Assembly: GCA_035487355.1 (NCBI GenBank)
Contig: DATHMF010000026.1
Span: 1-64,000 of the forward strand
Reading direction: 5' to 3'
DNA from: Terriglobales bacterium
GTDB lineage: Bacteria > Acidobacteriota > Terriglobia > Terriglobales > Acidobacteriaceae
Length of the DNA stretch: 64,000 nucleotides
The notes under the pieces: model-generated
Told to the model about the DNA's origin: nothing
Seen by the model: only the letters and a program-made list of their open reading frames with translations
Database searches by the model: none
Made by a program: the position numbers and the translations under genes
Shown here: one piece after another, positions 1 to 64,000 of the stretch
Numbering within the stretch: the stretch's first letter is position 1
Layout: every line of letters begins with the position of its first letter

Positions 1-147
<147 letters not shown>

Positions 148-303
148 GAAACCTGATGCCTCCCCGACGGGTGGTCAGGGAAGACGAACCTACCAGACAA
201 TACGGAGCTTGCGCCCCGCGGAATTCCGGCAGGTTTTCATACATTGTGAGATCACTCGGACTTAAACCCGAGCGTTTCATCTCACGACTGGCACGTTCAA
301 CCT

Positions 304-316
304 GTTGTCAAAGACC
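304..316 (-). promoter_or_regulatory. boxA-like antitermination site in the rRNA leader
   Basis: On the minus strand this reads GGTCTTTGACAAC, close to the rRNA boxA consensus TGCTCTTTAACA. It lies about 160 bases upstream of the 16S start, where leader boxA elements that recruit Nus factors normally sit. Assigned by motif and position only. Confidence 0.5.
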
Positions 317-438
317 AAATTGCGTTCCGCCTGAGCGGTGCACTTTTAGTCGATTTTCCAAGCCTCTAGATGAAGCCTGTGTCCTCGAAACTTGCTGTCT
401 CTTTTCAGCCACATCGGCGTCAAGAGACGAACCCTTCA

Positions 439-468
439 AACATACCGCGAGCTGCTGATATATGTCAA
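439..468 (-). promoter_or_regulatory. candidate rRNA promoter P2
   Basis: Minus strand: a perfect -35 TTGACA (complement of 463-468), an 18-base spacer, then TATGTT (complement of 439-444) as -10. It is about 290 bases upstream of 16S and in the correct orientation. Confidence 0.45.
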
Positions 469-772
469 TCGCGCTCTAAGCGAATATGCTTGCATCCGTG
501 CAAATTGCACGGAAATAAACTTTGTAAAGACCTTAATTTGAGGTCCTGCGAGATGGAAGTCTCGGCTGGAGACTTGCTTTACGCTTAACCCTTCAGAGAA
601 CCCTGGCTTCCCTTGGAAGCCGTCTCTGAATTCACGCTCCGGAAGTCCGGCACCAGCCGGCAGAGCGATTTCTGGTGGCTATTACATCAGATGATCGGGG
701 AACCGTTGCAGATTCAAAACTTTGCTGATCAACCCGACTGCTCTTTCCTGCCACTTCCTAATGCCGAGTTCA

Positions 773-801
773 TTTATACCAAGTAAAAAACAATTACGCA
801 A
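773..801 (-). promoter_or_regulatory. candidate rRNA promoter P1
   Basis: Minus strand: TTGCGT (complement of 796-801), a 17-base spacer containing a T run, then TATAAA (complement of 773-778). Tandem promoters are usual for rRNA operons. The stretch 148-876 has no convincing gene; it holds the two promoters, boxA and leader sequence. Confidence 0.45.
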
Positions 802-876
802 GCCCCTGGAACACTTTTTGTAAAAATATTTGCCTGCACCGCCAAAGTTGCACCTGGACTGACAACATTTGAGCCG

Positions 877-1344
877 CTACTGCACCTTGCCTCCCGGTTT
901 AGCTTCCAGCCGAGCCCGCACGTTCTGATAAAACGCCAGCAGATTATCGGCGGCGCCGTTGGTCAGGCGCTTGTGGATTTTCATGGCAGGGAAAACTTTG
1001 GCCCCGTTCACATTCAAGGTCACAATCAGGAAGTCCCCCGTAGGATATTTCTCAATCGTCCACTCGCCCCCGAAGCGGCGGCGGACTACTTCGCCCAGGT
1101 ATCCGCCCCAGATGCGCGACATTTCATCCACCTGTTGATTGGGGAGGGGCTCGGATGGTTGTGAAGTATTAGCGGCAGGTCCGTTCTGCAGCTCATCGAG
1201 CAACTGCTCCAGAAGGCGCTCCACCTGCTCCAGGCTCTGTTCGCTGTAATCGAGTTCGACGCGAAACTCGCGCGCCATGCGGACTGCATCTTCCGCATAG
1301 GACTGCATCATCGCGCCGATATCCTGCGTCTGCTCCTGCTCCAT
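877..1344 (-). CDS. hypothetical protein, 155 aa
   Basis: Small soluble protein with no recognised catalytic motif. The start at 1344 (ATG, MEQEQTQD) is chosen because the longer reading frame would overlap the upstream EF-G-like gene; from this ATG the two genes are 25 bases apart on the same strand, so they are probably cotranscribed. Residues 10-50 are predicted helical and rich in Glu/Gln. The rest looks alpha/beta, with a conserved-looking WGGYLGEVVRRRFGG stretch that resembles DUF3806-type proteins; this resemblance is from memory and weak. Function unknown. Followed downstream by the rRNA operon in the same direction. Confidence 0.7.
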   Translation of the reverse strand: MEQEQTQDIGAMMQSYAEDAVRMAREFRVELDYSEQSLEQVERLLEQLLDELQNGPAANTSQPSEPLPNQQVDEMSRIWGGYLGEVVRRRFGGEWTIEKYPTGDFLIVTLNVNGAKVFPAMKIHKRLTNGAADNLLAFYQNVRARLEAKPGGKVQ

Positions 1345-1369
1345 GGTCACATTGTAGCAGCGCGTGTTC

Positions 1370-3475
1370 CTACTCTTCTTCTTCCACCTCTTCACCGCGC
1401 GCAGCCTTGGCGGCGATGACAATCTTTTCCTGGATCATTGCAGGCACCACGTCGTAGTGTTTCATCTCCATGACAAACGATCCTCGGCCCTGGGTCATTG
1501 AGGTCAGGTCGGCGCCATAGGTCAGCATCTCGGCCATGGGGACTTCGGCCTTCACAATCGTATTGCCGCCTTTGTTGTCCATGCCCTGAATGCGGCCGCG
1601 GCGGGAGTTGAGGTCTCCCATGATGCTGCCGGCGAATTCATCGGGGATGGTGATCTCCACCTGCATGATCGGCTCCAGCAGTGTGGGCTTGGCCTGCTCC
1701 ATGGCCTTCTTGAAGGCAATGCGGCCGGCCATCTTGAAGCTCAATTCGTTTGAATCTACGTCGTGGTAAGAACCGTCGTAGAGGATGACCCTGAAATCCA
1801 CCACCGGAAATCCCGCCAGGTAGCCGCGCTGCGCCGCTTCCACAATTCCCTTCTCCACCGCGGGGATATAGTTCTTGGGAATGGCGCCGCCGAAAATATC
1901 GTTGACGAACTCGAAGTTGCTGCCACGGGGCAGCGGCTCCATCTTGATTTTGCAATCGCCGTACTGGCCGTGGCCGCCGGTTTGTTTCTTGTGGCGTCCC
2001 TGCACGTCGGCCTTGCCCCGGATAGTTTCCCGATATGGGACCTTCGGTGCTTTGAGCACTACCTCGGTGTGATAACGCTTCTTGAGTCTTGAAACCACAA
2101 TCTCAATGTGCTGCTGGCCCGTGCCAGCGATCAGGAACTCTTTGGTCTGCGCATCACGATAGAAGCGCAGCATGAGATCTTCTTCAATCAATTTATGAAT
2201 GCCGTTGGAAAGCTTGTCCTCATCCGCCCTCGTTTTGGGTTCGATGGCGAAGGTAATCGCCGGCTCCGGCAGAGCGATGCTGGGATAGTGAATCGGGCTG
2301 GTCTTCTCTCCTAAGGTATCGCCGGTGAGAGTTTCCTTCAGTTTGGCGACAGCGCCAATGTCTCCGGCATGAAGCTCAGTCACTGCAACCTGCGTTTTAC
2401 CCTGCATGATGGAAAGGTGCGAGAGCTTTTCCGGAGTATTGCGGGTGTAGTTCTGCACGGTAGCGTCATTTTTGACCACACCCGAAAAGACCTTGAAATA
2501 AGTAATCCTCCCGGCAAAGGGATCGTTTGCCGTCTTGAAAACAAAAAGCGAGCAAGGCTCGGTATCCACCGCATGCCGCACTGCGGGATTTCCGTTGTTC
2601 GTCGTGGGCGCCGATTTTACCTCGCGGTGTTCGGCGGCAGTGGGAGCATACACGGCAAGAAAATCAAGCAGGCGGTCGGTGCCAATGTTTCCGAGTCCGG
2701 AGGCGAACAGCAGCGGAAAGAGACGGTCATCGCGGCAGGCCTCGTGAATGGCTGCAATCAGATGGTCTTCGGCGATCGTGCCTTTCTCGAAAAATTCTTC
2801 CATCAGCTCATCTTTGCCCTCGGCCACAATCTCTACGAGTGCCTCGTGGGCGGCTTTGGCGGCCTCAGCCATATCGGCTGGAACAGGAATTTCTTTTCCC
2901 TTGCCGCTTCCGCCCATCTCGTAGCTGTAGGCTTTCATGGTGACCAGGTCAACCACTCCGCTCAGGTTCTTCTCGCTCCCGATGGGAAGCTGAACCGGGA
3001 CCACTTGCCGTCCAAAGGCTTTTTGTAAACTTTGGATGGCAGAGTCTTTGTCCGCGCGCTCGCGGTCCATGCGCGTGGCCACCAGGATGCGTGGCACGTC
3101 CATCTCCTGGGCGAAACTCCATACCCGTTCGGTCACGATGCCAACCGGCGATGCGCCATCCACCACCACCAGCGCCGCCTCGGTGGGCACCATGGCTGCG
3201 CGCGCCTCGTGCACAAACAGGTTGAAGCCGGGCGTATCCAGGAAATTAATTTTGGTCTGGCCCCACTCGGCGTAGGCCACGCCGGTGGAAAGGGTCATGG
3301 CGCGGGCGACCTCTTCTTCGTCGTGGTCCGTGGTGGTGTCTCCCTGGTCCACGCGGCCCAACTTGGGTGTGGCCCCGGCGGTATAAAGCATGGCTGAGAC
3401 TAAGGAAGTCTTGCCAGCATGAGCGTGGCCGATAACTGCAATGTTGCGGATGTTTGCCCCTTCGTAGATCTTCAC
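1370..3475 (-). CDS. elongation factor G-like GTPase (EF-G paralogue)
   Basis: 701 aa, EF-G length and domain order: GTPase domain (about 1-270), OB-type domain II, then EF-G domains III-V ending near residue 690. G1 is GHAHAGKTSL. G3 is DTPGF, where canonical EF-G has DTPGH with the GTPase-activating histidine. G4 is TRMD instead of NKMD. These changes match EF-G-like paralogues (EF-G2/FusA2 type, which usually carry a Tyr after DTPG) better than the essential translocase. ATG start at 3475; the C-terminus is acidic (EEVEEEE). The canonical fusA would be expected elsewhere, in the str operon. The protein probably binds GTP and the ribosome, but hydrolysis may be slow or regulated differently. 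Confidence 0.9.
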   Translation of the reverse strand: MKIYEGANIRNIAVIGHAHAGKTSLVSAMLYTAGATPKLGRVDQGDTTTDHDEEEVARAMTLSTGVAYAEWGQTKINFLDTPGFNLFVHEARAAMVPTEAALVVVDGASPVGIVTERVWSFAQEMDVPRILVATRMDRERADKDSAIQSLQKAFGRQVVPVQLPIGSEKNLSGVVDLVTMKAYSYEMGGSGKGKEIPVPADMAEAAKAAHEALVEIVAEGKDELMEEFFEKGTIAEDHLIAAIHEACRDDRLFPLLFASGLGNIGTDRLLDFLAVYAPTAAEHREVKSAPTTNNGNPAVRHAVDTEPCSLFVFKTANDPFAGRITYFKVFSGVVKNDATVQNYTRNTPEKLSHLSIMQGKTQVAVTELHAGDIGAVAKLKETLTGDTLGEKTSPIHYPSIALPEPAITFAIEPKTRADEDKLSNGIHKLIEEDLMLRFYRDAQTKEFLIAGTGQQHIEIVVSRLKKRYHTEVVLKAPKVPYRETIRGKADVQGRHKKQTGGHGQYGDCKIKMEPLPRGSNFEFVNDIFGGAIPKNYIPAVEKGIVEAAQRGYLAGFPVVDFRVILYDGSYHDVDSNELSFKMAGRIAFKKAMEQAKPTLLEPIMQVEITIPDEFAGSIMGDLNSRRGRIQGMDNKGGNTIVKAEVPMAEMLTYGADLTSMTQGRGSFVMEMKHYDVVPAMIQEKIVIAAKAARGEEVEEEE

Positions 3476-3693
3476 GTGAACAGCTCCTTAAAGACCTTAG
3501 ATGTCCAACCCTGACGTTGGATAGTAAGCCAAAACCCTGCACAAATTTAGGGCAACGAATGCTAACACAGCGGAAATCAGGGCTCAACAGGCAGGGCGTA
3601 GGCCCCCAGCGAATAAAAGTCATTTTCTTGTCAAAAACTTGCAGCACCGGGGCAAAACCACTTTGTTCTTATGTACAATGACTGGATTCGCCT

Positions 3694-4077
3694 ATGCGTC
3701 GCGTACTAGGCATCTTCGTTGCGTTGCTGCTGTGCGTGGGTCTGCTCACGCCCATAGCCAGCGCATTGCTCATTACGGCGCCGCCTGCATGCTGCATGCA
3801 GAATAAGGCGGCTGGTGACGGTGGAATGGCTCATTGCTCACGCCACCAGAGTGCGCCTTCGTCTTCGGGATCTAATTTTCTGGCGCAAACTTCTTGCCAC
3901 GGATGTTGCTCGTGTCTTGGGCCCACCGTTGCCACTCATAGCAAGGCCCGTCCCAATAACTCGGTTGTGGCGCCCGTGCCTGCCGAGTCGCATCCTTTGC
4001 TGCGCGAGTTTTATCGTGCAGAAGATTCCAGCAGCAAATTCCACCAGAACGCCGGTCGCGCCCCGCCTCTCCTCTGA
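3694..4077 (+). CDS. small exported Cys/His-rich protein upstream of TonB receptor
   Basis: 127 aa. Residues 1-25 form a hydrophobic signal or anchor segment starting MRRVLGIF. After that come clustered cysteines and histidines (PACC near 32-35, HC near 47, CHGCCSC near 68-74), suggesting metal binding or several disulfides in the periplasm. It lies 46 bases upstream of the TonB receptor gene and is probably cotranscribed. A similar protein (6454-6825) follows the receptor and shares the MRR start, the PIA signal end and a PACC motif. No family recognised; a role in metal (for example copper) handling is inference. Confidence 0.65.
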   Translation: MRRVLGIFVALLLCVGLLTPIASALLITAPPACCMQNKAAGDGGMAHCSRHQSAPSSSGSNFLAQTSCHGCCSCLGPTVATHSKARPNNSVVAPVPAESHPLLREFYRAEDSSSKFHQNAGRAPPLL

Positions 4078-4123
4078 ATTGTTGTTGTAGAGCATTCCCA
4101 ATTTAAATTCATGAGGAGGAGTT

Positions 4124-6394
4124 ATGGCAGGAAGGCGTATTGTCCTTTCTTGGCTTTTGGTTTTCGGAGTTCTTGCTTTTAGCGCATCGGCTCACGCCAC
4201 TATTTTCGGAGATGTGCGCGGAATCGTGCACGATCCCCAGCATCGCCCTATTAAGGCTGCGACTGTAACCATCAAGGCAGCTTCTACCGACTGGCAGCAA
4301 ACGCTCCAGACCGATAATGAAGGTTCATTTCTTTTTCAGGCGGTCCCGCTCGGCGAATACACAATTAAAGTTACCGGCGCGGGCTTTGCTCCGCAGGAGC
4401 AGCGCGCAATTGTGAATTCGGGCACGATGACCGACCTTCACTTTCAACTCAGTGTGGCCTCCACCAGTGAAACGGTGGAAGTCACTGATATAGCGGGCGT
4501 GGTGAATCCGCAATCTTCCAGCAGTGAAACGCTTATCAGCCGCAACGAGATCGCAAATAATCCCGGTGCAGACCGCACCAACAGCCTGCAGATGATCACC
4601 AATTTTGTTCCTGGCGCTTATATGGTGCATGATCTGCTTCACATCCGCGGCGGACACCAGGTGAGCTGGCTGATTGACGGCGTGCCTGTTCCCAACACGA
4701 ATATCGCGAGCAATGTCGGTCCGCAATTCGACCCCAAAGACATTGATACGCTCGAAGTCGGACGCGGCGGCTACTCCGCCGAATCGGGCGACCGCACCTA
4801 TGGCATCTTTAACGTGGTCCCGCGTTCCGGATTTGAGCGCAACAATGCCGGCGAGTTGCTCTTGAATTACGGCAGCTTTAACTCGACCAACGATCAGATC
4901 AGCTTCGGCAGCCACACCCAGCGCTTTGCTTACTACGCGAGCTTGAACGGAACCCGCTCCGAACTGGGACTCGATACCCCCATCGCCCACGTCATCCACG
5001 ACAAAGAGGCTGGCGGAGGCGGCTTTCTTTCTCTCATCTTTAATCCTGTTCCCTCTGACCAGTTGCGGCTGGTCATCTCGGGACGCGCTGACCACTACCA
5101 GATTCCCAACGACTTCGACATGGAAAACACACTGGGCATCCGCGACGTGCAAAACGAGCACGATGCCTTCGGGAGCGCCTCCTGGCTGCACACTTTCCCC
5201 AACGGCATTCTGCTTACTTTCTCGCCCTTCTTCCACGCCAACCGCGCGGCTTACACCGGCGGAGTAAACGATCAACCCGTGACTCCCAATCAAAGCACTA
5301 AGTCGATTTACGCCGGTGGCCAGGTGACCGTTGAAGTCGTGAGGGGCAACAACAACTTGCGCGCCGGATTTGTCGGCTTTGCACAGCGCGACAAAGAGTT
5401 TTTTGGCGTTGTAGCCAATGATGGCAGCGGCACTTTTCTGAGTGAACTCGCCCAACCTATCGCTGATACCGAGGCCGCGTTTGTGGAAGATCAATGGAAG
5501 GCGACCTCGTGGCTGACGCTGAATGGCGGCGTCCGCCTGTCACGTTTTTCCGGCGGAGTGAGTGAACACTCCACCGACCCGCGCATTGGAGCCGCCATCC
5601 AGGTTCCACGCATCCATTGGGTGCTGCACGGTTTCTACGGACGCTATTACCAGGCCCCTCCGCTGAATACCTTTTCGGGAACGCAATTGTGCCCAGTAAA
5701 CTTGCCTATAAACTTTCAATGCCTTTCGCTGTTGGACCTTGCTAACAACATCGGGTTCGGATTTCTGCCTCTGCGTGGCGAACGGGACGAACAATATGAG
5801 GCCGGACTGAGTATTCCGGTGCAAAGATGGGCGCTCGACTTTACCGCCTTCCGCACCCACGCCAAAAACTTCCTGGACCATGACGTGATTGGCAACTCCG
5901 GCATCTTTTTCCCGCTTACGCTCGACCGGGCACGTATTCGAGGCTGGGAGAGCACAGTGCGCTCGCCCCGCTTGTTTGAACGTGCGCAGTTGCACCTGGC
6001 CTATTCCCATCAATTTGCCGAGGGGAAGGGCGCGAGAACCGGCGGTCTCACCGATTTCTCGCCTCCCCAGGACCTGTTCTTTCTGGATCACGACCAGCGT
6101 GACACCCTGAGCGTTGGATACGACGTTAGATTGCCCTGGCGCAGCTTTTCTTCAGGTAATTTCAATTACGGCAAGGGATTCCTGAATGGAATCGGCCCCA
6201 GGCATCTCCACCCGCATGCCACCTTTGACTTTGCTGCAGGCAAATCATTCGGCGAAAGTTGGACGGCGCAGTTCAGCGCGCTTAACGTCAGCAACAATCG
6301 TTACCTGCTGGATACCAGCAACACCTTTGGCGGAACGCACTTCTACGAACCGCGCCAGTACTCAGTTGAATTGCGTTACAGGTTTCACTATTGA
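4124..6394 (+). CDS. TonB-dependent outer membrane receptor with carboxypeptidase-regulatory-like domain
   Basis: 756 aa. A signal peptide (about 1-25, ending ASAHA) is followed by a carboxypeptidase-regulatory-like beta domain (about 28-105), then a plug domain with HIRGGHQVSWLIDGVPVPN around residue 175, and a C-terminal beta barrel ending in aromatic-terminated strands (final RYRFHY). Such receptors import siderophores, metals, cobalamin or oligosaccharides using TonB energy; the substrate is not readable here. A good Shine-Dalgarno (GAGGAG) precedes the ATG. It is flanked by two Cys/His-rich small exported proteins, which hints at metal import. Somewhat shorter than the giant acidobacterial OAR-like receptors of 1,000 or more residues. 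Confidence 0.9.
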   Translation: MAGRRIVLSWLLVFGVLAFSASAHATIFGDVRGIVHDPQHRPIKAATVTIKAASTDWQQTLQTDNEGSFLFQAVPLGEYTIKVTGAGFAPQEQRAIVNSGTMTDLHFQLSVASTSETVEVTDIAGVVNPQSSSSETLISRNEIANNPGADRTNSLQMITNFVPGAYMVHDLLHIRGGHQVSWLIDGVPVPNTNIASNVGPQFDPKDIDTLEVGRGGYSAESGDRTYGIFNVVPRSGFERNNAGELLLNYGSFNSTNDQISFGSHTQRFAYYASLNGTRSELGLDTPIAHVIHDKEAGGGGFLSLIFNPVPSDQLRLVISGRADHYQIPNDFDMENTLGIRDVQNEHDAFGSASWLHTFPNGILLTFSPFFHANRAAYTGGVNDQPVTPNQSTKSIYAGGQVTVEVVRGNNNLRAGFVGFAQRDKEFFGVVANDGSGTFLSELAQPIADTEAAFVEDQWKATSWLTLNGGVRLSRFSGGVSEHSTDPRIGAAIQVPRIHWVLHGFYGRYYQAPPLNTFSGTQLCPVNLPINFQCLSLLDLANNIGFGFLPLRGERDEQYEAGLSIPVQRWALDFTAFRTHAKNFLDHDVIGNSGIFFPLTLDRARIRGWESTVRSPRLFERAQLHLAYSHQFAEGKGARTGGLTDFSPPQDLFFLDHDQRDTLSVGYDVRLPWRSFSSGNFNYGKGFLNGIGPRHLHPHATFDFAAGKSFGESWTAQFSALNVSNNRYLLDTSNTFGGTHFYEPRQYSVELRYRFHY

Positions 6395-6453
6395 TGGCGA
6401 CCCGCCGACGCCCCGTGCTTGTTTTTGAAGTAAAGAGTTCTGCACTTGATGGA

Positions 6454-6825
6454 ATGCGACGTTTTTTGTCCATAACGATGATGGTGGCAATCGCTTTGTC
6501 AGTGATTGCGCCTATAGCTGCCGATTCTCTCACCACCCAGACACCGGCGTGCTGTCGTGCAAATGGCAAGCACCATTGCGGGGCCATGCACGCCATGATA
6601 ATGCCAGTGCCGGAATCGGACGCATCTGTTCCCGCAGTCGGCAGTGCTCCTGAGAAGTGTCCCATGCGGTCCTTTGCTAAGGCGCACACTGGGTTTTTCG
6701 CGTTTCTGAGTGCACCGCGAACGTCTTTTCTCGTCAGTACACAACAGTTTGTTTGCAAAAACTATCTTGTCTTCGTCACTTTCGGTTTTTCATCCCATAC
6801 AGATCGCGGCCCTCCAACCGCCTAG
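6454..6825 (+). CDS. small exported Cys/His-rich protein downstream of TonB receptor
   Basis: 123 aa from the ATG at 6454. This start gives a proper signal peptide (MRRFLSITMMVAIALSV...) and mirrors the upstream paralogue; longer starts at 6391/6394 overlap the receptor stop codon. The mature part has PACC, KHHCGAMHAM and KCPM motifs, that is, Cys, His and Met suited to soft-metal binding. Its C-terminal half is not obviously folded. Together with 3694-4077 it brackets the TonB receptor. No family recognised. Confidence 0.55.
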   Translation: MRRFLSITMMVAIALSVIAPIAADSLTTQTPACCRANGKHHCGAMHAMIMPVPESDASVPAVGSAPEKCPMRSFAKAHTGFFAFLSAPRTSFLVSTQQFVCKNYLVFVTFGFSSHTDRGPPTA

Positions 6826-6973
6826 CCTACATCACCGGAATGCGCAAAGGTCCGATGTTGATCGGGCCGTATTGCGACTTTTTACTACGCGGGCATCTCC
6901 TGCCCAAAACCAAGCGTAGCTGGTCCCATGCATGGTGGTCCGCAGGGCACCTCCATTCGTCCGCCAGTTAACG

Positions 6974-6999
6974 CCCTGTCGGGATGGGCGACAGGGTTT
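6974..6999 (+). terminator. hairpin terminator after the TonB receptor cluster
   Basis: CCCTGTCG (6974-6981) pairs with CGACAGGG (6989-6996) across a 7-base loop and is followed by TTT. The short T tract makes it a weak intrinsic terminator. Confidence 0.45.
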
Positions 7000-7104
7000 C
7001 ACTTGAGGAAAAAATTGGAATGAAACTTGCGCGAAAAAATCTTAAGGCGCCGGGAAAAGGTAAAAACTGAGCGCCTTTCGACTTAAGAGCAAAGCCGAAT
7101 AAAC

Positions 7105-7140
7105 GAAGCAAAGCCCGCCACGATTGGCGGGCTTTGCTTC
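7105..7140. terminator. strong 16-bp inverted repeat, likely bidirectional terminator
   Basis: GAAGCAAAGCCCGCCA (7105-7120) and its exact complement (7125-7140) are separated by only CGAT. It has the GC-rich core and A/T flanks of intrinsic terminators and lies between convergent genes. Confidence 0.65.
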
Positions 7141-7476
7141 CCTACACAGATGCTGCTCTTCCCAGGCTTGGCAACTTTCTCCAGGAGAGCAGCCCGAAAC
7201 TAACACTGCTGAATTCCTCAGCTAATACTGCGCTGCTACTCCTATATTGTACTTCGAGTTCCCAACAACGGAATCATATTTTATGTGAAAATGTTTTAAT
7301 GAGTCTCATTATGGGAATTTGTAGGCTTTGCGACCACAATGGAACTGACGAGAGCGTGCACTTAAATTTCGCAAGAGTTCCTACTTGGGGGTAATTACGA
7401 TCTAAGGTCCGCAAGCGCAGGAGATTGCACATGCGGCTGTCGCCGCTGAATCTACGTTCACAAAAACTTTTTGAAT

Positions 7477-7503
7477 GTAAAAAGATCTTCAGGAACCTGA
7501 AGA
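7477..7503 (-). terminator. terminator of the peroxiredoxin gene
   Basis: On the minus strand TCTTCAGG, TT, CCTGAAGA is followed by TCTTTTTAC. It begins about 20 bases beyond the stop codon at 7524. This supports the idea that the minus-strand gene is an intact transcription unit. Confidence 0.5.
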
Positions 7504-7523
7504 CACGCGTCTTTACTTCTTTG

Positions 7524-8009
7524 CTAGGGTAAAGTTCGCAATACCTCAAAACAGTCATCGTGGGGAGGCTGCTCGCCAAGCTCATAGACTTTCGCGAAGG
7601 CAATTTTGCCCTGCTTATCTACGATGACCACGGCCCGTTCACTGATGCCGGGCAGGGGAGGCCCTTCGCGGAAAACGCCGTAGGCTTTGGCCACGCCTCC
7701 ATGCGGATAGAAGTCGCTCACCAGGGGATAACGCAAGATCCCGATGGATTTTTCCTGCCAGGCGATGTGGCTGAAAATGGAATCAATGCTAATGCCCACG
7801 ACCTGGGCATCGAAACCGGCGAACTTATCGAGATCGTCGTTGAGCGCCGGCATCTGGGTGGTTCAAGTCGGACTCCAATCCAGCGCATAGAAGGCCAGCA
7901 CGAGGTTTTTCTTGCCGCGATAGCCGCTCAATTTGAAGGGATGGCGCTCGCTTCCCGTCACTGCCGCTAGCTCGAAATCGGGGGCAACATCTCCAACCTG
8001 TAAGGGCAA
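7524..8009 (-). CDS. peroxiredoxin, probable selenoprotein (in-frame UGA at peroxidatic position)
   Basis: 161 aa if the TGA at 7865-7863 is read as selenocysteine (Sec49). The upstream part (MPLQVGDVAPDFEL...LAFYALDWSPT) ends at TGA exactly where peroxiredoxins carry the peroxidatic Cys. The same frame then continues TTQMPALNDDL...VVGISIDS...SERAVVIVDKQGK with no further stop. The conserved Arg (SER, about residue 125) is present, and a C-terminal Cys153 could act as resolving residue. The start chosen is TTG at 8009, because GGAG (complement of 8016-8019) sits 6 bases upstream and the protein then begins like AhpE/BCP-type peroxiredoxins. A GC stem-loop begins 12 bases after the UGA. The alternative is a nonsense-mutated pseudogene; the intact reading frame on both sides, terminator and paired upstream motifs argue against it. 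Confidence 0.75.
7817..7852 (-). promoter_or_regulatory. candidate bacterial SECIS element
   Basis: In the mRNA, CCGGCG starting 13 nt after the UGA pairs perfectly with CGCCGG at nt 42-47. Inside, AAC pairs with GUU, leaving an apical loop that starts with G about 24 nt after the UGA. That fits the usual placement of bacterial SECIS loops (roughly 16-37 nt). Paired by eye; no folding energy was calculated. Confidence 0.35.
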
Positions 8010-8095
8010 AGGATTCTCCAGAAAAATTCTGATGATGAGGCGAACCAAAGATTATATATGCTCGCGCCGAACTTGCGGAAATTCTGAAGACAGAC

Positions 8096-8253
8096 TTTGT
8101 AATCAAAATGTAATTCCCTGCTTCTGACGACGCGGAACAGGGTGAGCCAAGTGCGAGCGCCGAGTCAGCGCGAACAGTTGGCGAGGGAGCAGTAGCCTGG
8201 TTTTGGCTGCGGAGCCCTTAGAATAAAGCCCATTTTGTAATTAAAATGTAATT
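8096..8253. promoter_or_regulatory. two near-identical TGTAAT-type boxes in divergent promoter region
   Basis: TTTGTAATCAAAATGTAATT at 8096-8115 and TTTGTAATTAAAATGTAATT at 8234-8253 differ at one base of 20 and lie 138 bases apart. Each contains TGTAAT twice at about one helical turn. The second is 28 bases upstream of the MBL gene start; the first is 87 bases upstream of the chosen peroxiredoxin start. They look like operator boxes for one regulator controlling both genes. Confidence 0.5.
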
Positions 8254-8281
8254 TATTCCATATCCGGATCAAACCACCTCC

Positions 8282-9127
8282 ATGCTTCCTACTCTTCATC
8301 TTGGCGATTTTGAACTTACCGTTCTCTCCGATGGCACTTACTATCTTGATGGCGGGACCATCTTCGGGATCATTCCCAAGCCGCTATGGGAAAAGAAGAT
8401 GCCTGCCGACGAGCGCAATCGCGTTTCCATAGGGTTGAACTCTCTCCTGATTCGGACAGGCAAACAGAACATCCTGGTGGAAACCGGCATCGGCAATAAG
8501 CTGGGAGAGAAACAGTTACGCATTTATCACTCCCAAGCCAAACTGCTGGAAAGCCTGCAGGCAGCCGGCATTCAACCCGCGCAGATTGATATCGTCATCA
8601 ACTCGCACCTGCACTTCGACCATTGCGGCTGGAACACTGTAATCGAGGGTGGAGTCGTTGTCCCAACCTTTCCTAACGCACGCTACTACGCCCCAGAAGG
8701 CGAATTGCAGGTCGCGCACCAGCAGCGCGAGCGCGATCGGGTGAGCTATCTCAGCGATAACTATGACCCTCTCATTCGCAGCGGCCAGATGCAACTGTTG
8801 CAAAAAGACGGTGAAATCGTGCCTGGGATTTCAGTCTGCAACTATCCCGGCCATACCCGCGCCATGATGGCAGTCTTGATTGAGAGCCGCGGCCAGAAAG
8901 CTTGTTATGTCTCTGACCTTATTCCCACGACAGCGCATCTCGATCTGGTCTGGGGCATGGCCTACGATCTCTTCCCACTGGAGACCATTGAGAACAAGAG
9001 GCGCTACTACAAACAAGCCATTCCCGAAAAATGGCTGACGATCTTTACGCATGACCCGAAGATTCCGTGGGGATATTTGCACTTGAATGAGCAGCAAAAG
9101 ATCGCCGTTACAGTTGCCAGTAGCTAG
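8282..9127 (+). CDS. MBL-fold metallo-hydrolase
   Basis: 281 aa, the size of lactonase-type metallo-beta-lactamase fold hydrolases. The zinc motif HLHFDH is near residues 106-111, followed by later ligands (PGHTRAM near 195, SDL near 220, FTHDPKIPWG near 260). The overall pattern resembles AiiA/AttM-like lactonases and N-acyl homoserine lactonase-like hydrolases, but the substrate cannot be told. No signal peptide, so cytoplasmic. It is divergent from the selenoprotein-type peroxiredoxin and shares its putative operator boxes, so a detoxification role is possible. Confidence 0.85.
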   Translation: MLPTLHLGDFELTVLSDGTYYLDGGTIFGIIPKPLWEKKMPADERNRVSIGLNSLLIRTGKQNILVETGIGNKLGEKQLRIYHSQAKLLESLQAAGIQPAQIDIVINSHLHFDHCGWNTVIEGGVVVPTFPNARYYAPEGELQVAHQQRERDRVSYLSDNYDPLIRSGQMQLLQKDGEIVPGISVCNYPGHTRAMMAVLIESRGQKACYVSDLIPTTAHLDLVWGMAYDLFPLETIENKRRYYKQAIPEKWLTIFTHDPKIPWGYLHLNEQQKIAVTVASS

Positions 9128-9160
9128 TATCGGCTCTTGCGCGAAGACAAGAATCTTACA

Positions 9161-9186
9161 CCTTCCTTCGTGTCCTTTGTGGTTAA
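9161..9186. repeat. dispersed repeat family E, copy 1
   Basis: CCTTCCTTCGTGTCCTTTGT followed by GGTTAA, nearly identical to part of 17125-17172. It overlaps the stop codon of dusB. Confidence 0.6.
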
Positions 9187-10244
9187 GCTTTTGCAGTTGC
9201 TTCTAGCAACTGGCTACTGCCAAAGAACTGCTCCACGCTCTCCAAAATCTCGCTCCCCCGCTTGGCCCCATGCACGGCTTTGCGCAGAGTGCTGCCACCC
9301 GGAATGCCATGGGTAAACCATGAAGCGAACTGTTTCATCTTTCCTTCCGCCCCGGGGACATCTTCTTCCAGCAGCATACGGAAATAAGTATGGATCATGG
9401 CATAGCGGTCGGCATTGGTAGGCTCGTCGTAGCGGCCGCTCTGCTTGTACTGCTCAATCTGGCGGAAGATCCATGGATTCGACGGCGCCATGCGTCCAAT
9501 CATGACCGCGTCGCATCGTGTCTGCGCCATCATGGCAGCGGCGTCTTGCGGTGAGCGGATATCACCATTTCCTATAACAGGAATCTTGACTGCGTCTTTG
9601 ATGGCGGCAATCCACTCCCAGCGCGCATTGCCGCTGTATCCCTGCTCGCGCGTGCGGGCGTGCAGGGCGACGGCTTGCAGGCCGCAATTTTCCGCAAGCT
9701 TGGCCAGCTCCACGCAGACCAGTTGTTTTTCGTCCCAGCCGGCCCGGAACTTTACCGTAAACGGAATCTTGACCGCGGCCCGCACCTTTTCAAAGATCAC
9801 GCGGATATGCGGCAGATCGCGCAGCAGCCCCGAGCCGCCGTTGCATTTAACCACGCGCTTGGCGGGACAACCCAGGTTCAAATCCACCAGGTCGAAGCCC
9901 AGCTCTTCCACAATTTTGGCGGCGCCGGCCAGCACCTCGGCATCACTGCCGAACAGTTGCGCCGAGATAGGATGTTCGTCATCGTAAAAGTGCAGATAGC
10001 GCTTGCGCTTGGATTCGCGGCAGCGGAACAAGCCATCAGCCGAGGTGAACTCGGTCATGATGAGCCCGCATCCACCGAGGTTTTTGATGAAGCGGCGGAA
10101 GACAGTGTCCGTCACCCCGGCCATAGGGGCCAGGATGGTGGCGGGCGAAATCCTGACATCGCCGATCAAGACAGAATCCGGCATGCGCACCTGCTCTGGC
10201 GCTTCTTCGCGCGGCCCTGCCGGAATGTCCCAGTACTTCCTCAC
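9183..10244 (-). CDS. dusB: tRNA-dihydrouridine synthase (DusB-like)
   Basis: 353 aa FMN enzyme that reduces specific uridines in tRNA D-loops using NADPH. Hallmarks: LAPMAGVTDTVFRR near residue 38, NLGCPAKRVVKCNGGSGLL near 122-141 with the catalytic Cys, VKFRAGWD, HARTREQGYSG, PVIGNGDI and DAVMIGRMAPSNPWIF. The extra first 20 residues before MPDSVLIGDV may be an N-terminal extension or a start miscalled early. The stop codon lies within a dispersed intergenic repeat copy (9161-9186). It is divergent from the hypothetical gene at 10314. Confidence 0.92.
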   Translation of the reverse strand: MRKYWDIPAGPREEAPEQVRMPDSVLIGDVRISPATILAPMAGVTDTVFRRFIKNLGGCGLIMTEFTSADGLFRCRESKRKRYLHFYDDEHPISAQLFGSDAEVLAGAAKIVEELGFDLVDLNLGCPAKRVVKCNGGSGLLRDLPHIRVIFEKVRAAVKIPFTVKFRAGWDEKQLVCVELAKLAENCGLQAVALHARTREQGYSGNARWEWIAAIKDAVKIPVIGNGDIRSPQDAAAMMAQTRCDAVMIGRMAPSNPWIFRQIEQYKQSGRYDEPTNADRYAMIHTYFRMLLEEDVPGAEGKMKQFASWFTHGIPGGSTLRKAVHGAKRGSEILESVEQFFGSSQLLEATAKA

Positions 10245-10313
10245 AGATGCTATTTTACCTTTGCGCTTGCTATAGTTTTACAAGAAAGGTGTTTTTGAAT
10301 AGTAAAGGCGGTC

Positions 10314-10940
10314 ATGCAAGCAGAGGCAACAAACCAGCCGAACTTCACTCCATATAAAAATGAAGCTGTCAATCATATCTATAACTTGTTGTTCTGTGAT
10401 AACCCCGAAGCGTTTTCAGCAACGTTGTTAGCTGAGAACGCGAACGATACAGAACTTCGTGCAATCGCGGAAGACGAATCTCAAGAAAGCCGTCTCCGCA
10501 TGCGCGCGTACAACCGGCTTCGGGAAAAGAAAGAACTCGTTCCTGCCAAAAAACTGCTCGGCGTAATTATCGAGGTCGGTCTCGAAAACGGTCTTGATGT
10601 GTTGGCTGCGTTTCCGGACGGACGCGCTCGCTATATCAACTATTCGGAAAAGATGTCTATCTTTGAAGCATCTCCCCCTGAGGTACAAACCAAGATACGT
10701 AAACTGCTTGACGCATCCCAGCCGGTGGTGGAGAGAATTGGCCCCTGGGAGAAAGCGCGGCTCGCTCCTCCGCCCATGGGTACAATCCGAATGACTTTTC
10801 TTGTTTCGGATGGATTTTACTTCGGGCAAGGGCCACTTAACGTGATGCAACGCGACGCTATGGCAGGCCCGGTCATTACTGCCGGTGTCGAACTTCTTCA
10901 AGCCGTAGCGAATGCAACACGTGGGACGCCGAGTAAATAG
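10314..10940 (+). CDS. hypothetical protein, 208 aa
   Basis: Soluble protein without signal peptide or membrane segment; no family recognised. The ATG at 10314 follows an AAAGGCGG ribosome-binding site. The first 90 residues look helical; residues 95-180 contain LAAFPDGRARYINYSEKM and MTFLVSDGFYFGQGPL, which look like conserved beta-strand motifs. Cysteine is nearly absent. The gene stands alone between dusB (divergent) and a repeat element. Confidence 0.75.
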   Translation: MQAEATNQPNFTPYKNEAVNHIYNLLFCDNPEAFSATLLAENANDTELRAIAEDESQESRLRMRAYNRLREKKELVPAKKLLGVIIEVGLENGLDVLAAFPDGRARYINYSEKMSIFEASPPEVQTKIRKLLDASQPVVERIGPWEKARLAPPPMGTIRMTFLVSDGFYFGQGPLNVMQRDAMAGPVITAGVELLQAVANATRGTPSK

Positions 10941-11020
10941 TTCGACTGAAAAAAAGGTTTGGCTCAGTCGTGCCGAAAAGCCCCTGCGTTTTGATTTAAT
11001 TCTTCTTATAGACATCTGAA

Positions 11021-11110
11021 GGGGGAACAATCCCGAAGGGGTGACGTGTTATAGCCCAGCGCTTCCAGCGCTGGGTATCGTAGAAAAACGGTCTTAGTCC
11101 CGCAAGGGAC
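11021..11110. repeat. REP-like palindromic element
   Basis: Two hairpins close together: CCCAGCGCT (11055-11063) with AGCGCTGGG (11067-11075), and GTCCC (11097-11101) with GGGAC (11106-11110). They are preceded by TCCCGAAGGGG (11031-11041). This layout resembles the extragenic palindromes common in many acidobacterial and other soil genomes. Only one such copy is seen in this window. Confidence 0.55.
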
Positions 11111-11211
11111 GACGCCATACCTTCGAGCTATTACACACATTCGAAAGCCTGTGATCACATTTATAATTAGATTCAACATTCTAAACACGATTTAGACTTA
11201 TCCGGCTCCCC

Positions 11212-11649
11212 ATGCTCAAAGTTCCAGAAGATATCTTTCAGCAAATCCGCCGCCACGGCGAAGAAACTTATCCCAATGAATGCTGCGGCGTGCTCCTGGG
11301 CCAGGTGGATTTGGACCAGAACGCCCGCAGCGTCAGCCTCGCCATCCGTTGCGGCAACACCCGGACCGATTCTGCCCATAACCGCTACCATATTGATCCT
11401 AAAGAGCTGATTGCCGCGCAAAAGACCGCGCGCCAGCGTGGAGAAGATATTGTGGGCTTCTATCACTCGCATCCCGATCATCCCGCGCAATGGTCGCCAA
11501 CCGACTTTGCCGAAGCCCACTGGATCGGCTGCTCCTACGTGATCACCGCGGTCGCCAGGGGCAAGGCGGAAATTACCAATTCTTTTCTGCTCGACGGCAG
11601 TACCGAAGAAGATAAAAAGTTTGTGGATGAGAAGGTTGAGGTTCTATAG
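11212..11649 (+). CDS. JAMM/MPN+ zinc metalloprotease (Mec-like, M67)
   Basis: 145 aa, a single JAMM domain. The full zinc signature is present: Glu23 (PNECCG), His85 and His87 (HSHP), Ser95 and Asp98 (SPTD), giving HxHx7SxxD. Single-domain bacterial JAMM proteins such as Mec of mycobacteria and QbsD of Pseudomonas cleave after the Gly-Gly of ThiS/MoaD-like sulfur carriers. A matching carrier with a residue beyond Gly-Gly lies 4 kb downstream (15601-15873), with a MoeB-rhodanese next to it. Cytoplasmic. The start ATG at 11212 has only a weak ribosome-binding site. Confidence 0.88.
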   Translation: MLKVPEDIFQQIRRHGEETYPNECCGVLLGQVDLDQNARSVSLAIRCGNTRTDSAHNRYHIDPKELIAAQKTARQRGEDIVGFYHSHPDHPAQWSPTDFAEAHWIGCSYVITAVARGKAEITNSFLLDGSTEEDKKFVDEKVEVL

Positions 11650-11938
11650 TCGAACTAGGGCGAAGGCTGCCAAAGCAAGCTTCTCTGCCTCATTAATCTG
11701 GGTGGCTGGATTCCAAATTCGCCACGCTGCCCTCTCCGTCTTCGTGCTATGCTCCCCTGATTAAACCCTGAACGAAATGGCCGCACCCATTTATCAACCT
11801 TCGGAGTTGGCTGGCATCTAAGCTTCTGAACCAAACTGGAGTATCTGGATTTATGCTGGCTGGGAATTCTTGTATCCGGCCGGTTGCAGGAAGCGTTGCG
11901 GGCCCCTCAGAGAAACGTCCAACGAAAGGGATACAGCG

Positions 11939-13681
11939 ATGAACGCGCGAGTTCGTGCAGTCCTGTTTGCGGTAATTGTGCTCACGGTTGCGGTTGACCC
12001 GCTCAGTGCGCAGAAGAAGAGTGTTTCTGCCGGGAAGAAAAGCGCCTCTTCCGCCCTTCAATCCTCTCCTGTTCTTCAGGCCATGAAGGATGAGTTGACG
12101 CATTCGCTCGATGCGTTGAAGGGACAATCCACGCCGCCCTACTTTCTTAGTTATGAAATCGGCGAGAGCAATAACATCAGCATAGTTGGGTCATTCGGCA
12201 CAATTACCCGCAGCAACGAAAGCCGGCGCCGCCTCATGAATATTGATCTGCGCGTCGGCGATTTCAAGGTGGATAACACCCGCGCCCTTCGCGGCAGTGG
12301 CCAGTCCTTCGATTTCGCTGACCGCTTCAGTTTTATCGAGATTCCCATCGAAGATGATCCGGCCGCGATCCGGACCACGCTCTGGTACCACACCGACCAG
12401 AAGTACAAGCGCGCGGTGGAGCAGCTTACCAAAGTAAAGACCAACATGCAGGTCCAGGTCGAGCAGGAGGATAAGTCCGCCGACTTCTCCCAGGAACCGC
12501 CGGAAACCTATACGGAAAAACTCCAGGCCCTTGCGCTTGATCGCCACACCTGGGAGGAAAAAATCCGCAAATACACCGCCCCCTTTGCCCGCTATGGCGA
12601 CATTTACGAGGCCAATGCCGTCTTGAGCGCCAGCGCGGAGACCCGCTGGTTCGTCAGCAATGAGGGCTCCCAAATTCAGACCTCGCAAACCTACTACCGG
12701 CTTTTCATCTCCGCCTTTACCAAGGCCGATGACGGTATGGAGCTTCCGCGCTACGAATCCTTCTTTGCGTTTACTCCCGAAGGCCTGCCCGACGATGCCG
12801 CCATCCTGAAGGCGGTGGACAAAATGATCCAGGACCTTCGTGCCTTGCGCACTGCACCCGTGGTCGAGCCTTACACCGGTCCGGCGATTCTCTCCGGGCG
12901 GGCAAGCGGCGTTTTCTTCCACGAGGTCTTCGGACATCGCATTGAGGGCCACCGCCAAAAGCGAGTGGAAGAAGGACAGACCTTCAAGAAAATGGTGAAT
13001 GATAAAGTCCTGCCAGATTCGTTTTCAGTGGTTTTCGATCCCACTCTATACCGGCTGGGAAATCAGGACCTGGTCGGCGCTTATCGTTATGACGATGAAG
13101 GCGTAAAGGCTCGTCGCCTCTCCGTGGTGGAGAATGGCGTCTTCAAGAACTTTCTGATGTCGCGCACCCCCATCGATGGCTTTCCCGGCTCCAACGGCCA
13201 CGGCCGTAACCAGGCGGGCTTTGCCCCGGTAGCGCGCCAGTCGAACCTGATTGTTCAGGCGTCGTCGCCGGTCACGCGGGCCGAGTTGAAAAAGATGCTT
13301 TTGGAGCAGATCCAGAAGGAGAACAAGCCCTTCGGACTATTGTTCGATGACATCCAGGGCGGCTTCACCATTACCACCCGCACCATCCCCAACGCTTTTA
13401 ACGTGCTGCCCGTCATGGTGTATCGCATCTACCCGGACGGAAAAGAAGAATTAGTGCGGGGTGTAGACCTCATTGGCACCCCGCTCACCACCTTCAGCAA
13501 GATCCTGGCCGCGGATGACCAGGTCGGAGTGTTCAATGGCGTCTGCGGGGCCGAATCCGGATGGGTTCCCGTGTCGGCAGTCTCCCCCGGCATTCTGCTA
13601 TCGCAGATCGAAGTGCAGAAGAAATCTATGTCGCAGGAGCGGCCGCCGCTGCTGCCGGCGCCATTCGCCGTGGAAAAATAA
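11939..13681 (+). CDS. exported TldD-like zinc metalloprotease
   Basis: 580 aa from the ATG at 11939, which yields a signal peptide (MNARVRAVLFAVIVLTVAVDPLSAQ); an earlier ATG at 11870 would bury it. The zinc motif HEVFGH lies at about 328-333, followed by RIEGHRQ, as in TldD. Further conserved parts are the GxDDEG-type stretch YDDEG and FPGSNGHGRN. Canonical TldD is cytoplasmic and pairs with TldE/PmbA to degrade or mature peptides (microcin B17, CcdA). The neighbour 13744-15468 is a TldE-like partner with its own signal peptide, so this seems to be a periplasmic or extracellular version of the heterodimer. Confidence 0.88.
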   Translation: MNARVRAVLFAVIVLTVAVDPLSAQKKSVSAGKKSASSALQSSPVLQAMKDELTHSLDALKGQSTPPYFLSYEIGESNNISIVGSFGTITRSNESRRRLMNIDLRVGDFKVDNTRALRGSGQSFDFADRFSFIEIPIEDDPAAIRTTLWYHTDQKYKRAVEQLTKVKTNMQVQVEQEDKSADFSQEPPETYTEKLQALALDRHTWEEKIRKYTAPFARYGDIYEANAVLSASAETRWFVSNEGSQIQTSQTYYRLFISAFTKADDGMELPRYESFFAFTPEGLPDDAAILKAVDKMIQDLRALRTAPVVEPYTGPAILSGRASGVFFHEVFGHRIEGHRQKRVEEGQTFKKMVNDKVLPDSFSVVFDPTLYRLGNQDLVGAYRYDDEGVKARRLSVVENGVFKNFLMSRTPIDGFPGSNGHGRNQAGFAPVARQSNLIVQASSPVTRAELKKMLLEQIQKENKPFGLLFDDIQGGFTITTRTIPNAFNVLPVMVYRIYPDGKEELVRGVDLIGTPLTTFSKILAADDQVGVFNGVCGAESGWVPVSAVSPGILLSQIEVQKKSMSQERPPLLPAPFAVEK

Positions 13682-13691
13682 ATGTTAGCGT

Positions 13692-13711
13692 GGCCAGGAA
13701 TCTGGCCTTTT
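13692..13711 (+). terminator. short hairpin between the TldD-like and TldE-like genes
   Basis: GGCCAG (13692-13697) pairs with CTGGCC (13702-13707) over a GAAT loop, followed by TTTT. It is probably an attenuator or partial terminator rather than a full stop, since the next gene is its likely partner. Confidence 0.4.
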
Positions 13712-13743
13712 ACTGAGTATTGATATCGTCACTGGGAGCCACC

Positions 13744-15468
13744 ATGAAAACCACCCTCGTCTGCTGTTTATCGTTGTGCCTCCTGCTTGCCGCTCTGCCC
13801 GCTGGCGCGCAGGATGACGTAGTCACCAACGCCATGCGCGATGAGCTCGATCGCTCCATGAAAACGCTCCAGCTTGAAAAACTGGAAAAGCCGTACTTCA
13901 TCGCCTACCGCACCCAGGAGTACACCAGCACCGGGGCCGCTGCCAGCCTGGGCAGCCTGCTTTACAGCAATACTTCACGCAGCCGTTTCCTGGCGGTTGA
14001 AATGCGCGTGGGAGACTATGCGCTCGACAACACAAATTTCGTCTCTACTCCCGGCCCCTTTGGCGGATCTCGCATGTCGCCGCTTCCGTTGGAGGACAAC
14101 TACAAAGAGCTTCGCCGCCAAATCTGGCTGGCCACCGACGCAGCCTACAAACGCGCTCTCGAAGACCTCTCCCGCAAGCGCGCTGCCTTGCAGAACCGGA
14201 CGCGCACCGAAGAGATCCCGGACTTCACCAAAGCACAGCCGGTAACCCTGCGCGACGAGTCGCCGCCGGCGCAGGTCGAACCCGCTGCAGTGGAAAAAAT
14301 GGTGCGCGAGCTTTCGGCGCTCTTTCGGCAGATGCCGCAGGTCTACAGCTCGACCGTGAGCCTCAGTGTAAGCAACGTTGTGACCCGGCAGATTGACAGC
14401 GAGGGCACATCGTTCGTGCGCGCGACGCCCGAGGTCGCATTCCGGGCGGTTGCCACCACCCAGGCGCCGGATGGGATGCCGCTCGAGGATTTTGTCACCG
14501 CCTACGGCCGCTCCATCAGCGATCTGCCCAGCCAGGAGGAGTTGGCAAAGCGGATCCGCGAACTGGGGACCCATCTCGCCCAGCTTCGTTCCGCCCCTCT
14601 GCCCGATCGTTACATCGGCCCTGTGCTCTTTGAAGGCCAGGCTGCGGCAGAGCTTTTCGGCCGCGTCTTTGCGCCCAACCTGCTCGCCAGGCGGCGGCCC
14701 ATTGGTGACAATGCTCGGTTTGAATCCATGGCGGAAAACCCGTTTCTTGATAAGTTGGGTGCTCGCGTGCTTCCCGACACATTCGATGTTGTGGATGCCC
14801 CCACGCGCGACACCTACGAGGATGCTCGTCTTTATGGCAGCTACCGCATCGACGATGACGGCGTTGCTGCCCGTGACATCACGCTCGTGCAAAAAGGGAT
14901 CCTGAAAACGTTGCTTTCAACCCGGGTTCCCGTTCGCGGTGTCCTGGAAAGCAACGGCCACCGCCGCGGCTCGGGACCTGCGCTCAGCAATCTCATTGTG
15001 ACCACCGGCAAAGGGTTGGGTGACGACGAACTCCGGGCAGAGCTGATGCGCCTGGTGAAGCAGCGTGGCCTCGATTACGGGGTCGTCGTGCGCCGCCTGA
15101 CGTACTCGCCTCGATCGGCAGCGCAGCTTCCGCTGGCTGCAATGGCTTTCTCTGGCGCAGGTGGTGGCGAGAGCGTCATTCTTGTATTTAAGGTTTTTCC
15201 CGATGGGCATGAAGAGCTGGTTCGCAACGTCGAATTCAGCGGCATTACCAATACCGACTTCAAAGATATCGCGGCAGCTTCGAAAACCGCCTCCATCTAT
15301 ACCGCCTCGTCGGGTGGCGAAGTCGTCTCCTTTCGGGTGCCCTCGTTGTTGTTCGACGACGTCACCATCAAGAAGCCTTCGGGCGAAATTCCCAAGCCGC
15401 CTGTAGCCGGCTCTCCCTTGGCCGATTCCACAGACGCTAAGAACGGCGGCGGTCACTCACAGCACTAG
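13744..15468 (+). CDS. exported TldE/PmbA-like protein lacking the zinc motif
   Basis: 574 aa from the ATG at 13744 (MKTTLVCCLSLCLLLAALPAGAQ, clear signal peptide). It is collinear with the preceding TldD-like protein over most of its length: shared YF-x-Y-E/R opening, MRVGDYALDNT versus LRVGDFKVDNT, and ESNGHRRGSGP versus GSNGHGRNQ. At the position of HEVFGH it reads ELFGRV, so the zinc histidines are lost. That is the pattern of TldE/PmbA, the non-catalytic half of the TldD/TldE heterodimer. Only 62 bases separate the genes, so they are probably expressed together. Confidence 0.83.
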   Translation: MKTTLVCCLSLCLLLAALPAGAQDDVVTNAMRDELDRSMKTLQLEKLEKPYFIAYRTQEYTSTGAAASLGSLLYSNTSRSRFLAVEMRVGDYALDNTNFVSTPGPFGGSRMSPLPLEDNYKELRRQIWLATDAAYKRALEDLSRKRAALQNRTRTEEIPDFTKAQPVTLRDESPPAQVEPAAVEKMVRELSALFRQMPQVYSSTVSLSVSNVVTRQIDSEGTSFVRATPEVAFRAVATTQAPDGMPLEDFVTAYGRSISDLPSQEELAKRIRELGTHLAQLRSAPLPDRYIGPVLFEGQAAAELFGRVFAPNLLARRRPIGDNARFESMAENPFLDKLGARVLPDTFDVVDAPTRDTYEDARLYGSYRIDDDGVAARDITLVQKGILKTLLSTRVPVRGVLESNGHRRGSGPALSNLIVTTGKGLGDDELRAELMRLVKQRGLDYGVVVRRLTYSPRSAAQLPLAAMAFSGAGGGESVILVFKVFPDGHEELVRNVEFSGITNTDFKDIAAASKTASIYTASSGGEVVSFRVPSLLFDDVTIKKPSGEIPKPPVAGSPLADSTDAKNGGGHSQH

Positions 15469-15600
15469 CCACCGTTCCAACAGTTGTCGTAATCTTCCGA
15501 ACTCCCTGCCCGGCGCCGCTTGAGTTCGCGGCTGTCCTGTTGTAATTCTTTGTATCCAAGGACTTGCTGGAGGCATCCTTGTTATTATTGAAGCGCGATC

Positions 15601-15873
15601 ATGAAGATTCATATTCCTACCCCACTCCGGCAATATGCCGGCAAGAACTCGACGGTTGACGTTAAGGGCGGCACCGTCGCCGAAGCCTTGGCCAATCTCA
15701 CAACACAATATGGCGACCTGCGCCGCCATCTTTACACCGATGACGGCAAATTGCGCGCCTTCGTCAATGTGTACGTAAATGACGAGGATATTCGCTATTT
15801 GCAGAAAGAGAACACTCCTACCAAGGAAGGCGACTCGATTTCCATCGTCCCCTCCATCGCCGGAGGCTTCTAA
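15601..15873 (+). CDS. ThiS/MoaD-family sulfur carrier protein ending Gly-Gly-Phe
   Basis: 90 aa with a ubiquitin-like beta-grasp pattern (MKIHIPTPLRQYAGKN; VNVYVNDEDIRYL; EGDSISIVPSIAGG). Carriers of this family are adenylated and thiocarboxylated on a C-terminal Gly-Gly by a MoeB/ThiF enzyme. Here one residue (Phe) follows the Gly-Gly, so it must be trimmed first; QbsE of Pseudomonas and CysO-type carriers are handled by JAMM proteases. The activating enzyme is the next gene and a JAMM protease lies at 11212. The closest functional analogue is probably CysO rather than MoaD of molybdopterin synthesis, since no moa genes are seen. Confidence 0.88.
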   Translation: MKIHIPTPLRQYAGKNSTVDVKGGTVAEALANLTTQYGDLRRHLYTDDGKLRAFVNVYVNDEDIRYLQKENTPTKEGDSISIVPSIAGGF

Positions 15874-15915
15874 AAAATTGATACAGCCTTCGTGGCTGTG
15901 CAGGCTGGAACATTT

Positions 15916-17100
15916 ATGGCAACCATCGTAGAAAAACCCGTCGTCGCAAATGCGACCCCCACATTGAATAAAGACGAGATCCTGCGCTACTCGCGGCATC
16001 TCATCATGCCCGAGGTCGGCATGGAAGGTCAGCTCAAGCTCAAAGCGGCTAAGGTGCTTTGCATCGGCGCCGGCGGCCTGGGCTCGCCGCTGATCCTGTA
16101 CCTTGCGGCAGCCGGCGTGGGCACGCTGGGCATCGTGGATTTCGACGTCGTGGATTTCACCAACTTGCAGCGCCAGATTATCCACTCCACGGCAGATGTC
16201 GGACGCAAGAAGCTCGACTCCGCCGAGCAGACCATCAACGAAATCAACCCGTTTGTGGAAGTCAAAAAGTTCGAGACGCTGCTCAACAGCGAAAACGCCC
16301 TGCAGCTCTTTCGCGATTTCGACGTGATCGTCGATGGCACCGACAACTTCCCCACCCGCTACCTGGTCAACGACGCTTGCGTGCTCAGCGGCAAGCCCAA
16401 CGTTTACGGATCAATCTTCCGCTTCGAAGGCCAGGCCAGCGTCTTCGCTACCAAAGAAGGTCCGTGCTATCGCTGCCTGTATCCCGAGCCGCCACCGCCG
16501 GGGCTGGTACCCTCCTGCGCCGAAGGTGGAGTCCTGGGAATCTTGCCCGGCTTAGTCGGCGTGATTCAGGCTACAGAAGTCGTCAAACTGATTCTGGGCT
16601 CGGGTGACTCGCTGATTGGACGCCTCTTGCTCGTAGACGCCCTGGGCATGAAGTTCCGCGAGCTTAAGCTGCGCAAAAATCCCGAGTGCCCGGTGTGCGG
16701 CACGCATCCCACGGTGACCAAGCTGATAGACTACCAGCAGTTTTGCGGCATACGCGGCGAGGAGCAAAAGGTGACGACCGAAGCCATTCCCCAAATCCAG
16801 CCGGAGGAGCTCAAGCGCCGGCTCGACGCGGGCGAAGACATTTTCATTCTCGACGTGCGTGAACCCCACGAATATCAAATCTGCAACCTGGGCGGATATC
16901 TGATTCCCATCAATGATCTGCCCAAGCGGGTCAACGAACTCGATTCCAGCCGCCAGATCGTGGCCCACTGCAAGATGGGTGGCCGCAGCGCTAAAGCGGT
17001 TGAGTTCCTCAAGCAAGCAGGATTCAAGAACGTGCTGAATCTGGCGGGCGGCATCAACGCGTGGTCCGATAAGGTGGATCCCAAAGTACCCAAGTACTGA
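15916..17100 (+). CDS. moeZ: MoeB/MoeZ-type adenylyltransferase-sulfurtransferase with rhodanese domain
   Basis: 394 aa. The ThiF/E1-like domain (about 10-260) has GAGGLGSP for ATP, NLQRQIIH with the arginine finger, DGTDNFPTRYLVND, and zinc cysteines CYRC and CPVC. A C-terminal rhodanese domain (about 285-390) carries the active-site loop HCKMGGRS. Such proteins adenylate the C-terminus of a ThiS/MoaD/CysO carrier and transfer sulfur to it. It follows the carrier gene by 42 bases. I use the ATG at 15916; a GTG at 15892 is the alternative. Confidence 0.9.
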   Translation: MATIVEKPVVANATPTLNKDEILRYSRHLIMPEVGMEGQLKLKAAKVLCIGAGGLGSPLILYLAAAGVGTLGIVDFDVVDFTNLQRQIIHSTADVGRKKLDSAEQTINEINPFVEVKKFETLLNSENALQLFRDFDVIVDGTDNFPTRYLVNDACVLSGKPNVYGSIFRFEGQASVFATKEGPCYRCLYPEPPPPGLVPSCAEGGVLGILPGLVGVIQATEVVKLILGSGDSLIGRLLLVDALGMKFRELKLRKNPECPVCGTHPTVTKLIDYQQFCGIRGEEQKVTTEAIPQIQPEELKRRLDAGEDIFILDVREPHEYQICNLGGYLIPINDLPKRVNELDSSRQIVAHCKMGGRSAKAVEFLKQAGFKNVLNLAGGINAWSDKVDPKVPKY

Positions 17101-17580
17101 GAGCTGAATTCCGGTTGGCTTTTGCCTTCCTTCGTGCCCTTTGTGTGCACCCTTCGTGTCCTTTGTGGTTAAGGCTTTTTCTGCGCGGTGCCAGGATGGT
17201 CCCATTGTGGTATCAAAAGCTTAATTTCTGGGCAAGCGTGGATTATCATCGCTTCTGAAAGTGTATCCAGCATCTAGAATGCGGGGGTATTCCCTCTACG
17301 GGTCTTTGAAAATTCGCAAAAGCAGTCTTCGGCACGAGAAATGCCCCCGCGGCTGATGCATATCTAGTAAACACCGCTGACCTGTAGCAAGTACCCACGG
17401 CGGCAGGCGACTTTCCCCAGTAAATACGCAGCGATCATGGCTGTTCCAACCGGTTCCAGATACTTGCAGCAAGTGGGGTGGGGGTAACGCCTTTTGGGAG
17501 GGAGCTGAAGATAACCAAAGAGTAATCAGTGGGAACTCCTGATACTTATCCAGTGTCTAACGTCTTAGTTGCTGACTGAC
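17101..17580. other. 480-base intergenic stretch
   Basis: Begins with a dispersed repeat copy (17125-17172, doubled CCTTCGTG...CTTTGTG units). The remainder shows no gene, hairpin terminator or promoter I can support. Confidence 0.4.
17125..17172. repeat. dispersed repeat family E, copy 2
   Basis: Contains CCTTCGTGCCCTTTGTG followed by CCTTCGTGTCCTTTGTGG and TTAA. The same string occurs at 9161-9186, at the end of dusB. Confidence 0.6.
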
Positions 17581-17985
17581 ATGCAGATGCCTCGACTTGC
17601 GCTCCGCTATATCCTGCCGCCGTTACAGCTATTGATTTTTCTGGCAGTGGCAATACCGGAGCATCGGGAGAGCGTAGCGAAGAATCCGAAGTCAGATTTC
17701 GAGTCCTTCGGATGCATCAAGCTTGACAGACATACCCATAGCCCGCCGGTATACGACCCCTTCGCCTATGAATGCTGGGGCGGCAATCCAGAACGCGTGG
17801 AAACTCTGAACTTACCCGTTACCATGCTCGCGATTTTCCTTATGCAGCACTCCGCTGGTTTGGGAGTAAGTCAGGTCAGGCTTTTCTACACAACTATGGT
17901 GATTGGCATTCCGTTGTTCTGGTATGGAGTCGGTTTTTTGATTGACCGCCGGCGTAACCGTGCTGCAGCGAAAAAGCCCTCGTGA
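17581..17985 (+). CDS. hypothetical membrane protein, 134 aa
   Basis: Three hydrophobic stretches: about 8-22 (ILPPLQLLIFLAVAI), about 83-95 (VTMLAIFLMQH) and about 107-125 (MVIGIPLFWYGVGFLIDRRR). That suggests a small integral membrane protein. The central part is hydrophilic with PPVYDPFAYECWGG. No family recognised. The ATG at 17581 is used; a TTG 12 bases earlier is possible. Moderate confidence because it stands alone and the upstream region has no clear promoter. Confidence 0.5.
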   Translation: MQMPRLALRYILPPLQLLIFLAVAIPEHRESVAKNPKSDFESFGCIKLDRHTHSPPVYDPFAYECWGGNPERVETLNLPVTMLAIFLMQHSAGLGVSQVRLFYTTMVIGIPLFWYGVGFLIDRRRNRAAAKKPS

Positions 17986-17992
17986 GGAAACG

Positions 17993-18982
17993 TTATTGGG
18001 CGGCGGCCCGGTGTCCCACTCCATCTGGCCTGGAATCGCGTGCGAAATTTATGAAATCCATCACATGGCGCTCATAGTCCGCACGTGCGTCGCTGATGGC
18101 GCTGCCGTGCCCCGCTCCGGGAACTTCCCACAAGATCACATTTGGATTCAGTTCATGAATCATGCGCGAATGCCGAATGGGAATATTGTCATCCTCCAGG
18201 CCGGCAATCAGAAGCACCGGCACTGAACTGTTGCGTAGCGCTGCTACGGGAGAGGCTTCTTCCAGATTGACTTTGTATTTCGACCGCGCATAGATCATTC
18301 CAAACTCAATGATGGGCCGCCCTACGGTCATGCCGAACCAAGGGCCCAGATGGAAAGGCTGGCCAATGCGGTCATAGCCGATCTCGCGGAAGCTGGCGTA
18401 AGGCGCCTCAGCAATCACGCCGCAAAAGCGCGGCTCACGCGCGGCCGCCTGCAATATGATTGCCGCTCCCATGGAAACGCCGGAGCCGAAAACACAGCCT
18501 CCCGCCGGTAGCTTATTCTTCAGCCAACTTACCCAGCGATGCACGTCGTCAGCTTCGAGTATTCCGAAAGTTGCCAGCTCGCCGCCGCTGGCGCCGTGGG
18601 CCCGCGAGTCCGGCATCAGAACGTTATAGCCGTGGCGCAGGAATAATTCTGCCTGGCCCGACATTCCTCTGCGCGTATCCCCCAGCCCGTGCAGAACAAT
18701 CACAGCGTTCCGGGTAGCACCGGAGTGCATGAAATACCAGGCGCGCAGTGTGACTCCGTCCTGGGCTTCAACCGAGACCTCTTGCGGCTCTCGGCCTGCC
18801 TTTTGATCTGATGACGCTTGCATCAGCCACGCTGGCGGAGCCAGAGCCATCGCACCCGGGTGCGGCTGGCGCAGGGTCATATCTACCAGAAACTTGGCGG
18901 CATAGGCGCAGAACGCCAGATAAAGCCCCAGGAATAGTGAAAGCCACAACAGGCGTCTTTTGGAAAAAATTGGCCGGCGCAT
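17993..18982 (-). CDS. alpha/beta hydrolase, membrane-anchored
   Basis: 329 aa. Residues 10-30 form an N-terminal membrane anchor. The hydrolase fold shows VIVLHGLGDTRRG (oxyanion side), PDSRAHGASGG, the nucleophile elbow GVSMG near 167-171, an Asp (EDD near 266) and GAGHGS with the catalytic His. It resembles the YqkD/BEM46-like peptidase or esterase group. It is a tandem paralogue of 19029-19973, 46 bases away on the same strand, sharing the LHGLGD, SMGAAI and FREIGYDR/FREAAYDR segments. Substrate unknown. Confidence 0.82.
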   Translation of the reverse strand: MRRPIFSKRRLLWLSLFLGLYLAFCAYAAKFLVDMTLRQPHPGAMALAPPAWLMQASSDQKAGREPQEVSVEAQDGVTLRAWYFMHSGATRNAVIVLHGLGDTRRGMSGQAELFLRHGYNVLMPDSRAHGASGGELATFGILEADDVHRWVSWLKNKLPAGGCVFGSGVSMGAAIILQAAAREPRFCGVIAEAPYASFREIGYDRIGQPFHLGPWFGMTVGRPIIEFGMIYARSKYKVNLEEASPVAALRNSSVPVLLIAGLEDDNIPIRHSRMIHELNPNVILWEVPGAGHGSAISDARADYERHVMDFINFARDSRPDGVGHRAAAQ

Positions 18983-19028
18983 AAAGTTAATCCTTCATAC
19001 GTAACTGGAGCCCGGAAAGTTCGGCGAT

Positions 19029-19973
19029 TCACGCCACAGGAATGACGGGCGTGATTGAATGCGCAGCAAAGAAAGCTCTTACCCTCTCCGTAAATTCCTG
19101 CGGATGCGTACGAAAAACCAGCGTGTGTTCCACCCCGGGAACAATCCACAATTCAGTCCTGGGGTTCGCTTGATGCAGTATCTGCGAATGCCGCAGCCGG
19201 AGATGAGTATCAGAGGCGCCATGAATGAGCATGATGGGAGTGGTAACCCCGGTGATTGCATTCCGAGGGCTCGCGCTCTGCAAGTCGAGCCGGTGCACAA
19301 TGCGTCCTTCAAGAAAAGCACCTTCGATGGCAGGTCGCAGCAATGTTTTCCCTAACCACGGACCAGCAGAAAATTGTTCGCTCACGCGGTCATACGCGGC
19401 CTCGCGGAAATCAGCAAACGAAGACTCCGCCACCACCGCGCAAAAGCGGTGCTCCACCTGCAAAGATTGCAGCAGGATCGCCGCCCCCATGGATTCTCCC
19501 AGGGCAAAAACGCACGTTGGATTTTTATTGGCTATGAGCCAATCAACCCACGCATGGACGTCGCCCGATTCGCGCAAACCATAGGTTGTTAGGCCGCTGC
19601 TGGCCCCGTTGCCGCGCGAGTCCGGCATAAGCACCGAATACCCGCTCTGCAGAAATATACCCATGTAGGGTTCTATACCGGCGCGGCTGTCGCCCAAACC
19701 GTGCAGCAGGAGCACAGCGCGTCCATTGGAAGCCGCGGGTTGAACATACCACGCTTCCAGATGAGTTCCGTCCTGGGACTGGATGGAAACATTTTGTAGC
19801 TGGCCTCCGCTGGTCTGTGCACTCTGCTCGGCAAGTTTTGTAAGTCTGGCGAGACGTTGTCCGCGGTGAATTCGTACCGGATGCAATGAGATTTCAGCCA
19901 GTGCAATTGTGCCTAACAGGTAGAGCAACACTGAAAACGCACCCACGCGAAATATACATTTTTTAATGGACAT
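19029..19973 (-). CDS. alpha/beta hydrolase, tandem paralogue
   Basis: 314 aa. It has an N-terminal hydrophobic segment (FSVLLYLLGTIALAEISL), VLLLHGLGDSRAG, PDSRGNGASSG, nucleophile elbow GESMGAA, HGASDTHLRLRHS with the acid residue, and VEHTLVF with the catalytic His. It is upstream of 17993-18982 in the same direction and likely arose by duplication. Both face the periplasm if the N-terminal segment is an anchor. Esterase, lipase and peptidase remain open. Confidence 0.82.
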   Translation of the reverse strand: MSIKKCIFRVGAFSVLLYLLGTIALAEISLHPVRIHRGQRLARLTKLAEQSAQTSGGQLQNVSIQSQDGTHLEAWYVQPAASNGRAVLLLHGLGDSRAGIEPYMGIFLQSGYSVLMPDSRGNGASSGLTTYGLRESGDVHAWVDWLIANKNPTCVFALGESMGAAILLQSLQVEHRFCAVVAESSFADFREAAYDRVSEQFSAGPWLGKTLLRPAIEGAFLEGRIVHRLDLQSASPRNAITGVTTPIMLIHGASDTHLRLRHSQILHQANPRTELWIVPGVEHTLVFRTHPQEFTERVRAFFAAHSITPVIPVA

Positions 19974-20072
19974 TTTTAGTGACAGTAGTTTGACATGTTT
20001 TCGGGCTCGGGGAAAATCAATTCATGAAATGGAGTTCCGCTGTTTCGATGACCGCAACTTGCGGAAGAAAGA

Positions 20073-20909
20073 CTACTTCCGCGCCGCCACCACGCGGGGA
20101 ATTCCCTGCAGGTCGTTGATGGTACGAACCTCGCGCCAAGTTTTCAATAAAGCGCGGACGGGCTCCTCGATAGAAAACCCAATTTCCATGACCAGCCAAC
20201 CACCGTCGCGCAGGCATTCATATGCTTGCGGAAGCAATCTCTGATAAATCTCCATGCCAGTGGGGCCGCCAAAAACCGCGACTTTGGGTTCGAACTCGCG
20301 CACCTCGCGCTGGGTTTTTTCGGGTTCGGCTTCGCTCACATAGGGCGGATTGGAAACTATAAAATCTAATTGCTGCGCTTGAAAGCCCGAGAGCAAGTCC
20401 GCCTGATGAAAGCGGATTCGCTCTGCAAAACCCAACCGGGCGGCGTTAGCGCGAGCTACTTCCAGGGCCTCGGCAGAAATATCGGCGGCTTCGATCTGTG
20501 CCAGCACGAGTTCGCTGGCCAACGCAATGGCAATGCATCCCGAACCGGTACCCACGTCAATAATTTTTAAATCTTGTTGTCCAGCCGCCAGCTCCAAAAC
20601 GGTCTCGATGATGTGCTCGGTCTCCGGGCGCGGGATGAGCACTGCCGGCGACACCAGCAGATCGAGCCCCCAGAACTCCTGGTGCCCGGTGATGTACTGT
20701 GCAGGCTTGCCTGTGGATCGCTCAGAAATGTAACCCGTAAAGCGGTTGTGCTCATCGGCAGTCAGCTCGCGCTCAGGATGCGCGTACAGATAAGCGCGGT
20801 CACAGCTTAGTGTGAACATCATCAGAGTTTCTGAATTCAAGCGCGGCGATCCCACGCTGTTAGCGGTGAGATGTTCGATGGCGGCAGCTAGAGCGGCTTT
20901 CAATTGCAT
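20073..20909 (-). CDS. prmC: peptide chain release factor N5-glutamine methyltransferase
   Basis: 278 aa. It methylates the Gln of the GGQ motif in release factors using S-adenosylmethionine. The SAM motif VGTGSGCIAIALA is near 115-128, and NPPYVSEAEP near 187 is the glutamine-binding NPPY signature. The N-terminal helical domain binds the release factor. It lies 71 bases downstream of prfA on the same strand, the usual pairing of enzyme and substrate. Confidence 0.94.
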   Translation of the reverse strand: MQLKAALAAAIEHLTANSVGSPRLNSETLMMFTLSCDRAYLYAHPERELTADEHNRFTGYISERSTGKPAQYITGHQEFWGLDLLVSPAVLIPRPETEHIIETVLELAAGQQDLKIIDVGTGSGCIAIALASELVLAQIEAADISAEALEVARANAARLGFAERIRFHQADLLSGFQAQQLDFIVSNPPYVSEAEPEKTQREVREFEPKVAVFGGPTGMEIYQRLLPQAYECLRDGGWLVMEIGFSIEEPVRALLKTWREVRTINDLQGIPRVVAARK

Positions 20910-20940
20910 GGAGAGCGTGGAGGATTACGAAAATCTAAGA

Positions 20941-20984
20941 TCAATGACCCGATGACTCAATGGCGCAATGACTCAATTCGTCAA
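20941..20984. repeat. dispersed repeat family B, copy 1
   Basis: Contains TCAATGACCCGATGACTCAATGG and a further CAATGACTCAATT. The same core, CAATGACCCGATGACTCAATG, recurs at 34401. It fills the gap between prmC and prfA. Confidence 0.6.
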
Positions 20985-22069
20985 TCTGCTGCGCTGGCGC
21001 CGTTCTCATCACCCTTGAGTTTTTCTGTCTGGTAATGCGTGGTCAGCGCATCAATAAAGGGTTGCAGCTTGCCATCCATCACGTCGGTCAACTGGTGCAT
21101 GGTCATGCCGATGCGGTGGTCGGTCACGCGGTTCTGCGGAAAGTTGTAGGTACGGATCTTTTCGCTGCGATCGCCGCTGCCCACCATCGCCCGGCGCTCC
21201 TTGGCCAGGGCGGCCTGCTGCTTTTCCTGCTCCATCTCATAGAGACGCGCGCGCAACACACGCATGCCCTTTTCGCGGTTCTTGATCTGCGATTTCTCAT
21301 CCTGGCAGCTAACGACGGTGTTAGTGGGCAGGTGGGTGATACGTACGGCAGAGTACGTTGTGTTGACTGACTGTCCGCCCGGCCCTGAAGAGCAGAAGGT
21401 ATCAATGCGCAGGTCTTTGGCTTCAATCTTGATGTCAACCTCTTCAGCTTCGGGGAGCACCGCTACCGTAATTGCCGAAGTATGCACCCGCCCCTGTTGC
21501 TCCGTCTGCGGGACGCGCTGCACGCGGTGCACGCCGCTCTCATATTTCAACTGCGAGTAGACTCGCTGGCCCTCGATGAGAGCAATCACTTCTTTCAGCC
21601 CGCCGACGCCCGACTCGGAGGTGGAAAGCACCTCCACCTTCCAGCGCTTGCCCTCGGCAAAGCGCGTGTACATGCGGAAGACCTCGGCGGCGAACAATGT
21701 GGCCTCGTCTCCGCCGGTTCCAGCGCGAATTTCCAGCACGATGTTTTTTTCGTCGTTGGGATCTTTGGGAAGCAGCAGGAACTTCAGCTCTTCTTCCACG
21801 CGGACCATGCGCTGCTCCAGGTTGGTCAGCTCCTCCTGCGCGTAGGCGCGCATTTCCTGGTCTTCTTCACCGGCGACTAAAGCCTTGCTCTCGTCAATGC
21901 CACGCTTCAGGTCTTTAAACTCGCGGAACTTTTCCACCACGGGCACAAGTTCGCTGTGCGCCTTGGCAGTCTTCTGGTATTTCGCCGAGTCATTGATGAT
22001 TTCCGGCGAGGCCAGCGCCTGCGTGAGTTCGTCGTAGCGGGCTTCGAGTTGTTCTAAACGCTCAAACAT
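20981..22069 (-). CDS. prfA: peptide chain release factor 1
   Basis: 362 aa, standard RF1 length. The GGQ motif that triggers peptidyl-tRNA hydrolysis is at 231-233 ([10 protein letters not shown]). The stop-codon recognition tripeptide of RF1 (PxT) is at 187-189 as PQT, within [25 protein letters not shown]2 would have SPF there. It recognises UAA and UAG, which matters here because a UGA is probably recoded in the peroxiredoxin gene and would be contested by RF2, not by this factor. Upstream lies a family A repeat. Confidence 0.96.
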
Positions 22070-22076
22070 AAAAAAC

Positions 22077-22110
22077 AGTACTCAGTTGTCAGCACTCAGT
22101 ACTCAGTTGC
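22077..22110. repeat. dispersed repeat family A, copy 1
   Basis: Tandem-like units of CAGTACTCAGTTGTCAGCACT followed by CAGTACTCAGTTGC, just upstream of prfA. Related strings occur at 49791, 50859 and 62254. Confidence 0.6.
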
Positions 22111-22206
22111 AAGATCCCAGACTTCATTCTTAGCTTCCAGTGCCAAGAAACTCCCCGGCACGCGGAGTCGAAATCTTTCGACACCCGCGAACTCAGATTA
22201 CGACTG

Positions 22207-23250
22207 CTAGGCTATGATTAATTCCCCGCCGCGTGTTTTTTCCAGTTCCATGGCTTCATTCAAGGCGCGGATGGCGCATTCGACCTGGGCATCGGCGGGC
22301 GGTTGCGTGGTGATGCGTTGCAGCCACATTCCCGGCCGGGTCAAAAGCAAGAAGAGGGCGGAGCCCACGCCGCGTGAAGCACCAGCAGCAGCGCGCCGCT
22401 GAAGTTGCCCGGCAAAGCGGATCATCTCGTACGACACCGCCGCAATCACCGGCAGCAGGGCGATGCGAATTCCAAATCGCGCCCAGAATGTAGTTACCGG
22501 GATCAGGGTATAGACCACAATCGAGATCAGCATCACCGTCATCAGGAAGCTGGTGCCGCAGCGCGGATGATAGGTGGAATATTGCTGCACGTTTTCCGCG
22601 GTCAGGTCCTTGTGGTCTTCGAAGGCAAATACCGTCTTGTGCTCGGAGCCGTGATATTCGAAGACGCGGTGAATATCTTTAAAGCGCGAAATTCCCCAGA
22701 TAAAAAGCAGGAAGAGCGCGATGCGAATGGCGCCGTCTACTACGTTGAAGGCGATCTGGCCGGAAAATACGGCAAAGTGCCGTTTGAGTTCGGTGGCCGC
22801 CAGCAGGGGAATAAATTTATACATGAAGATAAAAAACGCTACCGAAAAGAGCACGTTCACGGCTGCCACCCAGCCACTGATTTCGATTTTCTGTTCCTTG
22901 TCTTTATCTTTGCTCTCTCCGGCTATTCCTTCGAGGGCCACATTGGCAGAAAATTTCAAGGCACGGAAGCCCAGACTCATGGCCTGCCCCAGTGTGGCAA
23001 TTCCGCGGACCAGCGGCCAGCCCAGCCATTTATGTTTTTCCGAGAGACGCTCGAGCGGTTCGCGATGCACTACAACTTCTCCGGAAGGATTGCGCACAGC
23101 AATTCCCCAGGCATGGGGCGTGCGCATCATTACGCCTTCCATCACCGCCTGGCCGCCGACCAGAGTTTCTTCGCCGCTTTCGAGCGCAGGAAGAAGCTGC
23201 AGCGTCGCCAGGAACCGTACAATTGTGGCCAAATATTTGAACATATACAC
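22207..23250 (-). CDS. DUF1385 family membrane protein (YqhQ-like)
   Basis: 347 aa. The N-terminus has GGQAVMEGVMMRTPHAWGIAVRNPSGEV, the hallmark of DUF1385 (YqhQ). Several membrane segments follow (about 135-160, 185-205, 250-300). YHPRCGTSF and EYHGSEHKTVFAFE are further conserved motifs. The family's function is unknown; in many genomes it sits beside prfA and prmC, as here. The extreme C-terminus (ECAIRALNEAMELEKTRG) is helical. Confidence 0.88.
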   Translation of the reverse strand: MYMFKYLATIVRFLATLQLLPALESGEETLVGGQAVMEGVMMRTPHAWGIAVRNPSGEVVVHREPLERLSEKHKWLGWPLVRGIATLGQAMSLGFRALKFSANVALEGIAGESKDKDKEQKIEISGWVAAVNVLFSVAFFIFMYKFIPLLAATELKRHFAVFSGQIAFNVVDGAIRIALFLLFIWGISRFKDIHRVFEYHGSEHKTVFAFEDHKDLTAENVQQYSTYHPRCGTSFLMTVMLISIVVYTLIPVTTFWARFGIRIALLPVIAAVSYEMIRFAGQLQRRAAAGASRGVGSALFLLLTRPGMWLQRITTQPPADAQVECAIRALNEAMELEKTRGGELIIA

Positions 23251-23356
23251 AGATTAGATGAGGGCAGGCAGTAATATGACACAGTGATTTCTGGCCGGGG
23301 TACTGCCGGGGAGTATTATCGCATTTTTTCAGGCTGAACCGCATCCCAAGAGCACT

Positions 23357-25141
23357 ATGCAGCAGTTCTCTCAAATCGCCGGTTCCATGGCGTGGACCAG
23401 CAAGAAGACGGAAAAAATCCGCCTGCTGGCCGAATACTTGAGCGCCAAGCCTGTGGATGAAGCCGCGCTGGCTGCGATTTTCTTTTCCGGGCGCGCTTTT
23501 CCTGCCTACGAAGAAACCACGTTACAAGTTGGCGGAACTTTGCTGTGGCGGCTGGCGGCAGAGATCGCCGGCGTTAGCGAAGCCGAGCTGCGTGACGCTT
23601 ACCGTCGTTATGGCGACTTGGGAGACGCGGTGGAAGAAGTCTTCAGTATGCGCAGGAGCAAGCCAGCCGCTCCCGGAATCTCTCTGACCGAGTTGGCTGA
23701 GTCGTTTCGCAACGTTGCCGCAGCTCGCGGCCCGTCGGCCAAATCGGAGGTCCTTCGCCGATTGCTGATCCGCGCCTCTCCCGCCGAAGCCAAATACATT
23801 GTCAAGATCATCTTAGGTGATTTGCGCATTGGCTCGAAAGAAAGCCTGGTGGAAGAGGCCATTGCAAAGGCTTTTGGTGTGAATGTAAAAGAAGTCCAGC
23901 GCGCCAACATGATGCTGGGCGATATCGGTGAAACCCTGCGGCTCGCGGCCGCACACAAACTGGCCGAGGCCCGCTTGCGGCTCTTTCATCCTATAGGCTT
24001 CATGCTGGCCAGCCCGGTGCAATCGGCGGAGGAAGCATTTGAGGCTTTTGGTTCAGAGGCGCAATTCGCTGTAGAAGATAAATACGACGGCATCCGCGCC
24101 CAGGCGCACACCGGCAGCAAAGACGGCCGCCGACTGGTGCGCATCTTCTCACGCACCCGTGACGAGGTTACTGAAAGCTTTCCCGAACTGGTACAACCTC
24201 TGGCTTCACTGCCAGGCGAATTGGTGCTTGATGGAGAGATCGTTGCCTGGGAGCAATTGCCTGACGGCGCCGGACGCGCCATGCCTTTTTCCGAACTGCA
24301 AAAACGGCTGGGAAGAAAGAAAGTCGCGGCTGCCTTGTTGGATAGCGTACCGGTTACTTATCTGGTTTTCGATGTTCTCTCCTGCGACGGCGAGCTCTTG
24401 ATTGATCATCCTTTGCGACAGCGTTACGAGGTCCTAAACTCCCGGCTCGCACTGCCTCGCAATTACGAGCAAGTGGCGATGATAGATCCGCAAGGCATGC
24501 TGGCATTTGGATCCTCGGGCGCCGCCGAAGACCGCAAAACAGAGATCATCCGCGCGCCTTTTACGCAGGCGACATCACCGAAAGAGTTGGAAGATCTGTT
24601 TCTCAAGGCGCGTGAGCGCGGCAACGAAGGCCTGATGTTGAAAGACCTGGAATCGTCTTACACCCCTGGCCGCCGCGGGCGGGCCTGGCTTAAATTAAAG
24701 CGCGAACTGGCCACACTCGATGTCGTGGTCACCGCCGCCGAGTACGGACATGGCAAGCGCGCAGGTGTGCTCAGCGACTACACCTTCGCCATCCGCGACG
24801 AACAGAATAGCAACAAATTGCTGAACATCGGCAAAGCGTACTCTGGCCTCACTGACGTTGAAATCGCAGAGCTGACGCGCTGGTTTCTGGAGCACACAAC
24901 CGTGGATGAAGGCTTTCGTCGGCAGGTCGAACCCAAGATCGTTCTGGAAGTCGCTTTCAACAACATGATGAAATCTGACCGCCATGAGAGCGGATTCGCC
25001 CTGCGCTTTCCGCGCATTCTGCGCATACGCACCGACAAGCTGCCGGAAGACATTGATACGCTGGCGACCGTGCACGAAATCTTTGCGCTGCAACACGGAG
25101 CTCGGGACTTTTCGCCGCGGATGAACGCGGATCAACCCTGA
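23357..25141 (+). CDS. ATP-dependent DNA ligase
   Basis: 594 aa, archaeal/LigB-type architecture: an N-terminal DNA-binding domain (1-210), an adenylation domain with KYDGIR whose Lys242 is the AMP acceptor, and motifs DGEIVAW, YLVFDVL, EGLMLKDLESSYTPGRR and WLKLKR. A C-terminal OB domain ends near 580. Most bacteria use NAD-dependent LigA for replication; this enzyme is probably accessory and used in repair. The last residues (RMNADQP) come from a sequence resembling the CGCGGAT-type intergenic repeats, suggesting that the stop codon was supplied by a repeat. Convergent with the next gene. Confidence 0.93.
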   Translation: MQQFSQIAGSMAWTSKKTEKIRLLAEYLSAKPVDEAALAAIFFSGRAFPAYEETTLQVGGTLLWRLAAEIAGVSEAELRDAYRRYGDLGDAVEEVFSMRRSKPAAPGISLTELAESFRNVAAARGPSAKSEVLRRLLIRASPAEAKYIVKIILGDLRIGSKESLVEEAIAKAFGVNVKEVQRANMMLGDIGETLRLAAAHKLAEARLRLFHPIGFMLASPVQSAEEAFEAFGSEAQFAVEDKYDGIRAQAHTGSKDGRRLVRIFSRTRDEVTESFPELVQPLASLPGELVLDGEIVAWEQLPDGAGRAMPFSELQKRLGRKKVAAALLDSVPVTYLVFDVLSCDGELLIDHPLRQRYEVLNSRLALPRNYEQVAMIDPQGMLAFGSSGAAEDRKTEIIRAPFTQATSPKELEDLFLKARERGNEGLMLKDLESSYTPGRRGRAWLKLKRELATLDVVVTAAEYGHGKRAGVLSDYTFAIRDEQNSNKLLNIGKAYSGLTDVEIAELTRWFLEHTTVDEGFRRQVEPKIVLEVAFNNMMKSDRHESGFALRFPRILRIRTDKLPEDIDTLATVHEIFALQHGARDFSPRMNADQP

Positions 25142-25196
25142 TTTAAGAGATGGTTCCAAGAGCGGCGCAAATGCCACCAGCCACCGATTATCAGGG

Positions 25197-25601
25197 CTAT
25201 GAAGACGCGGTGAAAGAAATCTCTTTCAAAACGTTCCCATCCGCATCCAGGACCTGTAATTTCCAGTTTCCCGCTTCGTGGATTGTCTTGCGCGACCAGG
25301 TTCGGCCCGGCGCCTTCAGTGGAATGTCGCTGGCCGTCTTCCCTTCGTGAATCCAACGATGGGTGATTTTCGTCCCCGCTGGAGCTTGGATTTTTGTCCA
25401 TCCCACAATTACGTCCCCGACCTTGGCAGTGGTCAATTCCTGTTGTGGCTCATAATCTTTAACGTTCTGGCAAAGCACCATCTTGAGCACTTGAACTCCA
25501 GATGCGGCCGGCTGTGTGGGTGCAGCTTTCTGCGCCTGGGCCGGTAGAGCCGCCCAAACCAATAACAACATCGCTACAACAAAGAAATGGCTGATCTTCA
25601 T
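25197..25601 (-). CDS. exported DUF2914-like protein
   Basis: 134 aa with a signal peptide (MKISHFFVVAMLLLVWAALPAQAQ). The mature part reads as a compact beta domain: VLKMVLCQNVKDYEPQQ, VIVGWTKIQAPAGTKITHRWIHEG, and a final GNWKLQVLDADGNVLKEISF. This is the DUF2914 pattern, which occurs in periplasmic proteins of unknown function. Monocistronic, convergent with the ligase and downstream of the CDF gene on the same strand. Confidence 0.75.
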   Translation of the reverse strand: MKISHFFVVAMLLLVWAALPAQAQKAAPTQPAASGVQVLKMVLCQNVKDYEPQQELTTAKVGDVIVGWTKIQAPAGTKITHRWIHEGKTASDIPLKAPGRTWSRKTIHEAGNWKLQVLDADGNVLKEISFTASS

Positions 25602-25673
25602 GATGCCCCCTTAATAATCTGTAATGCGGTTGGGATTATACGTCGGCTTGAGCAGCCTTGAAACTCTTTCAGA

Positions 25674-26702
25674 TTAATGAGTATGCCTGTGTCCGGCCCC
25701 GTGGGATTCGCCAACCGGAATCACGCAGCCATGTGCGACCTCACATACCACGTTCTCGAGTTGAATGGTGGTGTGATAGATGTGAAACGAATCGCGCAGG
25801 CGGTCATTCACCTCATGCAGAATAAGGTCGCTGGCCGAAACCGGGATATCAGCGATGCGGATGTGGCATGACAGAGCATGACTCTCTGAACCCAGGCTCC
25901 AAATGTGCAGGTCATGCACGTCGAGCACGCCCTCGATCCCCCGAATGGCCTGAGTCACGTGCTCCAGCTGCATGCCACGCGGAGTGCCTTCCAGCAGAAT
26001 GTGCAGTGTCTCGCGCACGATCCCGACGGCTGACCAGAGAATCAGAGCCGCGATGCCGAACGAGAGCGCCGGGTCAATCCAGTATTTGCCGGTCAGCATG
26101 ATTCCCCATCCACCCACGATCACCGCCGCGGTGGAGAGCGTATCGCCCAGCATGTGCAGAAACGCGCTGCGCAGATTCACATCTTTGCCGCTACGATAGA
26201 GCAGAAGCGCAATGATTCCGTTCATGAGCACACCCGCGGCGGCGGTAACGATCATGAGCGCGGAATGCACGGGCACGGGCTTGAACAAGCGCTGGGCACC
26301 CTCATAAAAAATGTAAATAGAGAGCGCCACCAGGGAAATGGCATTGACGAAGGCGGCAAGAACGCCGGCGCGCTGGTAGCCAAAGGTCTTGGTTGAAGTC
26401 GGCGGCCTGGTCTGCAAATAAACCGCGAATAACGAAAGCAGCAGGGCCAGAAAATCTGAGACGTTGTGCCCAGCTTCGGAGATCAACGCCAGACTGTTGC
26501 CGCGCACACCGGCAACCGCGGTGGCGACAATGTAAAGAAAAGTCAGGAGCAGGGAAATGCGTAGAATCCGCACTGCACCCTGGCTGGTTTTCGACTGCGG
26601 AGCTGCGGCATGCACATGCACGTTAGCTTTAATTTTACTTGAGATTCTGCTCTCATCGCGCTGATTCGAGGGGGCATTCCAACAGCCAAAGGTGGGAATC
26701 AC
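25674..26702 (-). CDS. cation diffusion facilitator (CDF) family transporter
   Basis: 342 aa with six membrane segments in the CDF arrangement. The metal site HNVSDF is near residues 78-83 (TM2) and its partner HMLGDTLS is near 184-191 (TM5), giving the HxxxD pair typical of Zn/Co exporters. A cytoplasmic C-terminal domain (about 240-325) follows. The His-rich end GAGHRHTH may bind metal. CDF proteins export zinc or similar divalent ions in exchange for protons. The start is a GTG at 26702 without a clear ribosome-binding site, so the first 40 residues are uncertain. Confidence 0.88.
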   Translation of the reverse strand: MIPTFGCWNAPSNQRDESRISSKIKANVHVHAAAPQSKTSQGAVRILRISLLLTFLYIVATAVAGVRGNSLALISEAGHNVSDFLALLLSLFAVYLQTRPPTSTKTFGYQRAGVLAAFVNAISLVALSIYIFYEGAQRLFKPVPVHSALMIVTAAAGVLMNGIIALLLYRSGKDVNLRSAFLHMLGDTLSTAAVIVGGWGIMLTGKYWIDPALSFGIAALILWSAVGIVRETLHILLEGTPRGMQLEHVTQAIRGIEGVLDVHDLHIWSLGSESHALSCHIRIADIPVSASDLILHEVNDRLRDSFHIYHTTIQLENVVCEVAHGCVIPVGESHGAGHRHTH

Positions 26703-26988
26703 GGTTCACACTTTTGGAACTGTTCGCAGCCTCAACTAAGGCGTGTTCGCTCGTCTGCCTTTGGCTTCGCTCTAAGCCTCCCGATTTCAGTCACTTGGTC
26801 AGCATGAAAAAATCAATCAGAAGCAATTGTCTGGCCCTTGATTTGCAACCTTGAATAGAGAGTCTGAACTTTTTTGTCTTTTTGTTTTTCCTGCTTTGCG
26901 CGCCCTTCGTCTGAGTGGAATCTCATGTCTTCCGCCTAAGGTGCGGAACGAATAAAGGAATTGCAATTTCTAACTTGGAGAACCCTTG

Positions 26989-27825
26989 ATGAAAAACTAT
27001 TTCTACACAACAGTTTTAGCTTTGGCGTTGCTAACAGCATATGCCGTTTCGCAAACTGCCTCGTCTGCTTCCGGTAGCAACCCCTCTCCCGGAGCCCAGA
27101 ATGGGACTGATAAATCCGCCCCACAGTCTGATCAAGCCGCTCCGGTAGACGACCAGACCCTGCAGAGCAAAATTAGTGGTCAACTGGCAACCAATCCCGC
27201 CTTTGTTAACGTTACCGTTGCAGTAAAGAATGGAGCAGCAACCCTCGAGGGCAAAGTCACCTCGAAACAGGATCGCAAAGATGCCATAAAGATTGCCGCG
27301 TCGGTTCCCGGGGTAAAAGTCGTGAAAGACAAACTGAGTGTCGAACCTTCGGCTAAAACTGGCGACGGCGCAATGAATCCTGCAGGCCCTACCAGCCATT
27401 GGATGGCTCCGCAATCAACCGGCAGCAGCCAGAGTTCGGGACAAACCGGGGCAGGGGCAGCCAGTGGGATGCCGCAAGGTGAGACGACGACAGGCAGCAC
27501 CGACTCGACCGCGCTACAAGGCCAAATTGAGACCGCTCTCAAGAACGAACCGACTCTGGCCAACGACAACATCAGCGTGGCCGTCACCGATAATGCAATT
27601 GCACTGTCAGGCACGGCCGCCACCAGGAAAGAACGGCTGACGGCAAGACGGGTCGCGCTCTCCTATGCCGGTAAACGCATAGTGCAAGACCGCATTACAG
27701 TTTCCGGTGCCGGAACCACAACCAACTCACCGGAGAGCCCCACGCCGCGCAGCCCTGAGGATAAAAGCAACCCGAATCAGAGTCCTTCGAACCAGAGTCC
27801 CCCAGATCAATCCACACCGAAATAA
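26989..27825 (+). CDS. exported protein with two BON domains
   Basis: 278 aa. The ATG at 26989 has GGAG 8 bases upstream. A signal peptide (about 1-23) is followed by a Ser/Gly-rich linker and a first BON domain (about 55-115: LQSKISGQLATNPAFVNVTVAVKNGAATLEGKV). A second Gly/Ser/Thr linker precedes a second BON domain (about 172-235: LQGQIETALKNEPTL...VTDNAIALSGTAATRKER). The C-terminus is a Pro/Ser/Asn repeat tail (NQSP units). BON domains bind phospholipid or outer-membrane components; OsmY-like proteins act under osmotic stress. Followed by a strong terminator. Confidence 0.88.
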   Translation: MKNYFYTTVLALALLTAYAVSQTASSASGSNPSPGAQNGTDKSAPQSDQAAPVDDQTLQSKISGQLATNPAFVNVTVAVKNGAATLEGKVTSKQDRKDAIKIAASVPGVKVVKDKLSVEPSAKTGDGAMNPAGPTSHWMAPQSTGSSQSSGQTGAGAASGMPQGETTTGSTDSTALQGQIETALKNEPTLANDNISVAVTDNAIALSGTAATRKERLTARRVALSYAGKRIVQDRITVSGAGTTTNSPESPTPRSPEDKSNPNQSPSNQSPPDQSTPK

Positions 27826-27843
27826 ACCCGCTTTACAGACAAC

Positions 27844-27873
27844 AAAAGGGCGGCCTCAGGGGCCGCCCTTTTT
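27844..27873 (+). terminator. intrinsic terminator after BON gene
   Basis: AAAAGGGCGGCC (27844-27855) pairs perfectly with GGCCGCCCTTTT (27861-27872) over a 5-base loop and is followed by more T. The A-rich left arm lets it also terminate the convergent MGMT gene. Confidence 0.75.
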
Positions 27874-27916
27874 CTTTCACTTACTTTAAAGTTCTAGTCA
27901 GATTTAGTCAGAAAAT

Positions 27917-28447
27917 TTAGTCCGAAAACAAACTTCCACTGTGCGCCTGCATCGCCCCTTCCAGCCGCAACAGCTTTTCCTTCATGGGCAAGCCGCCTCC
28001 ATAGCCGCCCAGAGTGCCCGCGGATGTGATTACGCGATGGCAGGGCACAACAATGGCCACCGGATTCTGGTGGTTCGCCTGGCCTACGGCGCGAAAGCTG
28101 CGCGGTGAGCCCACTTGGCGGGCGATCTCAGCATAGGAACGGGTTTCGCCGTAAGGGATTTTCAGAAGCGCCTGCCAGCAACGCTTCTGGAATTTCGTCC
28201 CACGCAGATCGAGAGGAAAAGAAAACTCTTTTCTGCAGCCTTCAAAATACTCCTTGAGTTCGCGCACATAAGCAACGGTCTTCTCTTCCGATTCAATCCA
28301 TTGAATCTTGCTCTTTCCATTGTCGCCTGGTTTCTTCCGCAGAAATTCGCCGCCATGCAAATCCAGCAGGATCATGCCCTGCTCGGACACGCCAACATAA
28401 AGAATGCCGACTGGGCTATCGAACTTGGAGTAGTAAAGTAGTTCCAT
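27917..28447 (-). CDS. ogt: methylated-DNA-protein-cysteine S-methyltransferase
   Basis: 176 aa. It removes O6-alkyl groups from guanine by suicidal transfer to a cysteine. The active site is PCHRVI with Cys136; PYGETRSYAEIARQVGSPRSFRAVGQANHQNPVAIV is the canonical helix-turn-helix and asparagine hinge region. The start at 28447 is chosen because GAGGAG lies about 9 bases upstream; the upstream-extended frame has no such signal. No Ada-type N-terminal domain, so the Ogt form. Confidence 0.93.
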   Translation of the reverse strand: MELLYYSKFDSPVGILYVGVSEQGMILLDLHGGEFLRKKPGDNGKSKIQWIESEEKTVAYVRELKEYFEGCRKEFSFPLDLRGTKFQKRCWQALLKIPYGETRSYAEIARQVGSPRSFRAVGQANHQNPVAIVVPCHRVITSAGTLGGYGGGLPMKEKLLRLEGAMQAHSGSLFSD

Positions 28448-28600
28448 AATTTCATTCTCCTCGTTGTAGTTCCGGAATTCAATTGGTTTGGGTGTATACA
28501 GCCGAAACTGACCAGATGCGTCATTTGCCCAAACCCCTCCAACTCCGATAAAATCTAAAGGTTTGTGCATTAAGTTTTGTTCTATCTGGAGTCAGCAGTC

Positions 28601-28798
28601 ATGGCAAGAGTATGTGAAGTCTGCGGCAAAGGTCCGCAGTTTGGAAATAACATCAGCCACGCCCACAACGTGACCAAGCGGCGCTGGGAGGTTAACCTAC
28701 GCCCCGTCAGGGCCCGCCTCAAGAGCAGCACCGCCCCGGCCAAACGCATGCGCGTGTGCACCAGTTGCCTGCGCAGCGGTAAAGTCGTCAAAGGCTAA
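28601..28798 (+). CDS. rpmB: 50S ribosomal protein L28
   Basis: 65 aa. It has the typical [23 protein letters not shown] opening and C-terminal [10 protein letters not shown]. The CxxC pair at each end makes this the zinc-binding (C+) form. The ATG at 28601 has GGAG about 9 bases upstream. Single gene with its own terminator. Confidence 0.97.
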
Positions 28799-28812
28799 TT
28801 CCGCTTTGAAGC

Positions 28813-28842
28813 AAGACCTCGCTCCGGCGAGGTCTTTAATTT
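28813..28842 (+). terminator. intrinsic terminator after rpmB
   Basis: AAGACCTCGC (28813-28822) pairs with GCGAGGTCTT (28827-28836) over a TCCG loop, followed by TAATTTTTT. Confidence 0.75.
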
Positions 28843-28925
28843 TTTAGGGAGCTCCGCCGTAAACCGCTGGGGTCCTCGCCGTCCGTTCGCGCGACAGCGC
28901 TCACGTCCGTTTCACTCTGTGTGTT

Positions 28926-29312
28926 TTATGCCAGCGCGACCACATCAATTTCGACTAAAACATCTTTGGGGAGCCGGGCGACTTCCACGGTAGCGCGTGC
29001 CGGCGGCGCCGATTTCCAGAACTTCCCGTAGACCTCGTTCATGGCAGCGAACTCCGACATGTTCTTGAGATACACCGTTGTCTTGAGGGCTTGATCTAGG
29101 CTTGTACCCGCGGCCTGCAGAATGGCTTGCAGATTTTTCATGACCCGCTCGGTCTGCTCGGCAATTCCTCCGCTGACAACATTACCCGTTGCCGGATCAA
29201 TCGCAACTTGTCCCGAAACGAATACCAGTCCCGCCGCCTTGATGGCTTGAGAATAAGGTCCTATTGCTTGCGGTGCGTCCTTAGTGGCTATAATTTCGCG
29301 TGGGTTTGACAT
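28926..29312 (-). CDS. ridA: RidA family enamine/imine deaminase
   Basis: 128 aa, the standard RidA (YjgF/UK114) length. Motifs: APQAIGPYSQAIKAAG at 13-28, FVSGQVAIDPATGNVV, and near the end a catalytic-Arg segment PPARATVEVARLPKDVLVEIDVVAL. It hydrolyses reactive 2-aminoacrylate-type enamines generated by PLP enzymes. Cytoplasmic trimer. Single gene. Confidence 0.95.
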   Translation of the reverse strand: MSNPREIIATKDAPQAIGPYSQAIKAAGLVFVSGQVAIDPATGNVVSGGIAEQTERVMKNLQAILQAAGTSLDQALKTTVYLKNMSEFAAMNEVYGKFWKSAPPARATVEVARLPKDVLVEIDVVALA

Positions 29313-29469
29313 ATTAGATTTTTACCACAAGATTTTTATCACAACATGATGCGCAAAAAAGTGGAGAGTTGCTTTGTTAAGTTTTGTATTCGAGTCCTGA
29401 TTGTAAACCTGACTGCATCTAACTTAATTACGCCACTCATTTATTGTGCAAAAATGGAGGAACTCAGCT

Positions 29470-29886
29470 ATGAGGAATCTCATTCGAACAACCCTGCTTG
29501 TTGTGCTGCTGCTGGCTGGCGCATCAGCATTTGCTCAGATCTCTATTGGAATCCAAATTGGCCCGCCGCCGCCACCCCGTGTGGTCCGTGTTGAGCCGCC
29601 AAGACCAAGCCCGGAGTACGTATGGGTAGACGGTTATTGGTATCCGGTCGGAAGGCATTACAAGTGGCACGACGGTTATTGGACTCGACCACCCTACGAC
29701 GGCGCACGGTGGGTGTCGCCTCATCATGATGGAGAACGATATTACGAGGGTTACTGGGAGGGGGACCGAGGCCGGTTTGAACATGACCACCACTGGGACC
29801 ACGAACGGGACCGCCGTGATGGTGACCGCTATCGTGAGCACGATCATGACGATCACGAACACGACCGGGATCACGATCACCACTAG
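29470..29886 (+). CDS. exported protein with aromatic YxW-GYW repeats and Asp/His-rich tail
   Basis: 138 aa from the ATG at 29470, which has GGAGG about 11 bases upstream. A signal peptide (MRNLIRTTLLVVLLLAGASAFAQ) is followed by PPPPP, then repeats YVWVDGYWYPV, YKWHDGYWTRP and YYEGYWEGD of the WxxGxW type. The last 40 residues are almost only Asp, His, Arg and Glu (DHDDHEHDRDHDHH), a strong candidate for metal binding. Common in acidobacteria and proteobacteria; function unknown. The extreme His/Asp content may buffer metal in the periplasm. Confidence 0.78.
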   Translation: MRNLIRTTLLVVLLLAGASAFAQISIGIQIGPPPPPRVVRVEPPRPSPEYVWVDGYWYPVGRHYKWHDGYWTRPPYDGARWVSPHHDGERYYEGYWEGDRGRFEHDHHWDHERDRRDGDRYREHDHDDHEHDRDHDHH

Positions 29887-29912
29887 TAGCACAGCGACCT
29901 TCTCACCGATTT

Positions 29913-32177
29913 TTACACCTGGTGTACGCGCTGCACATCGCGTACACCAGGAATCTTGCGCAAATTGGCGATGATGCGCTCCAGGTGCGCGAGGTCAACG
30001 ATATCAATCACCAGGTCAATCGTGGCCTGCAGGTTTCCCGTGCGCGCGGCAATATTTTGGATATTGGTATTGTCATCGCTGATGACGGCGGCAATTTGTT
30101 TCAACATACCGAAGCGGTCATCGCAGAAGATATTGAGGCTGATGGGATACGTAGGAGCAGCCGCAGTCTCACGCCGTGACGGCTTGCCCCATTCGACGGC
30201 AATGCGGCGGTCCGGGTCGTACATCAATGTATTCAGGTTCGGACAGCTCTTCGCATGCACCGCCACACCTTTGCCGCGGGTCACGTATCCCACAATTTCC
30301 TCGCCGCGTATCGGGTTGCAGCATCGCGCGCGATACACCAGCAGGTCGTCGTACCCCGTGACTTTGATTGCGGCCGAGTCCTCGCTGCTCGTCCGGGTTC
30401 CTGTTCCCGCACCCATGCCCAGGACGCGTCGAACTACACCGGTCAGGCCGCCCTTCTCGCTTGCTTCCTTCTCCGCCTCGAGATCAGATTCTCTCGTACT
30501 GCCTGCTGGAATTAGTTTGCCGATCACATTGCGCGCAGCGTATTTGCCGTATCCAACTCCGGCCATCAGGTCGTCGGGCTTGGCGCAGCCGTATTCGGAA
30601 GCCACGCGCTGGAAGTCTTCGTCTTCAATGCTCTTGAGCGACAGCTTGAACTTTCTGGCTTCGCGCTCAATCAGCTTGCGTCCAATTTCAATGGCGCGCT
30701 CGCGCTGGTGCAGGTTGAGCCAGTGCTTGATTCTCTGACGCGCTCGCGTGGAGGTTACAAACCCCAGCCAATCGCGGCTGGGGTGGTGGTTGGGGGCGGT
30801 AACAATTTCCACAATGTCGCCGCTTCTGAGCTTGGTGCGCAGCGGCGCCATGCGTCCGTTGATCTTGGCGCCCGTACAGGTTTCGCCCACCTCCGAGTGG
30901 ATCGCGTAAGCAAAATCCACCGGCGTAGCGTCGCGCGGCAATACAACCACTTTTCCTTTAGGCGTGAAGGTGTAAACCTCTTCTGGATAAAGATCAATCT
31001 TCAGGTTCGAGAGAAACTCGCCTGGGTCCTGGACCTCCTGCTGCCACTCCACCACCTGACGCAGCCACGCCAACCGCTCTTCGTCCTTGGCGCTGACCGG
31101 AGCACCGTCTTTATACTTCCAATGGGCGGCGATTCCCTCCTCGCACATTTTGTGCATCTCTTCGGTGCGGATCTGTAATTCAAACGGCGTGCCGTTTTCC
31201 GCGATGACCGTGGTGTGCAGCGACTGGTAGAGGTTGGGACGCGGCATTGCAATAAAGTCTTTGATCCTGCCGGCCACCGGACGCCACAAACCATGGATCG
31301 CACCCAGCGCGGTATAGCAATCCTTGACCGATTTGGTGATGATGCGGATGGCCAGGAAGTCGTAGACCTGGTCAATCGTGATGCGCTGCCGCAACAGCTT
31401 CTGGTGGATGCTGTAATTGCGCTTGATGCGGCTGTCCACGCGCGCATCCACGCCGTTCTCCTTCAGCTTTTCGCGGATCACCGCCTCAATCTGCTGCAGG
31501 AAGTGCTCACCGCTCTTGCGCCTCGACTCGATGGCATCGTGCACGCGCTGGTAGCTGATGGGATCGGTGTAGCGAAAGGCCAAATCTTCCAGTTCGCCGC
31601 GAATTTTTCCCATGCCCAGCCGGTGCGCGATGGGAGCGTAGATTTCCAGCGTCTCCTGCGCAATTTTCTGCTGCCGCTCCGGAGGAAGCGCCGCCAGAGT
31701 GCGCATGTTGTGCAACCGGTCAGCCAGCTTGATGAGCACCACGCGGATGTCATCCACCATGGCCAGGATCATCTTGCGCACGTTCTCCGCCTGGCGCTCT
31801 TCCTTCGAGGCAAAATCAATTTTGCTGATCTTGGTCACGCCTTCGACGATCCGCGCTACCTGCGATCCGAACTCGCGCTCAATGTCTTCAATCGTGGCTT
31901 GCGTGTCTTCAATGGAATCGTGCAGCAATCCGGCCGCGATGGCGGTGGGGTCAAGCTTGAGCTCGGCGAGAACTGTGGCCACCTCCAGCGGATGCACCAG
32001 GTAAGGCTCTCCCGAGGCGCGCGACTGGCCCTTATGGTGCTGGAGAGAATAATCGTAAGCCTTGCGGATAATTTCCAGATCGTCGTTGGGCCGGTTGGCG
32101 CGCACCTTCTTCAATAGGTCGCGGTATTTCGTGACCGTCAGCACGTTCGTGGCGATTTGATGCCTAAGCGTGGCCAC
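29913..32177 (-). CDS. spoT: bifunctional (p)ppGpp synthetase/hydrolase (RelA/SpoT)
   Basis: 754 aa from the GTG at 32177. Order: HD hydrolase domain (HPLEVATVL, LLHDSIEDT, LADRLHNMRTL), synthetase domain (YHQSL-type YQSLHTTV, RTEEMHKMCEEGIAAHW), TGS domain (VYTFTPKGKVVVLPRDATPVDFAYAIHSEVG), helical and zinc-finger region (ARCCNPI...HAKSCPNL) and a C-terminal ACT domain. Both HD and synthetase residues look intact, so it can make and destroy the stringent alarmone. An upstream TTG at 32384 would add 69 residues of unlikely composition and overlap the divergent zinc-ribbon gene, so I favour the GTG. Confidence 0.92.
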   Translation of the reverse strand: MATLRHQIATNVLTVTKYRDLLKKVRANRPNDDLEIIRKAYDYSLQHHKGQSRASGEPYLVHPLEVATVLAELKLDPTAIAAGLLHDSIEDTQATIEDIEREFGSQVARIVEGVTKISKIDFASKEERQAENVRKMILAMVDDIRVVLIKLADRLHNMRTLAALPPERQQKIAQETLEIYAPIAHRLGMGKIRGELEDLAFRYTDPISYQRVHDAIESRRKSGEHFLQQIEAVIREKLKENGVDARVDSRIKRNYSIHQKLLRQRITIDQVYDFLAIRIITKSVKDCYTALGAIHGLWRPVAGRIKDFIAMPRPNLYQSLHTTVIAENGTPFELQIRTEEMHKMCEEGIAAHWKYKDGAPVSAKDEERLAWLRQVVEWQQEVQDPGEFLSNLKIDLYPEEVYTFTPKGKVVVLPRDATPVDFAYAIHSEVGETCTGAKINGRMAPLRTKLRSGDIVEIVTAPNHHPSRDWLGFVTSTRARQRIKHWLNLHQRERAIEIGRKLIEREARKFKLSLKSIEDEDFQRVASEYGCAKPDDLMAGVGYGKYAARNVIGKLIPAGSTRESDLEAEKEASEKGGLTGVVRRVLGMGAGTGTRTSSEDSAAIKVTGYDDLLVYRARCCNPIRGEEIVGYVTRGKGVAVHAKSCPNLNTLMYDPDRRIAVEWGKPSRRETAAAPTYPISLNIFCDDRFGMLKQIAAVISDDNTNIQNIAARTGNLQATIDLVIDIVDLAHLERIIANLRKIPGVRDVQRVHQV

Positions 32178-32371
32178 GAGATTCTGTGCTCCCTGGGGAT
32201 TTGGAAAATGAAAAGAAAAAGGCTGGAATACCGGCAAGCCTGCATTGCGGCCGCCATGCTGCAGAAACGGCGATGGATTTAGGGTGGCGTAAACACGCCA
32301 TAATAGATTATAGCCGTCTACCCCGCTGTTTTCGCAGCTTTGCTTTACAATCTCGAACAGAAGGACTTGAG

Positions 32372-32701
32372 ATGTTCTGTCCAAAATGCGGCGACACCTT
32401 GGTGGAGAAAAACGGTGTACTTACCTGCGTTCGCGGCAACATGCCACTTTCGCCAAAGCTCAACCGGGATTTTCACGATTGTTTTGCAACAAACACTCGA
32501 CAACCCAGGGAATCACATTGGAAAAACCGTATTGGCGGTGCATGGTATTGTCCAGGTTGTGGTGTACGCACGACTGAAGAAGAACCTGGCGTAGTTCGCT
32601 GCCCAAGCTGCAAACGAAACCTTGGTGAGTTCCTGCTCCATCTCATCGAACTTCATCCTCATCGTCGGTTAGAAAACTCATCCATAACAACTCAGAAATG
32701 A
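32372..32701 (+). CDS. zinc-ribbon protein, 109 aa
   Basis: Starts at ATG 32372 with AAGGA 6 bases upstream. It has two zinc-ribbon knuckle pairs: CPKCGDTL near residue 3 with a later CVRG, and CPGCGVRT near 65 with CPSCKRN near 85. The middle is basic. No enzyme domain. Divergent from spoT, with about 195 bases between starts. Small proteins of this kind are often nucleic-acid binding or structural; no assignment is possible. Confidence 0.65.
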   Translation: MFCPKCGDTLVEKNGVLTCVRGNMPLSPKLNRDFHDCFATNTRQPRESHWKNRIGGAWYCPGCGVRTTEEEPGVVRCPSCKRNLGEFLLHLIELHPHRRLENSSITTQK

Positions 32702-32718
32702 TGCCGTAAGTGCGAAAA

Positions 32719-33489
32719 TCATGTTACTGGCTTTCTCCGAATCAGCATCCCCAAGATCCACGCGGTCGCCGCTGCCGCGGCCAGGTGTTTGAGCGTGTGT
32801 CCACTGACAAGCCCACCAATCGCATAAATTCTTTTGTCTTCCGCTTCCAGAACCTTGGCCAAAACATAAAACCCAACTGCCGGCAGCAAATCTATGGACC
32901 GCGTGTAACGCGCCGGAAAGAGCCACATCATCAGTGGAATTCCCAAGGCGGGAAAGAACTGCACGAAAGCATACATGCGCAGGTCGTCAGTCCAATGCCA
33001 ATACCAGACGCTGGCAACGCCGAGGAGCAAGAGCGGCCCGAGCAAGGCCAGGCCGGCTTTCACATCAATCCGCTCGGCGACAATCGCTGCCAGCAGTGAC
33101 ATAAAACCCATGGTCATCGGCAACCGGTCCCACACCAGCCGGTCATTGTCGGGCGCAAGGTGGTAATAACTCGAGCCAATACAGGTAAGCGCAACTCCGG
33201 CAAAGAAAATCAGGTACAACCAGCGCTCACGCGAATCAATGAATCGCACGCGTCCGCGAAGGATTACAGCCATTCCCCAGACTCCCACAAACAGGAACGG
33301 GAGATTAGAAATCGTATCTGTGAAATTGGGGATTCCCCACAAAGCCCTCTGATCGGCAAAATGATGGTAGGCCAGCGATTGCGCAATAGGCCGCACAAAC
33401 CCGAGCGCTACTGCACAAAGGGCCGCAACCCCCACCAGTATGAACACCCGCGCACGGAGGCTAGGTGATAAATTCATGAAGAACGCCAT
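32719..33489 (-). CDS. ceramidase-like (CREST superfamily) membrane hydrolase
   Basis: 256 aa with about seven membrane segments. CREST hallmarks: NFTDTISNLPFLFVG near 49-63 (acidic residue and Ser), GSSYYHLAPDNDRLVWDRLPM near 103-123 (His and Asp), and SGHTLKHLAAA near 235-245 (HxxxH). This pattern belongs to alkaline ceramidase/PAQR-type zinc hydrolases. Substrate unknown; bacterial members may cleave lipid amides. The start codon lies only 17 bases from that of the divergent gene at 33507. Confidence 0.75.
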   Translation of the reverse strand: MAFFMNLSPSLRARVFILVGVAALCAVALGFVRPIAQSLAYHHFADQRALWGIPNFTDTISNLPFLFVGVWGMAVILRGRVRFIDSRERWLYLIFFAGVALTCIGSSYYHLAPDNDRLVWDRLPMTMGFMSLLAAIVAERIDVKAGLALLGPLLLLGVASVWYWHWTDDLRMYAFVQFFPALGIPLMMWLFPARYTRSIDLLPAVGFYVLAKVLEAEDKRIYAIGGLVSGHTLKHLAAAAATAWILGMLIRRKPVT

Positions 33490-33506
33490 CTTAACAGGAG
33501 TTCCTC

Positions 33507-34406
33507 ATGAAGATTCTGGCCAGCGGCATGTCGGGAACCATTGGGTTGGCGCTGCTGCCTGCGCTCGCCTCCGAGAGACATACTATCGTGCGCCTGAAAA
33601 CCGGAGTCGCTCGTTCCCAAAATGAAATTGCCTGGGATCCGGGGAAGCCGCTGAATCCCGAGTTGATCGGCGGCTTTGATGCTGTCATCCACCTGGCAGG
33701 CGAGAACATCTTCGGCCGGTGGAGCCAGGCAAAAAAAACCCGCATCCGCGACAGCCGCGTAAAGGGAACACAGCACGTGTGCGAAGCCCTGGCCCACGGT
33801 GAGAACAAACCGGGCGTACTGATCGCCGGCTCGGCCATCGGCTACTACGGCAACCGTGGAGATGAAACTCTGACCGAAGAAAGCGCCCTGGGTAAAGGCT
33901 TTTTGGCAGAAACCTGCCGCGAGTGGGAAGCCGCCACCCAGCCTGCTGAGCAGGCTGGGTGGCGTGTGATTCATCTGCGCACCGGCGTGGTGTTGAGCAC
34001 GCGGGAAGGCGCACTCAAGAAGATGTTGCTCCCCTTCCGCCTCGGACTCGGAGGCAAGATCGGCAGCGGCCGCCAGTGGCTGAGCTGGATCTCAATTGCC
34101 GACACCGTCGCCGCCATCCTGCACTGCCTGAAGACTGAATCGCTGCGCGGGCCGGTAAACATGGTCGCGCCCAATCCAGTTACTAATGCAGAATTTTCCC
34201 GGACTTTGGGCAAAGCCCTCCACCGCCCGACATTTGCCACGGTTCCGGCATTCGCAACGAAATTCCTTTTCGGCCCAGAGATGGCAGAAGAAACAGTCCT
34301 GACCAGTCAGCGCGTGCTGCCCAAGAGATTGCTGGAAAGCGGCTTCCAATTTCAACAGCCAGACCTAAGCGGAGCCCTGAAAAAATTATTGCAAAAACAG
34401 CAATGA
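33507..34406 (+). CDS. NAD(P)-dependent epimerase family protein (TIGR01777/YfcH-like)
   Basis: 299 aa. The Rossmann start reads MKILASGMSGTIGLALLPAL, a variant of GATGxxG. Further motifs: DAVIHLAGENIFGRW, SAIGYYGNRGDE with catalytic Tyr, and WLSWISIADTVAAILH. The last 40 residues (RVLPKRLLESGFQFQQPDL) are the DUF1731 domain. The YfcH/TIGR01777 family has unclear substrates. The coding sequence contains a perfect 15-bp palindrome at 33933-33963 that encodes AATQPAEQAGWR without breaking the frame. Confidence 0.9.
   Translation: MKILASGMSGTIGLALLPALASERHTIVRLKTGVARSQNEIAWDPGKPLNPELIGGFDAVIHLAGENIFGRWSQAKKTRIRDSRVKGTQHVCEALAHGENKPGVLIAGSAIGYYGNRGDETLTEESALGKGFLAETCREWEAATQPAEQAGWRVIHLRTGVVLSTREGALKKMLLPFRLGLGGKIGSGRQWLSWISIADTVAAILHCLKTESLRGPVNMVAPNPVTNAEFSRTLGKALHRPTFATVPAFATKFLFGPEMAEETVLTSQRVLPKRLLESGFQFQQPDLSGALKKLLQKQQ
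33933..33963. repeat. perfect palindrome inside a coding sequence
   Basis: GCCACCCAGCCTGCT (33933-33947) and its exact complement (33949-33963) flank a single G. The core CCCAGC...GCTGGG resembles the hairpin at 11055-11075. The palindrome would form a 15-bp cruciform or mRNA hairpin within the epimerase gene. Confidence 0.7.
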
Positions 34407-34439
34407 CCCGATGACTCAATGACCAAATGACCCAATTTC
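34401..34439. repeat. dispersed repeat family B, copy 2
   Basis: CAATGACCCGATGACTCAATG followed by ACCAAATGACCCAATTTC; the first 21 bases match 20943-20963. It begins at the stop codon of the epimerase gene. Confidence 0.6.
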
Positions 34440-34470
34440 TCCGCGTCTCTGCGCCTCCGCGGTTAATTTA
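34440..34470. repeat. dispersed repeat family C, inverted copy
   Basis: CTCCGCGTCTCTGCGCCTCCGCGGTTAA is the reverse-complement form of the ACCACGGAGGCACAGAGA string found at 59418-59450 and 63181-63203. It sits between convergent genes. Confidence 0.55.
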
Positions 34471-34477
34471 TTTCGGC

Positions 34478-36034
34478 CTATCCGCGGGCAAAAGCTCTTC
34501 CAAATTCCTCCACCCGTTCGCGCACACTCTTTACATGTACAGGAAGCTGCAGTTTGCTGCCCGCTTCGATAATAGGAATCAGCTTGTCGAACTCCGGCCC
34601 CGAGTGCGATCCGATAATGGCGATCCGAATAGGATGAAACAATTCCTTGCCCTTGGTTCCCGTCTCGGTTTTTACTTCATTTACGATGGCCTTGAATTTC
34701 TCGGCGGTAATTTCTCCACTCTCCGCGGCAATGCGCTTGCTGAAAGCCGCGATGACTGCCGGGGTATTCTCCAGTTTCAGCACCTCAGCGTTGTCAGGAT
34801 TTTCCAACGCCTTTTTGGCTTCATGATGAAACAGCATCGCCGCGCGTTCCGGCATTTGTTCGAGCTGATCCACATAAGGCGCCAGCAGCTCCACTACTTT
34901 TAAGAACCACGAAAATTCTGCCGTAGAGACGTAGCTCGCTAGGTCTACGGAGGAAAACTTTTCCGGCAGCAGCCCAGCTTTCACAAAATAGGGCTGCGCC
35001 AGATGCGCAATTCGGTCGGCGGAACTCTGCTTGATGTAGTGCCGGTTGAGCCACGCCAGTTTTTCTGTATCGAAGATTGCAGGCGAGGGCGTGACCCGGC
35101 GCAGATCAAATTCCTTCACCAACTCTTGCGCAGTGAACGTCTCGCGCGTGCCGCCGCTCGGGGCCCAGCCCAGCAGCGCCAGGTAATTCATCAAGGCTTC
35201 GGGCAAAATCCCCATGTCTCTGAAGTTGGCAATCGAAGTCGCTCCATGACGCTTGGAGAGCCGCTCGCGGTCCGGCCCCAGGATCGTCGAAAGATGCGCA
35301 AACTCCGGAACCGCCATCCCCAGGGCCTCGTACAGCGCAACCTGCTTGGGTGTATTCGAGAGGTGATCGTCGCCCCGGATGACGTGTGTAATCTTCATCA
35401 GCGCGTCATCCACCACCACCACGTAGTTGTAAACCGGGATGCCGCTGGAGCGCGTGATGATAGGGTCGCTCACGACTTCATTGGAAAACTCCACCTCGCC
35501 GCGCACGATGTCGTTAAAGCGAATGGGATGCTCTGGAATTCTGAGCCTGATCGCAGCCGCCTCCCCTGCCACGCGGCGCTTTTCCGCCTCCGCCGGGTCA
35601 AGCACGCGGCACTTGCCGGAATAAATATGCGGCTTCTGTTCCGCAACCGCCCGCTGGCGATCGGCTTCCAGCTCCTCTTCCGTGCAGAAGCATAGGTAAG
35701 CTTTGCGTTCGCGCAGCAGTTGCTCGGCGTAGTCGTGATAGATCTGCAACCGGTCGCTCTGCCGGTAGGGGCCATACGGACCGCCGCCAGGCTGCGTGGT
35801 GATGTCCGGGCCCTCGTCCCAATCCAGGCCCAGCCACTTCAGGTCTTCGAACAACTGCGTCTCATAGCGGGTCTCACTGCGCTCCACATCGGTATCTTCA
35901 ATGCGCAAGATCATCGTCCCGCCCTTCTGCCGGGCAAAGAGCCAGTTGAACAACGCCGTGCGCACGTTGCCTACGTGCAACTGACCGGTGGGAGAGGGTG
36001 CAAAACGGACACGAACTTTTGATTTATCGCTCAC
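34478..36034 (-). CDS. gltX: glutamate--tRNA ligase
   Basis: 518 aa class I synthetase. The HIGH equivalent is PTGQLHVGN near residues 15-23; the KMSKS equivalent is ERLSKRHGA near 257-265. [10 protein letters not shown] and [14 protein letters not shown] are further GluRS signatures. The C-terminal anticodon-binding domain ends normally. It charges tRNA-Glu, or both tRNA-Glu and tRNA-Gln if an amidotransferase is used. Single gene; ATG start. Confidence 0.96.
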
Positions 36035-36200
36035 AATTTGATGTTAACAAAAGCAGTTGCCAGTTCCAGAGCAAGACCAGATTCACCATTGGGTCATTCG
36101 TGGTGGACTTGCAACCGGCAACTGCTTCTGAATCCTCCAGCTTGCGAAGAACATCAAAGCCTTATAAAATTAAAGCTCCTCTGCGAGGTATTAAGAAGTC

Positions 36201-36428
36201 ATGAAAGCAGCTATTCATCCCGCCTACAACGAAGTGCGCGTGCACTGCGCTTGCGGGAACACGTTCACCACTCGTTCCACCCACAAGGGTGCCATCAACC
36301 TTGAAATTTGCTCCGCCTGCCATCCCTTCTTTACCGGCAAGCAGAAGCTGGTGGATACCGCCGGCCGCGTGGAGCGCTTCCGCCGCAAGTACGCCAAAAC
36401 CGGCACAGCCGCCACCAAGCAACAGTAA
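36201..36428 (+). CDS. rpmE: 50S ribosomal protein L31
   Basis: 75 aa. [22 protein letters not shown] opening, with CxC at 16-18 and [13 protein letters not shown] near 37-49: the zinc-binding type A form. The C-terminal [11 protein letters not shown] is a short basic tail. Has its own terminator. Confidence 0.96.
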
Positions 36429-36446
36429 AAGATTTCTGACAATAAG

Positions 36447-36473
36447 AACCTCCTCGTTTCGAGGAGGTTTTTT
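36447..36473 (+). terminator. intrinsic terminator after rpmE
   Basis: AACCTCCTCG (36447-36456) pairs with CGAGGAGGTT (36460-36469) across TTT, followed by a T run. Confidence 0.8.
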
Positions 36474-36555
36474 ATTGCTTCGTCGGTGGCTCTAAAGGTA
36501 GCTCTAAACGCAATCGCGGATTCTTGTTGACGCTGATCCGCCGAACGTTGTTTTA

Positions 36556-36597
36556 ACGCCTCTGCGTTCCTCGGCGTACTCTGCGGTTAACGGTTTT
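36556..36597. repeat. dispersed repeat family C, degenerate inverted copy
   Basis: CGCCTCTGCGTTCCTCGGCGTACTCTGCGGTTAA resembles the complement of the ACCACAGAGGCACAGAGA family. It lies between rpmE and the DoxX gene. Confidence 0.4.
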
Positions 36598-36611
36598 TCT
36601 CGTGAAGTCGT

Positions 36612-37052
36612 CTACTTTATCGCCGCCCACCATATCAACCCAATAAACAAAATCTGCATGGGAAGTCGTAACCAGAGCGCGGTGGCGGGCTTGTTGTTCA
36701 ACAGGATTTTTCCCCGCGCCGCTTTCACGTTCGCCGGAAACACCGCCAGCAAAAACAGGATCAGGCAAATTCCCGCGAGCGCGCGGGCCGCGGGAAGCAG
36801 CAATCCCATCGCTCCCAACAGCTCAAGCACACCCGTGATGTAAACCAGCAATAGCGGTTTGGGAAAGATGGCGGGCATCATGCGCACCATGTCGTGTTTG
36901 AGTTTCGTGAAGTGGCTTGCTCCAGTAAAGGTAAACATGACGGCCAGCGCATAGCGTGCCGCGTCGTGCCAGGTGGCAAACGCCGCGTAGCCGAGGGCTC
37001 CGATGCCGCGAAACACCAGCCATGATCCAAACAGCGCTATGAGGACAACCAT
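36612..37052 (-). CDS. DoxX family membrane protein
   Basis: 146 aa with four membrane helices (about 1-22, 30-50 with MFTFTGASHF, 67-88, 93-110). The motif ASHFTKLKHDMVRMMPAIFPKPLLLVYITGVLELLGA is typical of DoxX/DoxD-like proteins. Family members associate with redox or thiosulfate metabolism, but most have no known activity. It starts 4 bases after the stop of the cysteine synthase gene, so it is the second gene of a two-gene operon with it. That proximity suggests a sulfur or redox link. Confidence 0.82.
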   Translation of the reverse strand: MVVLIALFGSWLVFRGIGALGYAAFATWHDAARYALAVMFTFTGASHFTKLKHDMVRMMPAIFPKPLLLVYITGVLELLGAMGLLLPAARALAGICLILFLLAVFPANVKAARGKILLNNKPATALWLRLPMQILFIGLIWWAAIK

Positions 37053-37055
37053 TTC

Positions 37056-38012
37056 TTACTCGTCCCAGAATCTTTCGCTCAGATACTTGTCCCCGGAGTC
37101 AGCAAAAATGGTCACAATCACGCCTGTTTCTTTTTTCGCTGCCAGTTCCTGCGCAACTTGTAGAGCACCCAGGGCAGCCGCTCCCGCAGAGATTCCCACC
37201 AGCAGGCCCTCTTCCCGCGCCAGGCGGCGCACCATGGCGTAAGAGGCTTCGGTCGAAATGCCCTCGTCGCGGTCGGCGAGCTTGGGATCATAGATTTTAG
37301 GCACAATCGCTGTGGCCATGTGCTTGAGTCCTTCTAGTCCATGAAAGGGCGAATCGGGTTGTAGCGAGATGCACTGAATGCGCGGATTCAGTTCTTTCAG
37401 CTTCCGGGTCGTGCCTACAAAAGTCCCGCTGGTGCCGAGCGTGGCCACAAAGTGCGTGATCTCGCCTGCGGTTTGCCGCCAGATTTCATTGGCCGTCCCT
37501 TCGTAGTGCGCCCGCCAGTTGGCTTCATTGGAATACTGATCAACATAGACGTAGCGGTCAGGTTCATTGGCTGCCAGCTCGCGCGCTTTGCGGATGGCAC
37601 CATCCGACCCTTCTGCCGGATCGGTCCAGACCACCTGGGCGCCGTACGCTTTCACAATGCGTTTGCGCTCCACCGAGACGTTCGACGGCATGCACAGCGT
37701 GACCTCGAATCCCTTGGCCGCTCCCAGCATGGAGTAAGCAATGCCGGTGTTGCCGCTGGTGGAATCGAGCAGTGATTTGCCGGGCTTCAGCAATCCCCGG
37801 CGCTCCGCGTCCGCCACAATAGAAGATGCAGCGCGGTCTTTGACTGATCCACCCGGGTTACACCACTCGGCTTTGGCAAGAATCTGAATGCCGGCAAGGG
37901 TGCCCACGATGCGCTCCAAGCGCAGCAGTGGAGTGTTGCCAACGCGATTGAGCTGCCGCTCCCCGAGAAGAGCGCCGTTGGGCGAAACGCTGCTGGAAAC
38001 CGTTTTTGACAT
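37056..38012 (-). CDS. cysM: PLP-dependent cysteine synthase
   Basis: 318 aa. The PLP lysine is Lys58 in NPGGSVKDRAA; the substrate Asn/Ser loop STSGNTG is at 84-90; and a glycine-rich phosphate loop (LGTSGTFVGTTRKLKE) lies near 186-201. It catalyses beta-replacement of O-acetylserine or O-phosphoserine with sulfide or a protein thiocarboxylate. Sequence alone does not separate CysK from CysM or CBS-like forms. The nearby JAMM, Gly-Gly carrier and MoeB-rhodanese genes make a CysO-dependent role plausible. Cotranscribed with the DoxX gene downstream. Confidence 0.88.
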   Translation of the reverse strand: MSKTVSSSVSPNGALLGERQLNRVGNTPLLRLERIVGTLAGIQILAKAEWCNPGGSVKDRAASSIVADAERRGLLKPGKSLLDSTSGNTGIAYSMLGAAKGFEVTLCMPSNVSVERKRIVKAYGAQVVWTDPAEGSDGAIRKARELAANEPDRYVYVDQYSNEANWRAHYEGTANEIWRQTAGEITHFVATLGTSGTFVGTTRKLKELNPRIQCISLQPDSPFHGLEGLKHMATAIVPKIYDPKLADRDEGISTEASYAMVRRLAREEGLLVGISAGAAALGALQVAQELAAKKETGVIVTIFADSGDKYLSERFWDE

Positions 38013-38373
38013 GGTTGAAGGCGGGTAGAACCTGATTAGTTAAGCACCTTAAGCTGCTGAAAACAGTTCGCTTTACATTTTCCCTACAAATCAAATTTGC
38101 GGAAAATGCGCTAGCTGTGCGAAAGTGTCCCCAGGCCTGTCTTTCAGTTTAGCCAAGCAAGGTGCTAACAGGCAATGTGGGAGAAACGAAAGTAGCGGGC
38201 TGCTTGGAAATTCGTGATCCAAGTTTCCTGGTTCGAGAAAATCTTTAGCCGGTCGATAACGACTCACAAGGACGACACTTTCAACGTAACCCACAGCCAG
38301 CCGCAGACAGTCTTAATGTCTTACGGCTCATTTTGGAATCAAATTTTAGAGTTGTTGGTAAAAGTAGAAAATC
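38013..38373. other. divergent promoter region, 360 bases
   Basis: Lies between cysM (leftward) and the gene at 38374 (rightward). No gene or terminator is visible and I could not assign clear -35/-10 pairs. Confidence 0.4.
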
Positions 38374-38865
38374 ATGGTCAAGAATTATCAAGCCCGCAAA
38401 TATGAAGATGCAGTCGCATGGCTGCGCGATCACGGCTTCGACATCCTCGAACCCTCCGCCACCAGTAACCGTGTCTTCCTGAAGAAGTACAACGTCTCAG
38501 CAGCCATCGAAAAAGACCCCAAGACCGGTGCCGCCAAAGTTTTCGCCAGTCCAGGCTATTTAGTAGGCGGAGAGATCGCCAAGCTGATTGACCGCGGCTA
38601 TCAGAAATTCCTCAAGACTTCCAAGACCGAAGTCCCCGCCACCGCCGACCACCTGAAGGCCATCCATGAGTTCACCGAAGAATTGAAAGAGGCCACCGGC
38701 CTGCCCAGCCTGTATAACGAATCCATTGGCACAGTCAGCGACAGCTATCAGTACGACCGCGTGGAAAACCGCGATGAACCCGAATCCGCCCGTCCCAAAC
38801 GCCCGTGGGAGAAGGCAGAACCGGCAACCCCAGCCAAGTCTGGTTCTGGCAAAAAGAGAGCATAA
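38374..38865 (+). CDS. hypothetical protein, 163 aa
   Basis: Soluble, no signal peptide. Residues 1-85 look alpha/beta (YQARKYEDAVAWLRDHGFDIL; VFASPGYLVGGEIAKLIDRGYQKFL); the C-terminal 40 residues are Pro/Lys/Ala/Glu-rich and likely disordered (ESARPKRPWEKAEPATPAKSGSGKKRA). No family recognised. The following gene encodes an exported SYLF protein on the same strand 129 bases on; whether they are linked is unknown. Confidence 0.75.
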   Translation: MVKNYQARKYEDAVAWLRDHGFDILEPSATSNRVFLKKYNVSAAIEKDPKTGAAKVFASPGYLVGGEIAKLIDRGYQKFLKTSKTEVPATADHLKAIHEFTEELKEATGLPSLYNESIGTVSDSYQYDRVENRDEPESARPKRPWEKAEPATPAKSGSGKKRA

Positions 38866-38994
38866 TTTTAGGAAGTTCCTAATTTCGTAACTCTGCTGAA
38901 AGTCCACTTCCCTTAACTCGCAAAAAACTTGCAAAGAGAACGAACCTGGTTAAAAGCCTTGCTTAAAAAGGGCGTACACTGGGGAAGTAGGCTC

Positions 38995-39711
38995 ATGAAG
39001 AAAAAGACACTTAGGTTACTGTTTGCGACGGTGCTGCTGTCAACCTGTGCTCGGGCCCAGCAGCACGAACAGGAGCGCCTGAAGCAAGCAGGTGAAGTCC
39101 TCGAAGAAATCCTCAATATTCCCGACAATCTTCCCAAAGGGATCCTTGATAAATCCGAGTGTGTGATTGTCATCCCTTCGGTCAAGAAGTTTGCATTCGG
39201 CATTGGCGCCAATTACGGACGCGGGGCCATGTCATGCCGCAGTAACCAGAACTTCACCGGTCCCTGGGGACCGCCTGCCATGGTCGCCTTGGAAGGCGCC
39301 AACATTGGCTTCCAGATCGGAGGACAAGCCATAGATTTTGTTCTCCTGGTGGTGAATCCCAAGGGAGTTGATTCGATCCTGAAAAGCAAAGTCAAACTTG
39401 GCGCAGACATCGCCGCCGCTGCGGGCCCCAAGGGGCGCGATGCCCAAGCCGCCACCGACGTGCTCATGCGCGCCGAGATTCTCACATATTCCCGCTCGCA
39501 CGGCCTCTTCGCCGGGGTTTCGCTTGATGGTTCCACCCTGCGTCCAGATAATAGCGCAAGTGAAAAAGTCTACGGGCGCAAGATTACCGCGCGAGAGATT
39601 GTCCTGGAACATGCGGTAAGCACGCCATCCTCAGGCGAGTTGCTGGTCAGTACGCTGCAAAAGGCCTCTCCCAGGAATTTGTCGAACCCCAAGTCTCTTT
39701 CCACTCCTTAA
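38995..39711 (+). CDS. exported SYLF-domain lipid-binding protein
   Basis: 238 aa from the ATG at 38995, giving a signal peptide (MKKKTLRLLFATVLLSTCARAQ). The SYLF domain (about 40-225) has PDNLPKGILDKSECVIVIPSVKKFAFGIGANYGRGAMSCR, GAAGP-type LGADIAAAAGPKGR, ILTYSRSHGLFAGVSLDGS and the closing YGRKITAREIV. SYLF proteins bind phosphoinositides in eukaryotes (SH3YL1); bacterial members are periplasmic and uncharacterised. A cysteine in the signal end (TCARAQ) might allow lipidation, but the lipobox is not canonical. Confidence 0.88.
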   Translation: MKKKTLRLLFATVLLSTCARAQQHEQERLKQAGEVLEEILNIPDNLPKGILDKSECVIVIPSVKKFAFGIGANYGRGAMSCRSNQNFTGPWGPPAMVALEGANIGFQIGGQAIDFVLLVVNPKGVDSILKSKVKLGADIAAAAGPKGRDAQAATDVLMRAEILTYSRSHGLFAGVSLDGSTLRPDNSASEKVYGRKITAREIVLEHAVSTPSSGELLVSTLQKASPRNLSNPKSLSTP

Positions 39712-39803
39712 GCCGGTCCGCATAACTTAGGGACGCCCGTGGAGTTAGCGCGCAGCTGCTTGGATGACTATCTAGCACAGCTTTGGCTGAGTGCTGACTG
39801 CTT

Positions 39804-40610
39804 TCAAATCTCTGGCGTTGCTTCCAGCAAACTGCGCGTGTAAGAGTGCGCAGGCCTCGAGGTCACCTGCTCACAGCTTCCCAGCTCGACGATTTTCCCG
39901 CGATACATTACTGCAATACGCGTGGCCAGATAGCGCACGATAGGCATGGAGTGGGAGATGAACAGGTAAGTCAGGCCGAATTCCCGCTGCAATTGCGCCA
40001 GCAGGTTCACAATTTGTGCTCCCACACTGACGTCAAGCGCCGAAACCGGTTCATCGCAGACAATGAGCCGTGGTCGCAGCGCTAAAGCCCGGGCAATTCC
40101 GATGCGCTGCCGCTGTCCCCCGGAAAATTCATGTGGATAGCGTTCGAGGGCCGAGCCATCCAGACCCACGGCGCGCATCAGCTCTGCAGCCCGCAAGTCC
40201 ATATCCACTCCCTCGATTTTGTGGATGTGCAACGGCTCAGTCACGATCTCGCGTACACGCATGCGCGGATTAAGCGAGCCGAACGGGTCCTGAAAAATGA
40301 TCTGCATGTCGCGGCGTAGCCGGCGCATTGCCGGGGCAGAAGCGTTTTGAAGATTTTGCCCGTCAAAGAAGATTGTGCCCGAAGTTGGATCAATCAATCG
40401 CAGAATCAGCCGTCCCAGCGTGCTTTTGCCTGAACCCGATTCTCCGACCAGACCGAGGGTTTCTCCCGCGTGAATTTCGAGGCTGACTCCATCCACCGCG
40501 CGGATTTCGCCCTTGCCGGCCGCGAGTTGGCCCACGGCGGGTTGAGGAGCAAAAATGGAAGCTCCCAGAGAATAAATCTTGGTCAGTTCACGAACTTCGA
40601 CGAGCGCCAC
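39804..40610 (-). CDS. oligopeptide-type ABC transporter ATP-binding protein (OppF/DppF-like)
   Basis: 268 aa. Walker [10 protein letters not shown] near 56-64, signature [15 protein letters not shown] near 165-179, Walker [13 protein letters not shown] near 184-195, H-loop SHSM. The Gly-rich segment and absence of a second nucleotide-binding domain fit the second ATPase of a dipeptide/oligopeptide or nickel importer. No permease or binding-protein genes are next to it, and it lacks a long oligo_HPY C-terminal extension. It is an orphan, so either it partners permeases elsewhere or is a remnant. Confidence 0.88.
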
Positions 40611-40769
40611 ATGTAAGAAGCTACAGGCTTTCCGCTCCAGGCTGCAACTTAATCCTCAAGGCGATCTTCTGTAAAGTTTTGCATGCAACCTATGAGCAGC
40701 TAAGAACAGCAAAATGGCCCGTAACCGCAATTTTTATGCTTAATTATTCATTCCAGCCACTGTTGATTC

Positions 40770-40778
40770 TGCTAGAAT
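40770..40778 (+). promoter_or_regulatory. extended -10 promoter candidate for rpe
   Basis: TGCTAGAAT, an extended -10 (TGN plus TAGAAT), lies 31 bases before the rpe start codon. No good -35 is seen. Confidence 0.4.
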
Positions 40779-40809
40779 CAGGGCTGGTTTATTTGCCGCA
40801 AAGCATCCC

Positions 40810-41484
40810 ATGATTGAGCTCGCGCCCTCAATTTTATCGGCCGATTTTGCCCGCTTGGCAGAGGAAGTTCAGGCCGCGTTGGCCGGAGGCGCCACGCTGT
40901 TGCATGTGGATGTAATGGATGGGCACTTTGTCCCCAATATCACCATTGGTCCACCGGTGGTTCAATCGTTGCGGCGGGTAACCGATGTACCGTTCGACGT
41001 GCATCTGATGATCGAGAATCCTGATGAGTATATCCCGGCGTTCGCTGACGCTGGAGCGGATTGGATCTCGGTGCACCAGGAAGCTTGCATACATTTGCAT
41101 CGTACGCTGGAACACATTGCTTCCAGAGGATTGAAGGCCGGCGTGGTCATCAATCCGGCCACTCCAGTGCAGACCTTAAGTGAAGTGCTGGATATGGTGG
41201 ACCATGTGCTCGTGATGTCGGTGAATCCCGGCTTCGGCGGGCAGAAATTCATACCGGCATCGCTCGAAAAAGTGCGCGCCCTGGCCAATATTCGCAGCGC
41301 CAGGAATTTGGGGTTCCGGATTGAAATTGATGGCGGCATCACTACCGAGACCATCGCAGATGCTGTACGGGCAGGAGTAGAAATTCTGGTCTCAGGTTAC
41401 GCCGTGTTCGGGAAAGGCAATGCCCGCGATAACGTGGAACAATTGCTGAAGACTGCACGGGAAGCAACCCTTCTCAAGGTATAG
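40810..41484 (+). CDS. rpe: ribulose-phosphate 3-epimerase
   Basis: 224 aa TIM barrel. PSILSADFARLAEEV near 5-19, LHVDVMDGHFVPNITIGPPVV near 31-51 with metal-binding His/Asp, VHLMIENP, VLVMSVNPGFGGQKFIP, and EIDGGI...VSGYAVFG. It interconverts ribulose-5-phosphate and xylulose-5-phosphate in the pentose phosphate pathway. Confidence 0.96.
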   Translation: MIELAPSILSADFARLAEEVQAALAGGATLLHVDVMDGHFVPNITIGPPVVQSLRRVTDVPFDVHLMIENPDEYIPAFADAGADWISVHQEACIHLHRTLEHIASRGLKAGVVINPATPVQTLSEVLDMVDHVLVMSVNPGFGGQKFIPASLEKVRALANIRSARNLGFRIEIDGGITTETIADAVRAGVEILVSGYAVFGKGNARDNVEQLLKTAREATLLKV

Positions 41485-41551
41485 ACTTGGTAGGGCGTCT
41501 TTGACAGGAAGCAAGGCAAGTTACAAAAAAACATAAGCGAGTTGATTTCTT

Positions 41552-43021
41552 ATGGTCCGTAAAATTTTCGCTGTTCTTCTATTTGCTCTCATCCTGCCGC
41601 TCGGGGCGATGGCCGGCCTGTTTCATCACAGCAAGGCGCAAAATCCGCTGGCCAATTTGGATTCCAAACAGCCCGATAAAGTCCTGTTCGACCGCTCCAT
41701 GGACTTCATGAAGCACAGCAAGTACGATCAGGCGCGCATCACGTTGCAGACTCTTATCAATACCTATCCCGATTCAGAATATATCGCGCGCGCCAAGCTG
41801 GCCATCGGCGACGCCTGGTACGCAGAAGGCGGCACCACTGGCCTGGCTCAGGCAGAGATCGAATATAAGGATTTCATCACCTTCTTCCCCAACATGCCGG
41901 AAGCCGCAGAAGCGCAGCTCAAGGTCGCCAATATCCATTACCGGCAGATGGAAAAAGCAGACCGTGATTTTACTCATGCCAAGCGCGCCGAAGAGGAATA
42001 CCAGCAGTTAATTTTGCAGTTCCCCGACAGCAAGCTTGTGCCGCAGGGGAAGCAGCGGCTGCGCGAGGTGCAGGAAGTTTTAGCAGAGAGGGAATTCGGC
42101 ATTGGCAAGTTCTATTACATGCATGAATCCTGGCCAGCCGCCATTGCCCGCCTGCAAACTGCAGTGGATACCTACCCCTTGTACAGCAAAGCTCCGGAAG
42201 CACTCTATACACTAGGCGACATCTACGAAAAAGAAATTCAGCGCACGCGCGATGCCCGAGGATTACAGGAAGTCCTTAAAGGAAAGCTGATCCAGGATTT
42301 CAGCAACAAGGCGACTGAAGCTTATTCCCGTATCGTTTTGCACTACCCAATGACTCAACGCGCCAGCGATGCCAAGCGCCGTCTGCAGGCCCTGGGGCGC
42401 CCCATACCTACTCCCTCGTCGGACGCAGTTGAACAGGATAAAGCCATTGAGGCCAGCCGCTCTGGCCCGGGGCGTATTGACAAAGTTATGAGCAATTTCC
42501 GTCGCTCTCCTAATGTGAAGCAGGCGGCCCACGCGGGCGAACCTACGATGACATCTCCGCAGGAAACCAGCGCGGTAGCTGTCGTCCGCGAAACCACCGA
42601 CGCCCTTAAGAGCGACGTTTCGTTGGAAATCCGTAATGGTGCCCCCACGAAAAATGATGCCGCGCCCAACTCCAATTCGCAGAATTCACCTGCGCCTGAA
42701 ACTCCGGCACCGGCTCCGCAGCAACAGCCCGTCTCAAGTCCTGCTCAGTCGACGCCTGCGACTCCTGACACCGGAATTCCCGAATTAAAGCCCATAGAAC
42801 CCGGGACATCGCAAGCGCCCCCGTCACAGGCTGGTTCTGCACCAACCACGACTTCAAACACGCAAAGCCAGCCCGCAGCCCCGGCGCCCGCACCCGCACA
42901 GGTCAACGACGCGAGCAACCCAGAAAACGGCTCGGCTCAGCAGAGCAATGCTCAATCTCAAGATCAGACTGGGGGTTCTTCCTCCAGCAAGAAAGGGAAG
43001 AAGAAAGGACACAAACAGTAA
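41552..43021 (+). CDS. bamD: BamD-like outer membrane assembly lipoprotein with long Pro/Ala/Ser tail
   Basis: 489 aa. A signal peptide (about 1-22, MVRKIFAVLLFALILPLGAMA) is followed by TPR-like helices (about 45-290), including LANLDSKQPDKVLFDRSMDFMKHSKYDQARITLQTLINTYPDSEY, the start of BamD/YfiO family proteins. Typical BamD has about 245 residues; here residues 300-489 form a low-complexity region rich in Pro, Ala, Gln, Ser and Thr, ending GGSSSSKKGKKKGHKQ. The core role, recruiting outer membrane proteins to BamA, is inferred from the family. The lipobox cysteine is not evident. Confidence 0.82.
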   Translation: MVRKIFAVLLFALILPLGAMAGLFHHSKAQNPLANLDSKQPDKVLFDRSMDFMKHSKYDQARITLQTLINTYPDSEYIARAKLAIGDAWYAEGGTTGLAQAEIEYKDFITFFPNMPEAAEAQLKVANIHYRQMEKADRDFTHAKRAEEEYQQLILQFPDSKLVPQGKQRLREVQEVLAEREFGIGKFYYMHESWPAAIARLQTAVDTYPLYSKAPEALYTLGDIYEKEIQRTRDARGLQEVLKGKLIQDFSNKATEAYSRIVLHYPMTQRASDAKRRLQALGRPIPTPSSDAVEQDKAIEASRSGPGRIDKVMSNFRRSPNVKQAAHAGEPTMTSPQETSAVAVVRETTDALKSDVSLEIRNGAPTKNDAAPNSNSQNSPAPETPAPAPQQQPVSSPAQSTPATPDTGIPELKPIEPGTSQAPPSQAGSAPTTTSNTQSQPAAPAPAPAQVNDASNPENGSAQQSNAQSQDQTGGSSSSKKGKKKGHKQ

Positions 43022-43197
43022 TTCCGTTTTAAGCCGAAATAATAAGTGTTTTCTCCTGAGCTCCCCCCGCTCTAGCCGGTTTATAATGGGTCAATCGCCG
43101 GGGATGTTGCCCTTTAAGGTGCCGTCCTCATTGACTTGCGACCCAATAAACAGTAACGTTTCATTCACGCTCCCCGCCTTATTAAGGATTAATCGTT

Positions 43198-45261
43198 GTG
43201 GCGCTAAAGATTTTATTGGCCGACGACAGCATGACTGCCCAAAATATGGGCAAGAAAATTCTCACGGAAGCAGGCTATGAAGTTGTGGCTGTTTCCAATG
43301 GTGCTGCTGCCGTTAAGAAAATTGCCGAAACAAAACCCGATGTAGTGGTGCTCGACGTGTACATGCCGGGCTATACCGGCCTGGAAGTGTGTGAGCGCGT
43401 AAAAAGCGCTATCGAGACCACGAAGATTCCTGTCCTGCTCACTGTCGGCAAGATGGAACCCTTCAGGCCCGAGGAGGGCGCTCGCGTCAAGGCCGACGGC
43501 GTTATTGTGAAGCCGTTCGAGGCCAGCGATCTGCTCGCCGCTGTGCAGAAGCTTGAGCAGCGGATCAATTCCTCAAACTCCAAGGCCGGCCCTGCCAAGG
43601 TGGTGGTGACTCCTGCGCAACCCCCGTCCGATGAACCGCCAGAATACGAACGCACCCTGAAGATCAAAACTCCTGTTTTCGACGAAAAAGACGAGAGTTA
43701 TCAGACATGGAAATCGGCCACGGCTGCGGCGGATGAGCCAGCGCCCCAAGTGCCGGTCACGGGCGAACTCCCAGAAGAAGATTTCCCTTCGGCCGCGGCC
43801 GAGCCGCATACCGTCAATGTTCCCACTGAAATGCGAGCTTCGCCTGCAATGGGCATGGAGCATCTTGGTAATGAGGTCACGCCCGACGCCGAACAGACCA
43901 CCACGGAGCTGCTGGAACGCAACACGGCTTACCTGGAAAGATCAACCAGTGAAATCAATCCCTACCAGATCATGGAGGAAGGCGTTGATGATGAATCCAC
44001 ACCGAAATCTGGTGTAGGAAGGTTCTTCTCAAAAGCCAAAAGCTGGTTCGGCGGCGCCAGTGCACTGGAAGGACTTGAGGGAGAAGAAGGAGCAACCGCT
44101 ACAGCCCACGACGAAAGCGAAGCTGAAACAATAACCTTGTCTCATGGAGCCGTAGAAGAGACCATGGAGACTCTGGCTCCAACTCCACGTCCTGGGCCAT
44201 CGTCTGCGCATGAGCACGAAGCTGCTCCCGTGCATACTGTAGGTTCCGCGCACGACATAGACATGGAGACTGCCGCAGATATTCATACGGAATCGAAAGC
44301 TGATGTCGCTCCCCACGCCGAAGTTTCCGATCTACACCTCAGTGCGGTGGTGTCTTCCTGGGAACCTCCCCAGCCTGAACCCGCGCCTGCCTCGTATGAA
44401 CCGGAATTGGAAGTCGTTCCATCTTCAGCCCAAGAACACATTCCCTCTGGTACAGTCCCGGATTTAGAGGTCACAAGCCAGCCATCTACCCGTGATGTGC
44501 CCGCCGGCGCGACTGGCGATTCCATGCTGGTGACCGATGTTAATGAGATGTCAGCTCAATTCCCAACACGGTTCGGTGTAAAAGATGCCGAGCCGGTTCC
44601 GGTGGGCAACGCCGCTGATTATCCTGAACTTTACGGACACACAAGCGGAACGGTGGAAGAGCACGCCAGCATTGAGGATACCCAGGAGATTGACCCACCC
44701 GCGGAATTAAGGGAACAGCCCGAGACAGCGGGACATACGCAGGATTTTGAAGCACAGGTCGCCTCCGCAATAGGTTCCAAGTGGTCAGAAGATGCCGCTG
44801 CGCAAGCTGATGCGGGGCTTCCTCATACCCACGAAGCTGCTCTTTCCGGATGGTCGGCAGAAGAAACCCATCTTGAAGAAAATGAAATCGGGGTCTCGTT
44901 GCATGAGGAAATGCAACAGCAATTCTCCGGGGAGCATACCACCGTAGAGCACGAGCTGGACCCGTCTCATTCATTGGAGCCCACTGCGGCCGCTCCGCCC
45001 CAAGCCGCTGCTCCGGAAAACGGGCCCGATGCCCAATTGGCAGCCGCGATGGCTGCTGCTATGGGAACAGAGGTCACCCCTGCGCTGACTGAGGCCGTAC
45101 ATCAGGCGTTTACAGGCGACGCAACCATAGCCCTGGATAAGCATACTGCTGTGATCGCTGAGATTGTTCATCGCGTGACCGAGCGTATGAAACCCGAACT
45201 GGTAGCAGAAATCGCGCGTGAGCTCGCCTTAGAGGTCAAGAAAGAAAAGAAAAAAGAGTAG
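43198..45261 (+). CDS. response regulator with N-terminal receiver domain and long acidic disordered tail
   Basis: 687 aa, GTG start at 43198. The receiver domain (1-120) has DD at 9-10, phospho-acceptor Asp53 (VLDVYMPG), Thr82 and Lys105 (VKPF). There is no output DNA-binding domain. Residues 120-600 are Glu/Ala/Pro/Ser/Thr-rich and presumably disordered; the last 80 residues (MAAAMGTEVTPALTEAVHQAFTG...VIAEIVHRVTERMKPELVAEIARELALEVKKEKKKE) look like a conserved amphipathic helical end. No histidine kinase is nearby. It follows the BamD-like gene by 176 bases. Confidence 0.85.
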   Translation: MALKILLADDSMTAQNMGKKILTEAGYEVVAVSNGAAAVKKIAETKPDVVVLDVYMPGYTGLEVCERVKSAIETTKIPVLLTVGKMEPFRPEEGARVKADGVIVKPFEASDLLAAVQKLEQRINSSNSKAGPAKVVVTPAQPPSDEPPEYERTLKIKTPVFDEKDESYQTWKSATAAADEPAPQVPVTGELPEEDFPSAAAEPHTVNVPTEMRASPAMGMEHLGNEVTPDAEQTTTELLERNTAYLERSTSEINPYQIMEEGVDDESTPKSGVGRFFSKAKSWFGGASALEGLEGEEGATATAHDESEAETITLSHGAVEETMETLAPTPRPGPSSAHEHEAAPVHTVGSAHDIDMETAADIHTESKADVAPHAEVSDLHLSAVVSSWEPPQPEPAPASYEPELEVVPSSAQEHIPSGTVPDLEVTSQPSTRDVPAGATGDSMLVTDVNEMSAQFPTRFGVKDAEPVPVGNAADYPELYGHTSGTVEEHASIEDTQEIDPPAELREQPETAGHTQDFEAQVASAIGSKWSEDAAAQADAGLPHTHEAALSGWSAEETHLEENEIGVSLHEEMQQQFSGEHTTVEHELDPSHSLEPTAAAPPQAAAPENGPDAQLAAAMAAAMGTEVTPALTEAVHQAFTGDATIALDKHTAVIAEIVHRVTERMKPELVAEIARELALEVKKEKKKE

Positions 45262-45394
45262 AACAACCGGGTACAGACGCGAAGTCATACGCGCACGAAT
45301 TTTTGCCTTCCTTAAACTAATCCAAACAGTAGGTGGAATTCCTTGCAAAAATACTTCTGCAAAAGTAGGAAAGATTTTGAAGGGAATATATTTT

Positions 45395-46219
45395 TTACTT
45401 CTTAGATGCCATCACTCGATCCACAATGCGTTCCATACTGGGGATAAAAGTCCCACCCAACTCTTCGGATTCTTCTCCTGATAGCACGTGGTTCCAGCGC
45501 TGCAGAATGGGTTTGGGAGCAAACTGCGCTTGTTCGGTGATGCGAGCTGGTTCGGGGGAAAATATGTATACTGCCCAGGTTACGACAGCAACGTTGTAGC
45601 AGACGATCAAGAGCATGTTGTACATTGGATGCCAACTCACCCCTAACTGAGCACGCAGACTATTCAGAATCAAATGTGCAGAAGCATTAAACCCAAATCC
45701 TAAGGCAACACCGAAGCTGTGATGTTTCCAAGTCATGCCCAGTCGGGAAGAGTACATTAGCAGGAATAACAGCAAGCCACCTTGGATAAGCAGTACCCCG
45801 CGTTCGACCGCCATGATTCCTAAGGTTATACGGTATGTATTTCCAGCCGTGGAAGTAATTACCATGACAATGGCGGCTACTAACAAAACCATGCAAGCCC
45901 AGCGAAAAATAACCCGGGAAAAATCACGCAGTGCTGCAAAGGGGCGGAAGGCATTGTCAAAAATTTCATAGATTACCGCAAACCCGAGCATCGCACCGAC
46001 TGCTATGCAGGTCCAATAAGCGTAAAAATAGGCCGGCTTGTTTCTCAACTGAAACACCACAAAAAGGCCTATGCTGCTTAAAACCTGAAAAACAGTGTAG
46101 TGAAAAAAGAAGGGTAATTCTTCCCGCAATTTACGGTGCACCATCATGTAGGCTATGGCGCCCTGGATGATCATGGGAATGATCCACAGTACGTAATAAA
46201 GTTTAGGGGCAAGCAACAT
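45395..46219 (-). CDS. multi-pass membrane protein, hypothetical
   Basis: 274 aa. About seven hydrophobic segments (near 5-25, 37-55, 65-85, 108-125, 135-155, 167-185, 205-222), then a cytoplasmic C-terminus of about 50 residues with FIPSMERIVDRVMASKK. No catalytic motif or family recognised. The number of helices and the lack of charge pairs fit either a sensor or a scaffold. Single gene, convergent with the response regulator. Confidence 0.7.
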   Translation of the reverse strand: MLLAPKLYYVLWIIPMIIQGAIAYMMVHRKLREELPFFFHYTVFQVLSSIGLFVVFQLRNKPAYFYAYWTCIAVGAMLGFAVIYEIFDNAFRPFAALRDFSRVIFRWACMVLLVAAIVMVITSTAGNTYRITLGIMAVERGVLLIQGGLLLFLLMYSSRLGMTWKHHSFGVALGFGFNASAHLILNSLRAQLGVSWHPMYNMLLIVCYNVAVVTWAVYIFSPEPARITEQAQFAPKPILQRWNHVLSGEESEELGGTFIPSMERIVDRVMASKK

Positions 46220-46325
46220 GACTCATTTCCCGCCAGTAAGCACACCGCACCATCAACTGCCGAACCAGGAAGCGTATCTTAACATCTCGATCTGGCAGCC
46301 TACAAGTGAATTCTGATTGTCCAAA

Positions 46326-46532
46326 TTACTTCGGAGGGATCAGACTAAGCGATGTTGCACACACCTCCATAGGTGCGCAAGTCGGCACCGGACCATCATG
46401 CGGCTGCGGCAACGCAGGATTTAGGCTTGCTGCTGAAGTAGCCTTCACGGGCGTGCTGAGGCCATAGAACAATCCAACCAGTACGAATAAAGTAATAACA
46501 ATCATTAAAGCTTTTTGTGTGAAGTTTTTCAT
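46326..46532 (-). CDS. small exported protein, 68 aa
   Basis: The ATG at 46532 has GAGGAGA about 8 bases upstream, and the protein starts MKNFTQKALMIVITLFVLVGLFYG, a clear signal or anchor sequence. The mature part is short and Pro-rich with two cysteines (PTCAPMEVCATS) eight residues apart-ish, possibly disulfide-bonded. No family recognised. Low-to-moderate confidence as a gene, supported mainly by the signal peptide and ribosome-binding site. Confidence 0.5.
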   Translation of the reverse strand: MKNFTQKALMIVITLFVLVGLFYGLSTPVKATSAASLNPALPQPHDGPVPTCAPMEVCATSLSLIPPK

Positions 46533-49749
<3,217 letters not shown>

Positions 49750-49750
<1 letters not shown>

Positions 49751-49774
49751 CGCAAACTTGAAAGCTTGCGTTTT
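49750..49774 (+). terminator. terminator overlapping the gyrB stop codon region
   Basis: ACGCAA (49750-49755), a CTT/AAG inner pairing, and TTGCGT (49766-49771) form a stem with a mismatched A/C pair, followed by TTTT. It starts right at the stop codon. Confidence 0.5.
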
Positions 49775-49790
49775 AATCAAAGTTTTCAAG

Positions 49791-49830
49791 TTAGTTCTCA
49801 GTTCCCGGTTCTCAGTTCTCAGTTTTCAGG
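49791..49830. repeat. dispersed repeat family A, copy 2
   Basis: Repeated GTTCTCAGTTC/CAGTTCTCAGTTTTCAG units between gyrB and the FKBP gene. Confidence 0.6.
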
Positions 49831-49978
49831 AAAAGCAAACCCGCAGTCGTTAGTCCCCGGAAACCAAACAACGCTCTTGACCAAGTGTTCTTCGAGGAAC
49901 ACTTTCTGGAACAAGGGATCCTCAGCCTTTGTTCTGAGCAAGATTTAACACAAAGTGCTGACGGATACCCCCGGGCAC

Positions 49979-50803
49979 TTATTTTTTGGCCTCGATGGAA
50001 ACCAGCTCGACGTCAAAAATGAGGGTGGAACTCGGCGGGATGCCCCGGGTACCGTTTTCTCCGTACGCGAGGTTCCCTGGAATATAGAGTTGCCACTTTG
50101 ATCCCACGGGCATGAGTTGAAGGGCTTCGGTCCAGCCTTTAATGACTCCGCTGACAGGAAAGCTGATGGGGTGACCATACTTAGATGAGCTGTCAAATTC
50201 CGTACCATCGAGAAAGGTGCCCCGGTAGTTGCAGGACACCGTGTCACCCGCAGTTGGCTTGGGGCCAGTGCCCTGGGTCAGTACCTTGTATTGCAATCCG
50301 CTGGGTAGAGTGACTACGCCCTGCTTGCTTTTGTTGGCTGCAAGAAATGCGTCGCCATTTTTTTTGTTGGTGTCGCCCATCTGCTTTAACTGCTCCTGCT
50401 GTTTGGCGCTCATCTGAGCTTGCAACTGCATCAGCGTAGCCTGGATTTCTTCGTCGGTCATCAGGGCCTTGCCTCCAGCCAGCCCATCTTTCAGGCCACG
50501 TGAAACAAGAACCGGATCAACATCCAGCGACTGATGGTGCAGGCCCTTTCCCAAGTTGATACCAATGGCATAGCTGGTCTTGGCTTTCTGAGTGCTTAAC
50601 AACGGACTCGAGTGGGCCGTACCTGCTGGAGCGGCTTTTGCCGTCGAATGGATCCGGGTTTTGGCTGTCGAAGATGTCTGGGGCTTGGCTGCTGGGGCCG
50701 CTGAGTTGTTTGTGGTGGCTGAGTTTTGGGCCACGGCAGGCCCGGCTTCAAAAGCGGTTGCGAATACCAGAATGCACGCGAATGCTAACGCAGATTTTTT
50801 CAT
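49979..50803 (-). CDS. FKBP-type peptidyl-prolyl isomerase with FKBP_N domain (Mip-like)
   Basis: 274 aa. A signal peptide (about 1-25), then an Ala/Ser/Thr/Lys-rich linker, an FKBP_N helical dimerisation domain (about 75-155: TSYAIGINLGKGLHHQSLDVDPVLVSRGLKDGLAGGKALMTDEEI) and a C-terminal FKBP domain (about 175-270: DTVSCNYRGTFLDGTEFDSS, FPVSGVIKGWTEALQLMPVGSKWQLYIPGNLAYGENG). It catalyses proline isomerisation on exported proteins, probably in the periplasm. Close to Mip/FkpA in design. Confidence 0.92.
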   Translation of the reverse strand: MKKSALAFACILVFATAFEAGPAVAQNSATTNNSAAPAAKPQTSSTAKTRIHSTAKAAPAGTAHSSPLLSTQKAKTSYAIGINLGKGLHHQSLDVDPVLVSRGLKDGLAGGKALMTDEEIQATLMQLQAQMSAKQQEQLKQMGDTNKKNGDAFLAANKSKQGVVTLPSGLQYKVLTQGTGPKPTAGDTVSCNYRGTFLDGTEFDSSSKYGHPISFPVSGVIKGWTEALQLMPVGSKWQLYIPGNLAYGENGTRGIPPSSTLIFDVELVSIEAKK

Positions 50804-50828
50804 TAAGCCATTCTACTAGGAAACTGCT

Positions 50829-50881
50829 TACCGCGGATTTCACGGATCACGCGGATTATCAGTCCTCAGTTCTCAGTTCTT
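50829..50881. repeat. dispersed repeats: family D copy 1 and family A copy 3
   Basis: CCGCGGATTTCACGGATCACGCGGATTAT (50831-50859, family D) is followed directly by AGTCCTCAGTTCTCAGTTC (family A). The same D-then-A type neighbours occur at 62254-62326 in the opposite order. Confidence 0.6.
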
Positions 50882-51033
50882 AATTGCCCTGCGGGGCCAG
50901 AAAAATGATATCCGCCAATAAGATTGAGAATTCAAGTAGTCGAGTTCGCATGTTCATTTGTTCCTTCTATTAAAAGAAACTGTTCGCACAATCCCACACC
51001 CACTTCGCGGGGGGCGTCCAAATCGGTGTGCAG

Positions 51034-51498
51034 TTATTTTTTCGTTTTCTTCTTTCTATCCCTATATAAGGTTTCAAGCAGGTATTTTACCGAGGCGCAT
51101 TCCTGGATTACGGCATCGAGTTTAGGCACAGTTATGTGCAATTCGCGTTCTTCCACAACTCCATCCGCGAGCGTATTAGCGATGCTTTCCAGCGCTGCGC
51201 CAACGTCTTTGACGAGCTTGGAAACAATCAAGAGCTCTTTTTCGGAGGTGGTCCGCGGATCCGGGACCTTGAAGGCCACTCTGCCGGCCTGAGACTCGAG
51301 GCAATCAAGCGCTTCGTAGTTCTTTAGAAGCACACAGATTCGGGGCAGGATGTAGGCCGGAACATGGCGGTCTCCGCGAAGCCAATACATTAAAGAGCGG
51401 TAACTGATGCCAAGTTGCTGCGCCAACAACCGAACATCGTATTCGGCCTTGGTTTCGACCACTTGGCTGAGGACTGAAGGCAAAGTCTTGGCAGGCAC
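51034..51498 (-). CDS. phage CII-like HTH regulator (CP76-type)
   Basis: 154 aa. The GTG at 51498 is chosen: GGAG lies 7 bases upstream, while the TTG at 51504 has no room for a ribosome-binding site. Residues 18-55 form a helix-turn-helix (LAQQLGISYRSLMYWLRGDRHVPAYILPRI) like phage CII/Pox-type regulators in Neisseria and related phages. The C-terminal half (about 75-150) is helical, for oligomerisation, with a basic end (RDRKKKTKK). It faces the SPFH/SpeD/SpeE operon divergently, and three GTTCAAAA-type sites lie in the gap. The likely role is regulator of that operon and itself. No prophage genes surround it. Confidence 0.75.
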   Translation of the reverse strand: MPAKTLPSVLSQVVETKAEYDVRLLAQQLGISYRSLMYWLRGDRHVPAYILPRICVLLKNYEALDCLESQAGRVAFKVPDPRTTSEKELLIVSKLVKDVGAALESIANTLADGVVEERELHITVPKLDAVIQECASVKYLLETLYRDRKKKTKK

Positions 51499-51525
51499 AG
51501 GCAAGCTCCGTCCTGAAATATTTTT

Positions 51526-51571
51526 CAGTTCAAAAGAACATTGTCAGTTCAAAATTGGCGTCATTTTGAAC
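51526..51571. promoter_or_regulatory. three GTTCAAAA-type sites at exact 19-bp steps (candidate operators)
   Basis: CAGTTCAAAA at 51526-51535 and again at 51545-51554, and the inverted form TTTTGAAC at 51564-51571. Starts are exactly 19 bases apart. The first is continued by GAAC, giving GTTCAAAAGAAC, an inverted GTTC pair. They lie between the divergent CII-like gene and the SPFH operon. Confidence 0.55.
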
Positions 51572-51743
51572 AGTGAAAGTGCCCATTGTAACTGACTTGC
51601 GCGGTTTCCCTGTAGCGGCTTTAATGTTGGCAGTACGGCAGTTTAGAAATTGAAATTGCACCGGACCTGCTGAGTGCTATGCTTAGCAGCCGGCATTGCG
51701 CACAACAACCATAGCTTTTGTGAATGGAAGAGCAGGTGCTCCT

Positions 51744-52724
51744 ATGACGTTGCGTGAATTCCTCACCAAGCAGTTCATTGATGTTATTGATTGGGTCGAG
51801 CCGGAAGACGGATTGCTGGCCTACCGGTATCCGATGCAGGACCGTGAGATCCAGAACGGGGGCAAGCTTACGGTACGCGACTCGCAGATGGCGGTGTTCG
51901 TCAACGAAGGAAAGATCGCCGACGTTTTTGCGCCCGGCCTGTACACGCTGACCACACACACATTGCCCATTCTCACTTACCTCATGAACTGGGACAAAGC
52001 GTTCCAGTCGCCCTTTAAATCAGACGTCTATTTCTTCTCGACCCGGTTGCAGACCGATGAGCACTGGGGCACGCAAAACCCGATTACGATCCGCGACAAG
52101 GAGTTCGGTGCAGTGCGGCTGCGCGGCTTCGGCATTTATGCGTATCACATCAGCGATCCCAAGGTTTTTTATACGAAAGTGAGCGGCACGCGTGATGTTT
52201 ACCACGTGGCTGACCTGGAAGGACAACTGCGGAACAGCATTATCGGCCGGTTGACTGATACATTCGCGAACAGCCAGGTCGCATTCCTGGACATGGCGGC
52301 CAACCAAGTGGCGCTTTCGCAGAAAATTGCCGAACAAGCGAAGCCCATGTTTGCAGATCTTGGACTTGGCCTCGACAGCTTTGTGGTGGAAAACCTTTCG
52401 CTTCCCGATGAGTTGCAGAAAATTCTCGACCAGCGCATTGGCATGAACATGGTGGGCGACATGGGACGCTACACAAAGTTCCAAGTCGCGCAATCCATTC
52501 CCATCGCAGCCGCCAATGAAGGCGGCGGGGCGGGATTGGGGGCCGGCCTGGGCGCGGGAATTGCCATGGGACAGGTGATGATGGGCGCCATGAAGCCTGA
52601 AGAACAAGCTTCTGGAGCAGGCGCTGCTGTGACAGCGGCTGACTCAAAGTTCTGCATCAACTGCGGCAAGCCGATTCCGAAAAGCAGCAAATTTTGCCCA
52701 GAGTGCGGGAACACGCAACAATAG
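51744..52724 (+). CDS. SPFH-domain (virion-core-like) protein with C-terminal zinc ribbon
   Basis: 326 aa from the ATG at 51744, with AGGTG 5 bases upstream; a TTG at 51696 would add a 16-residue N-terminus. Domains: SPFH/band-7-like core (about 10-260), a Gly/Ala/Met-rich linker (GAGLGAGLGAGIAMGQVMMGAM) and a C-terminal zinc ribbon CINCGKPIP...CPECG. Similar proteins occur with DUF4178, DUF350 and PspA-type envelope-stress genes and recruit partners to membranes. It is the first gene of the operon and is followed by the AdoMet decarboxylase gene 15 bases later. Confidence 0.82.
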   Translation: MTLREFLTKQFIDVIDWVEPEDGLLAYRYPMQDREIQNGGKLTVRDSQMAVFVNEGKIADVFAPGLYTLTTHTLPILTYLMNWDKAFQSPFKSDVYFFSTRLQTDEHWGTQNPITIRDKEFGAVRLRGFGIYAYHISDPKVFYTKVSGTRDVYHVADLEGQLRNSIIGRLTDTFANSQVAFLDMAANQVALSQKIAEQAKPMFADLGLGLDSFVVENLSLPDELQKILDQRIGMNMVGDMGRYTKFQVAQSIPIAAANEGGGAGLGAGLGAGIAMGQVMMGAMKPEEQASGAGAAVTAADSKFCINCGKPIPKSSKFCPECGNTQQ

Positions 52725-52739
52725 AGCACCACAAACGAT

Positions 52740-53156
52740 ATGAACGGAATTGAATGGGTTGTTGAGGCGTATGGCTGCTCCCCGGACTCACTGCGCGAGC
52801 TGGCGGCCTTACGCGCCCTATTCGATGAAATCATACGCGAACTAGATCTGCGGCCGATTGGCGAAACCAACTGGCACCAGTTTCCCGGCACCGGCGGCGT
52901 CACCGGCCTGTGCCTGCTTTCTGAATCGCACCTGGCGTGCCATACCTTTCCTGAATTCGGCTCACTGTGCCTGAATGTTTTCTGTTGCCGTCCGCGAGCC
53001 GACTGGGATTTTGACGCAAACTTGAAGCAGATGTTTTCTGCTTCATCGGTTTGTGTTCGGAGAATGTTGCGTCCCTACGTCTCCCCTAACCAGGAAACAT
53101 TACAAGAGCGGGCCGAACGCATTTTGAATCTGGCGAGGCGAGGCGCTCGGCGATGA
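52740..53156 (+). CDS. speD: S-adenosylmethionine decarboxylase proenzyme
   Basis: 138 aa, the size of bacterial class 1B AdoMetDC. It has GVTGLCLLSESHLACHTFPEFGSLCLNVFCC. Counting from its ATG gives Ser63 (self-cleavage, becomes pyruvoyl), His68 and Cys83, matching the catalytic numbering of Thermotoga maritima AdoMetDC. It should therefore self-process and make decarboxylated AdoMet, the aminopropyl donor for spermidine synthase encoded four genes downstream. It overlaps the DUF4178 gene by 4 bases (ATGA). Confidence 0.9.
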   Translation: MNGIEWVVEAYGCSPDSLRELAALRALFDEIIRELDLRPIGETNWHQFPGTGGVTGLCLLSESHLACHTFPEFGSLCLNVFCCRPRADWDFDANLKQMFSASSVCVRRMLRPYVSPNQETLQERAERILNLARRGARR

Positions 53157-53785
53157 CACATCCGGTAAGCACCTGCCCAAACTGCGGCGCCAAGATCACG
53201 TTCCGTTGGTCGAGCAGTGTGCAAACCGTATGTGAATATTGCAAATCCATCCTGATTCGCACGGACCTCGACCTGAAGAAGGTCGGTATCGTGGCCGACC
53301 TGCCGGTAGACAGCTCGCCTATCCAAATGGGAAGCGAAGGCATTTATGCCAAGGGGGCGTTTGTAGTCGCCGGACGAATTATCTACGAGTACGAGCTGGG
53401 CACGTGGAATGAGTGGCACATCATTTTTAATAACGGAAGCAGTCAATGGCTTTCAGACGCGCAGAATGAATACGTGGTCACCATGGCCGTAGAGGGACGC
53501 AAACTCCCGGCGGAGAAAGAAGTCAAAGTCAACCAGCATTACGTGTGGGACAACGTGCACTACACCGTGAGCACCATCACCAAGGCCCATTTCCGCGGCG
53601 TGGAAGGCGAACTTCCATTTCAATGCTGGGACAAAGAAGATGCCACATTCGTTGACCTGCGCTCGGAGACAGGTAATTTCGCCACTCTCGACTACGGCGA
53701 CGAACAGCCAGCACTCTACTGCGGCAAGGCTGTAGAATTCGAAGACTTGCACATGAAAAATCTGCGAAGTTTCGAGGGATGGTGA
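53153..53785 (+). CDS. DUF4178 protein with N-terminal zinc ribbon
   Basis: 210 aa. The N-terminus has CPNCG at 8-12 and CEYCKS near 27, a zinc ribbon. It is followed by a beta-rich DUF4178 domain: GIYAKGAFVVAGRIIYEYELGTWNEWHIIFNNGSSQWLSDAQNEY, and YVWDNVHYTVSTITKAHFRGVEGELPFQC. DUF4178 occurs in envelope-stress and polyamine neighbourhoods (YjfK) and has no known activity. Overlaps speD by 4 bases and the next gene by about 1 base, so translation is coupled. Confidence 0.82.
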   Translation: MTHPVSTCPNCGAKITFRWSSSVQTVCEYCKSILIRTDLDLKKVGIVADLPVDSSPIQMGSEGIYAKGAFVVAGRIIYEYELGTWNEWHIIFNNGSSQWLSDAQNEYVVTMAVEGRKLPAEKEVKVNQHYVWDNVHYTVSTITKAHFRGVEGELPFQCWDKEDATFVDLRSETGNFATLDYGDEQPALYCGKAVEFEDLHMKNLRSFEGW

Positions 53786-55152
53786 TGAACCCTGACGCGC
53801 CAGGCCTACCCAAACCCGCGGTTCCCAGGGTCAAAGCCTTAAACTGCCCTGGCTGCGGGGCCTCGCTGATGGTGAGGTCCTTTGACCAGGCGGTCACAAT
53901 TGTTTGCAGCAGTTGCCATTCGATTCTGGATGCCAAAGATCCCAACCTAAAAATATTGCAGCAATTCAAACTGATCGAAGGCTCAGATGTACCGCTGATT
54001 CCGCTGGGCACGCGTGGGACCATACGAGGAACGCAATACGAAGTGATTGGGTTCCAACGGCGCACCATTCACGTGGATGGAATACCGTATAGCTGGCACG
54101 AGTATCTGCTGTTCAATCCTTACAAAGGGTTCCGTTACCTGACCGAATATGACGGGCATTGGAACGACGTGAGCACGCTTAGATCATTGCCCAATGTGGA
54201 CAACGATACGCAAATCACGGTCAGGTATCTAGGAGAGACGTATAAACATTTCCAGACGGCGCAGGCGGCCACAACTTTTGTGCTGGGCGAGTTTCCCTGG
54301 CAAGTTCGCGTGGGCGAAAGCGCAACCGTCACGGACTACGTTTCCCCTCCGCGCGTGCTCTCTTGTGAACGGATGCAGAAGGAAGCAACGTGGTCCATGG
54401 GTGAGTACGTCACCGGCCAATATATCTGGAAGGCATTTGGATTGGCCGGGGACCCGCCGGAGCCGATTGGAGTCTACGAGAACCAACCCTCGCCGCTGAG
54501 CGCAAGCACAACTGCAATCTGGACTGCCTTCGGTATTTTCTTCGTGTGCATGATCATTATGATCGTCGCTTTTTATGGAACCGCCGGGCAACAACCGGTG
54601 CTTCAGCATTCCTATACTTTCGACCCCAATACATCCCCTGAGGAAGCGTCTTTCGTCAGCGATGAATTTCAACTGAAGGGACGCACCTCGGACGTGGAAG
54701 TCCAGACCAGCACGGACGTCAACAACAACTGGATTTATGTGAATTACGCGCTGATCAACGAGGACACAGGACAAGCCTACGACTTCGGCCGGGAAATAAG
54801 CTACTACCACGGATATGACGAAGACGGCTCCTGGTCGGAAGGGGACTCACAAGACACCGCGGTGGTGGGCAGTGTGCCTCCGGGAAACTACTACCTGCGG
54901 GTCGAGCCGGAATCAGACCGGGGAAACGGGCCCATCTCTTACACGGTCAGCCTGAAACGCGATGTACCCCAAATAAGCTTCTTCGGATTGGCGATCGCCG
55001 CTCTTATTGTTCCGGCCGGCCTGATTACATGGCGCTCGATGAACTTTGAGCATCTGCGCTGGGCGGAAAGCGACTACGGATCATCAGGAGATGACGATGA
55101 CAGCGACAGTTCATCTTCTAAGGATGATGACGACGATAAAGACGTGATTTAA
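53785..55152 (+). CDS. DUF4178 membrane protein with zinc ribbon and acidic tail
   Basis: 455 aa. I chose the ATG at 53785, overlapping the previous stop and with GAGGG 6 bases upstream. Domains: N-terminal zinc ribbon (CPGCG...CSSC, residues about 14-40), DUF4178 (about 60-190), a membrane helix (TTAIWTAFGIFFVCMIIMIVAFYG, about 240-265), an extracytoplasmic beta domain (about 275-400), a second membrane helix (FFGLAIAALIVPAGLITW) and an acidic Asp/Ser tail (DDDDSDSSSSKDDDDDKD). The acidic tail may bind cations such as polyamines or metal. Function unknown. Confidence 0.8.
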   Translation: MNPDAPGLPKPAVPRVKALNCPGCGASLMVRSFDQAVTIVCSSCHSILDAKDPNLKILQQFKLIEGSDVPLIPLGTRGTIRGTQYEVIGFQRRTIHVDGIPYSWHEYLLFNPYKGFRYLTEYDGHWNDVSTLRSLPNVDNDTQITVRYLGETYKHFQTAQAATTFVLGEFPWQVRVGESATVTDYVSPPRVLSCERMQKEATWSMGEYVTGQYIWKAFGLAGDPPEPIGVYENQPSPLSASTTAIWTAFGIFFVCMIIMIVAFYGTAGQQPVLQHSYTFDPNTSPEEASFVSDEFQLKGRTSDVEVQTSTDVNNNWIYVNYALINEDTGQAYDFGREISYYHGYDEDGSWSEGDSQDTAVVGSVPPGNYYLRVEPESDRGNGPISYTVSLKRDVPQISFFGLAIAALIVPAGLITWRSMNFEHLRWAESDYGSSGDDDDSDSSSSKDDDDDKDVI

Positions 55153-55186
55153 AACTTTGAGCCTTGGGGCTGGAGGATGAATAAGA

Positions 55187-55372
55187 ATGATCGGCAGATT
55201 GTACATGGTCTATGGAGTTATCGTGCTGGCAGCACTGAGCATGGCCGAGTATCGTGGATGGAGTCTCATGTCGGCAAACGAGATTAAGAACGTTCCCAAA
55301 TCGGTCCGCGACAATCCGGGCTCTTATCGTTCGGTTTACAGCAGCTACCACCATTACACCGGAGGAAAGTGA
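55187..55372 (+). CDS. small membrane protein, 61 aa
   Basis: The ATG at 55187 has GGAGG 11-15 bases upstream. One N-terminal hydrophobic helix (MIGRLYMVYGVIVLAALSM) is followed by a 40-residue soluble end with SVRDNPGSYRSVYSSYHHYTGGK. It ends 1 base before the DUF350 start region. A YjfM-like or accessory subunit cannot be told; no family recognised. Position within the operon supports it. Confidence 0.6.
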   Translation: MIGRLYMVYGVIVLAALSMAEYRGWSLMSANEIKNVPKSVRDNPGSYRSVYSSYHHYTGGK

Positions 55373-55373
55373 G

Positions 55374-55586
55374 ATGAATCTTATCCCCATCAGCAACATC
55401 GTGAATGCAATTGTATTCGCGTTTCTCGGGATCCTGGTTTTTACCATCGCATTCGTCGTTTTGGACAAGCTGACACCTTATCACCTGTGGAAGGAAGTTG
55501 TGCAAGAGCACAACATCGCGCTGGCGATCCTGGTGGGAGCACTCTCCATTGGAATCTGCATCATCATTGCGGCCGCGGTGCACTAG
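55374..55586 (+). CDS. DUF350 (YjfL-like) membrane protein
   Basis: 70 aa with two membrane helices (about 8-30 and 48-68) and the loop FVVLDKLTPYHLWKEVVQEHNIALAILVGA. That layout fits a half-length DUF350/YjfL protein (full family members have four helices). GGAGGA lies 6 bases upstream of the ATG. DUF350 proteins are frequent partners of DUF4178, PspA and spermidine synthase genes. Confidence 0.75.
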   Translation: MNLIPISNIVNAIVFAFLGILVFTIAFVVLDKLTPYHLWKEVVQEHNIALAILVGALSIGICIIIAAAVH

Positions 55587-55589
55587 GGC

Positions 55590-57086
55590 TTGGCGATCTT
55601 ACTGTTCATCTCGATTCTCCTCATCGCCGCCTGCGGGCTGGTTTATGAGCTGATTGCAGGCACGCTCGCCAGTTATCTGCTGGGCGACAGCGTCTGGCAG
55701 TTCTCGACGATCATTGGCAGCTATCTGTTCGCCATGGGGATCGGGAGCGCCCTCTCACGCTATATCCAGCGGGGATTGGTTTACCGGTTCATTTGGATCG
55801 AATTAATGGTGGGCGTGGTCGGCGGCTTCTCGGCAGCAATTTTGTTTCTCGCCTTCGCCTATACACAGGGATTTCAGCTCATCCTGTATGCGATTGTCGT
55901 GGTCGTGGGAGTGCTGGTCGGCCTGGAAATCCCTTTGCTGATGCGGATCATTCGCGGCCGGTACCATTTTCGCGAAGTCGTGGCCCACGTGCTGACCTTC
56001 GATTACCTCGGGGCCCTGGGAGCCTCCCTGCTGTTTCCCATCATCCTCGTACCCCGGCTGGGCCTGGTGCGCTCCGCCATGCTGTTTGGAATTATCAATG
56101 GACTGGTCGCCCTGTGGGGCACGTTTCTTTTCTCTTCTCAACTGGCCCGGACGCGGGTCTTGCGCTGGGCGTGTGTCTTCGTACTTTGCGGCCTGAGTGT
56201 TGGCATGGTGGAAGCGAAGAAGATCACAGCCGTCGCCGAAGACAATATCTACGCCGACGAAATCATTTTCGCCCGCGATACCCGCTACCAGCACATTGTT
56301 CTTACCAAATGGAAAGACGACATCCGTTTGTTCCTCAACAGCCACCTGCAATTCAGCTCGCGCGATGAATATCGCTATCACGAAGCGCTGATTCATCCGG
56401 GACTCTCTGCGGTCCCCGCGCCAAGACACGTGCTCGTGCTCGGAGGCGGCGATGGCTTGGCGGTGCGCGAAATATTGAAGTACCCGCAGGTCGAGGACGT
56501 TACCCTGGTTGATCTTGATCCGGAGATGACCAGGCTGTTCTCCAGTCACGCCATGCTGATCGCGCTTAATCAGAAATCATTTCTTTCACCGCGCGTGCAT
56601 ATCATCAACGCAGATGCATTTCCATGGATTGATTCGAACAGCAACAGCTACGACTTCATTGTGGTGGATTTTCCTGACCCGACGAACTACTCGCTGGGCA
56701 AACTGTATACAACGGCGTTCTACAAGGGAGTGGCACGCCACCTCAGCGCGCAGGGCATTATGGTCGTGCAGAGCACCTCGCCCATGTTTTCACGCGACTC
56801 TTACTGGTGCATCGTGGAGACGCTGAAACAGACGGGGCTGCATGTTTATCCTTATCACGTGTACGTTCCGTCTTTCGGCGAGTGGGGGTTTGCCATGGCG
56901 TCGAGCAACGAGTATACGCCGCCTAAATCATTGCCCTCGGGATTGCGCTTCGTTACAACTGCCGGCCTGCCTTCCCTGTTCGATTTTCCGCCGGACATGG
57001 CCCCGATGCCCATGCCTCCGAACCGCCTCAACGATCAAGTGCTCATACGCGCTTACGATGAGGACTGGAAGGACATCAGTCATTGA
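55590..57086 (+). CDS. membrane-embedded spermidine synthase
   Basis: 498 aa with a TTG start 4 bases after the DUF350 stop. Residues 1-210 hold about seven membrane helices. The cytoplasmic aminopropyltransferase domain (about 215-440) has DEYRYHEALIHPGL near 259-272, GGGDGLAVREIL at 285-296 for the SAM-type substrate, VDLDPEM and VVDFPDPTNYSLGKLY with the catalytic Asp. It transfers the aminopropyl group from decarboxylated AdoMet (made by SpeD in the same operon) to putrescine or a similar amine. The membrane location suggests local polyamine synthesis at the envelope. Confidence 0.9.
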   Translation: MAILLFISILLIAACGLVYELIAGTLASYLLGDSVWQFSTIIGSYLFAMGIGSALSRYIQRGLVYRFIWIELMVGVVGGFSAAILFLAFAYTQGFQLILYAIVVVVGVLVGLEIPLLMRIIRGRYHFREVVAHVLTFDYLGALGASLLFPIILVPRLGLVRSAMLFGIINGLVALWGTFLFSSQLARTRVLRWACVFVLCGLSVGMVEAKKITAVAEDNIYADEIIFARDTRYQHIVLTKWKDDIRLFLNSHLQFSSRDEYRYHEALIHPGLSAVPAPRHVLVLGGGDGLAVREILKYPQVEDVTLVDLDPEMTRLFSSHAMLIALNQKSFLSPRVHIINADAFPWIDSNSNSYDFIVVDFPDPTNYSLGKLYTTAFYKGVARHLSAQGIMVVQSTSPMFSRDSYWCIVETLKQTGLHVYPYHVYVPSFGEWGFAMASSNEYTPPKSLPSGLRFVTTAGLPSLFDFPPDMAPMPMPPNRLNDQVLIRAYDEDWKDISH

Positions 57087-58594
57087 AAACTTCACGCCGC
57101 GAATTCCTGGCATTGAGCAGCGCGGCCCTGGTGGGGCTTTCGGTCAAGTCTGACCGGCAGATCGAAGGCGCTTTCGTCAATGATTCCTTCGCCCTGGGAC
57201 ACATGCTGCGAGACCGCGCGCCCTTCCCAAAAACTGTGAGGGTCGAGAAGCATCCGGTGGTGATTGTGGGCGGCGGTATTGCAGGCTTGAGCGCCGCCTG
57301 GCGCCTGAACAAACGGCGCTTCACTGATTTCGTGCTGCTGGAGATGAATGAGCAAGCGGGAGGTAATTCGCGCTGGGGAGAAAACGAGATCACAGCTTAT
57401 CCGTGGGGCGCACACTATGTTCCCGTTCCGGGAACGAAAGCAGTATACGTTCGCGAACTGTTTGAGGAGCTCGGAGTGCTCAAGAACGGCGAATGGGAAG
57501 AACGCTACCTCTGCTTTACGCCGAAAGAGCGGCTCTTCCTGCACGGCCGCTGGCAGGAAGGAATTGAGCCTGCCCTCGGTCTCACTCCCGAAGACAGAAG
57601 ACAATTCCGGCACCTGGAACAATTGATTGGTGAATTTCGCGCAAGCGGAGAGTTCACCATCCCCATGGAACAGGGCCTCACTTCCAAATATGCATCGCTT
57701 GACCAGATCTCATTTTCCGATTGGCTGCATCAACAAGGGCTCAACTCGACAGTCCTGACCTGGTATATGAATTACTGCTGCCGCGATGACTTTGGCGCGC
57801 TGGCGGTGGACACATCAGCATGGGCCGGAGTCCATTACTTTGCGGCCCGAGAGGCGGAGGACAAGGGACCTATCACATGGCCGGAAGGAAATGGCTGGAT
57901 CGTGCGCCGGCTGCTGGAGCGCGTTGGAAAATATATCCGGACCGCACAAGCGGTGCACCGCATTACGCCGCGTGGAAACAAGCTCAGCGTTTTTGCAGGA
58001 GAGACCGAATACCAGGCCGAAGCTGTGATCTTTGCGGCGCCAACATTTCTGGCCCCTTACTTGATCGAAGGCTTTACTCCGCTGCACGATTTTGAATACT
58101 CTCCGTGGCTGACGGCCAACATTACCCTGGAGCGAATTCCAGAACGCCACAACCAGGAGCCGACCTGGGACAACGTAGTCATGAACTCACCGACCCTGGG
58201 CTACGTTGATGCCATGCACCAGAGCCTGCGCACCAACATTGAACGGACCGTCTGGACATTTTATTGGGCGCTGGCGGAGGGCACTCCTTCGCAAAATCGC
58301 TATCTGCTGCTGAATAAGGATTGGCAATACTGGAAGGAAGCAATTCTTAGCGACTTGGAGCGGGTGCATCCCGACATCCGTAGTTGTGTTTCACGCATTG
58401 ACCTGATGCGGATGGGACACGCCATGGTTCGTCCCAAAACGGGAGCCATCTTTTCCGCCGAACGCCGCAAACTCGCCCACCTTCACGGCCACATACTCTT
58501 TGCGAATTCTGACCTAAGTGGCTTTTCAATTTTTGAAGAAGCGCAATATCGCGGCGTGCGCGCGGCCGAGAAGACGCTCGAGATCGTCGGTTGA
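57083..58594 (+). CDS. Tat-exported FAD-dependent amine oxidase
   Basis: 503 aa. TTG start overlapping the previous stop (TTGA). The twin-arginine motif TSRREFLAL at 3-11 precedes a hydrophobic stretch. The FAD fold starts at [17 protein letters not shown] (GGGIAG at 63-68) with Glu87, followed by [17 protein letters not shown] and a C-terminal FAD segment ([15 protein letters not shown]...[30 protein letters not shown]) of the flavin amine oxidase family (MAO/polyamine oxidase). Being last but one in a spermidine synthase operon, it may oxidise periplasmic polyamines and release hydrogen peroxide. The C-terminus is translationally coupled to a catalase-like mini-gene. Confidence 0.85.
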
Positions 58595-58773
58595 ACCGCG
58601 CACAGATCACAATTGACGACGCCAGCATGCAGTCGGTGCCGCTGCGCATCCAGGAGTTGCAGATCCAGCACTTCTATAAGGCCGATCCGGAGTATGGACG
58701 CGGCGTGGCGCAAGGACTAGGCCTCAACGTTGATAAGGTCATGAAACAGAAGCAAGAGAGCGCTGCAGATTAA
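58591..58773 (+). CDS. catalase C-terminal-domain-like mini-protein, 60 aa
   Basis: TTG start overlapping the amine oxidase stop by 4 bases. The sequence [33 protein letters not shown] matches from memory the end of catalases ([25 protein letters not shown]). No catalase haem-binding or core domain lies upstream in any frame. It may be a decayed catalase end carried into the operon, or a kept interaction module. The gene is real in the sense that the frame is open and coupled; its function is open. Confidence 0.55.
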
Positions 58774-58792
58774 ACTGTAGTTTCAAAACAGA

Positions 58793-58824
58793 GGGAGAGG
58801 AAGCCAGAGGCTTGCTCTCCCTTT
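58793..58824 (+). terminator. terminator of the polyamine operon
   Basis: GGGAGAG, G, AAGCC (58793-58805), loop AGA, then GGCTT, G, CTCTCCC (58809-58821) form a 12-13-bp stem with one G/G mismatch, followed by TTT. Confidence 0.7.
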
Positions 58825-58855
58825 GCAATTTTGAAAAGATTATGCAATCCAATCC

Positions 58856-59335
58856 CTAGGCCAGCATGCGTCCTTCGCGGGTAAGAGCTAACTCATTACA
58901 TCTCTTGGCGAAGCGGGAGTACCACTGCTGCTTGAACTCGCGCATGACTTCAATCACATCGCGGCCTGATATCTCCAAAGTTTTTCCGTCGATCTCGAGC
59001 CAGACAGAAATATTGGTGGCGCCATGACCATCCGGCAGGAAAGAGATCCACTGCTGAACTATGTTTTGCATTTCGTGATGGATCCAGCCGATCCTGTTGG
59101 GCGGTGAAGAGCCGATGATTACACACTCAGTGTCGAATTTCAGGGGCCGGAGCATCTCCATGCTTACCCTGCTGCCGAGAACCCAAGGGTTTCCTTTTGT
59201 CCATTCAATTTCCCCGTAGGTACCGGGGACAAAAGAGTTCCAATTTTCCCAATCGGTGAAAACTCTCCAACAAAGGCCGGGATCGGCGCAGGTGTGAACG
59301 GTGAATTCGATTCGTTGCGGCAGTCGGCTGGGCAT
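58856..59335 (-). CDS. SRPBCC-superfamily protein
   Basis: 159 aa from the ATG at 59335; the longer frame would add 51 residues with the wrong composition. The START/Bet v 1-like pattern reads RIEFTVHTCADPGLCWRVFTDWENWNSFVPGTYGEIEWTKGNPWVLGSRVSMEMLRPLKFDTECVIIG..., with a final helix EVMREFKQQWYSRFAKRCNELAL. The fold binds hydrophobic ligands in a cavity; ligand unknown. Convergent with the polyamine operon. Confidence 0.7.
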   Translation of the reverse strand: MPSRLPQRIEFTVHTCADPGLCWRVFTDWENWNSFVPGTYGEIEWTKGNPWVLGSRVSMEMLRPLKFDTECVIIGSSPPNRIGWIHHEMQNIVQQWISFLPDGHGATNISVWLEIDGKTLEISGRDVIEVMREFKQQWYSRFAKRCNELALTREGRMLA

Positions 59336-59417
59336 GGTGCAAACTCGAGACTGGCCCGTAAATCTCAGGAGAATTATACAAGCGAAGACAAGCGCCAACC
59401 GCGCGGATTTAATAATT

Positions 59418-59450
59418 TCACCACGGAGGCACAGAGACACGGAGAAAAGC
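59418..59450. repeat. dispersed repeat family C, copy 1
   Basis: CACCACGGAGGCACAGAGACACGGAGAAA. The same core recurs at 63181-63203, and complements are at 34440 and 36556. Confidence 0.6.
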
Positions 59451-59499
59451 AAACACAAGCCTGTACTGCTGGAATGGCTGTAACACAAGCCTAGAGCTT

Positions 59500-62214
59500 C
59501 TATGCAACAAGAGTACCGGTGGGTTCGCCGGTTTCTGTTTTTAATTCGGGGTCTTTACTTTGCGCGTCTTTGGCGTCTTTATCTTTATCCTCTTTGTCTT
59601 TAGCTTTATCTTGAGGGCTGGGGCTTTGCTGCGGGAGGATTTTTAGCAGCTCTCCCAGCTTGATGAACAACTCGCGCCGGCGGGCGGATTTCTCCTGCTG
59701 GTCTTTCTTCTGTTCATCTGGTTTGTTCTCACCCGGTTGTTGCTGATTTTTTTCCTGTTCTTGCCTGGCTTGTTCCCGCTCGTCCGCGTGTTGGGCATTT
59801 TTTTGTTCAGCCGGTGGAGCAGAGAGTTTTTGCATCAATTCGTAATAAATGTTCTGCGCCTTCCAGAAATCCACGTAGAAGGGCAGCATGCACCCGAGTT
59901 CAACGGTGGCGACCGCTTTTTGCAGCACCAGCAAATCATCGGGCTGGGATTCGAGACGCTTCATGATGCGCTCCACGGCCACGCGCGTGGCGAACCCGAG
60001 CGAACTGGCTTCAAAGGAAACCTGGTCACGCTTGGCAGCCTCGAGCAGCATGGCCACCTGCAGCAGATCAGGCTCGGGGGCCTGCAGCGCATGGCGCAGT
60101 TGCTGGTTGAGCACGAATTCGGCGGTGTGATGAAACACTGGCGGCTGGGGCGCGCCCAGCTCGGCCACAAAGCGCATAAGAGGCGCGTGCTTCTCGTAAA
60201 CCCTGCGGTAACTGGCCTCAGATTCCTGCAAGGTGGTTTCGAGGATGCTCTGCACAATGGCCCGGCGCTGCTCGCTGAACAACGATTCCAGCGAATACAC
60301 CGGCCCGCCAAAGCGCTCGTGTAACAGATCAAAAAGCGCGGGGTAATTCCCATTTTGGAAAGAAGCGGAGAACTCTTCGAGAAGGCTGTTGAAGCCGGTG
60401 GTCATGGCATGTAGATGCTGCACACCTGCCTGCACATGATGATCGCCAGTATGCAGGACGGCAAAGCGCAAATGGGCTTCTTCGGTGGTAATGCGCGAGC
60501 GAATGTTCACCTCACCCATGACCAAAGTCGCCGGCCCGGAGCGGACTTTGTGAAACTCCCTGGGATCAATCTCGTAGCAGAAAGTATTGGTCTTGCTCTC
60601 GCTGGGCAAAAACATACAGCTCAGGGCGTAGTGTGCCCCGACGTTTCGTAAATCAACGACCGCAGGTTTGATCCATTGCCGGTAGATCACACCGGCATCG
60701 CCCAGATGCGGCAAGTTGCTGGGAGCTTCTTCCAGCATCGTTATAAAGTGGCTGTGCAAAGCCAAACCCGGGAACAGTTCTTCGCCCAGTTGAAGCGCGC
60801 GCGCGGCGTACCGCATAACCTGCACAGTCTCAAGGCCGCTGACTTCATCGAAAAACCAGGCGCAGCTGGTGTACATGAGCATGAGATGGCGTTGCATCTC
60901 GAGCAGCTTGAGAACGGTGAGGCGCTGGGCAGCATCGAGCGGGCTGCGGGCGTGCTGCTCGAGAAAGCGATTGATATTGGAGAGCGAACGGTCGAGGACG
61001 ATTTCAATGTAGGCATTGCGCGCCGCCCAAGGGTCGTGCAGCAGAGTGCCGGCCAGCTCCTCAAAGTGCTGGGCTAGTTTGTCGCGCAGCCAATCGAAGG
61101 CCTCGCGCAGCGGCGCGCGCCATTGCTGCCGCCAGCCGGGGCGCCCGGAGTTGCATCCGCAGTCGCTACGCCAGCGCTCGACGCCGTGAGAGCAGCTCCA
61201 CGAACTTTTTTGCACGACCTCAACCTGATGCGCGGGAGGATGGTGCTCGAGAAACTCGCCATAGTTGGTGAGCTTCACCGACTCGTGATTGGACAAACGG
61301 TTGATGGTATAGGCGAGCGCCATGTCTCCGTGGGGGTGGTGGTGGCCGTAGCTTTCTCCATCGGTGGCAACGTGCACGAGCTGCGACCAGGTGCGCTTTT
61401 CCGAGAAGCCTGAGAGAAAACGCTGCACGAAATTTTCACCGCTGGAGAGCAGATGCTCAAATGCGATGGCCTGCGAGATAGGCCCATCGTAAAAAAAGAG
61501 GTTGATCTTCCGCCCGGAAGGAAGAATGCAAAGATATGCACGGGAAGGATCAATGCTGGCGTGGTGAAGCTCTTTCCAGCGGCGTCCACCGATGCGGCGC
61601 ACGCGCGCAGCCTGGCGCGGCGCAAGAATAGTAAAACGGATGCCAACTTCGGCGAGGACTTCTAACGTTTCGTTGTCCACCGCGGTTTCGGGGAGCCACA
61701 TGCCTTCAGGAGCCCGTCCGAAGCGGCGTTCGAAATCACGAATCCCCCATAAGACCTGCGTCTTCTTATCGCGCAGGTTGGCCAGCGGCAGAATCATGTG
61801 GTTGTAGGCCTGGGCGATAGCTGATCCGTGACCGCCAAAACGTTCGCGGCTTACGCGGTCGGCTTCAAGAATAGCGCGATAGATTTCGGGTTGCTGCAAT
61901 TCCATCCAGGAGAGGAGCGTGGGCCCGAAGTTGAAACTGATGTTGGAATAATTATTGACGATGCGCTCGATGCGCTTTTCGGAATCCAGAATGCGCGAAG
62001 CGGAGTTGGGCGCATAACACTCGGCGGTAATGCGCTGGTTCCAGTCGTGAAAGGGATAGGCGGAGTCCTGGACTTCGATCTCCTCCAGCCAGGGATTCTC
62101 GCGCGGAGGCTGATAGAAATGCGCATGAATACAGACGTACTTGCGAGTCTCGGGAGAAGCCCCGTTACTGGTGGAGGAGGGCGTCTCCGTTAACGGCTCA
62201 TGTGAAGATTGCAT
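59500..62214 (-). CDS. glycoside hydrolase family 57 protein with DUF3536 domain
   Basis: 904 aa. The N-terminal GH57 fold has CIHAHFYQPPRENPWLEEIE near 28-47, NISFNFGPTLLSWME, the GMWLPETAVD segment (catalytic nucleophile region) near 170, and LVHVATDGESYGHHHPHGDMALAY near 285-310 with a catalytic Asp candidate. A central DUF3536 domain follows. Residues about 770-904 are Lys/Glu/Gln/Asp-rich and disordered, with a short helical RRRELFIKLGELLKILPQ inside. GH57 enzymes act on alpha-glucans such as glycogen; substrate not proven. No signal peptide. Confidence 0.85.
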   Translation of the reverse strand: MQSSHEPLTETPSSTSNGASPETRKYVCIHAHFYQPPRENPWLEEIEVQDSAYPFHDWNQRITAECYAPNSASRILDSEKRIERIVNNYSNISFNFGPTLLSWMELQQPEIYRAILEADRVSRERFGGHGSAIAQAYNHMILPLANLRDKKTQVLWGIRDFERRFGRAPEGMWLPETAVDNETLEVLAEVGIRFTILAPRQAARVRRIGGRRWKELHHASIDPSRAYLCILPSGRKINLFFYDGPISQAIAFEHLLSSGENFVQRFLSGFSEKRTWSQLVHVATDGESYGHHHPHGDMALAYTINRLSNHESVKLTNYGEFLEHHPPAHQVEVVQKSSWSCSHGVERWRSDCGCNSGRPGWRQQWRAPLREAFDWLRDKLAQHFEELAGTLLHDPWAARNAYIEIVLDRSLSNINRFLEQHARSPLDAAQRLTVLKLLEMQRHLMLMYTSCAWFFDEVSGLETVQVMRYAARALQLGEELFPGLALHSHFITMLEEAPSNLPHLGDAGVIYRQWIKPAVVDLRNVGAHYALSCMFLPSESKTNTFCYEIDPREFHKVRSGPATLVMGEVNIRSRITTEEAHLRFAVLHTGDHHVQAGVQHLHAMTTGFNSLLEEFSASFQNGNYPALFDLLHERFGGPVYSLESLFSEQRRAIVQSILETTLQESEASYRRVYEKHAPLMRFVAELGAPQPPVFHHTAEFVLNQQLRHALQAPEPDLLQVAMLLEAAKRDQVSFEASSLGFATRVAVERIMKRLESQPDDLLVLQKAVATVELGCMLPFYVDFWKAQNIYYELMQKLSAPPAEQKNAQHADEREQARQEQEKNQQQPGENKPDEQKKDQQEKSARRRELFIKLGELLKILPQQSPSPQDKAKDKEDKDKDAKDAQSKDPELKTETGEPTGTLVA

Positions 62215-62253
62215 GACTAATACTATTATCCACAGCTTACAGCATTTGGCACT

Positions 62254-62326
62254 GGTTAGCAGTCAGCACTCAAGTATTCAGCCAAAGACACCGCTCACCG
62301 CGGATTTCACCGATTACGTGGATGAA
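62254..62326. repeat. dispersed repeats: family A copy 4 and family D copy 2
   Basis: AGTCAGCACTCAAGTATTCAG (family A) and CTCACCGCGGATTTCACCGATTACGTGGATGAA (62294-62326, family D). The D repeat runs into the start of the following gene. Confidence 0.55.
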
Positions 62327-63173
62327 TGGCATTTATAATCTCATTCCTGCGGGGTATTTCGTGACGGTGGTTGCTACAGAATGTCCGATTTGCAATGGCA
62401 CGGGTTGGAAGCCGGTAACGGATTCCAGCGCCGACGTCTCTTCAGACGCGGCGAAACGTCCGGGGCGCGTGACCCGGTGCGATTGCATCCTCAAAAAGCG
62501 GACAGGACTCATGCTGCAGCAGGCGTACATTCCAGCGCGCTATGAGCATTGCGAGTTGCGGGAGTTCGTCACGAAAACTTCAGGAAGCAATCCGTCGCTG
62601 GAAGCTGCATTGCTGGCAGCGGAGAGCTTCGTGAAGGAATACCCGATAGAGAAAACCGGGCTACTGTTCATTGGACCCATCGGAGTGGGCAAGACGCACC
62701 TGGCGGTGGGAATTGTGCGCGAACTGGTCCTGCAAAAAAGTGTTCCCTGCCTGTTCTATGACTACCGCGAGCTGCTGAAAGAAATACAGAACTCCTACAA
62801 CCCTACCGTCAACACCACGGAGATGGCCATTTTGCGGCCGGTGTTCGAGGCTGAGGTCCTGGTGCTCGACGAGCTGGGCGCGGTGAAGCCGAGCGAGTGG
62901 GTGTGGGACACGGTCAGCCTTATCCTTAATACCCGGTACAACGACAAGCGCACTACCATTATTACGACGAACTTTCCCGATCAGCCGCCGGCGATGGCCG
63001 ATGGCCCCCGCGACTTAACAGCACGTAATCAAGCCGCACGAGCAGTCCGCGAAGAAACCCTGGGTGACCGCATCGGCGAACGCATGCGCTCGCGGCTGCA
63101 CGAGATGTGCCGCAAAGTCGAGATGCAGGGCAGTGATTTCCGGCAGCGCGTGCGCAGTACAAGCCTTCGATAA
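62322..63173 (+). CDS. DnaC/IstB-like AAA+ ATPase with N-terminal zinc finger
   Basis: 283 aa. The N-terminus holds CPICNGTGW (near 21) and RCDC (near 50), a zinc finger. The AAA+ core has Walker A GPIGVGKTH near 117, Walker B VLVLDELGAVKPSEW near 180, sensor ITTNFPD near 208 and an Arg finger region GDRIGERMRSRLHEMC near 245. It resembles DnaC/DnaI helicase loaders rather than IstB of IS21, because no istA transposase is nearby. The 5' end starts inside a family D repeat, so the first 10-15 residues are uncertain. Confidence 0.85.
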   Translation: MNGIYNLIPAGYFVTVVATECPICNGTGWKPVTDSSADVSSDAAKRPGRVTRCDCILKKRTGLMLQQAYIPARYEHCELREFVTKTSGSNPSLEAALLAAESFVKEYPIEKTGLLFIGPIGVGKTHLAVGIVRELVLQKSVPCLFYDYRELLKEIQNSYNPTVNTTEMAILRPVFEAEVLVLDELGAVKPSEWVWDTVSLILNTRYNDKRTTIITTNFPDQPPAMADGPRDLTARNQAARAVREETLGDRIGERMRSRLHEMCRKVEMQGSDFRQRVRSTSLR

Positions 63174-63180
63174 ATAGTTT

Positions 63181-63203
63181 TTTACCACAGAGGCACAGAG
63201 AAG
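63181..63203. repeat. dispersed repeat family C, copy 2
   Basis: TTTACCACAGAGGCACAGAG, directly downstream of the DnaC-like gene. Confidence 0.5.
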
Positions 63204-63213
63204 AAACCCTCAG

Positions 63214-63525
63214 TCAAGCACCTCGTACTATCTCTTCCCATGCTTCTTCTGCATTTGCGATGACTTCACAATCACAATAGCCACCATGTTCTTCCAACCA
63301 TGTAATTACTTTTTGTAATGGCAAGCCAGCAGTCGAGAGAAATGCATGAGTATGGGTTAGAGTGTGATCACAAGCTGTTGCCGACAACTTCTCGTCAACA
63401 TAGTCGAATAGCTCGTGCATTGCTGTGTTATTTAGAGGCAGACGTGCTCTTTCGATCTCACGTTCGCTTTGTTTGACTTGTCGGCTTAATAACTTGCATC
63501 GCTCTTTTTCTTCCTTGGAAGTCAT
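63214..63525 (-). CDS. DUF2695 domain protein, 103 aa
   Basis: Starts at ATG 63525 (MTSKEEKERCKLL). The DUF2695 pattern is visible: LPLNNTAMHELFDYVDEKLSATACDHTLTHTHAFLSTAGLPLQKVITWLEEHGGYCDCEVIANAEE, with CxC in YCDCEV and a final acidic end. Small cytoplasmic protein of unknown function. Its codon use and composition look somewhat different from neighbours (lower GC), which may suggest recent transfer. Confidence 0.75.
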   Translation of the reverse strand: MTSKEEKERCKLLSRQVKQSEREIERARLPLNNTAMHELFDYVDEKLSATACDHTLTHTHAFLSTAGLPLQKVITWLEEHGGYCDCEVIANAEEAWEEIVRGA

Positions 63526-63568
63526 TTCTGCCCCCTTCAAACGAATACTGCACCTATGAGCGTGAAAG

Positions 63569-64000
63569 CTAGCCACCCATTTTGGGATGCTGCAAATGAA
63601 ACCCCGTGGCATCCTGATAGGCTTTGGCCAAAGCGAGCATCTTAGCTTCGCCGTAGAGTTGACCCAAAAAAGTAAGACTCACGGGTGTGCCCGGGCCGCC
63701 TGGCTCCAGATCGCCGTTGTCGAGCACGTGGGGCACGGGAGCATCATCGCCGCGGAAACCGTTGGGCAGAATGACTGCCGGGTGTCCGGTAAGGTTGGTG
63801 ACGACAAGTTGCGTGGTTCCGGTAGGAGCAACGATTACATCGAACTGGTCGAAAATTTTGGCCATGGCTTCGATCGCCATCATGCGAGCGCGGTTGGCCT
63901 GAATGTACTCGACCGCGGGGATGAAGCGTGCCGCACGGAATATATTGGGCCAGTCGTTTTTGGATTGTTGTGTAAGCAGCTTGTCACGTCCACTGCGGGT
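63569..64000 (-). CDS. amidase (amidase signature family), C-terminal part
   Basis: The frame is open to the right edge, so only the last 143 residues are visible; the ATG at 63883 is internal. FDQFDVIVAPTGTTQLVVTNLTGHPAVILPNGF is the C-terminal amidase signature found in GatA-like and aryl-amidase family enzymes, and PGTPVSLTFLGQLYGEAKMLALAKAYQDATGFH ends the domain. The catalytic Ser-cisSer-Lys triad would lie beyond the window. Substrate unknown. Confidence 0.9.
   Translation of the reverse strand, partial: TRSGRDKLLTQQSKNDWPNIFRAARFIPAVEYIQANRARMMAIEAMAKIFDQFDVIVAPTGTTQLVVTNLTGHPAVILPNGFRGDDAPVPHVLDNGDLEPGGPGTPVSLTFLGQLYGEAKMLALAKAYQDATGFHLQHPKMGG

Follow-up and report, generated by a model that had tools for sequence, protein, structure and literature searches.

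The peroxiredoxin (Prx) gene at positions 7524..8009 on the minus strand of the window, the 64,000-nucleotide stretch of Terriglobales DNA analyzed here, carries an in-frame UGA codon at its active site, which raises the question of whether this codon is read as selenocysteine (Sec) or marks a gene in decay. The window is part of contig 26 of a draft assembly of 5.43 Mb (118 contigs, 96.6% complete). We conclude, with a probability of roughly 95%, that the gene encodes a selenocysteine peroxiredoxin, and we infer that Sec is inserted at this codon in the cell.

Read on the minus strand from position 8009, the frame opens with a TTG start and runs for 161 codons to a TAG stop: LPLQVGD...FYALDWSPT-UGA-TTQMPALNDDL...VLRTLP-TAG. 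On the plus strand, the segment 7524-8009 does not encode the peroxiredoxin. As proposed in the first-pass annotation, the single UGA falls at the position of the peroxidatic Cys (codon 49, TGA at 7865..7863 on the minus strand, motif ALDWSPTU), where we annotate Sec, and the 161 codons contain no other stop, frameshift or gap; the ribosome-binding site that it placed ahead of the TTG start is likewise found, with GGAG (8016..8019, minus strand) 6 nt 5' of the start. Relatives begin at the same residue, which in many of them is Met. The Pfam AhpC-TSA model spans both halves around the TGA as one domain (9.8e-33), and the Pro of the Prx motif PxxxT/SxxC is replaced by Ala in the window copy, as it is in its nearest kin. 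The neighboring genes, encoding an MBL-fold hydrolase and dus, are conserved only within the genus and offer no clue to function.

Decoding of the UGA as Sec depends on a dedicated machinery, for which the first-pass annotation had proposed a search of the rest of the genome. Three parts of it are present: a full-length SelA (556.6 bits); a tRNA-Sec with a UCA anticodon (76.1 bits), called by two programs; and SelD (373 bits), encoded on contig 26 at ~89 kb and itself interrupted by an in-frame UGA in VKAAGUASKLSP. The remaining gene, selB, was not found in the 96.6%-complete draft, where a profile, the SelB wing domain, and the SelB protein and DNA of a sister species all failed to give a true match. 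The best genome matches of the SelB profile (L010 and L011) were identified as EF-Tu and CysN, respectively. This absence leaves room for the possibility that selB has truly been lost and that the gene now yields only a 48-residue fragment. However, a sister genome of the same genus (G317) encodes an intact SelB (356 bits), its gene flanked by lpxC and purL, and protein queries for lpxC and purL, run without a positive control, likewise found neither gene in the draft. Since the sister-genome neighbors of selB are missing as well, its absence is best explained by an assembly gap, with SelB encoded in the missing stretch. SelB scores above the cut-off in 69 of the 75 genomes examined, the same-genus genome included, and the draft itself retains selA, selD, tRNA-Sec and its four AhpC/TSA genes with a UGA in intact form. 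Based on these observations, we consider true loss of selB very unlikely.

Comparison with the peroxiredoxins of relatives, the alignment by which the first-pass annotation suggested that its reading could be checked, gave a clear pattern of UGA at this site in one group and Cys in others. TGA, and only TGA, occupies the equivalent of codon 49 in 36/36 of the closest distinct acidobacterial Sec-group homologues, which come from gp1, gp4, gp7 and Terriglobia records, a degree of conservation that places the UGA beyond chance. A few sister genera have Cys versions (TGC or TGT), as do almost all relatives further away, so that UGA alternates with Cys, and never with Trp. Across the order, 64 of 397 genomes contain a homologue with exactly one TGA (the position of the TGA was checked in retrieved loci only); selA is present in 62 of these 64 genomes as compared with 113 of the 333 others (Fisher p 5e-23, kinship ignored), and the two without selA do have SelB. 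A quick tree, in which deep support is weak and Sec is not rooted against Cys, places five Sec/Cys changes, and may be compatible with one origin. Five Cys versions of the window Prx (L026 from G374, L039, L044, L046 and L048) occur in genomes that still contain selA, and lack the hairpin described below; they are apparent Sec-to-Cys replacements among sister genera. Relative to the copy from the same genus, Ka/Ks is 0.04 before the UGA and 0.09 after it, and the latter value indicates strong purifying selection on the codons that follow the UGA, and thus that the post-stop part is still protein.

A SECIS hairpin is predicted 12-48 nt after the UGA (7815..7851, minus strand), its main stem pairing 7851-7845 with 7821-7815 and its loop region containing a conserved G at 7835. 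This G, at +28 from the UGA, is largely conserved among the homologues and falls in the range for bacterial SECIS elements. Taken alone, the hairpin of the window is not significant in a single-sequence fold against dinucleotide shuffles, and marginal against synonymous recodings (z about -1.8, with 4-6% of recodings equally stable); the case is therefore carried by the test across the family. For nucleotides 6-51 after the UGA, the mean fold-energy z relative to synonymous-codon recodings is -2.16 (se 0.15, n=36 UGA copies), whereas Cys homologues give z ~0. RNAalifold returned no consensus on 31 divergent sequences, and the stem was therefore counted explicitly. The same register, +12..+18 with +42..+48 from the UGA, recurs across the UGA homologues, and in 34 sequences: (i) pairing is 80% in register and drops to 26-47% when the register is slid; (ii) changes on both sides of the stem occupy 24 cells versus 7.6 in shuffles; and (iii) covariation is 0.214 versus 0.098 in shuffles, of which 0/500 reach the observed value. 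As judged from these sequence comparisons, the element directly after the UGA is a predicted SECIS, to which SelB would bind.

These data bear directly on the reading of the locus as a nonsense-mutated pseudogene, in which a Cys codon (TGC or TGT) became TGA in a dying copy. TGA is one base away from the Cys codons, and some relatives do have TGC or TGT at the equivalent of codon 49, but a dying copy would not share its TGA with the 36 homologues of the alignment and across dozens of genera, retain a Ka/Ks of 0.09 after the UGA with no second lesion, or belong to a set in which a SECIS-like hairpin is conserved in the UGA copies only. The circumstances under which the first-pass annotation would have called the gene a pseudogene, namely a genome devoid of the whole Sec machinery, or decay beside relatives that all have Cys, are not those found here, and we regard a pseudogene as extremely unlikely. 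Readthrough of the UGA by another route, through near-cognate Trp or Cys insertion or a reassigned code, could draw on the absence of SelB from the draft, but is hardly credible given that the large genes of the window are full length under table 11 with no reassignment apparent, that SelA, SelD and tRNA-Sec are encoded in the genome, and that relatives exchange UGA with Cys and never with Trp. With selA, selD and tRNA-Sec present, the UGA kept by relatives and no decay by Ka/Ks (0.09), the original suggestion of a probable selenoprotein holds, and the locus is almost certainly a selenoprotein gene and not a pseudogene.

The AlphaFold model of the Sec peroxiredoxin has a pLDDT of 96.9, and in fold it comes closest to Prx1-type 2-Cys peroxiredoxins (TM ~0.9). 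Among the homologues, position 49 is the only invariant Cys/Sec, and codon 125 (7635..7637, minus strand) encodes an invariant Arg that corresponds to the catalytic Arg of peroxiredoxins, which the second half of the protein was correctly said to retain. The further proposal that a C-terminal Cys would form a redox pair with Sec did not survive: Cys153 is present in only 8/36 Sec homologues, so a Sec-Cys pair is rejected as a general feature, and in the alignment with 2-Cys peroxiredoxins the residue falls in their last helix, before the resolving-Cys arm, which is missing in the window protein as the chain ends at residue 161. Because position 49 is the sole invariant chalcogen and Cys153 is not conserved, the protein appears to be an enzyme of a one-Sec type that an external thiol regenerates.

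We propose the following sequence of events. SelD would supply selenophosphate, with which SelA would convert Ser-tRNA-Sec to Sec-tRNA-Sec; SelB, bound to the hairpin just 3' of the UGA, would then deliver Sec-tRNA-Sec, making codon 49 Sec. In the Prx active site, the Sec selenolate, together with Arg125, would attack H2O2 or organic peroxides, the presumed substrates, to give a selenenic acid. As the group has no conserved resolving Cys, the selenenic acid would probably be reduced by an external thiol or a thioredoxin-like partner, in a cycle of the 1-Cys type.

Among known systems, "Peroxiredoxin (Prx), TxxU" is an established bacterial selenoprotein family (PMC1088965, PMC1794560, PMC13188914), and the window protein shares with it the PF00578 domain, the T/SxxU active site and Sec where the peroxidatic Cys would be; an AhpC/TSA domain with UGA at the peroxidatic Cys, and UGA/Cys pairing among homologues, are both found here. 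PrxU of Eubacterium acidaminophilum also has Sec at the peroxidatic position, and its model (NF040737) gives the best match in NCBIfam (6e-20), but with 71.9 bits the window protein stays far below the cut-off of 270; it also lacks the C-terminal region of this model of length 233, and is therefore not a member of the PrxU equivalog. Prx1/2-Cys peroxiredoxins (PDB 5zte, 6j13) are the best matches in both fold and sequence (TM ~0.9, 36-39% identity), but they have Cys instead of Sec and carry a resolving Cys on a C-terminal arm, which the window protein lacks. AhpE of Mycobacterium tuberculosis (PDB 4x0x, 1xxu), among the best sequence matches and similar over most of the chain (1.3e-23), is likewise a protein of ~160 residues and of the one-Cys type, lacking a resolving-Cys arm at the C-terminus, but uses Cys, and overall the window protein is no more similar to it in sequence than to 2-Cys Prx1. 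Judged on sequence, the window protein would thus combine the traits of the AhpE (1-Cys) type, that is, a short chain, a single catalytic chalcogen and no conserved resolving Cys, and may belong to AhpE proper or to Prx1.

The first-pass annotation had noted that Sec peroxiredoxins are known but not well described in organisms of this type, and this agrees with what we found. That Acidobacteria use Sec is already established: a 2006 survey counts four Acidobacteria selenoproteins in three families, and the acidobacterial isolate Occallatibacter riparius has three selenoproteins (PMC12013277). A search of the open literature found no description of the acidobacterial Prx1/AhpE-like Sec group, which seems under-described and plausibly constitutes a separate subfamily.

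The PF00578 domain occurs at 18 places in the genome, four of which, the window gene included, have one in-frame TGA, each at the peroxidatic position. The second such gene (L153; contig 55, 18122-18505, plus strand) is PrxQ/BCP-like, with the motif NTPGUTLEACGF; its sequence retains a Cys five residues beyond the UGA, which suggests that it could form a Sec-Cys pair. The third (L155; contig 106, 73808-74179, plus strand) is a GGU-type Prx (AFTGGUTKQM) with UGA relatives in two other Acidobacteria records (L084, L088), and the fourth (L161; contig 109, 79753-80148, minus strand) is a redoxin with a UPNC (UxxC) active site. The post-UGA hairpins of the GGU-type Prx (z about -3.3) and of SelD (z about -3.5) are strong even when taken alone.

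Sec peroxiredoxins have been reported to be linked with low oxygen and anaerobic life (PMC1794560), a trend against which the presence of four Sec AhpC/TSA genes in a single soil genome would stand out. It is conceivable, at somewhat less than even odds, that Acidobacteriota possess a distinct one-Sec Prx subfamily that started out with Sec and has repeatedly exchanged it for Cys, and that some members maintain a multi-enzyme selenium peroxide defence in soil, against the anaerobic trend. Since standard annotation would split or discard UGA-containing Prx genes, the selenium peroxide defence of this very common soil phylum is likely under-counted. The occurrence of close Sec and Cys versions of one enzyme in sister genera also offers a good system in which to ask why selenocysteine is kept.

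Finally, some minor features were recorded. A Cys-type Prx6-like peroxiredoxin gene (L154; contig 103, 19606-20486, plus strand) precedes the tRNA-Sec gene (L002, 1501-1596) on the same strand, with ~400 nt between its matched domain and the tRNA. In the window itself, the 5' end of a bacterial SSU rRNA gene (1-147, minus strand) runs off the contig edge, and the segment 11029-11075 (minus strand) matches the Rfam small RNA family Acido-Lenti-1 with 37.7 bits, against a gathering threshold of 37.
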